In this document: positions 1 to 43,529 of the stretch, piece after piece | Layout of the letters: each line of letters starts with the position of its first letter | Numbering within the stretch: the stretch's first letter is position 1 | NCBI GenBank assembly: GCA_025353965.1 | Contig: JANXNS010000122.1 | Coordinates: forward strand, 1 to 43,529 | Direction of reading: 5' to 3' | Origin: Aquihabitans sp. | GTDB lineage: Bacteria; Actinomycetota; Acidimicrobiia; Acidimicrobiales; Iamiaceae | DNA: 43,529 bases | The notes under the pieces: model-generated | The model's input: the letters and a program-made list of their open reading frames with translations, nothing else | Database searches by the model: none | What the model was told of the DNA's origin: nothing | Position numbers and translations under genes: made by a program

Positions 1-516
1 GGTCCAGCGATTGCGGTCGCGCACGTAGATCTGATCGGGGAGGACATCAATGTCGGGGTGTTCGGCCAGCAAGTCGCACGACGCCCAGTGCGTGGTGGCC
101 TGGTACCCGTCCAGCAACCCGGCCGCCGCCAGGACCAGGGCGCCGGTGCACACCGAGGTGACCCGCCGAGCACGTCCGGCCAGGGTCTGCACCGCGGCGA
201 GCACGTCCTCGTTCTTGCGGGCTTGGCGGGTGCCGAAGCCGCCAAGCACCACCACTGTGTCCAACACGGGAACTGCGGCGGCCAGGGCCGCGGCATCGGT
301 GAGGTCGAGGTCGGCACCAACCTCTATGCCGCTGGTGGTGCGGATGCGGGTCCCTCCAGGGGCGGCGATCTGGATGACGTACCCCGCCGACGGGGTCTCG
401 CTGATCGCCGGATCGGTGAGTCGGGTGGCGGCATCGAAGACCTCGGCCGGTCCGGCCAAGTCGAGGAGCTGGATCCCGTCGAAGGCCACCAGAATCACCG
501 AGCGGGGAGCGGACAT
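1..516 (-). CDS. GlxA-type transcriptional regulator, DJ-1/PfpI-like domain (3' end outside window)
   Basis: This is a leftward gene that starts at ATG 516 and runs off the left edge, so about 172 N-terminal residues are visible. They form a class I glutamine-amidotransferase-like (DJ-1/PfpI) fold. The start has a VILVAFDGIQLLDLAGP-type strand and loop, and a later VCTGALVLAAAGLLDG segment carries the cysteine at the nucleophile-elbow position, followed by ATTHW. This arrangement is typical of GlxA-family regulators, in which the PfpI-like domain is followed by an AraC-type helix-turn-helix. The AraC part would lie outside the window, so a stand-alone DJ-1/PfpI protein cannot be excluded. It is divergent from trpD across a 107-bp gap. 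The ligand and target genes cannot be told from this sequence. Confidence 0.8.
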   Translation of the reverse strand, partial: MSAPRSVILVAFDGIQLLDLAGPAEVFDAATRLTDPAISETPSAGYVIQIAAPGGTRIRTTSGIEVGADLDLTDAAALAAAVPVLDTVVVLGGFGTRQARKNEDVLAAVQTLAGRARRVTSVCTGALVLAAAGLLDGYQATTHWASCDLLAEHPDIDVLPDQIYVRDRNRWT

Positions 517-623
517 TGCTTCATCTTGCGCCGCCGGGCTACTGGCGGCAATGACAATGTCCTGATGATCTCTGCCACCCAATCAACACCCAGCCCGGTT
601 GGGCGTTCTGCCATGCTGGCGAC

Positions 624-1685
624 ATGACCGCGGAAACCTTCGACGAATTGGGCGGCTGGCCAGGGGTGATCGGCATCCTCACCGGCGGTGGAGACCTCAC
701 CAGCAGCCAGGCCGCCGTGGCCATGGCGGACATACTGGAGGGCAACGCCACCTCGGCCCAGATTGCGGGCTTCATTGTTGCCCTGCGCATGAAGGGCGAG
801 ACGGTTGGCGAGCTCACCGGCTTGGTGGCCGCCATGGTCGACCGCTCCGATGTGGTGACGCTGGCGGACCCGGACGGCGTCATCGACCTGGTCGGTACCG
901 GCGGAGACCGCAGCCACAGCATCAATGTGTCCACCCTGGCGGCCCTAGCGGTGGTGGGGGCAGGGGGCCGGGTGTGCAAGCACGGCAACCGGGCCGCGTC
1001 GTCGGCCTGCGGTACCGCCGACCTGCTGGAAGAACTCGGTGTTGCCTTCGACCTCGGGGCGGCGGGCGTAGCTCGTTGTGTCGACGAGGTTGGTTTCGGC
1101 TTCTGCTTTGCCCCCAAGTTCCACGGCGCCATGCGTCATGTTGCCTCCACCCGCAAGGAGCTTGGGGTGCCCACGGTGTTCAACTCTCTCGGCCCGCTCG
1201 CCAACCCGGCCCGGGTCCGACGCCAGGTCACCGGGGTGGCCGACCCGGCCATGGCCGAACGGATGATTCAGGTCCTGGCCGCCAACGGGGCGGAACGAGC
1301 GTTGGTGGTCTACGGCCACGATGGGCTCGATGAGCTGACCATCACCACCACCTCAACCATCCATGAACTCCACGACGGCGATATCCGCACCTACGAGGTG
1401 GACCCCCGTTCGTTGGGTTTGGCCGGAGGGACCCTGGAAGACCTGCGGGGTGGCGACGCCGCCACCAATGCCCGCCTGGCGCATCGGGTGCTGGCGGGTA
1501 AACCAGGCCCCCAGACAGACATCGTCGTGTTGAATGCGGCCGCCGGCCTCGTGGCCGCGGGGCTGGTGGACGACCTCGCCGAGGGGGTCGATGCGGCCCG
1601 AACATCACTAGTGGACGGCAAGGCGGCGGACGCCCTGGCGGCCGTCATTGCTGAGTCCCAAGCCGCCCGAGCCGCAGGCCTGTAA
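624..1685 (+). CDS. trpD: Anthranilate phosphoribosyltransferase
   Basis: TrpD transfers the phosphoribosyl group of PRPP to anthranilate, the second step of tryptophan synthesis after chorismate. The 353-residue length fits the family. Diagnostic motifs are visible: GTGGD at residues 91-95 (PRPP binding), NVST at 101-104, and KHGNRAASS at 119-127 leading into the GTADLLEELG segment. The start ATG 624 is chosen because it gives the usual N-terminal helical domain. It has no Shine-Dalgarno; a weak CATGCT -10-like hexamer lies 6 nt upstream at 612-617. No other trp genes are nearby. It is followed after 3 nt by a DUF445 gene, so the two are probably co-transcribed. Confidence 0.96.
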   Translation: MTAETFDELGGWPGVIGILTGGGDLTSSQAAVAMADILEGNATSAQIAGFIVALRMKGETVGELTGLVAAMVDRSDVVTLADPDGVIDLVGTGGDRSHSINVSTLAALAVVGAGGRVCKHGNRAASSACGTADLLEELGVAFDLGAAGVARCVDEVGFGFCFAPKFHGAMRHVASTRKELGVPTVFNSLGPLANPARVRRQVTGVADPAMAERMIQVLAANGAERALVVYGHDGLDELTITTTSTIHELHDGDIRTYEVDPRSLGLAGGTLEDLRGGDAATNARLAHRVLAGKPGPQTDIVVLNAAAGLVAAGLVDDLAEGVDAARTSLVDGKAADALAAVIAESQAARAAGL

Positions 1686-1688
1686 CCA

Positions 1689-2942
1689 ATGCCAGAGTCT
1701 CAGCCTGGGCCTGACGATGCCGAGCGCCTACGGGCACTGAACCGCATGAAGCTGCTGGCCACGGCCCTTCTTGTGATGGTGGGCGTGGTGTTCGTCGTGG
1801 CCCGCCAGTATGCCCCCAACACCATTGCGGGCTACGTGGAAGCCTTTGCTGGGGCGGCCATGATCGGTGCCCTCGCGGATTGGTTCGCTGTAACCGCGCT
1901 GTTCCGTCACCCGCTCGGCATTCCCATTCCGCACACGGCGATCATCGCCGAGCGTAAGGACGAGATTGGCAAGGGGTTGGGTACGTTCGTGCAAGGCAAC
2001 TTCCTGTCGGGCGCCGTGATTGCCGAGAAAATCCGTTCGCTGGGCGTGGCCGATCGGGTGGGGCTTTACCTGGCGGACCCAGTCAACGCCGACAAGCTCG
2101 GGGAAAACGCTGGCGACGCAGTGCGGGCCGCGGTGGACGTGCTGCGCGACGAAGATGTCGCTCCCGTCGTGGAGCACATGGTGACGGACCGGGTGGCAGA
2201 CATTCCTGCTGCGGCGTTGGCCTCCAAAGTGTTGGAGGCCGCCATTGCCGATGGCCACCACGAACTCGTTATCGAGTCGCTGCTGGAGGCAACTTCCAAG
2301 TTCCTCGGACGTAATACCGAGACCATTCGGGCCAAGGTCGACCAAGCGTCTCCCTGGTGGGTACCCGACGCAGTCGACAGCCGAATCGTGGCCCGGATCA
2401 CCGGTGCTGGCCACACGTTTCTGGCGGAGGTGGCCGCCGACCCCAACCACGAGGTACGCCGCCAGATACATGAACGAGTGCAAGAACTAGCCGTCGAGCT
2501 TCGCACCTCCCCGGAGATGGAGGCCCGCGGCGAGGAACTCAAAGCCCAACTCCTGGCCCACCCGGCCTTGCGAGCCTGGACGTCCACGTTGTGGCAGGAC
2601 CTCAAGACGACCCTGGTTGAAGCCAGCGAAAACCCAGACAGCGAGCTGCGAACCAAGCTATCGGCCGCCATTGTCCGCCTCGGCGACAGCCTGCAGACCG
2701 ATCTGGAACTGCGGGCCAAGATCGATGCTTGGGTCGAACAGACGGCGATCTACTTGCTTGATCAGTACCGAGACGAGGTAGCGGACCTGATCTCGGGCAC
2801 CGTCGCCCGGTGGGATGGCGACGACGCCAGCCGGCGCATCGAGCTACAGGTCGGCCGGGACCTTCAGTTCATCCGGATCAACGGCACCGTGGTGGGCGGG
2901 CTGGTGGGGCTGGCCATCCACGCCTTCACCACGGTCTTTTAG
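1689..2942 (+). CDS. DUF445 family membrane protein
   Basis: This 417-residue protein belongs to the DUF445 (YjiN-like) family, whose function is not established. A hydrophobic helix at about residues 20-40 is followed by the glycine/alanine-rich AGAAMIGALADWFAVTALFRHPLGIPIPHTAII segment (about 54-86), the family hallmark. A long, charged, helix-rich middle (about 90-390) follows, and a hydrophobic C-terminal end beginning INGTVVGG closes it. This gives membrane anchors at both ends around a large soluble part. It starts 3 nt after the trpD stop, so translational coupling is likely. No enzymatic motif is visible. Confidence 0.87.
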   Translation: MPESQPGPDDAERLRALNRMKLLATALLVMVGVVFVVARQYAPNTIAGYVEAFAGAAMIGALADWFAVTALFRHPLGIPIPHTAIIAERKDEIGKGLGTFVQGNFLSGAVIAEKIRSLGVADRVGLYLADPVNADKLGENAGDAVRAAVDVLRDEDVAPVVEHMVTDRVADIPAAALASKVLEAAIADGHHELVIESLLEATSKFLGRNTETIRAKVDQASPWWVPDAVDSRIVARITGAGHTFLAEVAADPNHEVRRQIHERVQELAVELRTSPEMEARGEELKAQLLAHPALRAWTSTLWQDLKTTLVEASENPDSELRTKLSAAIVRLGDSLQTDLELRAKIDAWVEQTAIYLLDQYRDEVADLISGTVARWDGDDASRRIELQVGRDLQFIRINGTVVGGLVGLAIHAFTTVF

Positions 2943-2954
2943 CCCGACCGGCCG

Positions 2955-3578
2955 CTAGGTCGACGGTGGCCAGGTTTGCGGCGGTGCGGGCCGTGATGAA
3001 GGAGGGGTAACCGGCACCAGTTGGGCCTGGGCATCCAAGCCCAGCAACTCTTGGTAGGCCTCAGCCAAGCGGTCGATGTGCTGCGTGACCGCGGCGAGGC
3101 CGGGGTCGTCCAGGTCGAGTCGGCGAGGAGCCCGCACCTGCGCGTTCAAGGCCACGAGGCGAGCCCCGGCTGTCTCTATTTCGTTGATGGCCCGGTCCAA
3201 ATCCGCCAGCGGCTGTCGCCTGGCTCCGGGGGCCAGCACCGACACACGAGCGACCTGAAGGTCCAGCAAGACCGCCTGGGCTCGCAGCTCACCGGCCGTT
3301 ATGGCCAGCGGCGATGGCACCGCGGTGCGCCGGCGCCTGCCGGTCGGACGATGATCTTCCGCCACCGCGGTGGCGGCAGTGCCGACCTTGGCCAGACGGC
3401 GATGAAGGCGAGCAGCAGCGCGCGGATCCACCAGCCAGGTCATGGGCGCCTCGGTGCGCACTGCTGGATCCACTCGGTGGTGGCGGTGGAGGCGGTTTCG
3501 GGCGATCAAGGCAGCGAGGCACGCCACGGATGTGAAGAAACACAGTCCGGCCAAGATGGCAACCACGATCCACTCCAC
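2955..3578 (-). CDS. Membrane-anchored protein of unknown function
   Basis: I do not recognise this 207-residue protein. One N-terminal hydrophobic helix (about residues 3-25) with little before it suggests a signal anchor. The rest is soluble, rich in Ala, Arg and Leu, and predicted helical. A long amphipathic stretch (about 95-190) could form a coiled coil, and the tail is proline-rich. The start is GTG 3578 because a TAGCCT -10 element lies 6 nt upstream (3585-3590), a leaderless arrangement seen at several starts here. It converges with the DUF445 gene 12 bp away. The promoter sits between its start and the stop of the upstream nuclease gene. Confidence 0.7.
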   Translation of the reverse strand: MEWIVVAILAGLCFFTSVACLAALIARNRLHRHHRVDPAVRTEAPMTWLVDPRAAARLHRRLAKVGTAATAVAEDHRPTGRRRRTAVPSPLAITAGELRAQAVLLDLQVARVSVLAPGARRQPLADLDRAINEIETAGARLVALNAQVRAPRRLDLDDPGLAAVTQHIDRLAEAYQELLGLDAQAQLVPVTPPSSRPAPPQTWPPST

Positions 3579-3584
3579 CCGAGG

Positions 3585-3590
3585 AGGCTA
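3585..3590 (-). promoter_or_regulatory. Putative leaderless -10 element (TAGCCT)
   Basis: TAGCCT on the minus strand lies 6 nt before the GTG at 3578. No Shine-Dalgarno separates them and no convincing -35 is visible. It implies that the membrane-anchored gene is transcribed separately from the nuclease gene just upstream. Confidence 0.4.
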
Positions 3591-3600
3591 CCGGGGGCTG

Positions 3601-4205
3601 CTACGCGGCGGGCACGTACGACGGGAGGGCCGGGTATAGCGAGGCGAGACCCCGGTCCGAGTGGATGACCCGAATTCGTCCAGCTTCCTTATCCAGCCAG
3701 GCGGCAACGCAGGCCAACTCGTCGGCCATGGCCTTGGGCACGGGCTGGCCAGGCTCAGAATGATCGTCCCCCAGGGGCGCAACGAGGTGGTCCGGCGCCG
3801 CGGGATCCAGATCGAGCGGAAGCGCTAGGGGCGTAATGCCTTGGCGGGTGATGGTCCATGCCCGGACCAGGCGCCCGTGGTCCAGCTCGGCTCCGGATCG
3901 TTCGCCGAACTCCACGACTACCCGTCCGGCCCGGCGCAGCATGTCGAAGCGGCGCTGACGTCGGAGTGCTGACGTAAGCGCCGCCGCCCGATCGCGCATC
4001 TCCGCCGCCTCCTCGAACCGCTCGGCGGCCGCCAGGCTGTGCATCTTCTGTTCGAGGGGGCCCAACAGGAGTTGGGGCTCGTGCAGGAGCCCCCGGCGAA
4101 CCTTGGCGGCAATGCCGGCATAGTCCTCAGCGTTGGTCTGGCCCGCGCACGGACAGGTGGCCACACCGATCTGCGCCGCCGCGCAGGATCCTGGCCGCAA
4201 CGCCC
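3601..4205 (-). CDS. Out-of-frame C-terminal part of the exonuclease/UvrC-like protein
   Basis: This segment continues the product of the nuclease gene at 4127-5278 but in another frame. It begins with a cysteine-containing RPGSCAAAQIG...CPCAG segment, as in the region after the GIY-YIG domain of UvrC homologues. A UVR-like helical hairpin follows (LLGPLEQKMHSLAAAERFEE), and then about 110 residues typical of the C-terminus of actinobacterial DEDDh exonuclease/UvrC-like fusions. No good independent start or ribosome-binding site is visible, so I read it as the rest of a single gene. With one base skipped near 4203-4205 the whole protein would be about 558 residues (complement 3601-5278). The break may be a sequencing or assembly error or a real mutation. 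Confidence 0.75.
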
Positions 4206-5278
4206 GGCTGGAAGGTGGCGGTACAGCGTCGCAGCGGAAGGGCTGTCTCAATGGCCTCCGCCACTCGTTTGGCCGCCTGGTGCGAGGGAAGCGGACCGAG
4301 ATACAGGGCGCCGTCGTCTCGGATGGCCTTGACCACCGAGAGCCGGGGAAACGCCTCGTTGGTGAGCTTGAGGTACACGTAGCGGCGCCAGGTGGTGAGT
4401 TGGCGGTTGAACCGTGGTTCGAGCCGGTGTATGAGGCGCACTTCCAGCACCGCGGCCTCCAGCGGGCTGGGGCACACCACATGATCGATGCGCTCGGTCT
4501 CGCGGAGAAGCTGGCCGATCTTGCGGCGATCGTCGCTGGAAAAATAGGAGCGAACCCGCGAGCGCAGATTGGATGCTTTGCCCACGTACAAGGTGCGCCC
4601 GGTTGCGTCCCGGAACAGGTACACACCCGGGCTGCGGGGGAGTGAATCGGTGAGGCGGAGTTTGCCGGCCTGTGCGTGGCCGCCCATGGTGGGCAGTGTC
4701 AGGAGATCATCCAGGCCGCACACGCCCAAGCGGCCGGCCCGCTCCAACAACAGGTGGAGGAGATCCCCGGTGGCCAGGGCGTCGTCCAGCGCACGATGGC
4801 TGGGGCGGTGCTCGAGCCGGAAACGATCGGCCAAGGTGCCCAGCCGGCAATTGGGCACGTCGTCGCGAACGAGGCGCCGGGCCAGGCTCAAGGTGTCCAC
4901 CACCCGATTGGCCAGCTTGGGGCGGCCGGACCGAACCAAGGCGCCGTTGAGGTAGCCGAGGTCATAGCGAACGTTGTGGCCAACGATCACCGCGTCTCCC
5001 AAGAACTCCAAGAAGGTGGGCAGCACGGCATCGGGCGGGGGAGCGGGGGCGACCATGGCCTCGGTGATCCCGGTCAGCAGGGTGATCTGGCGGGGGATGG
5101 CGCACCCAGGGTTGACGAACGTGCAGAACGTACCCAGTTGCTGGCCGCCTTGGAGCTTGACGGCGCCGATTTCTGTGATCCCACCGTCTGCCGCGCTACC
5201 GCCGGTGGTTTCGAGGTCCACCACCACGAAGGTGACCTGGTGGAGCGGCGTACCGAGGTCGTCGAAGCTGGCCTGCAT
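4127..5278 (-). CDS. DEDDh exonuclease fused to UvrC-like GIY-YIG nuclease (frame broken before the C-terminus)
   Basis: Residues about 10-170 form a DnaQ-like DEDDh 3'-5' exonuclease: VVVDLETTG (first acidic pair), then VGHNVRYDLGYLNGAL, and a C-terminal HRALDDALATGDLL with the H and final D. A GIY-YIG domain follows, with SPGVYLFRDATGRTLYVGKASNLRSRVRSYF as in UvrC. Such fusions are known in actinobacteria (Rv2191 type) and are expected to act on damaged DNA. As written, the frame ends after 383 residues with a divergent tail, while homologous sequence continues in another frame (3601-4205). The start ATG 5278 gives the normal N-terminus of the exonuclease. It has a TACCAT -10 element 6 nt upstream and two LexA-like boxes just beyond, so SOS control is likely. 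Confidence 0.88.
   Translation of the reverse strand: MQASFDDLGTPLHQVTFVVVDLETTGGSAADGGITEIGAVKLQGGQQLGTFCTFVNPGCAIPRQITLLTGITEAMVAPAPPPDAVLPTFLEFLGDAVIVGHNVRYDLGYLNGALVRSGRPKLANRVVDTLSLARRLVRDDVPNCRLGTLADRFRLEHRPSHRALDDALATGDLLHLLLERAGRLGVCGLDDLLTLPTMGGHAQAGKLRLTDSLPRSPGVYLFRDATGRTLYVGKASNLRSRVRSYFSSDDRRKIGQLLRETERIDHVVCPSPLEAAVLEVRLIHRLEPRFNRQLTTWRRYVYLKLTNEAFPRLSVVKAIRDDGALYLGPLPSHQAAKRVAEAIETALPLRRCTATFQPGVAARILRGGADRCGHLSVRGPDQR
4203..4205 (-). other. Apparent +1 frame disruption in the exonuclease/UvrC-like gene
   Basis: On the plus strand a CCC run occupies 4203-4205. If it were CC, the minus-strand codons would read CAG CCG GCG TTG CGG CCA, joining the GIY-YIG frame to the UVR-domain frame without gap. 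Homology-like sequence on both sides switches frame within about 15 bases of this site, so one extra base here is the simplest explanation. Confidence 0.7.
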
Positions 5279-5284
5279 GCGTGG

Positions 5285-5290
5285 ATGGTA
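5285..5290 (-). promoter_or_regulatory. Putative leaderless -10 element (TACCAT) of the exonuclease gene
   Basis: TACCAT on the minus strand ends 6 nt before ATG 5278, with no Shine-Dalgarno between. The LexA-like boxes occupy the spacer and -35 positions directly upstream. Confidence 0.5.
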
Positions 5291-5319
5291 TCGAACGGCT
5301 GTTCTGTGAACAAGTGTTC
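5291..5319. promoter_or_regulatory. Tandem LexA (SOS) box-like operators
   Basis: Two GAAC-N4-GTTC palindromes lie side by side. The first, TCGAAC-GGCT-GTTCTG (5291-5306), differs from the actinobacterial box TCGAAC-N4-GTTCGA only in its last two bases. The second is GAAC-AAGT-GTTC (5308-5319). Their centres are 15 bp apart. They abut the -10 element of the leftward exonuclease/UvrC-like gene and would block RNA polymerase there. They also lie 41-69 bp upstream of the rightward zinc-ribbon gene. LexA itself is not in the window. Confidence 0.68.
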
Positions 5320-5347
5320 TTCCACCAGAGGTCCGTGGCCTCTCCGG

Positions 5348-5353
5348 TAACAT
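5348..5353 (+). promoter_or_regulatory. Putative leaderless -10 element (TAACAT)
   Basis: TAACAT ends 6 nt before the GTG at 5360 of the zinc-ribbon gene. No Shine-Dalgarno is present. This supports the chosen start and gives a compact divergent promoter region of 81 bp. Confidence 0.42.
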
Positions 5354-5359
5354 CCAGGC

Positions 5360-5593
5360 GTGTCCAGCCCTGTTCGTTACCGGTGCACATCCTGCGGCAA
5401 CCTGACCCGCTTCGATGTCACGTCCACCCGCCGTACCAGCGCCTACCACCACTACACGGTGGGTGGTGAGCTCAGTATCGAAGATGAGCAGGTCCTTGAT
5501 GATCAGGTGGAGTCGGTGGAGTGCCGGTGGTGTGGGGCGGCTGGCCGAGTCGAGGCCCTCGAGGCCGAAACAGCGCCCGCGGTAGAGGGCTGA
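5360..5593 (+). CDS. Small zinc-ribbon protein
   Basis: This 77-residue protein has two CxxC pairs, C9/C12 (RCTSCGN) and C55/C58 (VECRWCGA), about 42 residues apart. That spacing suits a single zinc ribbon whose two knuckles are joined by a loop containing a TRRTSAYHHYTVGGEL segment. The C-terminal 15 residues are acidic. No catalytic residues are visible, so a nucleic-acid or protein-binding role is a guess from the fold only. It starts at GTG 5360, 6 nt after a TAACAT -10 element. It is divergent from the SOS-type nuclease gene and upstream of an NYN-domain nuclease gene, with which it probably forms an operon. Confidence 0.75.
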   Translation: MSSPVRYRCTSCGNLTRFDVTSTRRTSAYHHYTVGGELSIEDEQVLDDQVESVECRWCGAAGRVEALEAETAPAVEG

Positions 5594-5639
5594 AGGAACC
5601 ATCGCTGCGGACGCCAAGCTGCTGCGCGACGCCTGCCGT

Positions 5640-6800
5640 TTGGCGGTCGCGGTCGCCCGAGACGGTGAGATGGCCGAGCCTCGCCAACCGCCGCCCGGCG
5701 GTGTGCACACGGTTTTGACCTTCAGCCGGATGACCGCTTCGGCCTATGCGATTGTCCGTCGGGCGATAGAGGAAGACGAAGTTTTCCGGGCCCGCGTTGC
5801 CGCCGCCGCTACCGAAGAGGGGGTGGGCCGGGCGGGTTGGCTCTGGCTCCACCGGCCAGAAGGGTGGCAGACCGATGCTGCGCTAGAGACACCCGATGAG
5901 CACGACCGCGGGCGGGGGATGGCCCGGCTTCGTCGTGAGCGAGACGGGGCTGAGGCGGCAGCCGCCCGCCACCAGGCCGAGGCTTCGGCGGCAGAGGCAA
6001 GCCGGAGGCGTTCGGTCGCACAGTTGCAAGATGCCCGCCGAGAGGCGTCTGCGGCGGTGGCCGACGGTAACGCGCTCCAGGCCAGGGTCGGCCAACTCGA
6101 GGCCGAACGCAACGAAGCCGTTCGGTCGCTCAAGGCGGCCGAGGCAGATTTGGCTGACGCCCGGCGTGACCTTCGCATCGCCCGAGCATCCACCCGAGCG
6201 GTGGAGGTGGGACTGGAACTGGCTACGCCCGGGGCCGAGTTCCCGACGACAGATCCGTTGTGGCCCCCAGCTGGGTTGCTGGCCGCGCCAGGCAGCCGAA
6301 CGTCAACGACGAAGACCCCAAGGGGTCGGGAGAAGAAGAAGCCCCCGCTGAGCCTCGGTGCCCGGACGAGTTTGCCGCCCGGGCTGTTCACCGGGACGCC
6401 CGAGGCGGACCGCCACCTGGTGTCGTCAGGAGCGGCGATCGTCGTGGTCGACGGATACAACCTGTCCCGAGCAGCCTGGTCCGGCATCGAACCCGAGGAG
6501 GAGCGGCGGCGGACTGTTGCCTTGCTCGAAGAGGTGCAGGCCCGTTCCGGGGGTGTTGTGGTGGTGGTCTTCGACGGGGCTGATGCCACGGTTGCCCCGC
6601 TGGCCAGCCGGTCCGTTCGGGTCCGGTTCTCCGCCACCGGCCAGACGGCTGACGACGTGATCAGGGACCTGCTCATGAACATGGTGAAGGGCGAATCGGT
6701 TCTGGTGGTTTCCTCGGATCGAGCGGTGGCTGACGATGCCCGACGCCACGGCGCATTGGTGCTCGGAGCCCGGCAGTTTTTGGCCGCTGCAGGCCGGTAG
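5640..6800 (+). CDS. NYN-domain (YacP-like) putative ribonuclease with N-terminal coiled coil
   Basis: The C-terminal 135 residues (from about 252) form a PIN-like NYN domain of the YacP/DUF901 type: IVVVDGYNLSRAAW carries the first acidic residue, VVVVFDGAD the next, then TADDVIRDLL and VVSSDRAVADDARRHGA. Acidic positions are kept, so nuclease activity, probably on RNA, is plausible. Residues about 85-190 are an Ala/Glu/Arg-rich coiled coil, and a low-complexity Pro/Lys linker follows. TTG 5640 is the first conventional start. However, the frame is open back to 5586, and the upstream codons (ADAKLLRDACR) read like the normal N-terminus of this family. A GAAGGA motif lies just before ATC 5601, so the true start may be there. 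Confidence 0.8.
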   Translation: MAVAVARDGEMAEPRQPPPGGVHTVLTFSRMTASAYAIVRRAIEEDEVFRARVAAAATEEGVGRAGWLWLHRPEGWQTDAALETPDEHDRGRGMARLRRERDGAEAAAARHQAEASAAEASRRRSVAQLQDARREASAAVADGNALQARVGQLEAERNEAVRSLKAAEADLADARRDLRIARASTRAVEVGLELATPGAEFPTTDPLWPPAGLLAAPGSRTSTTKTPRGREKKKPPLSLGARTSLPPGLFTGTPEADRHLVSSGAAIVVVDGYNLSRAAWSGIEPEEERRRTVALLEEVQARSGGVVVVVFDGADATVAPLASRSVRVRFSATGQTADDVIRDLLMNMVKGESVLVVSSDRAVADDARRHGALVLGARQFLAAAGR

Positions 6801-6858
6801 GTCCGCTGAGTGTCAGAGGGGCTGGGGATGATGCAGGTCCACCCAACGGAGGTCCCCG

Positions 6859-7083
6859 ATGTTCGCCGCTCTGCCCTTCTCCAATTCTTCGCCGGATCCG
6901 CTCTGCATCGATTGCGACGCCTGCGTCCTCCAAGACACCGATGCCTGTAGCGATTGCGTCGTCACTTTTTTGTGCGGGCTAGACGCCGACCAACCCGTGG
7001 TGGTGGACTTGGCGGAGGCTAGGGCCATGCGCCTCCTGGGTGAAGCTGGCCTGGCGCCGCCGATCCGCTTTCATACCGGATGA
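6859..7083 (+). CDS. Small cysteine-rich protein of unknown function
   Basis: This 74-residue protein has six cysteines in its first half: C16, C19, C22, C30, C33 and C39, in the pattern CxxCxxC-x7-CxxC-x5-C. The pattern suggests zinc or iron-sulfur binding, but no known family is clear to me. The second half (DLAEARAMRLLGEAGLAPP) is likely helical. The start ATG 6859 has a good GGAGG Shine-Dalgarno at 6848-6852. The gene sits 37 bp upstream of queG, which encodes an iron-sulfur enzyme. Whether that is functional or only positional is unknown. Confidence 0.7.
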   Translation: MFAALPFSNSSPDPLCIDCDACVLQDTDACSDCVVTFLCGLDADQPVVVDLAEARAMRLLGEAGLAPPIRFHTG

Positions 7084-7120
7084 CAGCGGCTGTTCGGTTG
7101 GTAGCTGCGAAGATGTCAGG

Positions 7121-8293
7121 GTGGTCGATCCGCTCAGGTATGAGGCGCTTGAGGCAGTTGGGCTTGGTGCCGGGCTTGATGTGATGGGCGCCTGCTCGGC
7201 GGAGCCTTTCGAGGAGACCCGCGAGATTCTCGAGAAACGGCGTGCTGCCGGGTTGGCCGGGACCATGCAGTTCACCTACCGGAATCCCGCCCGGTCGACT
7301 GACCCGTCGGTCACGCTGCCGGGCGCGCAGACGTTGCTCGTGGGCGCCTGCTCGTATCACCGGGACCCACCACCACTTCCCGAGCGGGTTGGGCCTGTGG
7401 CGCGGGTGGCGCGCTATGTCTGGGCCGACGACCAGGAGCGGCTGCTGAAGGGCCTCGGTGCGGTTGCGGCCAACCTGGAGCAAGTTGGCCATCGGTCCTG
7501 TGTGATCTCCGATCAGAACCATCTGGTGGACCGCGCCGTTGCGGCGCGGGCTGGTCTGGGCTGGTTCGGCAAGAACGCCAACCTGCTCCTTCCGGGTCAA
7601 GGAAGCTGGTTCATTCTCGGTGCGGTCATCACCGACGCGGGTCCAGAGGACCTGGTGGGGCTGCCTTCGCCGGCACCGGTCTTGGATGGCTGCGGCACGT
7701 GCGATCGGTGCGGGCCTGCGTGTCCGACCGAGGCAATTGTTGCCCCCGGGGTGGTCGATGCCCGCCGGTGCTTGGCTTGGTCGCTACAGACCGAGGGGTC
7801 GTTTCCCCGGGAGCACCGGATCGTGCTCGGCGATCGAATTTACGGCTGCGACGAATGCCAGGAGGTCTGCCCACCCAACCGGAGAGAGATCCTGCGGGCG
7901 GCCCCAGATGGCCGAGGCCAGCCGGTACCAGAGGGAGACCCAACGCGTGCATGGGTACCCGTTCTTGAGCTGCTGGAAGCAACTGACCAGGAACTTCTGG
8001 ACCGCCACGGCCGCTGGTACATCGCCCGCCGAGACCCAGCTCACCTGCGGCGCAATGCGTTGGTCGTCCTCGGCAACATCGGCGATGGGGCGGATGGCGC
8101 CACTCGGACTGCGCTCGACGCCGCCCTGGTTCACCCGAACCCGGTGGTCCGCGCCCACGCGGTGTGGGCATCGCGTCGGCTGGGGTGCGACGATCTCCTA
8201 GCCGCCGTGGCCCAAGACCTGGACCCGATGGTCCGCGCCGAGCTGACCCAACCGGTTCCACCCCTCTCGACCCCCACTCCACGAGTCACGTGA
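7121..8293 (+). CDS. queG: Epoxyqueuosine reductase
   Basis: QueG reduces epoxyqueuosine to queuosine in tRNA, using cobalamin and two [4Fe-4S] clusters. The 390-residue protein shows the cobalamin-domain signature VDRAVAARAGLGWFGKN (about 131-147). It has a first ferredoxin motif C191xxC194xxC197xxxC201P, and a second set C243xxC246xxxC250P. The C-terminal third (about 275-375) is HEAT-like, including HLRRNALVVLGNIGDG. I chose GTG 7121 because it puts the N-terminus at the usual place; the frame is open farther upstream but overlaps the cysteine-rich gene. It overlaps the next gene by 4 nt. Other queuosine synthesis genes are not in the window. Confidence 0.93.
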   Translation: MVDPLRYEALEAVGLGAGLDVMGACSAEPFEETREILEKRRAAGLAGTMQFTYRNPARSTDPSVTLPGAQTLLVGACSYHRDPPPLPERVGPVARVARYVWADDQERLLKGLGAVAANLEQVGHRSCVISDQNHLVDRAVAARAGLGWFGKNANLLLPGQGSWFILGAVITDAGPEDLVGLPSPAPVLDGCGTCDRCGPACPTEAIVAPGVVDARRCLAWSLQTEGSFPREHRIVLGDRIYGCDECQEVCPPNRREILRAAPDGRGQPVPEGDPTRAWVPVLELLEATDQELLDRHGRWYIARRDPAHLRRNALVVLGNIGDGADGATRTALDAALVHPNPVVRAHAVWASRRLGCDDLLAAVAQDLDPMVRAELTQPVPPLSTPTPRVT

Positions 8294-9417
8294 AGCACCT
8301 CCTCGTCACCAACGATTTCCCTCCGAAGATCGGCGGCATCCAGTCGTATCTATGGGAATTGTGGCGGCGGCTGCCTGCTGCCGATGCAACCGTTCTGACC
8401 ACGCCGTATACGGGCGCCGAAGCGTTCGACGCGGCTGCGGGCCTACGCATTGAGCGGACTCGTGAGCGGGTGTTGTTGCCCACGCGGGGTCTGCGTCGTC
8501 AGATTCTTGCCCTAGCTGATGAGGTCGAGGCCGAACTGATCATCCTCGACCCCGCCCTGCCCGTAGGCCACCTCGGTCCCAGCCTTGGGCGCCCCTACGG
8601 CGTGATTCTCCACGGCGCCGAGGTCACGGTGCCAGGCCGGGTTCCCGGTCCGCGTCACGCGTTGGCCCGCGTGCTGCGAGGCGCAGACCTCGTCATTGCC
8701 GCCGGCGGCTACCCCGCCGACGAGGGCGAGCGGGCGGCCAACCAGGTGCTGCCCCTGGTGATCGTGCCTCCAGGGGTAGATGTCCAACGCTTCGTGCCGC
8801 TCGGGGAGCAGGCCCGGCTGGAGGCCAGGAAACGGTTCGGTGCGTCACCCGGATCCACCTTGGTGGTTTCGGTCAGCCGACTGGTTCCCCGCAAGGGGAT
8901 GGACACCCTCATCGAGGCGGCTGCCGGTCTGGCGCCCAGTCATCCAGACCTGGAGGTACTGATCGGGGGTAGCGGCCGGGACCTGGATCGGCTCGGAAAA
9001 CTGATTGCGGAGACGGGCGCTCCGGTCCGGTTGCTTGGTCGGGTGGAGGAAGCTGATCTCCCGACGTTGTACGGCTGTGCAGATGTCTTCTCCATGGCCT
9101 GCCGGAACCGTTGGCTCGGCCTGGAGCAGGAGGGCTTTGGCATCGTGTTCCTCGAAGCTGCGGCCTGTGGGGTACCGCAGATTGCCGGAGATAGTGGGGG
9201 GGCGGCCGAGGCGGTGGACGATCACGAGACGGGCCTAGTGGTGCGTGATCCGGGTTCGGTTGATGAGCTGGCCCGGGCGCTCAAGACCCTGGTGGCCGAT
9301 CCTGGTCTCCGGCGGCGTATGGGCGAGGCCGGGCGGGCGCGGGCCGAAGCTGAGTTCTCCTACGACGTGCTGGCGGAGCGCCTGACCACCGCGTTGGCCG
9401 GGAAGGCCACCCCATGA
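8290..9417 (+). CDS. GT4 glycosyltransferase, PimB-like mannosyltransferase
   Basis: The 375-residue protein is a GT-B fold glycosyltransferase of family GT4. The N-terminus TNDFPPKIGGIQSYLWEL matches the PimB' group, which adds the second mannose to phosphatidylinositol mannosides using GDP-mannose. The C-terminal donor domain has VSRLVPRKGMDTLIEA, then the E-x7-E motif EGFGIVFLE and the ACGVP and GGAAEAV segments. It starts at GTG 8290, inside the queG stop region, and ends in an ATGA overlap with the next gene, so translation is coupled. A neighbourhood with SRPBCC and ArsA genes is also found around mycobacterial pimB. The exact acceptor cannot be proved from the sequence. Confidence 0.85.
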   Translation: MKHLLVTNDFPPKIGGIQSYLWELWRRLPAADATVLTTPYTGAEAFDAAAGLRIERTRERVLLPTRGLRRQILALADEVEAELIILDPALPVGHLGPSLGRPYGVILHGAEVTVPGRVPGPRHALARVLRGADLVIAAGGYPADEGERAANQVLPLVIVPPGVDVQRFVPLGEQARLEARKRFGASPGSTLVVSVSRLVPRKGMDTLIEAAAGLAPSHPDLEVLIGGSGRDLDRLGKLIAETGAPVRLLGRVEEADLPTLYGCADVFSMACRNRWLGLEQEGFGIVFLEAAACGVPQIAGDSGGAAEAVDDHETGLVVRDPGSVDELARALKTLVADPGLRRRMGEAGRARAEAEFSYDVLAERLTTALAGKATP

Positions 9418-9917
9418 CCGCACCCGAACCGCTATCCGCCGAGGGGCCGCTCCCGCCGACCCGCTTCGGTGAGATGGCCGGAGGTGGCATCGTGCGGCTC
9501 GACGCCGTCGGCACCGCCGTCCTGGTCCTGGTCACCATTGTTGCTTCGTTCTGGGAGGGCACGGCCACCGACCTGCTCAACCTGGTGGTCTCTGGCGCGC
9601 TGTTCCTGGGGGGTTGTGCGGCCTTCACCGTGGGGTTCTTCCGGGCGGTGGGTCGGAGCCGAACGGAGGTCGTGGATCTGGCTGGGCTCTTCTACCTGAC
9701 TGGATCGGCGCCGCGTGTGGCCCGACGGTCGCTGCTCGGGTTGTGGTTTCTGCAGATCACCACGGCGGCCGCGAGCGTGGTTGCTGTCCAGCCACCATTC
9801 GGCGTGATGGCCCCGGTTTGGGGTATCGGGCTGCTCGCCGTGTGGGGTTCTCGCCACGGTTCGTTCCCCGTCAGGCCGCTTCACGACGGTCCGGGTCGCC
9901 GTTCTGCGCCACAATGA
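9414..9917 (+). CDS. Small integral membrane protein
   Basis: This 167-residue protein has about four hydrophobic helices: residues about 34-50, 57-78, 110-125 and 127-145. The N-terminus is short and cytoplasmic-looking, and the C-terminus is arginine-rich. I recognise no family. It sits in an ATGA overlap after the mannosyltransferase gene and overlaps the SRPBCC gene by 4 nt. Being locked between lipid-glycosylation and lipid-binding-type genes suggests an envelope-related role, but this is context only. Confidence 0.75.
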   Translation: MTAPEPLSAEGPLPPTRFGEMAGGGIVRLDAVGTAVLVLVTIVASFWEGTATDLLNLVVSGALFLGGCAAFTVGFFRAVGRSRTEVVDLAGLFYLTGSAPRVARRSLLGLWFLQITTAAASVVAVQPPFGVMAPVWGIGLLAVWGSRHGSFPVRPLHDGPGRRSAPQ

Positions 9918-10375
9918 CTTCTATGGCCGACCGAGTCACCGAACACACCACGATCGCTGCGGACCCGAACGTCGTTCTGGGTGTGCTGCTCGATTTCCCG
10001 GCCTATCCAGAGTGGGCCACGGATTTAAAGTCGATCGAGGTCCTCGAGACCGACGATCAGGGTCGGGGGATCTCCGTCCGGTACCGGGCCGCCGGTATGG
10101 GCCGGTCCACCTCGTACACCTTGGCCTACGACTACAGCGACCCAGCCCGGGTGGCCTGGAAGCTGACCGACGGAGACATCGTCCGCAAGCTCGATGGGCA
10201 TTACGAGATGCACTCGGCCGATGCTGGTACTGCAGTCACCTATGAGCTTGAGGTCGAGCTCGTCGTGCCGTTGCCGGGCTTCGTCAAAGCGCGCACGCAG
10301 GGGCGCATCATGCACTCGGCCCTGCACGAGTTGAAGTCGCGGGTCGAGGGCCTGGGCGGGTCGCCCGCCTCGTGA
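9914..10375 (+). CDS. SRPBCC (START-like) family protein
   Basis: The 153-residue protein is a polyketide-cyclase/START-like (SRPBCC) domain: a first strand with TEHTTIAADPNVVLGVLLDFPAYPEW, a run of beta strands, and a C-terminal long helix (GRIMHSALHELKSRVEGL). Such folds bind hydrophobic ligands in a deep cavity. The pairing with an ArsA-like ATPase directly downstream matches the mycobacterial Rv2185c-Rv2184c pair. ATG 9914 overlaps the upstream stop; a second in-frame ATG at 9923 is an alternative. The ligand is unknown. Confidence 0.86.
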   Translation: MTSMADRVTEHTTIAADPNVVLGVLLDFPAYPEWATDLKSIEVLETDDQGRGISVRYRAAGMGRSTSYTLAYDYSDPARVAWKLTDGDIVRKLDGHYEMHSADAGTAVTYELEVELVVPLPGFVKARTQGRIMHSALHELKSRVEGLGGSPAS

Positions 10376-11616
10376 GGGTCCTGCTTTTCACCGGCAAGGG
10401 TGGCGTAGGCAAGACCACCACCGCGGCAGCTACGGCGCTTCGCTGCGCAGATTCAGGCTTGCGAACCATCGTGTTGAGCACCGATCCTGCCCATTCTCTG
10501 GCCGATGCCTATGCGCTGAACTTGGGCGATACGCCGGTGGAGATTGTTCCTAACCTGTGGGGCCAGCAGCTCGACACGCAGGCCCGAATGGAAGACACCT
10601 GGGTGGAAATCCAGGCGTGGCTCATGCAGGTCTTTGAATGGGCTGGGGTGGCGGCCATCGAGGCCGAGGAATTGGCGGTCATCCCTGGGCTGGACGAAAT
10701 CTTCAGCCTGAGCGACATCAAGTCATATGCCGACAGCGGCGACTGGGACGTCGTGGTGGTGGACTGTGCTCCGACGGCGGAGACGCTGCGCTTGCTGTCC
10801 TTGCCGGAGATTTTGCGCTGGTACATGGATCGGGTATTCCCGATGAGCCGTAAGCTGAACAAGGTGGTGTCTCCGCTGCTCGGCCGGGTGGCAGGCCTTC
10901 CCACCCCAGGCGATGACGTGTTCGGCTCGGCCTCCAAGTTCTACGACCGACTGGATGGCGTCCGCGAACTCCTGTGTGACACCGAGCGGACCAGCGTGCG
11001 GCTGGTGGTCAACCCGGAGCGTCTCGTGGTGGCGGAAGCTCGTCGCACCCATACGTACCTGTCGCTTTTCGGGTACCGGGTAGACGCCGTTGTGGCCAAC
11101 CGGCTGCTCCCGGAGGCGGTGACCGACCCGTGGTTCGCTGAGTGGAAGGCCCGCCACGTCGAGCACCTCACCGCTATAGAAGAAGGGTTTGCGCCGCTCC
11201 CGATTTTGCGGGCGGAGTTGGCGGCTGATGAGTTGGTGGGTGTGGATGCCCTGCGGGGTTTCGCCGAGTCCCTCTATGGTGATCTCGATCCGGCTGGGGT
11301 GCTGCACCCGGGGGAACCCATGCAGGTGATTCGGAAAGGCAACGGCTACGAGCTGGTTCTGGAGCTCCCGTTTGCGGAGAAAGATGACCTCGAGCTCGGC
11401 CGCCGAGACGACGAGTTACTCATCCGAGTCGGCGGTCATCGGCGAGCACTGCTGCTGCCCGATTCGCTGCGCCGCCGCCCGGTTGGCGCAGCGTCGTTGA
11501 CCGACGGTCGGCTGCGGGTCACCTTCGCCGGGGAACCGGATCGCGCTCAAGGGCGCCCGGGGTCGCGGTCATGGACGTCGCCTCGGTCCAGCCGGCGTAG
11601 ATCGCAAGCCCGATGA
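10372..11616 (+). CDS. ArsA/Get3-like ATPase with C-terminal HSP20-like domain
   Basis: This 414-residue deviant-Walker-A ATPase carries GKGGVGKTT at residues 7-15, a switch I-like STDPAHSLADAY, and the VVVVDCAPTAETLRLLSLPE segment around the A-loop. It has one ATPase domain, not the two of classical ArsA. Residues about 317-385 form a beta-rich domain similar to the ArsA-HSP20 module, beginning MQVIRKGNGYELVLELPF. No arsenic genes are nearby and I see no CxxC arsenite site, so arsenite transport is unlikely. Membrane-protein or lipid handling is a better guess. GTG 10372 overlaps the SRPBCC stop and the gene overlaps the next by 4 nt. Confidence 0.88.
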   Translation: MRVLLFTGKGGVGKTTTAAATALRCADSGLRTIVLSTDPAHSLADAYALNLGDTPVEIVPNLWGQQLDTQARMEDTWVEIQAWLMQVFEWAGVAAIEAEELAVIPGLDEIFSLSDIKSYADSGDWDVVVVDCAPTAETLRLLSLPEILRWYMDRVFPMSRKLNKVVSPLLGRVAGLPTPGDDVFGSASKFYDRLDGVRELLCDTERTSVRLVVNPERLVVAEARRTHTYLSLFGYRVDAVVANRLLPEAVTDPWFAEWKARHVEHLTAIEEGFAPLPILRAELAADELVGVDALRGFAESLYGDLDPAGVLHPGEPMQVIRKGNGYELVLELPFAEKDDLELGRRDDELLIRVGGHRRALLLPDSLRRRPVGAASLTDGRLRVTFAGEPDRAQGRPGSRSWTSPRSSRRRSQAR

Positions 11617-11912
11617 CCGCAACCAATGACCAGCGGGATCCCCTTGGTCGGCTCCGAGATCTTGCCGACAATGAGCCGCGGGTTCAGGCCAGCCTGGATC
11701 ATCTTCAGCGGGCGGCGCGAGAGATGATCGCCGCCTCGCGTGCGCTGCTCGATGTGGCCGAGGACATGATCGACGATCCAAAGGCGGCCAGTGGTCTGTT
11801 GGATCTACTCGGCGCGGTCGGAGATCTTGCTGGCCGGGTGGCCAGACCGGCCAGCCCGTCCGCCGATGATGATGACGATGAACCGCCAATCCAGCGGATC
11901 CCCGTCTCCTGA
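11613..11912 (+). CDS. Small helical acidic-tailed protein of unknown function
   Basis: This 99-residue protein is predicted to be mostly helical (residues about 10-75, with heptad-like Leu and Ala spacing). It ends in a run of aspartates (about 86-90) and a short PPIQRIPVS tail. It overlaps the ArsA-like gene by 4 nt (ATGA), which argues that the two products are made together. A small gene also follows the ArsA-like gene in mycobacteria (Rv2183c region), but I cannot claim homology. No catalytic motif is seen. Confidence 0.7.
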   Translation: MTATNDQRDPLGRLRDLADNEPRVQASLDHLQRAAREMIAASRALLDVAEDMIDDPKAASGLLDLLGAVGDLAGRVARPASPSADDDDDEPPIQRIPVS

Positions 11913-12005
11913 CCTCATTGCCGTCGACGGGGTGAACCATCGGGTACCGTCTGGCCTCGTGAACCGCCATTTTCCGGCTAATCGGCGGGCGAAGGACTGA
12001 GTGCA

Positions 12006-14585
12006 ATGAAGGTCATCCAACTGCGCGGAACCACCGGTGATGACGTCGTTATAGATCTGCATCCGCAGGTCACCCTGATCCGGGGCCTTGACCCGACCCG
12101 CCGGGCCTGGTTGATAGATGTGTTGGGGAGACTGGCAGGAGGCCGCAACCTGCCCGCAACAGGGGAGCTGGAAGCCCACGGCATCCTCTTTGATCTGCAC
12201 GACGAAACGCTGGCGGTTCTCGGTCTGGACGACTCCGTGCCGTCCGTGGTCACCGCCGCAGATCTTCCAGGTCACAATCCCGCAAGAGATGCTGCGGCCC
12301 GTCACCTAGCAGAGGCCAACCGTCGCCGCGACGAGTCCGCTGCTCAGCTCGCCGCTCGCCGAGCCACCATGACGGCCGCCCTGGCCGAACGTGACGCCGC
12401 CGGGGAGGCGCTCGATGAGCTGGCTCGAGGCGAAGGAGCAGCCCGGACGGCCATTGCCGCGGCCGGTGCGGAGCGGAGCCGACTGGAATTTGAGCTGCAG
12501 TCAGCACGCGATGAACGGGGCCGCCACGAAGATCGACTGGCGGAGTCGGTGACCGCCCGTGAGGCGGTGGTCGAAGAACGCAATCTGGCGGCTCATCGGT
12601 TGGAGGCGGCGCACTACCGGCGACGCGAAGCCATGGCCGAAGCAACCCAGGCGGCAGCCCAACTGGAGGAGGCTCGCTCAGGCGCAGACCCATCCTCGGA
12701 TCCGACCATCGAGGCCAGCCGGGCTCGTGACCGGTTGGCGGTGGCCGCAGGCGCCGCCGCTGAAGCCGATCCCGATGGTGGCGATTCTCCACTCAGCCGT
12801 CGCTTGGCCGATCTTGAGCGCCGCCGGGTGGAGTTGGCCCGCCTGGAGGCGGCCATGGGTGAGGGGAAGAGCGCGCCCGTTGCCCGGGCGCTCGACGATT
12901 ACCTCGGTGCGTCATCGGAGGCCGTTCCGGTGGTGGCCGCCCTCGCTTTGGCAGATACTTGGCGGGACTTGCACCAGCAGATCAGCGCCTTGGATGCGGG
13001 GGTCTCGCCCGCCGAGCTAGAAGCCGAGTCGCTCGTCATGAACGCTCGCCAGTCGGTGCTTGCGGCAGAGTCGGACTTCAACCAGCCCGTTCTTACCTCC
13101 GAGCAGATCACCAAGGTTGAGGCGGCCCACACGGCGGTCCTGGAAGCCCAGGATCGCTCCAATGCCCGCTTTGGTGGGAGCCGGGCACGGAAGCGGCTGG
13201 AGGAAGCCCGCGGCTATGAGCGTCGGGTGCTGGAGCGTCTTGGCTTCTCCAACTATGGCGAGTACATGATGAGCTCATCGAGCTATGACGCCATGCCCGC
13301 CAACCGGGTCGTCTTGGACAGGGCGCGTGCGGGCCAGCTCAGTGCCGAGGATGTCCTGGCTGCGCTGCCCGGGGCGGGGGATCGCCGCCGGCGGCGAGCT
13401 GCATTGCTTTCTCGTCGTGATGCGGTTGCGCCCCGAGTGGCGGACCTTCTCGGCTACGAACCCACGGGTCCCGAGGTGGAGGAAGAACTTCGAAGCCTCC
13501 GTGAGCCGTTGGCAGGCGACGAAGTCGCGCTCGATGCGCTGGCCCGTCGGCTGGTAGACGCGGGGGTCGACGTTGGTGAGGGGCCCTACGAATGGGAGGA
13601 TCTCGTCCTGCTAGGTCGTGCCTACCTGGCCGAGGAACGCTCGGCGGAGGTCCAGCGGGCCGACATCTTTGCTGCGCTGGCTGCGTTGGACCAGGCCGTT
13701 GATTCGCTCCGTGATGCTCGCAGTCGCGGAGCGACGGACCTTCCCGACGCCCCGCCGCTGCCCCCGCTGGCTGAGCCCATTGCCGCTCCCGAAACTGCTT
13801 TTTCTGCGGCCACGGCCGATGTCGACGCGCTGACCCTGCGTGAGGCCCGTTGGGCAGAGGTCGAGGCGGCCCGGTTGGCCTCCGCCGAGGCGGAGGCGGC
13901 GGTGGCTCGCCATCGTGAGGCCTCTGGCCGGCTTGAGGAGCTGGAACAGGTTCTGGCTGAGCGGACAGCCGCCGAGGCAAAGGCGGCGGCGGATGTGGCC
14001 GAGGCTGAGACCATCTTGGGCCCGGAGCTGGAAGGTCGGACGGTGGAGGCGGTCACCCTGGTTTCGGAGGCGGAGGCTGCGTTGGCTCGGGCGCGGGCCA
14101 ACGAGGGCGAGGTGAGCACCCAGATCACTGGCCAGCAGGGCTTGTCCGGAGCGGAGCCGCTCCTGGTTGCAGCCGAGGGACGCGTAGGGGCGGCCGAGCG
14201 GGCGCTTTCCGAGGCAGCCGCCGCCGAGCAGGCCACCGCTGGTGTGTTGGCTGAAGCCGAGGCTGCGTTGGCCACAGCCGTCCAGGCGGAAGAACAAGCG
14301 GCGGCGGCTGCCGCTGCGCTTGACCGGGCGTCGCTGACTGATGCCACGGAGTGGGAGTTGCTCTCCCGACTGGCCCGCGTGCGGTCAGTGGGCCCCGGTG
14401 GCTCTATCCCGCTCGTCCTGGACGATCCGTTCGCCGTGCTCGACGACACCGAGGTTGTCACCGTTCTGGATCACCTGGCGCTGCTTGGCGGCGCCGTCCA
14501 ACTAGTGGTGGTCAGCGATCGCCCGGTCATTGCGACATGGGCAGCTGGCCTTAGCGCCGACCGAGTCCTGGTCCGCGCCGGGTGA
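12006..14585 (+). CDS. SMC/Rad50-like coiled-coil protein with degenerate ATPase head
   Basis: The 859-residue protein has the plan of an SMC-type ATPase: an N-terminal head strand, two long Ala/Glu/Arg-rich coiled coils (about 95-270 and 540-770) and a C-terminal head lobe. The usual P-loop is absent; its place is taken by LIRGLDPTRRAWLIDVLGRL (about 24-43), with no GxxGxGKST. The C-terminal lobe keeps a Walker-B-like strand PLVLDDPFAVLDD (about 802-812, DD instead of DE) and a following VQLVVVSDR strand. ATP binding may therefore be lost or altered. ATG 12006 has AAGGA upstream. The last codons overlap the downstream glucokinase start. DNA or cell-envelope tethering is conceivable but unproven. 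Confidence 0.72.
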   Translation: MKVIQLRGTTGDDVVIDLHPQVTLIRGLDPTRRAWLIDVLGRLAGGRNLPATGELEAHGILFDLHDETLAVLGLDDSVPSVVTAADLPGHNPARDAAARHLAEANRRRDESAAQLAARRATMTAALAERDAAGEALDELARGEGAARTAIAAAGAERSRLEFELQSARDERGRHEDRLAESVTAREAVVEERNLAAHRLEAAHYRRREAMAEATQAAAQLEEARSGADPSSDPTIEASRARDRLAVAAGAAAEADPDGGDSPLSRRLADLERRRVELARLEAAMGEGKSAPVARALDDYLGASSEAVPVVAALALADTWRDLHQQISALDAGVSPAELEAESLVMNARQSVLAAESDFNQPVLTSEQITKVEAAHTAVLEAQDRSNARFGGSRARKRLEEARGYERRVLERLGFSNYGEYMMSSSSYDAMPANRVVLDRARAGQLSAEDVLAALPGAGDRRRRRAALLSRRDAVAPRVADLLGYEPTGPEVEEELRSLREPLAGDEVALDALARRLVDAGVDVGEGPYEWEDLVLLGRAYLAEERSAEVQRADIFAALAALDQAVDSLRDARSRGATDLPDAPPLPPLAEPIAAPETAFSAATADVDALTLREARWAEVEAARLASAEAEAAVARHREASGRLEELEQVLAERTAAEAKAAADVAEAETILGPELEGRTVEAVTLVSEAEAALARARANEGEVSTQITGQQGLSGAEPLLVAAEGRVGAAERALSEAAAAEQATAGVLAEAEAALATAVQAEEQAAAAAAALDRASLTDATEWELLSRLARVRSVGPGGSIPLVLDDPFAVLDDTEVVTVLDHLALLGGAVQLVVVSDRPVIATWAAGLSADRVLVRAG

Positions 14586-15553
14586 GCATGGTTCAGTCCC
14601 TTGTCTGTGGCCTTGACCTCGGCGGTACAAAGCTTTTGGGACTGGTCGCAGATCCGGCTGGAGACCAGCCCGTTGCGCTCAGCAAGGTGCTGGCTCCCCG
14701 CGGTCCGGATGCGGTCGTAGATGGGCTGGTGGCGTTGGCCACCGATCTCTGCGAGCGGGCGGCGGCGGCCGGCGATGGCACGGTTGTTGCGGTGGGGCTG
14801 GGTGCCCCCGGCTTGGTCGATAGGACTGGCACCCTTCGCTATGGACCAAACATTGCCGGGGTGGTGGAGGTGCCGTTTGCTCAGCTGCTGAGCGAGCGCC
14901 TGGGCTTGCCGGTCGTGGTCGAAAACGATGCAACCTGTGCCGCCTGGGCCGAGCACGAGCGTGGTGCGGCCCGGGGGGCCAACCATTCGCTCACGGTGAC
15001 GTTGGGAACGGGGATTGGAGCTGGCATGACCGTGAAGGGGGAGACCCTCCGGGGTGCACATGGCTATGCGGGCGAGGCCGGGCACATGGTGGTCGACCCC
15101 CATGGCCCCCGGTGCCCGTGTGGCCGCCGGGGCTGCTGGGAACGGTATGCCTCGGGCTCGGGGCTCGGCTGGTTAGCTCGGGAGGCGGCCCTGGCGGGGT
15201 TGGCGTCTCGGATGGTCGAGCTGGCTGGCGGAGACCCGGAGGCGGTTCGTGGTGAGCAGGTGACGGCCGCGGCTGTAGAAGGTGACGCGCAGGCATTGGC
15301 GGTGCTGGAGAAGTTCGGCTGGTGGGTTGCTCTCGGCCTGGCCAACCTGGTCAACATCCTCGATAGCGAGATCGTGGTGATCGGTGGTGGGCTAGCCGAG
15401 GCAGGAGACCTCCTGCTGAACCCCATCCGGGCGGCCTACGGCGAGCTCGTGATGGGCGCGAACTATCGTGAGCCCGTTCCGATCGTCCAAGCACAACTGG
15501 GTGAACGGGCGGGCGCTTGGGGTGCAGCCCTGCTAGCGGCGGCCCGCACCTAA
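14582..15553 (+). CDS. ROK-family glucokinase
   Basis: This 323-residue ROK kinase likely phosphorylates glucose (ATP or polyphosphate donor not distinguishable here). The N-terminus has LDLGGTK (phosphate-binding), then VENDATCAAWAE with the catalytic Asp, GTGIGAGM, the sugar-binding EAGHM, and the ROK zinc motif CPCGRRGCWE. It starts at GTG 14582, overlapping the SMC-like stop; ATG 14588 in the same frame is an alternative. It ends 4 bp from the convergent pyrophosphatase gene. It is separate from the second ROK protein at 32821, which is more divergent. Confidence 0.9.
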   Translation: MSMVQSLVCGLDLGGTKLLGLVADPAGDQPVALSKVLAPRGPDAVVDGLVALATDLCERAAAAGDGTVVAVGLGAPGLVDRTGTLRYGPNIAGVVEVPFAQLLSERLGLPVVVENDATCAAWAEHERGAARGANHSLTVTLGTGIGAGMTVKGETLRGAHGYAGEAGHMVVDPHGPRCPCGRRGCWERYASGSGLGWLAREAALAGLASRMVELAGGDPEAVRGEQVTAAAVEGDAQALAVLEKFGWWVALGLANLVNILDSEIVVIGGGLAEAGDLLLNPIRAAYGELVMGANYREPVPIVQAQLGERAGAWGAALLAAART

Positions 15554-15557
15554 CGGC

Positions 15558-16064
15558 TCAGGCAAACGCGGTGCCTTTGGCCCGTTCGATCGACTCGGCA
15601 ATTTCCTGCTCGGCTTGGACTCGACCCTCAAAGCCTTTGGTGTCGGCGAATTTGCCCGGCTCCAGTTGCTTGTAGACCTCAAAGAAATGACCGATTTCAT
15701 CGGTCAGGTGGTCCGGCAGTTGATCGATGTCCTGGACGTGGTCCCAGCGCGGGTCGCCATGGGGAACGCAGATGATCTTGGCATCCGGCCCAGCATCATC
15801 GACCATCCAGAACACGCCCACGGGCCGGGCGCGGACTCGGCACCCGGGAAACGTGGGCTCTTCCATGATCACCAATGCGTCCAGCGGGTCCCCGTCTTCG
15901 CCCAGGGTGTGGTCCACGTAGCCGTAGTCCGCCGGGTACACCGTGGCCGAAAACAGGCGCCGGTCCAACCAGATTTCGCCGGTCTCGTGATCGATCTCGT
16001 ACTTGTTTCGGCTTCCGCGGGGGATCTCGACGACGACAGGAACGAACTCGACAGGATCAGGCAT
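15558..16064 (-). CDS. ppa: Inorganic pyrophosphatase, family I
   Basis: The soluble enzyme hydrolyses pyrophosphate to two phosphates, pulling biosynthetic reactions forward. The 168-residue length suits prokaryotic family I. Motifs: [11 protein letters not shown] near residue 13, DYGYVDHT, the metal-binding [10 protein letters not shown], and [11 protein letters not shown] further on. ATG 16064 is chosen because it starts the [17 protein letters not shown]-type N-terminus; the frame is open 17 codons upstream but those residues do not look conserved. It is divergent from the aminotransferase gene and convergent with glucokinase. Confidence 0.96.
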
Positions 16065-16119
16065 GGCTTCAGCTTGGCATGTCCAGCAAAGGGTTCTCGG
16101 TGGGCCTAGGCACAACGCG

Positions 16120-16125
16120 TAACGT
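16120..16125 (+). promoter_or_regulatory. Putative leaderless -10 element (TAACGT)
   Basis: TAACGT ends 7 nt before ATG 16133 of the aminotransferase gene and there is no Shine-Dalgarno. It supports that start over longer in-frame possibilities that would run into ppa. Confidence 0.45.
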
Positions 16126-16132
16126 GCGAACC

Positions 16133-17308
16133 ATGGAGTTCCGCCGCATTACCAACTTGCCGCCGTACGTCTTCACCATCATCGACGGCTTGAAGGTCGA
16201 GGCACGCAGGGACGGGATAGACGTGATCGACCTTGGCTTCGGCAACCCGGACCTCCCCTCGCCCGCGATTGCGGTGGAGAAGTTGTCGGAGGCCGCCCAC
16301 AACAGCCGGAACCACCGCTATTCGTCCAGCCGGGGTATCCCCAAGCTCCGCGAGGCCGTGGCGGATCTGTACCTGCGTCGCTTCGGCGTTGCGCTGGACC
16401 CTGACCGCGAAATCATCTCCACCATTGGCGCCAAGGAGGGGTTCAGCCACCTCATGTGGGTGTTGCTCCAGCCCGGAGATGCTGCTTTGGTGCCTTCGCC
16501 GTCGTATCCCATCCATATTTGGGGTCCGCACTTGGCCGGGGCCGATGTCCGTGAGATTCCCATCAGCACCGACACCGATTTTTTCGAGAACATCCAGGAG
16601 GCCTACGAGTACTCCTGGCCCAAGCCGCGGGTGATCGTGTTGTCGTTCCCGCATAACCCCACCACTGCCTGCGTGGACGTGGACTTTTTCCAGCGGGTTG
16701 TGGACTTTGCCCGTGAGAAAAATGTGATCGTGGTCCACGACAATGCCTACGCCGAGTTGGGGTTCGACGGGTACGAACCGCCCAGCATCCTGCAGGCGAA
16801 AGGGGCCAAGGAGTGCGCCGTGGAGCTGTACTCCATGACCAAGTCGTTCTCCATGGCTGGCTGGCGGGTGGCCTATCTGGTCGGCAATGCCGAGATCGTG
16901 CAGGCGCTGGCCAAGCTCAAGAGCTATTTGGACTACGGCACTTTCCAACCCATCCAGATTGCCGCCACCGTCACCCTGAACGAGGACCCTGGGCACCCCA
17001 AGGAGGTCCAGCCGATCTACCAGGCCCGCCGGGACGTGCTCTGCGATGGCTTGAACCGAATCGGCTGGGAGATCGAGCCACCGCGCGGAACCATGTTTGC
17101 GTGGGCGCCCATCCCGGAGCCCTACCGCGAGATGGGTTCCATTGAGTTCGCGTCGTTCCTGGTTCGGGAGGCGCAGGTGGCCACGTCGCCCGGTGTTGGC
17201 TTTGGTCCTGGCGGCGATGGTCACGTCCGGTTTGCCCTCATCGAGAACGAACAACGAATTCACCAGGCGGTCCGCAACCTCCGCAAGACCCTCACGAAAC
17301 TGAGTTGA
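16133..17308 (+). CDS. Class I/II PLP-dependent aminotransferase, AlaC-like
   Basis: This 391-residue fold-type I aminotransferase most resembles the alanine-synthesising AlaC/AlaA or LL-diaminopimelate-like group. The PLP lysine is K237 in [13 protein letters not shown]. Other anchors are [10 protein letters not shown] near the N-terminus, SFPHNPTT (Asn-Pro ring contact) about 171-178, [10 protein letters not shown] about 202-211, and a C-terminal HVRFALIEN with the carboxylate-binding Arg. Substrate assignment between alanine and related acceptors is uncertain. The start is supported by a TAACGT -10 element 7 nt upstream. The gene abuts the convergent TetR gene with no bases between their stops. 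Confidence 0.9.
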
Positions 17309-17905
17309 TCAGGTCTGGCGAGGGCCCAGGACGCCGTAGAGACAGAAGCCCACCGCGTTCTCCACCACGTCGTCGGTGGCTTCGAGTAAGCCTCGATGGA
17401 CCAAGTGCACGAGGTGCGTCGTCACGCCCAGCATGTTGTGGGCCAACAGGTTGGGATTCGAATCTGGGATCTCCCCGGCCTCCATGGCGTCGGACACGTG
17501 GCGGGCGGCGTCTCGGACGGCAATCTGCTCGCCCTTTCGAAGCCCGTCGGCAAAGCGATCGTCGGTGGCGGCGAACTGGAACAGTTGGAAGAAGACCCGA
17601 TGCTCCAATGACCATTCGATGGACGCACGGATGCCGCGCTCGATCCGTTCCATCGGTGTGCTTGCCCCGGTAATGGCCGCCCGTTGCCGGCGCCGGAGAT
17701 CAAGCTGACCCGCAGCCAAAATTGATCGAAGGAGCTCTTCTTTGGAGTCGAAATACCAATAGAAGACGCCCTTGCCGACGCCGAGGCCTTCCACGATTTC
17801 AGCCACCGAGGTTGGGTGGTAGCCGTTATCGGCGAAACGGTTCGCGGCGAAGTCCATCAGCTGACGCCGACGTTCCTCTCCCCGTTGCGTCAGCTTGCGG
17901 TCCAT
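17309..17905 (-). CDS. TetR-family transcriptional regulator
   Basis: This 198-residue protein has the TetR plan. An N-terminal helix-turn-helix (about 10-57) includes FAANRFADNGYHPTSVAEIVEGLGVGKGVFYWYFDSKEELL, and an all-helical ligand domain follows. A perfect palindrome (17924-17947) lies next to its own -10 element, so autorepression is expected. The same operator also sits 62 bp upstream of the divergent ACT-domain gene. GACCG-type sites are common for TetR repressors of lipid metabolism, but the ligand here is unknown. ATG 17905 is preceded by TACCGT at 9 nt. Confidence 0.92.
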   Translation of the reverse strand: MDRKLTQRGEERRRQLMDFAANRFADNGYHPTSVAEIVEGLGVGKGVFYWYFDSKEELLRSILAAGQLDLRRRQRAAITGASTPMERIERGIRASIEWSLEHRVFFQLFQFAATDDRFADGLRKGEQIAVRDAARHVSDAMEAGEIPDSNPNLLAHNMLGVTTHLVHLVHRGLLEATDDVVENAVGFCLYGVLGPRQT

Positions 17906-17914
17906 CGGGCGGGG

Positions 17915-17920
17915 ACGGTA
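17915..17920 (-). promoter_or_regulatory. Putative -10 element (TACCGT) of the TetR gene
   Basis: TACCGT on the minus strand lies 9 nt upstream of ATG 17905. The palindromic operator begins 3 bp farther upstream, so a bound repressor would cover the spacer and -35 position. Confidence 0.4.
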
Positions 17921-17923
17921 CGG

Positions 17924-17947
17924 GCACTTGACCGTTCGGTCAAGTGC
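17924..17947. promoter_or_regulatory. Palindromic TetR-type operator
   Basis: The sequence GCACTTGACC-GTTC-GGTCAAGTGC is a perfect 10-bp inverted repeat around 4 bp. It lies in the intergenic region shared by the TetR gene and the divergent ACT-domain gene. Its length, symmetry and position beside the TetR -10 element fit a TetR dimer site. The inner half-site TTGACCG resembles known actinobacterial TetR operators. Confidence 0.78.
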
Positions 17948-17995
17948 TGGGCCGGACGGCCACAGCGCAGAAACAATCCGTTCACATGGTGCGCG

Positions 17996-18001
17996 TAGGG
18001 T
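17996..18001 (+). promoter_or_regulatory. Putative leaderless -10 element (TAGGGT)
   Basis: TAGGGT ends 8 nt before ATG 18010. It supports that ATG over the in-frame ATG at 17986, which lies upstream of the element. Confidence 0.35.
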
Positions 18002-18009
18002 CGGCGACC

Positions 18010-18663
18010 ATGGAGAGCTATGTATTGCGGGTGTGGTTGCCAGACCGCCCCGGCGCCCTGGGTGCTGTCGCCAGCCGCATTGGTGCGGTCAAGGGAGACG
18101 TTGTCGGTATCGAAATTCTCGAGACGGGCGCAGGCCAAGCGGTCGATGAGCTTGTCGTGCAGCTTCCCGATGCGACGTTGGTAGACCTGTTGGTGGCGGA
18201 GGTCCGTCAGGTAGACGGGGTGCACGTCGAGGAGGTTCGGTCCGCGGGGCCGAACGGGCACGACCCTCGTCGTGCCACGCTGGAAACGGCGGCCAAACTG
18301 GTGGAGGCGACCAGTCGACTGGGGTTGCTGGCCGTGGCGCGCGACATCGCCCCGATGTCGCTGTCGGCAGCCTGGGTGGCAGTGGTTGATGTGGAGGCGG
18401 GCGGCACCCTCGCAGCCGGCGAGCGGGCGCCGAGCCAAGATTGGTTGGCCGCCTTCGTGCATGGCGCCGCATCGGCCGCGTCCTTGGGCGGCGCCGACGC
18501 CGGGGCCAGCGATGTGATCTGGACCCCGCTCACCGAGGTGGGCTTGGCCATCGTGGCCGGGCGGGACCGCATTGTGTGGCGGTCACGCGAACGGCGGGAG
18601 CTAGAAGCGCTCGGCCGAATCGTGGCCGCCCGCTGGACCGAACTGCCCGCCACCGCCAGCTAG
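18010..18663 (+). CDS. ACT-domain protein with C-terminal GAF-like region
   Basis: This 217-residue protein begins with an ACT domain (about residues 1-75): YVLRVWLPDRPGALGAVASRIGAVKGDVVGIEI is the classical strand-helix-strand with the ligand-binding Gly after the first strand. The C-terminal part (about 95-215) alternates strands and helices and ends WTPLTEVGLAIVAGRDRIVWRSRERRELEALG, which looks GAF-like. ACT domains sense amino acids or other small molecules, so this is probably a sensor or regulator with no catalytic part of its own. It is divergent from a TetR gene whose palindrome lies between them. Its stop overlaps the stop of the convergent glpK within a shared CTAG. Confidence 0.72.
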   Translation: MESYVLRVWLPDRPGALGAVASRIGAVKGDVVGIEILETGAGQAVDELVVQLPDATLVDLLVAEVRQVDGVHVEEVRSAGPNGHDPRRATLETAAKLVEATSRLGLLAVARDIAPMSLSAAWVAVVDVEAGGTLAAGERAPSQDWLAAFVHGAASAASLGGADAGASDVIWTPLTEVGLAIVAGRDRIVWRSRERRELEALGRIVAARWTELPATAS

Positions 18664-20156
18664 CCCGTTGGGGCCGCCCACCCTCGGCTGTGCTCCACCG
18701 CTTGAAGCCAGCGAGCGTGGTGACGGTCTACCGCGGTCCGATCCGGCGGGGCTGGAGTGAATTCGGCATCGAGCACCCAGTTGGCCTCGATGTCATCGGT
18801 GGACTCCCATACGCCTTCGGCCAACCCGGCCAGATAAGCAGCACCGAGGGCGGTGGTTTCTTGGACCTGTGGCCGCCGCACCGGTACGCCGAGTTGATCC
18901 GCTTGGAGCTGGAGCAGCAGGTCCATGGCCGAGGCGCCACCATCGGCGCGGAGGCCAGCGACCGGGTGGCCCGAGTGGGCGGACATGGCATCGACCACGT
19001 CTCGGGTCTGGAACGCCATGGACTCCACCACCGCCCGGGCCAGATGGGCGCGGGTTGTACCCCGGGTGACGCCAACCAGGGTGCCCCGGGCGTAGGGATC
19101 CCACCACGGGCTGCCCAGCCCGGTGAAGGCCGGCACGAAGAACACGTCGTCGGTATCCGGTACCGAGGCGGCCAGTGGGCCGGCTTCGCTGGACTCGCCG
19201 ATGATGCCCAGGCCGTCACGAAGCCACTGGATAGCGGAACCCGTGGAGAAGATGGCGCCCTCCAGGGCGTAATCGGTCCGGGTGCCGCCCTGGCCATCGG
19301 GGATGCTCCATGCCACGGTGGTGAGCAGGCCGTCGACGGGTTCGGGGCAGGTGGTGCCCACGTTCATGAGTACGAATGAGCCGGTGCCGTAGGTGTTCTT
19401 GGTCGCCCCCGGTGCAAAGCAGGCCTGGCCGAAGAGGGCGGCTTGCTGATCGCCGGCGATGCCAGAAATGGGGATGCCGGGAGGTAACCCTGAAGATGCC
19501 ACCGTCACCCCGAACCGGCCGCTGGAAGGACGCACCTCGGGCAGTGCGCTCGTGGGCACCCCGAACAGGTCGCACAGTTCGTCGGACCAGCCAAGGGTGC
19601 GAATATCGAACAGCATGGTCCGGCTGGCGTTGGATGGTTCGGTGGCATGGATCTCGCCGCCCGTGAGGTTCCAGAGCAGCCAGGAATCAATGGTGCCGAG
19701 CGCAACGTCGGGCCCGGGTTCAACCCCGCCCTCGGAGAACAGCCACTCGAACTTTGAGGCAGAAAAGTACGGATCCAGCACGAGTCCCGTGGTGTCTCGA
19801 ACCAGGGGAAGATGGCCTTGCTCGCGTAGTGCGTCGCAGCGGGACGCGGTCCGTCGGTCCTGCCACACAATGGCCCGGTGCAGGGGCTTGCCCGTACGGC
19901 GATCCCAGGCCACTGCGGTCTCACGCTGGTCGGTAATCCCCACGGCGGCGACGGGCAAACCAAGCTGCGAGATCAGCTCGGCGGCGGTGCCCACGACGGC
20001 ACTCCAGATTTCGGTGGCATCGTGTTCGACCCAGCCCGGGCGCGGGAAATATTGGCGGAACTCGCGGTAGCGGTAGCCCACCGAGCGCCCCGACTCGTCG
20101 ATGGCGAAGGCGCGGACACCGGTGGTGCCCGCATCGAGGGCGATCACAATTGCCAT
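18660..20156 (-). CDS. glpK: Glycerol kinase
   Basis: This 498-residue FGGY-family kinase phosphorylates glycerol to sn-glycerol 3-phosphate with ATP. The N-terminus has ALDAGTTGVRAFAID (phosphate loop), then WVEHDATEIW. The TEPSNASRTMLFDI segment is the glycerol-kinase form of the family motif, and GDQQAALFGQACF and the NTYGTGSFVLMN glycine-rich loop are typical. The C-terminal ATPase half has LRADGGASAMDLLLQLQADQL. No transporter or GlpD gene is adjacent. ATG 20156 has TAGCCT 8 nt upstream. It is divergent from pfkA, so glycerol and glucose catabolism genes share an 83-bp promoter region. Confidence 0.93.
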   Translation of the reverse strand: MAIVIALDAGTTGVRAFAIDESGRSVGYRYREFRQYFPRPGWVEHDATEIWSAVVGTAAELISQLGLPVAAVGITDQRETAVAWDRRTGKPLHRAIVWQDRRTASRCDALREQGHLPLVRDTTGLVLDPYFSASKFEWLFSEGGVEPGPDVALGTIDSWLLWNLTGGEIHATEPSNASRTMLFDIRTLGWSDELCDLFGVPTSALPEVRPSSGRFGVTVASSGLPPGIPISGIAGDQQAALFGQACFAPGATKNTYGTGSFVLMNVGTTCPEPVDGLLTTVAWSIPDGQGGTRTDYALEGAIFSTGSAIQWLRDGLGIIGESSEAGPLAASVPDTDDVFFVPAFTGLGSPWWDPYARGTLVGVTRGTTRAHLARAVVESMAFQTRDVVDAMSAHSGHPVAGLRADGGASAMDLLLQLQADQLGVPVRRPQVQETTALGAAYLAGLAEGVWESTDDIEANWVLDAEFTPAPPDRTAVDRHHARWLQAVEHSRGWAAPTG

Positions 20157-20164
20157 GGCGGGCG

Positions 20165-20170
20165 AGGCTA
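20165..20170 (-). promoter_or_regulatory. Putative leaderless -10 element (TAGCCT) of glpK
   Basis: TAGCCT on the minus strand ends 8 nt before ATG 20156 and no Shine-Dalgarno intervenes. On the other strand a TAGTGT at 20187-20192 may serve pfkA, whose mRNA would then have a leader carrying AAGGAG. Confidence 0.4.
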
Positions 20171-20239
20171 CCGACCTCCGCCGTAGTGTGGTGCCGAGTC
20201 GGGTTCCCGGCGCCCGCCGACCAAGGAGAAGCACCGCCA

Positions 20240-21277
20240 ATGCGGATCGGTATCCTCACCGGTGGCGGCGACTGTCCGGGCCTCAATGCCGTCATTCGCG
20301 CTGTCGTTCGCGCCACGGAGGCGGACCATGGTGGTCAGGTGGTGGGCTTTCACGACGGGTGGCGCGGCGTCCTGGACGATCGCTGGGAAGCCCTTTCGGT
20401 GGCTCGTTGCCGCGGCATCCTGCCGCGTGGCGGCACCATTCTGGGGACGTCGCGGGACCAGCCGTACTCTCGCCCCGGCGGGGCCGCGATGGTGGCGGAG
20501 GCCATCGCCCGCCACCAGCTCGAGGCGATTGTAGCCATTGGTGGCGAGGGCACCATGGGTGTCGCCGGCGATCTCCACCGCGACGCGATACCGGTGATCG
20601 GGGTCCCCAAGACGATCGACAACGACATTGCCGGTACCGAAATGACGTTCGGGTTCCAAACCGCCGTACAGATCTGCACCGATGCCATCGACCGCCTTCA
20701 CACCACTGCGGAAAGTCATGATCGGGTGTTGGTGGTAGAGGTCATGGGCCGCCATGTTGGCCACATTGCCGTGTGGGCCGGGCTGGCCGGCGGGGCAACG
20801 ATCACCCTCGTGCCCGAAGTGCCTTTCGATATTCAAGATGTGGCCGATCGGATTGTGGCTCGCCATCACCACGGCAAATGGGCCACCATCGTTGTTGTGG
20901 CGGAGGGCGCCTTGCCGGTGCCGGGCAGTATCGACGTGCGCAAGCCGGACATCGACTCGTTCGGCCACCAGATCCTCGGCGGGATTGGCCAGCTTGTGGC
21001 GAGCGAGATTCAGGAACGAACTGGCATCGAGAGCCGGACCACCGTGTTGGGCTACGTCCAGCGGGGCGGGTCGCCGGTGGCCTTCGACCGCGTCCTGGGC
21101 ACCCGTTTTGGGGTCGCTGCGGTAGATGCCGTGGCGGACCGAGCCTTCGGCTCAATGGTTGCCTTGCGGGCCGATCGCATCGTTCGTATTCCTGTGGCGG
21201 AGGCCATTGGCCACCTCAAGACCGTTGATGGCGAACTGCTCAGGACCGGTGCAATGTTCCATCCGCCTCACCCCTAG
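20240..21277 (+). CDS. pfkA: 6-phosphofructokinase (actinobacterial type, probably ATP-dependent)
   Basis: This 345-residue enzyme converts fructose 6-phosphate to fructose 1,6-bisphosphate. GGGDCPGLN (8-16) is the nucleotide loop, TIDND (125-129) holds the catalytic Asp127 and Asp129, and MGRHVGH holds Arg171-type contacts; numbering matches E. coli PfkA. Residue 104 is Gly (GGEGT, 101-105), the state associated with ATP use, while 124 is Lys, as in PPi enzymes and actinobacterial ATP-PFKs. This Gly104/Lys124 pair predicts ATP as donor. ATG 20240 has a strong AAGGAG Shine-Dalgarno. The stop shares CTAG with the convergent lipoprotein gene. Confidence 0.92.
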   Translation: MRIGILTGGGDCPGLNAVIRAVVRATEADHGGQVVGFHDGWRGVLDDRWEALSVARCRGILPRGGTILGTSRDQPYSRPGGAAMVAEAIARHQLEAIVAIGGEGTMGVAGDLHRDAIPVIGVPKTIDNDIAGTEMTFGFQTAVQICTDAIDRLHTTAESHDRVLVVEVMGRHVGHIAVWAGLAGGATITLVPEVPFDIQDVADRIVARHHHGKWATIVVVAEGALPVPGSIDVRKPDIDSFGHQILGGIGQLVASEIQERTGIESRTTVLGYVQRGGSPVAFDRVLGTRFGVAAVDAVADRAFGSMVALRADRIVRIPVAEAIGHLKTVDGELLRTGAMFHPPHP

Positions 21278-21840
21278 CGGGGGTTCAGCGGCGGGGCGTA
21301 GTCGGCGGCGCTCACCACGGCGAGATTGCCGTTGTCGGTTGGGGCATCGACCTGCTTGCCCTGGACTCGAAATTGGACGCTGGTGATCTGGGCGAACTTC
21401 AGCGCCGTGAAGACGATCTGGGCGTAGGCCTCTTTTTGGGTGGGCCCGCTGATGTCCTCGATGGCATCGCTGAGATCAATGGATGCCACTGATCCCTCTA
21501 CTCGAAGTTCCAGGAGGCTGGTGCCCGGTGGTATCCGCGTCTGGAGCGGCGCGTCGGGCTTGGTGACCAACACCAGCCCGATCGCCTTGGCCAGATCGGG
21601 ATCTGTTTCGACGGCAACGCTGGTGGGCGCCAAGCGGCCATCGTTGAGGAAGTACAGGCGTACCTTGGGGGCGCCGGCGGCCTCGCTGAGCGGCACGGTG
21701 GTCTGGCTGGGAAGCGTTGTGGTGGTCCGGCTTATGGCTCGCGGGGCGTCGTCGAGGGGTACCCCGCAGGCCGGCAGCACGAGGGCGCCGAGCAGGGCGA
21801 CGGCGATGGTCAGGGCACGAGTGGTCGAGCGGGAGATCAC
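21274..21840 (-). CDS. GerMN-domain lipoprotein
   Basis: This 188-residue protein has a lipoprotein signal peptide: a basic start, a hydrophobic helix, then the lipobox LPACG with Cys25 as the lipidation site. A Thr/Ser-rich linker follows, then one GerMN domain (about 58-175; VRLYFLNDGRLAPTSVAV ... IVFTALKFAQITSVQFRVQGKQ). In actinobacteria the MtrAB operon usually ends with LpqB, which has a GerMN domain plus a beta-propeller. Here the propeller is absent, so this looks like a minimal LpqB counterpart. It overlaps the kinase gene by 4 nt and should be co-expressed with it. Confidence 0.85.
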   Translation of the reverse strand: MISRSTTRALTIAVALLGALVLPACGVPLDDAPRAISRTTTTLPSQTTVPLSEAAGAPKVRLYFLNDGRLAPTSVAVETDPDLAKAIGLVLVTKPDAPLQTRIPPGTSLLELRVEGSVASIDLSDAIEDISGPTQKEAYAQIVFTALKFAQITSVQFRVQGKQVDAPTDNGNLAVVSAADYAPPLNPR

Positions 21841-23318
21841 GCGATGTCCTCATCCATGGGTTCGAGCGGCTCGTCCCACGCGACGGGCAACTCGACCACA
21901 AACCGGGCGCCGGGCTCGCCGTCGAGCCGATCTTCCACCCACACCTTCCCCTTGTGGAGGGCGACGTGTTCTGCCACCAGGGAGAGCCCCAAGCCCACCC
22001 CTTCGCTTCCGGCCCTGCGGTTGGAACCGGCGCCCCGTGAGAAGCGGTCGAACACGAGCTCGCGCTCCTCAGTGGGTACACCGGGCCCATTGTCTTCAAC
22101 GGCAATTTGCACGCCCTCGGCCAAGCGTTTGAGCTCGATCTTGGTTGCCCCTCCACCGTACTTCCGGGCGTTGTCCAGGAGGTTGGCGATGACGCGGACG
22201 ATGCGGCGCTTATCGGCCCGAATGAGCACCCCGGCCAGATCGCTATCGAGCTCTATGGGCACGTCCGGACTCTGCGACCAGGCCACAGATTGGGTGACCA
22301 GTTCCCCCGGCCGAATCTCCGAGAGGTCGAGGCGAGCGGCCCCGGCGTCGAATCTTGAAATCTCCAGCAGGTCTTCCACCAGCTGTTTGAACCGGGCGAC
22401 GTCGGCGACCATGAGGTCCACTGCCGCCTGCGCGGATGCATCCGGCATGTCATCTCGGCGGGAGGCGAGCACCTCGATGGAGGCGGAGAGGGTCATCAAC
22501 GGCGAACGAAGCTCGTGGCTCACGTCGGACGCGAAACGGCCTTCCCGGTCCATGCGCTCTTCCAGAACCTGGGCCATGTGATTGAACGACGTGACCAACA
22601 CGCCCAAGTCGGGATCATCGATGGCGCCCAGCCGAGTGTCGAGTCGTCCTCCGGCGATGGCCTCGGCCGCGACGGACACGTCGGCTAGGGGGCGAAGGGT
22701 GCGCCGGCTGGCCCACCACCCGAGCGCAGCGCCAGCCAGGGTCGTTACCAGCGTGGCCCCGAAAAGTGACGCGGACAGCGATTCGAGGGCGGATTGGGTG
22801 TCCGCCAGGGAGACGAACTCGAAATACAACCCGCCAACATCGGGAAGCGGGATCCCAATCACCAGCTCCGGTGTGCCATCGATGTTGATCCGCATCCGGC
22901 TGGCTTGGCCACCGTCAACTTGGTCCAGCATCTTTGGTGGGATGGCCTTCTCGTCGAAGGCGGTGGTTTGGTAGGTCCACTTGCCCGACCGGTCCAGCAC
23001 CAACGCTCGAGACGGGCTATCGCTCTCCAACGAATTGAGGCTGTCTCGTAGTTGCTTGTCGTCGACCGTGCGGCGATCAAGCGAACCACTGATGAGGGCG
23101 GAGTTTCGGAATGCCTGGCGGGTGGCGGAACTCTCCCGCTGGTTCACGATGTTTTCCCGGGTTAGGACCCAGGTCGTGCCGGCCAGCAGGGTCGAGAGCA
23201 GGGCTGCGCTCAGCGTGAACGCAAGCGTGATGCGTGCTCGAAGGCCGAGGCGAGGGTTCGTGACCCGGCGTACAAATGTTCTTCGGGCCGGACGTTCGGC
23301 CGCGACGGGATCGGTCAA
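21837..23318 (-). CDS. MtrB-like sensor histidine kinase
   Basis: With a start at TTG 23318 the protein has 493 residues: TM1 (about 28-52), an extracellular sensor of about 130 residues, TM2 (about 181-204), HAMP, an HisKA domain with the phospho-acceptor His268 in SDVSHELRSPLMTL, and an HATPase domain with NLLDNARKYGGG (N box), DNGPGVP (G1) and GVGLGLSLV (G2). Order and partners match the actinobacterial MtrB, which adjusts cell-wall and division genes. The start is uncertain: TTG 23318 lies 7 nt after the regulator stop, and ATG or GTG codons inside the regulator gene are possible. No Shine-Dalgarno decides it. Confidence 0.9.
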   Translation of the reverse strand: MTDPVAAERPARRTFVRRVTNPRLGLRARITLAFTLSAALLSTLLAGTTWVLTRENIVNQRESSATRQAFRNSALISGSLDRRTVDDKQLRDSLNSLESDSPSRALVLDRSGKWTYQTTAFDEKAIPPKMLDQVDGGQASRMRINIDGTPELVIGIPLPDVGGLYFEFVSLADTQSALESLSASLFGATLVTTLAGAALGWWASRRTLRPLADVSVAAEAIAGGRLDTRLGAIDDPDLGVLVTSFNHMAQVLEERMDREGRFASDVSHELRSPLMTLSASIEVLASRRDDMPDASAQAAVDLMVADVARFKQLVEDLLEISRFDAGAARLDLSEIRPGELVTQSVAWSQSPDVPIELDSDLAGVLIRADKRRIVRVIANLLDNARKYGGGATKIELKRLAEGVQIAVEDNGPGVPTEERELVFDRFSRGAGSNRRAGSEGVGLGLSLVAEHVALHKGKVWVEDRLDGEPGARFVVELPVAWDEPLEPMDEDIA

Positions 23319-23325
23319 GGCCGGA

Positions 23326-24006
23326 TCAGGTCTGCAGCTTGTAGCCGAGTCCACGCACGGTGACGACATGGCGTGGGTTCGCCGCGTCCGCCTCGATCTT
23401 GGTGCGGAGCCGGCGGACATGGACGTCTACCAGGCGACCGTCAGCGAAGTAGTCGTAGCCCCAGACCTTGTCGAGAAGCGTCTCTCGACTGAAAACTTTG
23501 CCGGGGCTGTTGGCGAGTTCGACCAAAAGTTTGAATTCGGTTTTGGTGAGATGCACCTCAACGTCGGCCCGACGCACGACGCCTTCGTCCGGGATGATTT
23601 CCAGGTCTCCGAAGCGAAGGTGTTGGCTGCCAGTATCTGATGTTCGGACCCGCCGCAGCAGGGCGCGAATGCGGGCCGAGAGTTCCTTGGGGGCGAAGGG
23701 CTTGGTGAGGTAATCGTCGGCGCCAGCTTCGAGGCCAGCCACGACATCGTGGGTGTCGTCGCGGGCGGTGACCATGACAATCGGTACATCCGAGGTGCGG
23801 CGTATGGCCCGACACACCTCGAACCCATCGATGTCGGGAAGCATGATGTCGATCAACACCACGTCCGTCGGGCGTTTGGCGAACAGGGCGAGGGCTTCCT
23901 CACCGTTCTCGGCCTCGTCAACCGTCCAGCCCTCGTCTTCGAGCGCAAGCCGCACCGCAGTGCGGATTCTCTCGTCGTCCTCAACGCTCAGGATCCTGGT
24001 GCCCAC
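23326..24006 (-). CDS. MtrA-like OmpR-family response regulator
   Basis: The receiver domain has acidic EDDE near residue 9, the phosphorylated Asp53 in VLIDIMLPDIDG, and a conserved Lys in DDYLTKPFAPKEL. The C-terminal winged helix (about 130-225) ends RLVDVHVRRLRTKIE and VRGLGYKL, as in OmpR/PhoB proteins. I chose GTG 24006 over GTG 24012 because a TACAGT -10 element lies 7 nt upstream of the former. With the kinase and lipoprotein downstream this is probably the MtrAB-LpqB system; the overall similarity rather than one motif supports MtrA over other OmpR regulators. Confidence 0.9.
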   Translation of the reverse strand: MGTRILSVEDDERIRTAVRLALEDEGWTVDEAENGEEALALFAKRPTDVVLIDIMLPDIDGFEVCRAIRRTSDVPIVMVTARDDTHDVVAGLEAGADDYLTKPFAPKELSARIRALLRRVRTSDTGSQHLRFGDLEIIPDEGVVRRADVEVHLTKTEFKLLVELANSPGKVFSRETLLDKVWGYDYFADGRLVDVHVRRLRTKIEADAANPRHVVTVRGLGYKLQT

Positions 24007-24013
24007 GCCCACG

Positions 24014-24019
24014 ACTGTA
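24014..24019 (-). promoter_or_regulatory. Putative leaderless -10 element (TACAGT) of the response regulator
   Basis: TACAGT on the minus strand ends 7 nt before GTG 24006. It would put the transcription start at or near the start codon and allow the regulator-kinase-lipoprotein operon to be expressed apart from the phosphatase gene upstream. Confidence 0.4.
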
Positions 24020-24051
24020 GGGGAGCGGACCGTGGTCTCGGGGCCGGCGTG

Positions 24052-24867
24052 TCAGACGGCGGCGGCCCCAGCCTCGGAAAGCAGGGTCACGAACTCGTCC
24101 CAGAGGGCTAGAGGTGCAGCCAGGATGAAGCGATCGGATGGCGCAGAACCATCCAGCGTTCCGACTTTGGCGCCGGCCTCGGTGGCGATGAGGCCACCGG
24201 CAGCGTGGTCCCAGGGATTGAGGCCCACCTCCCAGTAAGCGTCGAGGCGCCCGCACGCCACCGAGCAGAGGTCTACGGCGGCGGCGCCGCCGCGACGAAT
24301 GTCGGCGATGTGAGAAATGACTGCCGCCAGGACGTCAGCCTGGCGCCGGCGACGATCAGGGTCGTAACCGAACCCAGTGCCGACAATGCAACGGCTGACA
24401 GATGTTGGCGACGCGCAACGAATGACCTGACCATTGCGGGTCGCCCCACCCCCGAGTGTCGCCTCGAAGACATCGCGGTGGAGCGGAGAAACCACCACTC
24501 CAGCCACGGACTGACCGTCCACCTGAGCGGCAATGGAGACGCAAAATCCGGGGAGCCCATGAACGAAATTGACGGTCCCGTCAATGGGATCGACGGACCA
24601 AGTGACTCCACTAGTCCCGGAGATATTGGCTCCCTCCTCGCCCAGGACCGCATCGTTGGGCCGGGCGCTCAAGAGCCGTTCGGTGATGTGGGCTTCGGCC
24701 CACGTGTCCATCTCCGTGACCAGATCCGTGGGCGAGGACTTGGTGGAGATGGCCGGTCGGACGCCATCGAGCGAGGCAACCAGCCGTTCGGCCACTTCCT
24801 CCGCGATCGTGCGGGCCAGCACTACCAGTGCGTGCGGATCTGCCTGTTGGTCGTTCGGGAACCTCAC
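24052..24867 (-). CDS. Inositol monophosphatase family protein
   Basis: This 271-residue enzyme belongs to the metal-dependent, lithium-sensitive phosphatase family. The metal ligands lie in LGEEGANI and VDPIDGTVNF, and the C-terminal NPWDHAAGGLIATEAGA is the second family signature. Substrates in the family include inositol phosphate, histidinol phosphate and fructose bisphosphate, and the sequence alone does not separate them. Inositol phosphate is attractive, because a PimB-like enzyme is encoded in this window. It starts at GTG 24867, overlapping the stop of the small membrane protein gene. Confidence 0.9.
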   Translation of the reverse strand: MRFPNDQQADPHALVVLARTIAEEVAERLVASLDGVRPAISTKSSPTDLVTEMDTWAEAHITERLLSARPNDAVLGEEGANISGTSGVTWSVDPIDGTVNFVHGLPGFCVSIAAQVDGQSVAGVVVSPLHRDVFEATLGGGATRNGQVIRCASPTSVSRCIVGTGFGYDPDRRRRQADVLAAVISHIADIRRGGAAAVDLCSVACGRLDAYWEVGLNPWDHAAGGLIATEAGAKVGTLDGSAPSDRFILAAPLALWDEFVTLLSEAGAAAV

Positions 24868-25157
24868 GAGGGACGGCGACGGCGAGCGGCCGTGGGGTCA
24901 CCGGTCTCCACAATGGTGTTCCACTCGCCCATGGCTCGCAGGACCAGAACCGACACGATGCCCACGCCGCCCGCACCAACAACGGCGCCCACTAGCCCAC
25001 CGAAACCCGCCCAGATGCCAGGGTTGTCGACCTGGAGGCCGGTCACTTTCCACCCGATCAAGCCACCGCACACGCCAGCCAGAATGATGGCTCCAAAGGC
25101 CAATACGCGTGCGCCGATGGACGGGAGGGCGGAATCGATCGGTCCGGGTTGGGCCAT
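24864..25157 (-). CDS. Small membrane protein of unknown function
   Basis: This 97-residue protein has two hydrophobic helices: about 14-34 (ARVLAFGAIILAGVCGGLIGW) and about 48-72 (glycine-rich, WAGFGGLVGAVVGAGG). The C-terminus is basic (ARRRRPS) and probably cytoplasmic. I recognise no family. ATG 25157 has TACGAT 6 nt upstream, so it heads the leftward operon with the phosphatase gene, which it overlaps by 4 nt. Confidence 0.68.
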   Translation of the reverse strand: MAQPGPIDSALPSIGARVLAFGAIILAGVCGGLIGWKVTGLQVDNPGIWAGFGGLVGAVVGAGGVGIVSVLVLRAMGEWNTIVETGDPTAARRRRPS

Positions 25158-25163
25158 GGGGCC

Positions 25164-25169
25164 ATCGTA
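25164..25169 (-). promoter_or_regulatory. Putative leaderless -10 element (TACGAT)
   Basis: TACGAT on the minus strand ends 6 nt before ATG 25157. It is one of two divergent elements in the 84-bp gap; the other is at 25227-25232. Confidence 0.45.
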
Positions 25170-25226
25170 GAGGGAGGTCCCCTCGGACCCCACTGTGGGC
25201 GTCTCCGATGTTGCCCGGCCACCCCG

Positions 25227-25232
25227 TAAGGT
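25227..25232 (+). promoter_or_regulatory. Putative -10 element (TAAGGT)
   Basis: TAAGGT ends 9 nt before ATG 25242 of the mannosyltransferase gene, with no Shine-Dalgarno. It pairs with the divergent element at 25164-25169. Confidence 0.38.
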
Positions 25233-25241
25233 GATCGCTCG

Positions 25242-25973
25242 ATGTCCCCGCTCGTTGTGTTGCCCACCTACCAGGAAGCGGAGAACATCCGCGACGTGCT
25301 CACTCGGATCCGCGTCGCCGTGCCCGATGCCCACGTCCTGGTGGTAGACGACGGCAGCCCAGATGGCACCGCGGATCTTGCGGCTGGCGTGGGCGCCGAG
25401 CTCCACCAGATAGATGTGTTGCGGCGCAGCGAAAAGACTGGCTTGGGCCCGGCCTACCGGGCGGGCTTCAACTGGGGCATGGAGCGTGGGCACGAGGTGC
25501 TCATTGAGATGGACGCTGACCTATCGCATGACCCGGACGTCTTGCCCCAGCTCATAGCGGCGGTCGGCGACGGTGGAGCAGACCTCGCCATTGGGTCGCG
25601 CTACGTGCCCGGCGGTGCCGTGCCCGGCTGGCCTCGCAATCGCCGGCTGCTCTCGCAGTGGGGAAACCGCTACATCAGCATCATGTTGAAGTTGCCGGTT
25701 CGAGATGCAACCGCAGGCTTTCGTGCCTACCGCCGGTCGATCATCGAGAAGATCGGTCTCGAACGAGTTCGGGCGGATGGCTATGGCTTCCAGATCGAAA
25801 TGGTCTATGAGGTTGCCAAAGCGGGTGGCGTGATCACGGAGATCCCGATCACCTTCCGGGATCGGGTCAAGGGCGTGTCAAAGATGTCGCCCAATATCGT
25901 GACCGAGGCGCTCGTCCTGGTCACCCGCTGGGGCATTCGAGACCGTCTCCACCGTCTTCGCCGCCGGGCGTAA
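25242..25973 (+). CDS. Polyprenol-phosphate mannosyltransferase (DPM1/Ppm1-like GT2)
   Basis: This 243-residue GT2 glycosyltransferase probably moves mannose from GDP-mannose to polyprenyl phosphate, giving the donor used outside the membrane for lipomannan-type glycans and protein mannosylation. The N-terminus VVLPTYQEAENI and VVDDGSPDGT bind the nucleotide, and EMDADLSHDP holds the DxD metal site. The C-terminal part has ATAGFRAYRR and IPITFRDRVKGVSKM, typical of the DPM1 group. There is no Lnt-like N-acyltransferase domain and no membrane helix. It could share a pathway with the PimB-like enzyme at 8290. Confidence 0.9.
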   Translation: MSPLVVLPTYQEAENIRDVLTRIRVAVPDAHVLVVDDGSPDGTADLAAGVGAELHQIDVLRRSEKTGLGPAYRAGFNWGMERGHEVLIEMDADLSHDPDVLPQLIAAVGDGGADLAIGSRYVPGGAVPGWPRNRRLLSQWGNRYISIMLKLPVRDATAGFRAYRRSIIEKIGLERVRADGYGFQIEMVYEVAKAGGVITEIPITFRDRVKGVSKMSPNIVTEALVLVTRWGIRDRLHRLRRRA

Positions 25974-25992
25974 GGCTGGCAGACTGGCGGTC

Positions 25993-26481
25993 ATGCGTAG
26001 CTGGCAGGTCGGGGGAGCGGTGATCGAAGGCCCCAGCGGGCTTTTGCTCGTGCAGAACAAACGCCGAGATGGCCGCCTTGACTGGTCCACCCCCGGTGGG
26101 GTGATCGATCCGGGCGAGACCGTGCTGGAAGGCCTCGCCCGTGAGGTACTGGAGGAGACCGGCCTGGTGGTGGCTTCGTGGACTGGCCCGGTGTACGACA
26201 TCGAAGTCTTGGCCCCAGACCTCGGGTGGGACCTCCGGGTCGAGGTTCATCTGGCCGCCGTGGTCACCGGAGACCTCCTGATCGATGACCCGGATGGGAT
26301 CGTCGTGGATGCCTGTTACGTCGCCAGTGATGCGTGTGGCCCACACTTGGCCCATGCCCCTGCATGGGTGCGTGAGCCGCTTCATGCGTGGCTGGCCGAG
26401 CGATGGGATGGCAGTCGTTCGTTCCGCTACCAGGTTGACGGGGCCGACCTCGGATCACTCGTGGTCACCGCGCTCACGTGA
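25993..26481 (+). CDS. Nudix hydrolase
   Basis: This 162-residue protein has a complete Nudix box, GGVIDPGETVLEGLAREVLEETGL (about residues 35-58), matching G-x5-E-x7-REUxEExGU with the metal-binding glutamates. Nudix enzymes cleave nucleoside diphosphates linked to another group; the substrate is unknown. It follows the mannosyltransferase by 19 nt and overlaps the DNA polymerase IV gene by a few bases. A sanitising role for oxidised nucleotides next to a lesion-bypass polymerase would fit, but this is inference from position. Confidence 0.88.
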   Translation: MRSWQVGGAVIEGPSGLLLVQNKRRDGRLDWSTPGGVIDPGETVLEGLAREVLEETGLVVASWTGPVYDIEVLAPDLGWDLRVEVHLAAVVTGDLLIDDPDGIVVDACYVASDACGPHLAHAPAWVREPLHAWLAERWDGSRSFRYQVDGADLGSLVVTALT

Positions 26482-27752
26482 TGGCGTCGGAGGTGCCTGG
26501 CATCCTTCACGTCGACATGGATTCGTTCTTCGTGTCGGTGGAGTTGTTGCGGCATCCAGAACTCGCGGGCCAGCCAGTGGTGGTCGGTGGGACCGGAAAT
26601 CGCGGCGTCGTGGCTGCGGCCTCGTACGAAGCCCGCGCCTACGGGGTGCATTCGGCCATGCCGTCGGTGCGAGCCAAACGACTCTGCCCCGGGGCCGTGT
26701 TCTTGCCTGGCGATCACGCCCGGTACGGCGAGGTGAGCGCTCGGATAATGGACATTTTTCGATCGATGACCCCGCTGGTAGAACCGTTGTCGCTGGACGA
26801 GGCGTTCCTGGATGTCCGCGGATCGCGACGGCTGCATGGTCCGGCCCCGGTCATCGCCGCGGGATTGCGCCAACAGGTCTACGAATCTGAGGGGCTGTGG
26901 TGTTCGGTCGGCGTTGCCCGCCTGAAATTTCTGGCCAAGCTGGCCTCCGTGCAGGCCAAACCGCGGGCTTCGCGGCACGGCACCGTTGCTGGCGCCGGTG
27001 TGGTGGTCGTCGACCCTGCGGGGGAGCTTGGCTTCCTGCACCCGTTGCCTGTGCAGGCGCTGTGGGGAGTGGGCCCGGTCACGTTGGCCAAGCTTCAGCG
27101 CTTTGGTATTGCCACCATCGGAGACTTGGCCGCTCTCCCCGAAGACGCGCTGGTTGCTCGCCTCGGCCGTGCTTCAGGTCGTCACCTTCATGCGTTGGCC
27201 AATGCCCGAGACCCCCGAACGGTGGAGCCGGACCAAACCGCCAAGTCTGTCGGGCACGAAGAAACCTTTGCCCGAGATCACCACCGGGCCGACACCTTGC
27301 GTCTCGAGCTCCTCCGCATGAGTGATGCCGTTGCCACCCGCCTCCGGGCGAGAGGGGTGGTCGGGCGAACCGTGACGCTCAAGGTTCGGTTTGGCGATTT
27401 CACGACGATTACTCGCTCGTCCACCCTGGCCACCCCAACCGATTCGGCCCGAGAACTAGCGCGGGTGGGTCGCCTTCTTTTGGACGGGGTAGACGCCAGC
27501 CCGGGCGTTCGTCTCCTTGGTTTGAGCGTGAGCCAGCTCGGCGACGACCTCGGTCAGCAACTCACCTTCGATGACCTCGATGATCCAAGACCGGCCGAGT
27601 GGTCCCGGGCCGAGGCGGCGGTCGATGCCATTCGGGCCCGGTTCGGCGCTCGATCGGTCGGCCCGGCCAGTCTCACTGGGCCTGATGGCTTGCGGCTCAC
27701 GCAACCTGGTGCCCAGCAGTGGGGTCCGGACGCCCCGGGAAAAAATTCCTAA
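26478..27752 (+). CDS. dinB: DNA polymerase IV (Y-family)
   Basis: This Y-family polymerase of about 424 residues copies across damaged template. The palm has HVDMDSFFVSVE (first catalytic Asp) and PLSLDEAFLDV (the catalytic Asp-Glu pair). VGVARLKFLAKLAS and WGVGPVTLAKLQRFGI (helix-hairpin-helix) follow, and a little-finger domain lies at about 240-350. Near the C-terminus QQLTFDD resembles the sliding-clamp-binding motif of Pol IV. GTG 26478 overlaps the Nudix stop; ATG 26481 is the next codon and equally likely. No LexA-like box lies directly upstream. Confidence 0.95.
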   Translation: MMASEVPGILHVDMDSFFVSVELLRHPELAGQPVVVGGTGNRGVVAAASYEARAYGVHSAMPSVRAKRLCPGAVFLPGDHARYGEVSARIMDIFRSMTPLVEPLSLDEAFLDVRGSRRLHGPAPVIAAGLRQQVYESEGLWCSVGVARLKFLAKLASVQAKPRASRHGTVAGAGVVVVDPAGELGFLHPLPVQALWGVGPVTLAKLQRFGIATIGDLAALPEDALVARLGRASGRHLHALANARDPRTVEPDQTAKSVGHEETFARDHHRADTLRLELLRMSDAVATRLRARGVVGRTVTLKVRFGDFTTITRSSTLATPTDSARELARVGRLLLDGVDASPGVRLLGLSVSQLGDDLGQQLTFDDLDDPRPAEWSRAEAAVDAIRARFGARSVGPASLTGPDGLRLTQPGAQQWGPDAPGKNS

Positions 27753-27842
27753 GCCGTTGCCCGCGCGCGTTGTTGCCTAGGGGCCGCTGTGCGAGACTCG
27801 CAGGCATCCGGGTGCCCGCCCGGCTGAGCTCAAGGGGTCGTG

Positions 27843-28250
27843 GTGCCGCTTTCCGACGAAGAACAGCGAATCCTTCAGGAGATCGAGCAACAGTTCCACG
27901 CGAACGACCCCCATCTGGCTGGCGAAATGGGCAGCCATTCGATCTACGTTCATTGCCTTCGTCAGATGAAGTGGGCGGGAGCAGCGTTCTTCGCCGGGGT
28001 AGTGGTTTTGGTCGTTGCCCTAGCCACGGCTACCAATTTCCTTGTTGCCTTCGGGGCGTTCATCGTCATGTTGGCTGCGGCCCTCTGGTTTGAGCGGAGT
28101 CTTCGCAAAATGGGTCGGGCCGGTATGGAGCAACTCGGCCAGCAGTTTCGAACCGGTGGCTTTCGGGAGTATCTCGGGACCACGTCGGAGCGGCTCAAGG
28201 GACGAGCCCACACCTCGGACAACGACGGCCCGCCCGCTCCTGACGCCTAA
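27843..28250 (+). CDS. DUF3040 family membrane protein
   Basis: This protein of about 135 residues starts MPLSDEEQRILQEIEQQF, the hallmark of actinobacterial DUF3040. Two adjacent helices (about 43-62 and 64-84) span the membrane, and the C-terminal 45 residues are charged. DUF3040 genes are commonly found near mraZ in actinobacteria; here 8 kb of other genes lie between. Its function is not established. GTG 27843 is chosen because it gives the family N-terminus; GTG 27840 is next to it and AAGGGG precedes both. Its stop overlaps the stop of the convergent transglutaminase gene. Confidence 0.87.
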   Translation: MPLSDEEQRILQEIEQQFHANDPHLAGEMGSHSIYVHCLRQMKWAGAAFFAGVVVLVVALATATNFLVAFGAFIVMLAAALWFERSLRKMGRAGMEQLGQQFRTGGFREYLGTTSERLKGRAHTSDNDGPPAPDA

Positions 28251-30532
28251 TCAGCCCGAGGGGACCGGCGGGGTCGGTCGAACGCTTCCCGCCACGACAA
28301 TCGGCGGCGAAGTTGCTTGGCTCGAGATTGCCGTTTCATCACGTCGGCGCGTAGATCCTGGGCCAGCCCCCGGGCTTGGTCGGCATCGCTGACGCTGGCC
28401 CCGGCGGGGTTCCATGCCGCGCTGGTTGCGAGGCCGGCGAGTTGGTCGATCGCGTAGGTGAAGGCGCCGAGCGGCGCCGCGGCGCGCTGGGAAAACTCCA
28501 GGGGGGTCTCGGCCGCTCGCGGCCGGAGGCCCGTGAGCCAGCGCACCGGTGCCAAACCTTGATGCCACGCATCCAGCACCACCGCGGCGGGGATCGTCTG
28601 GGCCGTCCGGCGACGAGCCGTTAGCCACGGGGCAACGAGCACGGCACCCACGTAGAGCAGGGCCAACAAGGCCAGTCCCAGCAGGAGTCGGACTGGACCG
28701 CTGGCCCCGCCCGGTCCGGCGCTGGGGGCTGCGGTCACCCGGCGTGGATTCGGTATGGGCGCTGGTGTCGTGGTGTTCGGTGTCGCGGTTGTGGCCGCCC
28801 CTACGGCGGTCGTCGACGTCGTGGCTGAGGGGACGCCAGAAACCGCTGGGTCGCTCGTGTCCTGGGCGTCGGCGACATTGGTATAGGCCTCGGCGCCGGG
28901 AATCCCCCGGCCCGGCGTGGGCTCGAACGGGACCCAGCCGACGCCGGGGAACCACAACTCTGGCCAGGCATGGGCGTGGCGGCCACGGACGGTGAACTTG
29001 GTGGGTTTGTCGTCCACGCTGGTTCCGGAGTCGGCCTCGCCTGGGGTGAACCCCACGGCTACTCGGGACGGAATGCCGAGTGACCGAGCCATGGCGGCAT
29101 AGGCGCCGGAGAATTGCTCGCAGTAGCCCTGCCGGGACCCAAGAAATTCCACCAGGGCGTCATCGCTGTTTCCCGCAGGTACGTCCAGGGAGTAGGTGAA
29201 GTTCGACCGGAACCAGTTTTGCAGGGCGAGTGCTTTTCCGTACCGATCGGTTGCGCCGTTGATGGCATCTCGGGCGGCTTGGCGGGCTACGACCGGGAAA
29301 CCAACGGGGAGGCTCTCATAGCGCTCCTTGATGGCGGGGGAGTCGTTGGTACCGGCCCCACGGAGGATGGTTGGATCCAGCTGAGGTGCTTCGGAGATCG
29401 CGCTGAACTGAAGGCCGTCGGAGGTGTTCTCGACCGCACCCCCGGACGCTTCCACAATGAGCGTGGAGGACTCGGGGTCCCAGCGGAGCGCTTCGGAAGA
29501 CTGGTTCACGGTCTTTGCCTCGAACGCTACTGGTACCCAGATGGCGGAGAGTCCCCGGACCGTGATGGTCTGGCGGTTGGCGCGAGGGCGGTCGATGGCG
29601 GGGCTGGCCGTACGAAGGTGGCCCTTGGCCTGGCTGAATTGACCGCCACTGGACCACAGTTCTCCGTCGAAGCGGTCCAGGGAGGTGAGGCGCCAATAGG
29701 AACGATGTTGAGCGGTCACGGTGAACAGTTCGGTGTCGCTCTGGTTCAGCAGTCGTTTTCGGAGGTCCACGATCGGGCTCACCGTGGTTCGGTCCCCGGA
29801 TCCGCCGCGGCTGCCACGCCAGGAAATCAACGCATTCGAACCCGCTCCCGGTAGCCAGGGGCCCACAACAGCTCCGGTCACCAGCGCCAGTCCGGCGAGC
29901 ACTACGCCGGCTCGAAGCATGGCCCGCGGCCCTACAGCCGGCGACGTCGTGAGCCAAGCGCCGTCGAGTTCAGCGCGCCAGGCCCGGTGGGCGGAGGCAA
30001 AGAACAACACAGCCGCCGCGAACAAGATGGCCGACGACAACTGATGCTGGCCAGACCCGAGCAAGGCAGCAAACGTGAAAAGCACGGTGGGCGGGGCAAT
30101 GGCTTCGATGGTGGCTCGCAGGCGAAAGGCGGCCCAATCGGCGAACCAGACCGAACACCAGAGCGCCAACCCGGCGACAAGCTGGAACTCCGGGGTCACC
30201 GGGGCTGGGGCGGTGACGTGTTCGAACCTGGACCGGCCAAGCCGTACGGACTCTCGGACGAGGTCCAGCGTTTGGCCGGAGGGAAGGCCAAACCGGGTGG
30301 ACGTGGGGAACAGAAGCCACCCGGTTGTGATGGCCGCCCCCGCTACCGCGATCACGGCCACGACCGCAGCCGGGATGTGGAGCCGGCGGGCCGACACGGC
30401 CAGCAGGGAAGCACCCACCACATAGACGGCCAGTACAGGGAAGAACGACCCGCTGCCATAGAGCCGCGCAAACCCGCCGACCACCGCGAGGTGGACCAGC
30501 AACAGCGATAGCTCGCTGAGGCGCTTGGTCAT
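28247..30532 (-). CDS. TgpA-like membrane transglutaminase-core protein
   Basis: This 761-residue protein has an N-terminal block of about six membrane helices (about 1-230). An extracytoplasmic transglutaminase-like domain follows, with Cys471 in QGYCEQFSGAYAAMARSLGIPSR, His521 in HAHAWPELWF and an acidic residue at FEPTPG (Glu537, where Asp is more usual). A further membrane helix lies at about 620-640 after a Thr/Pro-rich linker, and a cytoplasmic DUF4129-like tail ends the protein. It forms an operon with MoxR and DUF58 genes, a common trio whose substrate is not settled. ATG 30532 overlaps the DUF58 stop. Confidence 0.9.
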   Translation of the reverse strand: MTKRLSELSLLLVHLAVVGGFARLYGSGSFFPVLAVYVVGASLLAVSARRLHIPAAVVAVIAVAGAAITTGWLLFPTSTRFGLPSGQTLDLVRESVRLGRSRFEHVTAPAPVTPEFQLVAGLALWCSVWFADWAAFRLRATIEAIAPPTVLFTFAALLGSGQHQLSSAILFAAAVLFFASAHRAWRAELDGAWLTTSPAVGPRAMLRAGVVLAGLALVTGAVVGPWLPGAGSNALISWRGSRGGSGDRTTVSPIVDLRKRLLNQSDTELFTVTAQHRSYWRLTSLDRFDGELWSSGGQFSQAKGHLRTASPAIDRPRANRQTITVRGLSAIWVPVAFEAKTVNQSSEALRWDPESSTLIVEASGGAVENTSDGLQFSAISEAPQLDPTILRGAGTNDSPAIKERYESLPVGFPVVARQAARDAINGATDRYGKALALQNWFRSNFTYSLDVPAGNSDDALVEFLGSRQGYCEQFSGAYAAMARSLGIPSRVAVGFTPGEADSGTSVDDKPTKFTVRGRHAHAWPELWFPGVGWVPFEPTPGRGIPGAEAYTNVADAQDTSDPAVSGVPSATTSTTAVGAATTATPNTTTPAPIPNPRRVTAAPSAGPGGASGPVRLLLGLALLALLYVGAVLVAPWLTARRRTAQTIPAAVVLDAWHQGLAPVRWLTGLRPRAAETPLEFSQRAAAPLGAFTYAIDQLAGLATSAAWNPAGASVSDADQARGLAQDLRADVMKRQSRAKQLRRRLSWREAFDRPRRSPRAD

Positions 30533-31716
30533 GGCCGTAAGCCGGTTCTACGGCCGCGCCGGGCCCAGGCCATCGGGAACGGGGTGGCGGCGTCGACGAA
30601 GGAGAAGTCCACCCCGTCGTCCACGTCTAGGGGGCGGCCGAGGGGCATGCCGCCCGCACATGATGGGTCGAATACCACGAGGTGGACGGTGGCAAACGTG
30701 CGTTGGGCGGCGCGGAGGTGGGCAAGGTCCGCTGGGGTGGGTTCGCTGGTCATCAGGACCAAACCTCCCGTGCGGCCGCGGGCGCCGGTGTTCGAGGTGT
30801 TGAGCTGTTGCGGGGCGTGGCGGCTCACGACGGCCAGATACTCGAGGAGTGTGTCCTGTGCGGCGCGTGCATCGACCAAGCCGCTATCGGTGCCATCGGT
30901 GATCACCAGTCGGCAGCGGTCTCCCTTGGCGGCTACCGCGTGGATCAGGCTGGCGGCGGCGCAGACGGCCACCTCAAACGTTTCCGCGTCGACCCGGTCC
31001 TCGCGGCCATCGAGGAGGACGGTGATGTGGCCCTTCCACAGCGGGTCATCCCGGCGGATGAGGAGATCTCCGGCCCGGGCCGACGAGGCCCAGTGCACCC
31101 GACGAAGATCGTCGCCCACGGCGTACGGACGCAGGGTGGCGAAGTCTTCGTCGCCGGCGGCACCGACGATCGGGTGCCCGAAGCCACTGAGGGGATCGTC
31201 GATAGCGCCGCCCTTTGCGAACCCACCGAGGGACTCGATGGCCGGTAAAACCGTTAGCGCGGCAACGTCGGCGACCACCGTGCATCGGCGGGCCAGCCCG
31301 AATGCATCGGCCCGCTGTGCCACTAGCGGGCCGACCTGGACGATCCCCCGGCATTCGGTCGGCAACCGGTACCTGGCGGAGGTAGCAGCGCCCGGCTCAA
31401 GCGGGGCTAACGCCACCCGAGCGCCGACGGTCCCTGCAACTGGGTCAAGCAGCGTCAAGAGGGGGCTCCTGCGCTCGCTTCGATTCGTCACCCGCAACTC
31501 CACTCGGCTGTAGCCACCGAGGTGGACTCGCCGTGGATGCACTATCCGCTCGACATCGAGATCGGCCGGGCGGCGCCGAACTTCGATCGTGGCCCAACCC
31601 ACCAGAGCAATCCCGATTGCGCCCAGAACAAAGAACTCGGCTAGCCCAAACGCTCGGCCGGCACCGAGCGTGAGCACCGAGGCCACGAGCAGGAGCCGAC
31701 CTGACCGTGTGACCAC
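30529..31716 (-). CDS. DUF58 family protein
   Basis: The 395-residue protein begins with two hydrophobic helices (about 7-22 and 25-45), then a beta-rich region. The family signature is YAVGDDLRRVHWASSARAGDLLIRR (about residues 205-230). The C-terminal part has a von Willebrand A-like strand with HITVLLDGRED. DUF58 proteins are nearly always encoded with MoxR ATPases and often with transglutaminase-like proteins, as here, and are thought to work with the AAA+ partner. It starts at GTG 31716, 7 nt after the MoxR stop. Confidence 0.9.
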   Translation of the reverse strand: MVTRSGRLLLVASVLTLGAGRAFGLAEFFVLGAIGIALVGWATIEVRRRPADLDVERIVHPRRVHLGGYSRVELRVTNRSERRSPLLTLLDPVAGTVGARVALAPLEPGAATSARYRLPTECRGIVQVGPLVAQRADAFGLARRCTVVADVAALTVLPAIESLGGFAKGGAIDDPLSGFGHPIVGAAGDEDFATLRPYAVGDDLRRVHWASSARAGDLLIRRDDPLWKGHITVLLDGREDRVDAETFEVAVCAAASLIHAVAAKGDRCRLVITDGTDSGLVDARAAQDTLLEYLAVVSRHAPQQLNTSNTGARGRTGGLVLMTSEPTPADLAHLRAAQRTFATVHLVVFDPSCAGGMPLGRPLDVDDGVDFSFVDAATPFPMAWARRGRRTGLRP

Positions 31717-31722
31717 CGGCCT

Positions 31723-32811
31723 TCAGTCCGTCGAATCGAGCGGGCGGGCGGGCGGGACGGGAACCCGGTCCAAGATGTCGGCTACGACTTCTGCAGCTGA
31801 GGTGCCGTTCACCTGAGCGCCCGGCGTGAGCAGGATGCGGTGGGCCAGTACCGGTTGGGCCAGGGCCTTGATGTCGTCGGGCACCACGTAGGTGCGGCCC
31901 CTGGTGGCGGCGCGGGCGCGAGCAACGCGTTGGAGGGCCAACGTCGCCCGCGGCGACATGCCGACGGCAGTGGCAGTGTGGCGCCGCGAGGCCTCGGCAA
32001 GATCCACTAGGTAGCTGCGCAACTGCGGGGCGACGTGGACGGTGCTGGCCGCGGCGACCAAGCCCTTGACCTGCGCTGCGGTCACGACCGGTTCGAGGTG
32101 ATCCAACCGCTCACCGTTGCCGTGGTTTTCCAGAATGTCGAGCTCCGCCTGCCGGGCGGGGTAGCCCATGGAGATCCTCATGAGGAAGCGATCCAGTTGG
32201 CTCTCCGGTAACGGGTAGGTGCCTTCGTGTTCAATTGGGTTCTGGGTAGCGATCACCAGGAACGGTTGGGTCAGGAGGTGCGTGGTGCCATCTACCGTGA
32301 CCTGCGCCTCTGCCATGGCCTCCAGCAGCGCCGACTGCGTCTTGGGGGAGGCCCGATTGATTTCGTCGGCGAGGACGATGTTGGCAAAGACGGGCCCCGG
32401 GCGAAACTCAAAGGTGTTGGCCCCCCGGTTCCACACGTTTACTCCCACGACGTCGGTGGGGAGGAGATCGGGGGTGAACTGGATCCGCCCGAACTCGGCA
32501 TGGATGGACGTGGCCAGGGCCTTGGCCAGGGTCGTTTTACCCACGCCAGGTACGTCTTCGACCAAGAGGTGGCCTCCGGCGACCAGGCAAAGCAGAACCA
32601 GATCGATGGCATCGGCTTTGCCCTGAATGACGTGCCCGATGTTGTCGCTCAGCAGTCGGTGCAGGTCGGCGAAGCTCTCCGAGCGATCGTCGACGGTCTC
32701 GGCCGCGTTCTGGATGGCCACAGCGCGCTGGCTTTCCTGCTCGGGGGTGTGGACGTTGACACGATAGGCGGCGCTCGCCCGTTCAGCGGAGCGGACACGC
32801 CGACGTGTCAT
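31723..32811 (-). CDS. MoxR-family AAA+ ATPase
   Basis: This AAA+ ATPase of about 362 residues has Walker A DVPGVGKTT, Walker B IVLADEINRA and the sensor region ATQNPIEHEGTYPLPESQLDRF, which is diagnostic for MoxR. MoxR proteins act as chaperone-like ATPases for membrane or periplasmic complexes. Here the partners are likely the DUF58 and transglutaminase proteins encoded next. ATG 32811 leaves a short basic N-terminus that is poorly conserved, so the true start could be later. Only 9 bp separate it from the divergent ROK gene start. Confidence 0.93.
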   Translation of the reverse strand: MTRRRVRSAERASAAYRVNVHTPEQESQRAVAIQNAAETVDDRSESFADLHRLLSDNIGHVIQGKADAIDLVLLCLVAGGHLLVEDVPGVGKTTLAKALATSIHAEFGRIQFTPDLLPTDVVGVNVWNRGANTFEFRPGPVFANIVLADEINRASPKTQSALLEAMAEAQVTVDGTTHLLTQPFLVIATQNPIEHEGTYPLPESQLDRFLMRISMGYPARQAELDILENHGNGERLDHLEPVVTAAQVKGLVAAASTVHVAPQLRSYLVDLAEASRRHTATAVGMSPRATLALQRVARARAATRGRTYVVPDDIKALAQPVLAHRILLTPGAQVNGTSAAEVVADILDRVPVPPARPLDSTD

Positions 32812-32830
32812 GCTCAAACGGTGGAGCATG
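32809..32830. promoter_or_regulatory. Inverted repeat between the divergent moxR and ROK genes
   Basis: CATGCTC and GAGCATG (32809-32815 and 32824-32830) form a 7-bp inverted repeat with 8 bp between. It covers both start codons. It could be an operator for both genes, or chance in a small region; I see no related copy elsewhere. Confidence 0.25.
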
Positions 32831-33696
32831 TTCTGGCCGTGGATATTGGCGGCACCAAGATGGCGGCGGCAATCGTCGATGCCAACGGAGTGTTGGTTGC
32901 CCGCGACCAGGTACCGACGTCCGGGGCCGACGAGAACGAACTGTTTGGCACGGTGACGAGCCTGATCGACCGGGTCCGAGAACAAGGCGGGGTCGACGTG
33001 ATCGCCTGTGGGGTCGGGTCGGGTGGGCCGATGACCGCGAGCGGGGTAACCGTATCGCCGCTGAACATCCATCAATGGCGGGAATTTCCCCTGCGGGCCC
33101 GGTTGGCCGACCACACGGGGCTCACCACCTGGGTAGACAACGACGCAAAGGCGCTGGCGTTGGGCGAAGGCTGGAAGGGCGCGGCGGTGGGTCGCCGCAA
33201 CTATCTGGCCATGGTGGTGTCAACCGGCGTTGGGGGCGGCATCGTGCTCGACGGCCGCCTGCTCGATGGTGCCGGAGGTAACGCTGGGCACATTGGCCAC
33301 CTCAACGTCGTGCCGGATGGTCGGCTCTGCCCGTGCGGGTCTCACGGCTGCCTGGAGGCAGAGGCATCGGGTACGGCCATCAAGGCCATCACCGGGCGCT
33401 CGGCCAAGGAGGCAACTCTCGACGTGATGCGTCACACCGGCGCCCTGGTCGGCCGGGCCGTCGGGTCGCTGGCCAGCCTGCTGGACCTCCAGTTGGCCTG
33501 TGTCGCTGGTTCGGTCGCCCTCGGTTTCGGCGAGCCGTTCTTTGCTGCGGCCCAGGCGGAAGTAGACCGCTATGCAATGATCTCGCACGCCCGCGGAACC
33601 GTGGTGAGGCCGGGCGGGCTCACGTCAGATGGACCGCTCATTGGGGCTGCGGCCGTGGCGTGGCGGGCCCTTGGTCACGACGTTGGTGTGTCATGA
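32821..33696 (+). CDS. ROK-family sugar kinase or regulator (second copy)
   Basis: The 291-residue protein starts VEHVLAVDIGGTKMAAAIVD with the phosphate-binding loop. VDNDAKALALGEGW carries the catalytic Asp, VVSTGVGGGIVLDG binds sugar and nucleotide, GHIGHLNVVPDG has the His of the zinc site, and CPCGSHGCLEAEASG holds the three zinc cysteines. It lacks the N-terminal helix-turn-helix of ROK repressors, so a kinase is likelier; substrate unknown. It is shorter than the glucokinase at 14582. Its GTG start has a CATGCT -10-like hexamer 6 nt upstream. A small Trp-rich protein gene overlaps its end by 4 nt. Confidence 0.86.
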   Translation: MEHVLAVDIGGTKMAAAIVDANGVLVARDQVPTSGADENELFGTVTSLIDRVREQGGVDVIACGVGSGGPMTASGVTVSPLNIHQWREFPLRARLADHTGLTTWVDNDAKALALGEGWKGAAVGRRNYLAMVVSTGVGGGIVLDGRLLDGAGGNAGHIGHLNVVPDGRLCPCGSHGCLEAEASGTAIKAITGRSAKEATLDVMRHTGALVGRAVGSLASLLDLQLACVAGSVALGFGEPFFAAAQAEVDRYAMISHARGTVVRPGGLTSDGPLIGAAAVAWRALGHDVGVS

Positions 33697-33947
33697 CGTC
33701 GCCCTCTTTTTGGTTCTCGGTGGGCCTTGCCCTGGTTTGTCGGCCCGGCTTGTGGGGCACCGCTTGGTCGCAGGTGTTTCGGCTGGCGGCGCCGGGGTGG
33801 TGGCGACGATCGCCCTTCTTGCCCCTGCCCGACCCCGGCTACCTCCGCTTCCGCCTGGAGACCCAATACGGCAGCAATCAGGCGCCAGACCCGGCCGACG
33901 TCGTGACGTACCTCCAATGGTGCCGGTCATACGGACAGCTCACCTGA
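33693..33947 (+). CDS. Small aromatic-rich protein of unknown function
   Basis: This 84-residue protein overlaps the ROK gene by 4 nt (ATGA), so it is probably translated. It begins with a hydrophobic, tryptophan-rich helix (FWFSVGLALVCRPGLWGTAW, about 6-25), then FRLAAPGWWRRSPFLPLPDPGYLRFRLETQYG and a C-terminal helix DVVTYLQWCRSYGQ. The pattern suggests a membrane-interfacial protein. I recognise no family. Confidence 0.68.
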   Translation: MTSPSFWFSVGLALVCRPGLWGTAWSQVFRLAAPGWWRRSPFLPLPDPGYLRFRLETQYGSNQAPDPADVVTYLQWCRSYGQLT

Positions 33948-34004
33948 CCGGCCGTGGCCGGCGGGTCCCGTCCGAAACCCCGGTCCGGAACACCACGACT
34001 TCGG

Positions 34005-34010
34005 TACGAT
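34005..34010 (+). promoter_or_regulatory. Putative leaderless -10 element (TACGAT)
   Basis: TACGAT ends 6 nt before GTG 34017 of the HNH gene, with no Shine-Dalgarno. It matches the element used at 25164-25169 exactly and supports this start over upstream in-frame codons. Confidence 0.47.
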
Positions 34011-34016
34011 GCCCCC

Positions 34017-34514
34017 GTGGTCCGGGCGCTCGTGCTCAACGGAACTTACGAACCTCTGGCCGTGGTCACCGGCCGTCGCGCCGTGGTGCTGGTGTTGGGG
34101 GACAAGGCCGATGCCTTGGAAGGTTCGGGCTTGTGGCTCCACGCCGAACGGTTGGCGCTGGAAATGCCCTCGGTCATCCGTCTTCGTGCCGTGGTGAAGG
34201 TCACCCGGCAACGAGACCTGCCGATCAGTCGGCAGGGCGTCTTCGTGCGGGACGATCACTGCTGCCAATACTGCGGAAACCGCGCCGAGACGCTGGACCA
34301 CGTGGTGCCGCGCAGCCGGGGTGGGTTGCACTGCTGGGAAAATGTCGTGGCGGCCTGTCGGCCCTGCAACGTGGGCAAGGCGGATCGCCTCCTCCCCGAC
34401 ACCAGGCTCAGGCTGGGTCGTCCGCCGGTCCAGCCCCGCCGGTTGTCGTGGGTCATGGTTGCAGTAGGTCAGGTTCCTGATCAGTGGCGGCCGTGGTTGC
34501 CACAGGCGGCGTGA
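34017..34514 (+). CDS. HNH endonuclease family protein
   Basis: The 165-residue protein has an N-terminal strand pair (RALVLNGTYEPLAVVTGRRAVVLVL) conserved in actinobacterial HNH proteins. An HNH domain follows (about 75-125): two CxxC zinc knuckles, CQYCG and CRPC, frame the catalytic LDHVVPRSRGGLHCWENVVAAC, with the key His in DH and the Asn at ENVV. The substrate is unknown; these chromosomal proteins are not obviously part of a restriction or mobile system here. The GTG 34017 start is supported by the TACGAT -10 element. It is followed by menC after 4 nt. Confidence 0.9.
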   Translation: MVRALVLNGTYEPLAVVTGRRAVVLVLGDKADALEGSGLWLHAERLALEMPSVIRLRAVVKVTRQRDLPISRQGVFVRDDHCCQYCGNRAETLDHVVPRSRGGLHCWENVVAACRPCNVGKADRLLPDTRLRLGRPPVQPRRLSWVMVAVGQVPDQWRPWLPQAA

Positions 34515-34518
34515 ATCG

Positions 34519-35622
34519 GTGAACGCTCGGGTTGAGTTTGATGTGGCCGAGGTCGAGTTGGTGCGGGTGCAGGTACCGCTCGTGGCCGCCCTCTCCTCCG
34601 CCCACGGCACCGAGTTGATCCGCGACCTCGTGCTGGTTCGGGTCACGCTCAACGATGGGAGCACCGGGTGGGGTGAGTGCTCGGCGCTGGCCCGACCGAC
34701 CTACACCTCGGAGTACACCGCCGCCGCCTGGTCGATGTTACGGGATGAACTGATCCCTGGCCTTTGGGCTACCGGCGAACATGAGGTCGTCGGCCATCCC
34801 ATGGCCGTCCACGCGCTCGGAACCGCTCGCCTGGACGCGAGCCTCCGCCAGCGGGGGCGGCGTCTGGTGGAGGAACTCGGGCAACGCTACGGCCGCCCGT
34901 CCGAGCACCTGCCGGTCACGGCGGTGGTGGGGCGAGCAGCGTCCATCGATGCCGCCTTGGGGGTGGTGGAAGCCCGCCTGAACGAGGGGGCTGTTCTGAT
35001 CAAGGTCAAGGTCACGCCCCACCCGGCTGACCTGGAGGTGGTCATGGCCGTGCGGGCCATGTGGCCGAACCTCGCACTCGCCGTTGACGGCAACGGCACG
35101 TTGGATCACCGGTCGCTGTCGATCCTGGATGGTCTTGGCCTCGCCTATGTCGAGCAACCAGCCCCGGCAGAGGACCTGCTGGCTTCGGCGGCGATGGCGA
35201 AGCGGCTTGGGGCCCCGGTCGCGCTGGATGAATCGATCACGTCGATTGCTGCCCTTGAACTGGCGCTCACGGTGGGTGCCGGTCAGGTGATCAATGTGAA
35301 ACCGGCCCGGCTTGGCGGCGTCCACGTTGCCGCCGGTTTGGCCCAGGTCGCCGTCGATGCTGGTTGTGCCGTGTTTGTGGGCGGGATGCTCGAGTCCGGG
35401 GTTGGTCGAGCGGCGGCCTTGGCCGTTGCTGCCCTTCCGGTGTGCACCCTCCCGACGGACCTAGGCCCTTCGAGTCGGTACCTTGACCCGGACCTCACAA
35501 CCGCGGTGGTGGCCGATGACCGTGGCTGGGTGGTCGTACCGCCGGGCCTGGGCATTGGCGTCGACGTAGTGGCCGACCGTCTGGAGCAAACCGCGGTCGA
35601 CCGCCTCGTTTTGCGCCCATGA
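34519..35622 (+). CDS. menC: Enolase-superfamily enzyme, likely o-succinylbenzoate synthase
   Basis: The 367-residue protein has the MLE/MenC plan: a capping N-terminal domain with VQVPLVAALSSAHG, then a TIM barrel. The catalytic acid-base Lys pair is in IKVKV (Lys162 and Lys164), the metal ligands are Asp190 (VDGNG), Glu212 (YVEQPAP) and Asp237 (LDESI), and the opposite Lys is Lys261 (NVKPARLGG). MenC makes o-succinylbenzoate for menaquinone, but N-acylamino acid racemase activity is often mixed in this family and other men genes are not in the window. GTG 34519 is the start. It overlaps the next gene by 4 nt. Confidence 0.85.
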   Translation: MNARVEFDVAEVELVRVQVPLVAALSSAHGTELIRDLVLVRVTLNDGSTGWGECSALARPTYTSEYTAAAWSMLRDELIPGLWATGEHEVVGHPMAVHALGTARLDASLRQRGRRLVEELGQRYGRPSEHLPVTAVVGRAASIDAALGVVEARLNEGAVLIKVKVTPHPADLEVVMAVRAMWPNLALAVDGNGTLDHRSLSILDGLGLAYVEQPAPAEDLLASAAMAKRLGAPVALDESITSIAALELALTVGAGQVINVKPARLGGVHVAAGLAQVAVDAGCAVFVGGMLESGVGRAAALAVAALPVCTLPTDLGPSSRYLDPDLTTAVVADDRGWVVVPPGLGIGVDVVADRLEQTAVDRLVLRP

Positions 35623-36293
35623 ATTGGCGAGTGGAGCGCCACTTGGGCTCGGCGGCCACTTTTCACGGACTCGACCTCCGAGATCCCGTTCGTCGCCTGG
35701 TTTGGTGGTTCGAGGTGCTTCGCCCGGCGATTGCCTTGGGCAGTACCCAACGCCTGGAGGTGGTCGACCCCGAACGAGCGGAGGCAGCGGGGGTGGAGAT
35801 CGTGCGCCGCCGCAGCGGGGGAGGGGCGGTATGGCTGGCCCCCGGTCAGGTCACCTGGGTCGACGTGGTTTTGCCCGCGGGAGATCCGCGTTGGGTCGAT
35901 GACGTGGGGCAGGCCGCCGCGTGGCTGGGCAGGGCCTGGGCCGCGGTCTTGGAGGATCTTGGGTGCGCGGGCGTTCAGGTCCACCTGGGTCCGCTGGTGC
36001 GTTCGCCACACTCGGGTCTGGTGTGCTTTGCCGGGCTGGCTCCCGGTGAGGTTCTGGTCGATGGCCGCAAGGTGGTGGGCATCTCCCAGCGGCGGACACG
36101 CGCTGGTGCCCGGTTCCAGTGCGCCTTGCTTCACGAGTGGGACCCGCGCCCCATGGTCGATGTCCTCGCATTGACCGAGCCCGAGCGGGAAGCGTTGGTC
36201 GGCGACCTCAGCGCCGTCGCTGCTGGCATTGGGCCGGTGCGGTCGGCCGAGGTTGTTGGGGCCCTGGTGGCTCAGTTACGGACCGAAAGCTGA
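35619..36293 (+). CDS. Lipoate/biotin-protein ligase-like protein
   Basis: The 224-residue protein has the BPL/LplA catalytic fold. RRRSGGGAVWLAPGQVTWVDVVLP (about 62-85) matches the RRxxGGGAVxH-type substrate loop with Leu-Ala in place of the usual His. GRKVVGISQRR (about 148-158) contains the Lys that normally contacts the lipoyl- or biotinyl-adenylate. The C-terminal accessory domain of LplA is missing. No lipoyl-domain enzyme is adjacent, so the protein might transfer octanoyl or lipoyl groups, or have another acyl role. It overlaps menC by 4 nt. A 68-bp gap with the mraZ control region follows. Confidence 0.8.
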   Translation: MNWRVERHLGSAATFHGLDLRDPVRRLVWWFEVLRPAIALGSTQRLEVVDPERAEAAGVEIVRRRSGGGAVWLAPGQVTWVDVVLPAGDPRWVDDVGQAAAWLGRAWAAVLEDLGCAGVQVHLGPLVRSPHSGLVCFAGLAPGEVLVDGRKVVGISQRRTRAGARFQCALLHEWDPRPMVDVLALTEPEREALVGDLSAVAAGIGPVRSAEVVGALVAQLRTES

Positions 36294-36342
36294 ACTGACC
36301 TCGGGATCGAACAAAAGTTCGGGGTTCCCAGGATGAATGAAA

Positions 36343-36366
36343 TGGAGTAGTTTGGACCTCAATGGA
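36343..36366 (+). promoter_or_regulatory. Putative MraZ-binding direct repeats
   Basis: TGGA occurs at 36343, 36353 and 36363, exactly 10 bp apart. Known MraZ operators consist of three or four TGGG-type repeats with the same period. The repeats cover the -10 element and the mraZ start codon, ideal for autorepression of the dcw operon. The TGGA form differs by one base from the E. coli consensus. Confidence 0.65.
36348..36353 (+). promoter_or_regulatory. Putative leaderless -10 element (TAGTTT) of mraZ
   Basis: TAGTTT ends 8 nt before ATG 36362; no Shine-Dalgarno lies between. It sits inside the TGGA repeat array. It would drive the whole dcw cluster. Confidence 0.45.
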
Positions 36367-36868
36367 ACAGGGGCAAGAACGCGGGGTCGCTCTAGCGATC
36401 GAAGAGACGCCCACTGCGTCGCCCCTCACCTCGTTTGGCCACCCGGCGTTTCACGGCACCTACCGCCTCAAATTGGATGCGACCGGCCGGGTTTCGTTGC
36501 CTGCTTCGTTCAAAGGTGCCTTCAGCGCCACGGGATTCATTCGGCCCAATCGAAACTCGCACCTGATGCTCTGGACGCCGAGCGGGTTCAAGGCCGTCGC
36601 CGACGCGTTCGGCGGGAGCGGTTCTTCGGGTGTGGTCAATCCCCGCACTCGCAAGCGGTTGCACATGTCGACCACCGAGGTGTCGGTCGACAGGCAGAGC
36701 CGCTTCGTGATCCCCCCGGAGCTTCGGGTCAAGGTCGGGCTCGGCGAAGCCATCGTGTTGGCCGGGGCCATTGAGACCATCGAGATTTGGTCGGCGGATT
36801 CCTTCGTGGACGAAGAGGCCACCTTTGATGATGCGGACCTGTTCTTCGATGGGTTCGAAGGACTGTGA
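36362..36868 (+). CDS. mraZ: Transcriptional regulator MraZ
   Basis: MraZ is a DNA-binding protein with two AbrB-like halves that controls the division/cell-wall cluster. The 168-residue protein has the first half at FHGTYRLKLDATGRVSLPASF (about 31-51) and the second at TTEVSVDRQSRFVIPPELR (about 103-121), each with the family's D-x-x-x-R-x-x-x-P pattern. It is about 25-30 residues longer at the N-terminus than usual, because the only in-frame ATG is at 36362. This start has a TAGTTT -10 element 8 nt upstream. Its ATG is also part of the third TGGA repeat. It overlaps rsmH by 4 nt. Confidence 0.92.
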   Translation: MEQGQERGVALAIEETPTASPLTSFGHPAFHGTYRLKLDATGRVSLPASFKGAFSATGFIRPNRNSHLMLWTPSGFKAVADAFGGSGSSGVVNPRTRKRLHMSTTEVSVDRQSRFVIPPELRVKVGLGEAIVLAGAIETIEIWSADSFVDEEATFDDADLFFDGFEGL

Positions 36869-37827
36869 GCATGACCTTCGTCCACCAATCGGTTCTGCTT
36901 GACCGAGTCCTGGAGCTGTTTGCTCCGGTGCCCGCCGGCACGATCGTGGATGCAACTCTTGGCGGTGCCGGCCATGCGGCGGCCCTGCTCGAGACACGAG
37001 CGGACCTTCGGGTCCTCGGTCTCGACCAGGACCCCCATGCCCTGCTCGCAGCGCAGGCCAGGCTCGCCGAATTTGGTGACCGGGCCACGGCAGTACATGC
37101 CCGCTTCGATCAGCTGGCGACGGTCGTCGCCGCGGCCGGCGCCGCCAACCAACCGATCGTCGGGGTCCTGTTCGACCTTGGCGTGTCCTCGCCGCAGTTC
37201 GACCGGCCCGAGCGCGGCTTCAGCTACCGCAACAACGCCCCGCTCGACATGCGGATGGATACCACCACGGGCCGTACGGCCGCCGACCTCGTCAATGACA
37301 CCAACGAGCGTGACCTGGCGGCCATCCTGCGCCGGTACTCCGACGAACGCTTTGCTAGCCGCATTGCCAAGGCCATCGTGTACGCCCGCCCGGTGCTCAC
37401 CACTGGTGAACTGAGCGAGCTGGTCGTGAACGCCATCCCCGCCCCCGCCCGCCGTAAGGGTGGCCACCCAGCCAAGCGGACCTTCCAGGCCATTCGAATC
37501 GCCGTCAACGAAGAGCTCGACGTGATCCCCCCGGCGCTCGATGCCGCCATCGACGCGGTCGTGGCTGGTGGACGGGTCGCGGTCATCAGCTTCCATTCGG
37601 GGGAGGACCGCCTGGTCAAGGCCCGGTTCCGTTTGGCGGAAGACGGTGGCTGTAGCTGTCCCCCCGGTTTGCCCTGCGTGTGTGGCGCCGTGGCGGAGGC
37701 CCGTCTCCTCAAGCGAGGGGGCTGGGTTCCGACCGCAGCCGAAATCGAAGCCAATCCCCGAGCTGCCAGTGCCCGCCTTCGTGCGGTCGAAAAACTTCCT
37801 ACAACTCCCGGCGAGGATCTCCAATGA
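36865..37827 (+). CDS. rsmH: 16S rRNA (cytosine1402-N4)-methyltransferase
   Basis: RsmH methylates N4 of C1402 of 16S rRNA in the decoding centre, using S-adenosylmethionine. The 320-residue protein has FVHQSVLLDRVLELF, the SAM loop VDATLGGAGHAA (about 29-40), GLDQDPHAL, GVLFDLGVSSPQFD, a NAPLDMRMD segment (about 125-133) and a C-terminal SFHSGEDRLVKARFR. A CSCPP...CVCG cysteine cluster lies in the C-terminal region. It starts at GTG 36865 (or ATG 36871) and overlaps mraZ and ftsL by 4 nt each, fitting one dcw transcript. Confidence 0.95.
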   Translation: MSMTFVHQSVLLDRVLELFAPVPAGTIVDATLGGAGHAAALLETRADLRVLGLDQDPHALLAAQARLAEFGDRATAVHARFDQLATVVAAAGAANQPIVGVLFDLGVSSPQFDRPERGFSYRNNAPLDMRMDTTTGRTAADLVNDTNERDLAAILRRYSDERFASRIAKAIVYARPVLTTGELSELVVNAIPAPARRKGGHPAKRTFQAIRIAVNEELDVIPPALDAAIDAVVAGGRVAVISFHSGEDRLVKARFRLAEDGGCSCPPGLPCVCGAVAEARLLKRGGWVPTAAEIEANPRAASARLRAVEKLPTTPGEDLQ

Positions 37828-38285
37828 CCAGTCCCGTACGTGCCCCCCGACCAACTCCTCGCGGCATCCCTTCGATGCCCGCCCCACGGTCACGACCTGA
37901 CCTCCGGGTGGTCGGCGAACCGGCCCCGCGGTCTCGGACCGGCATCTCGGTCGCCGCCTCGGTCATCGTGGTTTTTGGCGCACTGGTCATGGTGGCCATG
38001 GCCCATTCCATGCTGGTGAGTGGCCAGGCTCACCTCGACCAGATGAACGCCCAGGTTCGAACTGAACGGGTACTCCTCCAGCGGGAGCAGCTCCGTCTTG
38101 CCGACGCTCAATCCCCGGCGCGAATCACCAGTGAGGCGCAGCGCCTCGGGATGGTGCCGACGGAGAAGCCGAATTGGCTGAGTCTCAAGACAGGCGTGCC
38201 GCCGGTCATGGCCGGCACAAACCATGATTCATCGGGTAGTACCGAACTGGCCAGTAGCAATGACGGGGCAGCGATCCAACCATGA
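37824..38285 (+). CDS. ftsL: FtsL-like division protein
   Basis: This 153-residue bitopic protein has an Arg/Pro-rich cytoplasmic N-terminus (about 1-45), one membrane helix (about 49-72, VAASVIVVFGALVMVAMAHSML), then a coiled coil (about 75-110, with QREQLRLADAQ) and an AQRLGMVP segment typical of FtsL/DivIC. The position between rsmH and the transpeptidase gene confirms the assignment. FtsL helps recruit and activate FtsW and FtsI in the divisome. The C-terminal Ser/Asn-rich tail of about 30 residues is probably disordered. Confidence 0.86.
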   Translation: MTSPVRAPRPTPRGIPSMPAPRSRPDLRVVGEPAPRSRTGISVAASVIVVFGALVMVAMAHSMLVSGQAHLDQMNAQVRTERVLLQREQLRLADAQSPARITSEAQRLGMVPTEKPNWLSLKTGVPPVMAGTNHDSSGSTELASSNDGAAIQP

Positions 38286-40315
38286 CGAAGCTTGGTGACT
38301 TCGATGATCTCGACAGCTTCTTCGGCCGCCGCCCCCAGGCTGTCCTCACGCCGCATGCCCTGTCGCCACGCCCAGCGACAGCAACTCGCCAGGCGCGGCC
38401 GGCCCGAGCGCCGTCAACTCGCCACGCCCCCCACGCCCCCCACGCCCCTCGGGCCCCTCGTGCCGCGAAGGAACGGCCGGGGCCGGTGGATGCCTTCATC
38501 ATCGAGCGCCGTACGCGCCGCCGCCTCGTTGGGTTCGTCGCCGTCGTCGCCGTAACGGCTGGTGGGATTGGGGCCCGCCTCGCAGATATCCAAGTCACAA
38601 GTCGCCAAACCTGGGTGACCTACGGCGCCAAACAACGAGATGGCTTCCGCGTCATCGATGCTGGTCGCGGCGCCATCTATGACCGCAACGGCCAGGCCTT
38701 CGCCCTGTCGGTGACCGAGCCGAACATCGTCGCCGATCCAAAGCAGGTGAGGGGTCCGATTGCGACCGCTCGGAAACTGGCCCCGATTCTGGGCGTGAGC
38801 GAGAGCGAGTTGACCAAGAAATTGACCGGCACGTCGCGCTACCAGTTGCTGGCCAAGACTGTTTCGGCTGAGGTCGCCAAGAAGGTGCTGGGCCTCAAGT
38901 TGGCCGGGATCACGCAAGAGGATGCGTACGTTCGCAAGAACCCCAGTGGTGGGCTTGGTCGCAACGTTGTCGGGACCACGTACGCCGATGGCGGCGTTGA
39001 CAAGGACGGGCACATGGCCCGGCGGGGAATCGAGCGGGCCTACGAAAACTCGCTTGAAGGTACCCAGGGTCGCCTTGAATTCGAGAAGGATCCCGGGGGC
39101 AACACGATCGCTGGTGGTCAGACCAAGCTGACGGCGGCCAAGCCTGGTACCAACCTGTACCTCACTCTGGATCAGTCGCTGCAGTACGCCACCGAGCAGG
39201 CCCTCATCAAGCAGGTCACGGCCACCCGCGCCAAGCAGGCCATGGCGATCATCAGTCGTCCCAGTACGGGAGAAATCCTGTCGATGGCCACGGTGGCCGC
39301 CGATGGCGAGGGGAACGTCCGCACTACCGGGGCGAACCGTCCGGTGAGCGACGTGTTCGAACCAGGCTCGGTCAACAAGATGATCACCGTCGCCGGAGCG
39401 CTCGAAGAAGGACTCATCGATCCGACGACGCCGCACGACGTACCCGATCGACTGATGGTTGGCGATCACCTCTTCACGGACCACGATCCGCACCCGACGC
39501 AGAACTGGTCGACCACCGACATCCTGGCCAACTCCTCCAACATCGGCACGATCAAAATCGCCCAACAGCTAGGCGCTCCCAAGGTCGATCAGTACCTTCG
39601 TGCCTTTGGGTTCGGAACCAGCAGCGGGCTCCCCGACGAGGTCAACGGCATCATGTTGCCGCTCGATGCATGGTCCGGCACGAGCATCGGAGCCATTCCA
39701 ATCGGGCAGGGCATTGGCGTCACGGCCCTCCAAATGCTCACGGCATACAACGTGATTGCCAACGACGGCATCTATGTGGCCCCGAAGCTGGTTGCCGCCA
39801 CCGACACGGGCACGGGTAAGACGCCGACCCCGGCATCTGCTCGCCGACGGGTCGTCTCGACCGAGACGGCCATCTCGATGCGCCAGATGTTGGCCAAGGT
39901 CGTCAGCGACGGTACGGGCAAGCCGGCCCAGATCCCCGGCTACGAGCCCTTTGGCAAGACGGGCACGGCACGGATTCCGCAGTTCGCTGGGGACTCCAAG
40001 GACGCGTACAAAGATGCCCAGGGCAAGTATCACTACATCGGGAGCTTCGTCGGTGCCGTCCAGGGCGCTGACCTGTCGATCATCGTGACGGTGCAAGAGG
40101 CTGAGACATCGATCTTTGGCAGTGATTTGGCTGCCCCGGTGTTCTCAGCGCTGGCGTCACTCGCCCTGCGCTACCAGCACATAGCGCCGCCCAACCTGCT
40201 AGCGGCGGCCAAGCAGGTAGCGGCGGCCAGAGCAGCGGTGCCCGAGCTCAGCCAGTCGGCGCTCGAGGCCGACAGCGAGGGTCCCGCTTCGGGGACCGAA
40301 ACCGCGCCAGGCTGA
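38282..40315 (+). CDS. ftsI: Peptidoglycan transpeptidase FtsI (PBP3)
   Basis: The class B penicillin-binding protein cross-links septal peptidoglycan. It has 677 residues: a cytoplasmic tail (about 1-80), a membrane helix (about 82-103), a pedestal domain, then the transpeptidase with the catalytic Ser363 in SVNK, Ser418-x-Asn420 in NSSNIG, and Lys559-Thr-Gly in FGKTGTA. The cytoplasmic tail holds an imperfect 9-bp tandem repeat (38423-38458) encoding HAP-HAP-HAP-RAP-RAA. The gene overlaps ftsL by 4 nt and ends 4 nt before murE. No PASTA domains are seen. Confidence 0.95.
   Translation: MTKLGDFDDLDSFFGRRPQAVLTPHALSPRPATATRQARPARAPSTRHAPHAPHAPRAPRAAKERPGPVDAFIIERRTRRRLVGFVAVVAVTAGGIGARLADIQVTSRQTWVTYGAKQRDGFRVIDAGRGAIYDRNGQAFALSVTEPNIVADPKQVRGPIATARKLAPILGVSESELTKKLTGTSRYQLLAKTVSAEVAKKVLGLKLAGITQEDAYVRKNPSGGLGRNVVGTTYADGGVDKDGHMARRGIERAYENSLEGTQGRLEFEKDPGGNTIAGGQTKLTAAKPGTNLYLTLDQSLQYATEQALIKQVTATRAKQAMAIISRPSTGEILSMATVAADGEGNVRTTGANRPVSDVFEPGSVNKMITVAGALEEGLIDPTTPHDVPDRLMVGDHLFTDHDPHPTQNWSTTDILANSSNIGTIKIAQQLGAPKVDQYLRAFGFGTSSGLPDEVNGIMLPLDAWSGTSIGAIPIGQGIGVTALQMLTAYNVIANDGIYVAPKLVAATDTGTGKTPTPASARRRVVSTETAISMRQMLAKVVSDGTGKPAQIPGYEPFGKTGTARIPQFAGDSKDAYKDAQGKYHYIGSFVGAVQGADLSIIVTVQEAETSIFGSDLAAPVFSALASLALRYQHIAPPNLLAAAKQVAAARAAVPELSQSALEADSEGPASGTETAPG
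38423..38458 (+). repeat. 9-bp tandem repeat within ftsI
   Basis: Four tandem 9-bp units, two identical CACGCCCCC copies followed by CACGCCCCT and CGGGCCCCT, encode His-Ala-Pro or Arg-Ala-Pro in the cytoplasmic tail of FtsI. Such runs can vary in copy number by slippage without breaking the frame. Confidence 0.75.
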
Positions 40316-40319
40316 GCTG

Positions 40320-41750
40320 GTGCAGTTGTCAGAACTGGTGGCGGCCGTCGCTGACCGCCCCGTGCTTCGCGACCTCGTGGTGACCGGCTCATCAGAGGTG
40401 ACCATCACAGGCGCGGTCCACGATTCTCGCCGGGTCGGGGTGGGCGCCCTCTTCTGTTGTGTGCCCGGTGCCCGCCATGACGGCCACGACTACGCGGCCG
40501 CAGCGGTGGCTGCTGGTGCCGCTGCCTTGTTGGTGGAGCGGCCCCTCGGGCTTGGGGTGCCGGAGCTACTGGTGCCTTCCGTTCGTGCCGCCATGGGGCC
40601 GTTGGCCGCTGAGCTGGCTGGCCGCCCGTCGGACCATATGAGCGTTGTTGGGGTCACCGGTACCAATGGCAAGACCACAACCGTCCACTTGTTGGGCGCC
40701 ATCCTCGAGTCGGCAGGGCAGTCGTGCGGTGTCATTGGCACCCTGACCGGGGCGCGAACCACCCCGGAGGCTCCGGAACTCCAAGAACGCTTAGCGGAGA
40801 TGCGAGACGAAGGCCGGGTGGCGGTGGCCATGGAGGTGTCCTCCCATGCGCTCGATCTTCGTCGGGTAGATGGCACTCGTTTCCGAGTATCGGTTTTCAC
40901 CAACCTCAGTCGAGACCACCTTGACCACCACGGCGATATGGCCAGCTACTTCCAGGCCAAAGCCAGGCTCTTCGAGCCCGAGCTCTGCGACCTTGCGGTC
41001 CTGAACCTCGATGAGCCCCACGGCCGGCTCCTGCGTGATGTCGCCTCGGTTCCTAGCGTGGGCTATTCGCTCGACGACGCCGAGGACCTCGTGCTCGGGG
41101 TAGACGGCTCCCGGTTCCGGTGGCGCGGCGCAGACATACATGTCCCGCTCGCGGGGCGGTTCAACGTGGCCAACGCTTTAGCCGCGGCCACGGCGGCGGC
41201 GGAGTTGGGCGTGACCCCCGAACAGGTCGCCAACGGGCTGGCCGCGGCCGGGACCGTGCCCGGCCGTTTCGAGAGAATCGATGTGGGCCAGCCCTTCCTC
41301 GCGGTGGTGGACTACGCCCACACGCCGGATGGTCTAGAGCAATTACTGCTCACGGCTCGGGAGCTCGCAGGCAGCGGTCAGGTCGTTCTGGTCTTTGGAG
41401 CGGGTGGTAATCGCGATGTCACCAAGCGGCCCGAAATGGGGGAGGTGGCTGCCCGGTTGGCCGATGTTGTGCTGGTCACCACTGATAACGCACGGGACGA
41501 GGACCCGGCTGCGATCATCTCTCAAGTGGAGAGCGGCATGGAGGACCCTCAGGATGTGCGCATCGTGGCGGACCGACGAAACGCAATTGCGCAGGCTGTC
41601 AGCCTGGCTCGGCCGGGAGATGTTCTTTTGATCGCGGGCAAAGGCCACGAGTCCACTCAGACCATTGGCGCCTCAGTTCGGGTGTTCGATGACCGGGTGG
41701 TCTTGCGCGAAGCACTCGTTGCGGCCTACCCGGACGGGGTCGCCTCATGA
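40320..41750 (+). CDS. murE: UDP-MurNAc-tripeptide ligase MurE
   Basis: MurE adds the third residue, here most likely meso-diaminopimelate, to UDP-MurNAc-L-Ala-D-Glu. The 476-residue protein has the P-loop VVGVTGTNGKTTT, the EVSSHALDL metal/substrate segment, RVDGTRFRVSVFTNLSRDHLDHHG, and DNARDEDP near the C-terminus. The last matches DNPRxEDP of DAP-adding enzymes, with Ala for Pro; lysine-adding enzymes differ here. GTG 40320 is 4 nt after ftsI. The next gene is mraY; murF, which normally lies between, is absent. Confidence 0.95.
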   Translation: MQLSELVAAVADRPVLRDLVVTGSSEVTITGAVHDSRRVGVGALFCCVPGARHDGHDYAAAAVAAGAAALLVERPLGLGVPELLVPSVRAAMGPLAAELAGRPSDHMSVVGVTGTNGKTTTVHLLGAILESAGQSCGVIGTLTGARTTPEAPELQERLAEMRDEGRVAVAMEVSSHALDLRRVDGTRFRVSVFTNLSRDHLDHHGDMASYFQAKARLFEPELCDLAVLNLDEPHGRLLRDVASVPSVGYSLDDAEDLVLGVDGSRFRWRGADIHVPLAGRFNVANALAAATAAAELGVTPEQVANGLAAAGTVPGRFERIDVGQPFLAVVDYAHTPDGLEQLLLTARELAGSGQVVLVFGAGGNRDVTKRPEMGEVAARLADVVLVTTDNARDEDPAAIISQVESGMEDPQDVRIVADRRNAIAQAVSLARPGDVLLIAGKGHESTQTIGASVRVFDDRVVLREALVAAYPDGVAS

Positions 41751-42811
41751 TTGCCTTGTTGGTATCGGGTGGGCTCAGCCTGGCCGTGTCATTGGTGTTC
41801 ACCCGATTCCTGATCGAGTGGCTACGCGCTCACCGGATTGGCCAGCCGATTCGCGAGGAAGGCCCCAAGGGCCACCAGACCAAGGCGGGCACGCCCACCA
41901 TGGGCGGCATTGCCATTGTGGTCGGTTCGGTGGTGGGTTACACGGTGGCCCACCTACGCAGCCGTGTTTTCTATACGAGGTCGGGCATCTTTGTTTTGTT
42001 GCTGGTGGTCGGCGCTGGCTTGGTGGGTTTTCTGGATGACTGGATCAAGATCAGTCAGGCCCGCAACCTGGGCCTGAGCAAGCGAATGAAGGTGCTCGGG
42101 CTGCTGACCGTGGCCGTGGCTTTCGGCTGGGCTTCTGTCCGCTTCACCAGCGTCCACACCACACTTTCGTTTACCCGTTACAACTCGTTTGCCGAGTCCA
42201 GCTTTCTCGACATCGATTTTGGCAAGGTGGGCTGGGTGGTCTGGTCGGTCCTGCTGATCATGGCCATGACCAATGCCGTGAACCTCACCGATGGCCTGGA
42301 CGGGCTGGCGGCCGGGTCTTCGCTGTTTGCCTTCGCGGCCTTCACCATCATTGGGTTCTGGGCCTTCCGCAATCCGCAGACCTACCAGGTCGAGCATGCT
42401 TTGGACTTGGCCGTGGTGGCGTCGGCCATGCTCGGTGGTTGTACAGGGTTCCTCTGGTGGAACGCCCACCCGGCCAAGATCTTCATGGGCGACACCGGCT
42501 CGTTGGCTATCGGCGCTGGTCTGGCCGGTCTGGCCCTCATGATGAGCACCACCTTGCTGCTTCCCATTATCGGGGCGCTGTTTGTGGTCGAGACCCTGTC
42601 GGTGATCATCCAGGTTGCCTCGTTTCGTGGCTTTGGTGGCCGCCGGGTCTTTCGTATGGCACCAATTCATCATCACTACGAACTCGGTGGTTGGCCGGAG
42701 ACCACGGTCATCGTGCGTTTCTGGATCATCGCTGGCTTGGCCACGGCCCTTGCCCTGGGCCTGTTCTATGCAGATTTCACCAGTCTCCCGGTTCAGTTGG
42801 TGCGCCCGTGA
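41747..42811 (+). CDS. mraY: Phospho-MurNAc-pentapeptide translocase MraY
   Basis: MraY links phospho-MurNAc-pentapeptide to undecaprenyl phosphate, giving lipid I. The 354-residue protein has about ten membrane helices. The loops carry HQTKAGTPTMGGI (about 44-56), the catalytic-type DDWIK, NAVNLTDGLDGLA, and the histidine cluster APIHHHYELGGW near the C-terminus. ATG 41747 overlaps the murE stop. It is directly followed, with a 4-nt overlap, by ftsW, so murD is absent from its normal place. Confidence 0.96.
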   Translation: MIALLVSGGLSLAVSLVFTRFLIEWLRAHRIGQPIREEGPKGHQTKAGTPTMGGIAIVVGSVVGYTVAHLRSRVFYTRSGIFVLLLVVGAGLVGFLDDWIKISQARNLGLSKRMKVLGLLTVAVAFGWASVRFTSVHTTLSFTRYNSFAESSFLDIDFGKVGWVVWSVLLIMAMTNAVNLTDGLDGLAAGSSLFAFAAFTIIGFWAFRNPQTYQVEHALDLAVVASAMLGGCTGFLWWNAHPAKIFMGDTGSLAIGAGLAGLALMMSTTLLLPIIGALFVVETLSVIIQVASFRGFGGRRVFRMAPIHHHYELGGWPETTVIVRFWIIAGLATALALGLFYADFTSLPVQLVRP

Positions 42812-43529
42812 CGGCAGTACGCCATCCCGCCCTTCGCGGCCAGTCCCAACACCAGGCGCTCAGCGGGCGTCGACGGCTCGCTCTCCCAGGGGTGGCCACC
42901 GGGTCGTTCTGGATCCTGGCATCGGTGATCACGGTGCTGAACATGATCGGGCTGATCATGGTTATGTCGGCATCGTCGGTGATATCGGTCCGCGAGAGCG
43001 GCCAGCCCTGGTCCTACGTCCAACGGCAGTTCATGTGGAGCGCCGTTGGCATCTTTGCCCTCTTCGCCACCCTGGCCATATCCATTGATTTTTGGCGACG
43101 CCACGCCCGCATTTGGTTGGGTGCGACCACCCTCATGCTCGCCTTGGTCCTGGTTCCCGGCGTGGGAATCAGGGTAAATGGTGCCACCCGCTGGCTGGGG
43201 GTCGGGCCCCTTCAGTTCCAACCTTCGGAGTTCGCCAAGTTCGCCTTGCTGCTCTTTGTGGCCGACCTTCTCGCTCGGCGTTCGGAACATGTCGATGACT
43301 GGCGGTGGACCCTCCTGCCGGTCGTTGCCTACCTCGCCATGATCGGCGCGTTGGTGATGGCCGAACCCAACCTGGGGACCACGATCATCATCGCCGCCAT
43401 CGTTTTGGTCATGTTGTTGGCGGCCGGTGTCCAGTTCTTGCCGCTGACGCTCACCACGATGGCGGGGGCCGTGCTGGCCACGCTGATTGTGGCCAGCACC
43501 CCCTTTCGTCGGACCCGTTTCCTCCGCTT
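42808..43529 (+). CDS. ftsW: Peptidoglycan glycosyltransferase FtsW (3' end outside window)
   Basis: The visible 240 residues begin at GTG 42808, overlapping mraY. A basic cytoplasmic start is followed by membrane helices of the SEDS family, with VMSASSVISVRESGQPWSYVQRQFMW (about 51-76), GATRWLGVGPLQFQPSEFAKFALLLF (about 129-154) and AEPNLGTTIIIAAIVLVML. These loops are typical of FtsW/RodA, and dcw position favours FtsW over RodA. The reading frame runs off the right edge with no disruption. Confidence 0.95.
   Translation, partial: MTAVRHPALRGQSQHQALSGRRRLALPGVATGSFWILASVITVLNMIGLIMVMSASSVISVRESGQPWSYVQRQFMWSAVGIFALFATLAISIDFWRRHARIWLGATTLMLALVLVPGVGIRVNGATRWLGVGPLQFQPSEFAKFALLLFVADLLARRSEHVDDWRWTLLPVVAYLAMIGALVMAEPNLGTTIIIAAIVLVMLLAAGVQFLPLTLTTMAGAVLATLIVASTPFRRTRFLR

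Follow-up and report, generated by a model that had tools for sequence, protein, structure and literature searches.

The window, i.e., the whole stretch of 43,529 nucleotides analyzed from an Aquihabitans sp. contig, harbors a gene on the minus strand that codes for a fusion of a DEDDh exonuclease, a GIY-YIG domain, and a UVR motif. Two predicted LexA boxes are embedded in its promoter, and a small gene is oriented divergently on the other side of them. The features are the following:

3601..5278, minus strand: DEDDh exonuclease–GIY-YIG–UVR-motif fusion gene (NCBIfam NF005907), assigned by profile match and present as two overlapping ORFs
5285..5290, minus strand: −10 element TACCAT, read from the sequence, with a 17-bp spacer before it and 6 bp between it and the ATG
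5293..5304, minus strand: predicted LexA box 2, GAACAGCCGTTC on the gene strand, an exact match inside the promoter spacer
5308..5313, minus strand: −35 element TTGTTC, read from the sequence, overlapping box 1
5308..5319, minus strand: predicted LexA box 1, GAACACTTGTTC on the gene strand, an exact match whose right half is the −35 element
5360..5593, plus strand: divergent 77-aa CxxC/CxxC protein, from translation, with a leaderless-type −10 element TAACAT at 5348-5353

The reading frame of the fusion gene is broken once in the window's copy, between about 4190 and 4236. The copies of relatives are intact with about 550-615 aa, and full-length loci read through the point that corresponds to 4190-4236. 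The frameshift may be a draft error of the assembly, which consists of 264 contigs, or the mark of a recent pseudogene. The Aquihabitans orthologue contains the Pfam domains RNase_T, GIY-YIG, and UVR and reaches 554 bits with NF005907 (cut-off 454); the first of the gene's two ORFs in the window also scores over the cut-off. The DEDDh and GIY-YIG motif residues are invariant in 15 relatives; solved structures of related proteins are those of exonucleases of the PolC/DnaQ type and of GIY-YIG domains from UvrC. Judged by these domains, the enzyme is probably an auxiliary Cho-like incision nuclease with a fused 3′–5′ exonuclease, its activity being predicted by this relationship. To our knowledge, little is established about what DEDDh–GIY-YIG fusions do in the cell. 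The orthologue of Mycobacterium tuberculosis is presumably Rv2191. In one paper, Rv2191 is listed merely as a STRING neighbour.

Pattern matching in TATCGAACGGCTGTTCTGTGAACAAGTGTTCTTCC yields two exact GAAC-N4-GTTC boxes at 5293-5304 and 5308-5319, with a centre-to-centre distance of 15 bp. On the plus strand, they read GAACGGCTGTTC and GAACAAGTGTTC, respectively, both as exact matches, and the strand across the boxes is TATCGAACGGCTGTTCTGTGAACAAGTGTTC. On the gene strand, the order is GAACACTTGTTC-ACA-GAACAGCCGTTC-GA-TACCAT-CCACGC-ATG. The spacer between TTGTTC and TACCAT measures exactly 17 bp and is filled by box 2. Since the right half of box 1 is the −35 element and the spacer has this length, both boxes lie within the promoter and not merely upstream of the −10 element. 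The ATG of the gene is found at 5278, with its first base 7 bases past the −10 element. As the −10 element is placed just 6 bp from the ATG, the transcript is probably leaderless, as far as the promoter sequence can tell. The actinobacterial LexA box consensus, as found in M. tuberculosis and Streptomyces venezuelae, is TCGAAC-N4-GTTCGA. The earlier note had described two GAAC-N4-GTTC palindromes with 15 bp between their centres, just upstream of a TACCAT −10 element; both palindromes are recovered exactly, as is the −10 element (minus strand, 5290-5285). The box that the note counted as the first (5293-5304) indeed deviates from the consensus by exactly two bases. The boxes tabulated in PMC9380542 are compatible with this consensus. 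Box 1 has a low matrix score of 11.9, which is owed to its flanks.

The same genome encodes a canonical LexA, which scores 228 bits with NCBIfam lexA and contains a helix-turn-helix, a VAAG cleavage site, and the catalytic motifs GDSM and ATVKTF. A self-cleaving LexA and RecA are both recognizable from the sequence, with recA being partial as the edge of its contig (C36) cuts it. The lexA promoter contains two exact boxes and, in addition, degenerate ones, one of which, in our reading of this promoter, is 15 bp from an exact box; this 15-bp spacing is seen again at the lexA promoters of the family. One box, GAACATCTGTTC, is located upstream of recA, and a single box overlaps the start codon of imuA′, a DnaE2-accessory gene (NF058630). 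The operator at the nuclease gene is thus of the genome's own box type, and it resides within the −35/−10 region.

Further LexA-like boxes were noted in passing. DUF222-HNH endonuclease genes (L067 and L002; C157 and C4 in the own genome) carry them over the start codon. These genes are reminiscent of the 13E12-repeat genes, which belong to the M. tuberculosis SOS regulon. A gene that weakly matches SMODS/nucleotidyltransferase and is possibly a damage-linked CD-NTase (L073; own genome C203:746) has a high-scoring box 35 bp ahead of it, and a gene for an N6/N4 DNA methyltransferase (L009; own genome C32:4969) has one 70 bp ahead. In the window itself, a LexA-like box with a moderate matrix score of 16.9, GATCGAACAAAAGTTCGGGG, is found at 36309-36320. 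The ORF that follows it (36337-36774 or 36362-36868) looks MraZ-like by eye and is located ahead of an FtsI/SpoVD-type PBP gene (38282); the 36337 reading frame has no Pfam match. If conserved, this box could connect SOS with division.

Within genus g1 and the nearby g8, 11 of 13 orthologue promoters (window included) contain two exact boxes 15 bp apart, placed at −41 to −43 and −26 to −28. Box 1 is degenerate in the genus relatives L032 and L043, the latter of which has a degenerate box 2 as well. Among the g1/g8 promoters, the CTTGTTC core of box 1 is kept. Other genera mostly retain one box in the promoter region, and box 2 is the most widely kept of the two. Of 78 named orthologues, which are mostly from Acidimicrobiia and include Aquihabitans sp. 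G128, 70 are preceded by an exact box, and eight have none within 110 bp. On the same 78 loci, the controls give one match for the reversed pattern and none inside the gene. The box, the −35 element, and the −10 element keep their register: TTG is found 8-9 bp ahead of the box in 87 and TAnnnT 2-3 bp past it in 54 of 147 orthologue boxes, and the spacer is 17 bp long in 53 of 66 scored promoters.

At eight Acidimicrobiales loci (L146, L153, L156, L161, L162, L164, L165, and L173), the nuclease gene contains a LexA box in its first codons; one such sequence is ATGCCCGAACAGACGTTCG, which encodes M-P-E-Q-T-F. In several of these loci, this box is ~33-36 bp away from a promoter box.

In a phylum-wide sample, which includes deep families beyond Acidimicrobiia, an exact box was detected within 255 bp of 51 of 89 orthologues, whereas the reversed pattern matched at none, and some orthologues elsewhere in the phylum have boxes 15-16 bp apart. 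The class of genome G204 deviates from this pattern, with an exact LexA box upstream of just 1 of 81 orthologues. This class is probably Actinomycetes; its family f59 appears to be Mycobacteriaceae, and the class seems to include mycobacteria. Herein, 45 of the 81 orthologue promoters contain TGTCRGW-N9-TAnnnY, the RecA-NDp motif, at a shuffle rate of 0.1%, and 35 match neither motif strictly. In a subset of 51 sequences, a gap of 9 is the only one among gaps 4-15 that matches (31/51). The motif is found in none of the DEDDh–GIY-YIG promoters of the 78 named Acidimicrobiia-type loci. For mycobacteria, tTGTCRgtg-8nt-TannnT is the RecA-independent promoter consensus (PMC5656591), and PafBC acts via the RecA-NDp promoter (PMC6789036). 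The 45 orthologues thus exhibit the TGTCRG-type motif of the PafBC regulon at the exact spacing to TAnnnT.

The recA promoters served as a positive control. In the class of G204, 15 of 16 contain a LexA box and 15 of 16 the RecA-NDp motif; in Acidimicrobiia, all 14 contain a LexA box and 4 of 14 a RecA-NDp-like variant, which is also found upstream of the window genome's own recA. A changed LexA motif as the cause of box loss in the class of G204 was rejected: the lexA promoters of most box-less genomes keep GAAC-N4-GTTC/GTTT boxes, and the recA promoters keep theirs in the 15 of 16 cases mentioned. Hence, the loss at the nuclease gene is promoter-specific. Family f47 is an exception, as the lexA genes of its sampled genomes are without an exact GAAC-N4-GTTC box, and a different SOS logic is likely in this family. 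At the f47 loci L273, L274, L280, and L289, the nuclease gene apparently follows a DisA-like helix-hairpin-helix frame (by eye) and has an extra N-terminal stretch. In several genomes of the class of G204 (L269-L272, L244, and L250), the divergent neighbour likewise has a motif of the TTGTCGGTG type, oriented in reverse, which suggests paired PafBC promoters. The recA of G306 is apparently interrupted, as the match stops at residue 204 although the open frame has 741 aa. An intein would account for this, and the naming of the class and of f59 draws partly on this observation.

In a FastTree tree of 158 orthologues, the LexA and PafBC labels require one change; the PafBC-type sequences fall into one clade, and the adjoining clades have LexA boxes. 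With a midpoint root, which is not an inferred root, LexA control comes first. We consider it probable that this is an ancestral damage gene of Actinomycetota that was repressed by LexA and came under activation by PafBC in a single handover, basal to the probable Actinomycetes. The mycobacterial half, i.e., control by PafBC, may already stand in the published PafBC regulons of 2018/2021.

Short palindromes of this kind also arise by chance, and the counts of single boxes would suit boxes without function: GAAC-N4-GTTC occurs 57 times in the 3.18-Mb genome of the window, as compared with 53 for the reversed-pattern control, which amounts to no genome-wide enrichment. At such a near-chance rate, a lone box would prove nothing, and single-box genome counts were not counted as evidence. 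It is the tandem arrangement that chance fails to reproduce. Two exact boxes at most 30 bp apart are found at two promoters of the 3.18-Mb genome, those of lexA (C46) and of the DEDDh–GIY-YIG gene, with no reversed-pattern pair at this distance. Across 24 family genomes, 36 tandem pairs were located by their coordinates, 24 of them at lexA, 11 at the DEDDh–GIY-YIG gene, and one elsewhere, and the reversed pattern again gives none. The pair outside these two genes lies at C1:3688962-3689002 of G015. As the boxes occupy the same position in the orthologous promoters of relatives across the sampled class, chance is eliminated, and functionless palindromes retain practically no probability.

The boxes might instead serve another regulator with the same half-site, such as a paralogue of LexA or a repressor of the ArsR type, in which case the response would not be SOS. 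A weak second LexA-family match is indeed present in the genome (C184, E 7e-4); moreover, an ArsR binding motif is reported to be similar to the mycobacterial SOS box, and ArsR repressors have been speculated to occlude SOS boxes (PMC8151990). However, the identical box type precedes lexA, recA, and imuA′, the genome encodes the canonical self-cleaving LexA, and orthologues in the class of G204 have the site of a different damage regulator, which fits damage and not metal control, so that another regulator is very unlikely. From the layout of the sequence, the divergent CxxC gene (5360-5593) may share the boxes. That they are there chiefly for this gene, which starts about 40 bp from box 1 and has a visible counterpart in several relatives, is more improbable still: the register of the boxes is fixed to the nuclease promoter (−8/−9 and +2/+3), whereas the distance to the divergent start varies among relatives in the upstream sequences compared.

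Taken together, we are highly confident in reading the two boxes as LexA operators of an SOS nuclease gene. Across the phylum, LexA control looks like the ancestral state, which the probable Actinomycetes swapped for RecA-NDp. SOS control had been put forward in the earlier note, which proposed to look for the same boxes at lexA, recA, and dnaE2-type genes and at orthologues. It is supported on each count: GAAC-N4-GTTC, and not a different motif, is present at lexA (two exact boxes), recA (one), and imuA′ (over the start codon), and the boxes are conserved in close relatives, both being kept in 11 of the 13 g1/g8 promoters, and in 70 of 78 loci across the sampled Acidimicrobiia. LexA binding, repression, induction, and the enzyme activity are those parts of the model that we infer. 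In this model, two LexA dimers with centres 15 bp apart would occupy the −35 element within box 1 as well as the spacer as far as the −10 element and would, thus, block RNA polymerase from the promoter. Upon DNA damage, the RecA filament would trigger self-cleavage of LexA, and the nuclease would then be produced along with recA, lexA, and imuA′. By analogy with Cho, the enzyme, with its GIY-YIG domain and a UVR motif of the UvrB-binding type, would probably provide extra incision capacity together with UvrB, and the fused exonuclease could trim the nicked strand. In one group, control of the gene would have been exchanged from LexA to the activator PafBC. Because LexA boxes occur class-wide and the site of another damage regulator is found in the probable Actinomycetes, damage induction looks central to the role of the enzyme.

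The enzyme is tied to the damage response in two independent ways, by the conserved LexA operators and by the site of a second damage regulator that takes their place. With one change on the tree, the exchange is a clear case of de-repression giving way to activation while the stimulus is kept. If true, selection would keep damage-inducibility and not any one regulator, and the SOS membership of the gene would have been concealed by the model species. In the open-access literature, nothing was found on LexA control of GIY-YIG genes in actinobacteria or on LexA in Acidimicrobi-. The S. venezuelae LexA paper has no match for exonuclease, UvrC, or GIY-YIG, and the sampled genomes of the Streptomyces-like family f54 (a presumed grouping) contain no orthologue. 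The handover from LexA to PafBC may be why the LexA regulons of model actinobacteria omit the gene.

The system resembles several known ones. With the LexA/SOS regulon of Actinomycetota, it shares the operator type, the set of lexA, recA, and imuA′, and a canonical LexA, but RecA-NDp replaces the LexA box at the orthologue in the class of G204, to which the mycobacteria seem to belong. With the PafBC/RecA-NDp regulon of mycobacteria, it has in common the motif at exact spacing before the orthologues of the class of G204; however, PafBC is an activator and LexA a repressor, and the motif is found in 0 of the 78 promoters of named loci. NCBIfam PRK07883, "DEDD exonuclease domain-containing protein", describes the protein itself, as the equivalog NF005907 scores over its cut-off and both the DEDDh and GIY-YIG domains are present with their catalytic residues, although the frame is broken in the window's genome and the family model is silent on function and regulation. 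E. coli Cho (YdjQ) is reportedly an SOS-induced UvrC-like GIY-YIG nuclease, a description said to go back to Moolenaar and colleagues in 2002. Both proteins are UvrC-like GIY-YIG proteins without the C-terminal nuclease half of UvrC, and both are LexA-controlled, as is predicted here for the fusion. In contrast to the stand-alone GIY-YIG homologue Cho, the window's family, PRK07883, has a DEDDh exonuclease fused at its N terminus, contains a UVR motif, and is preceded by another type of LexA box.
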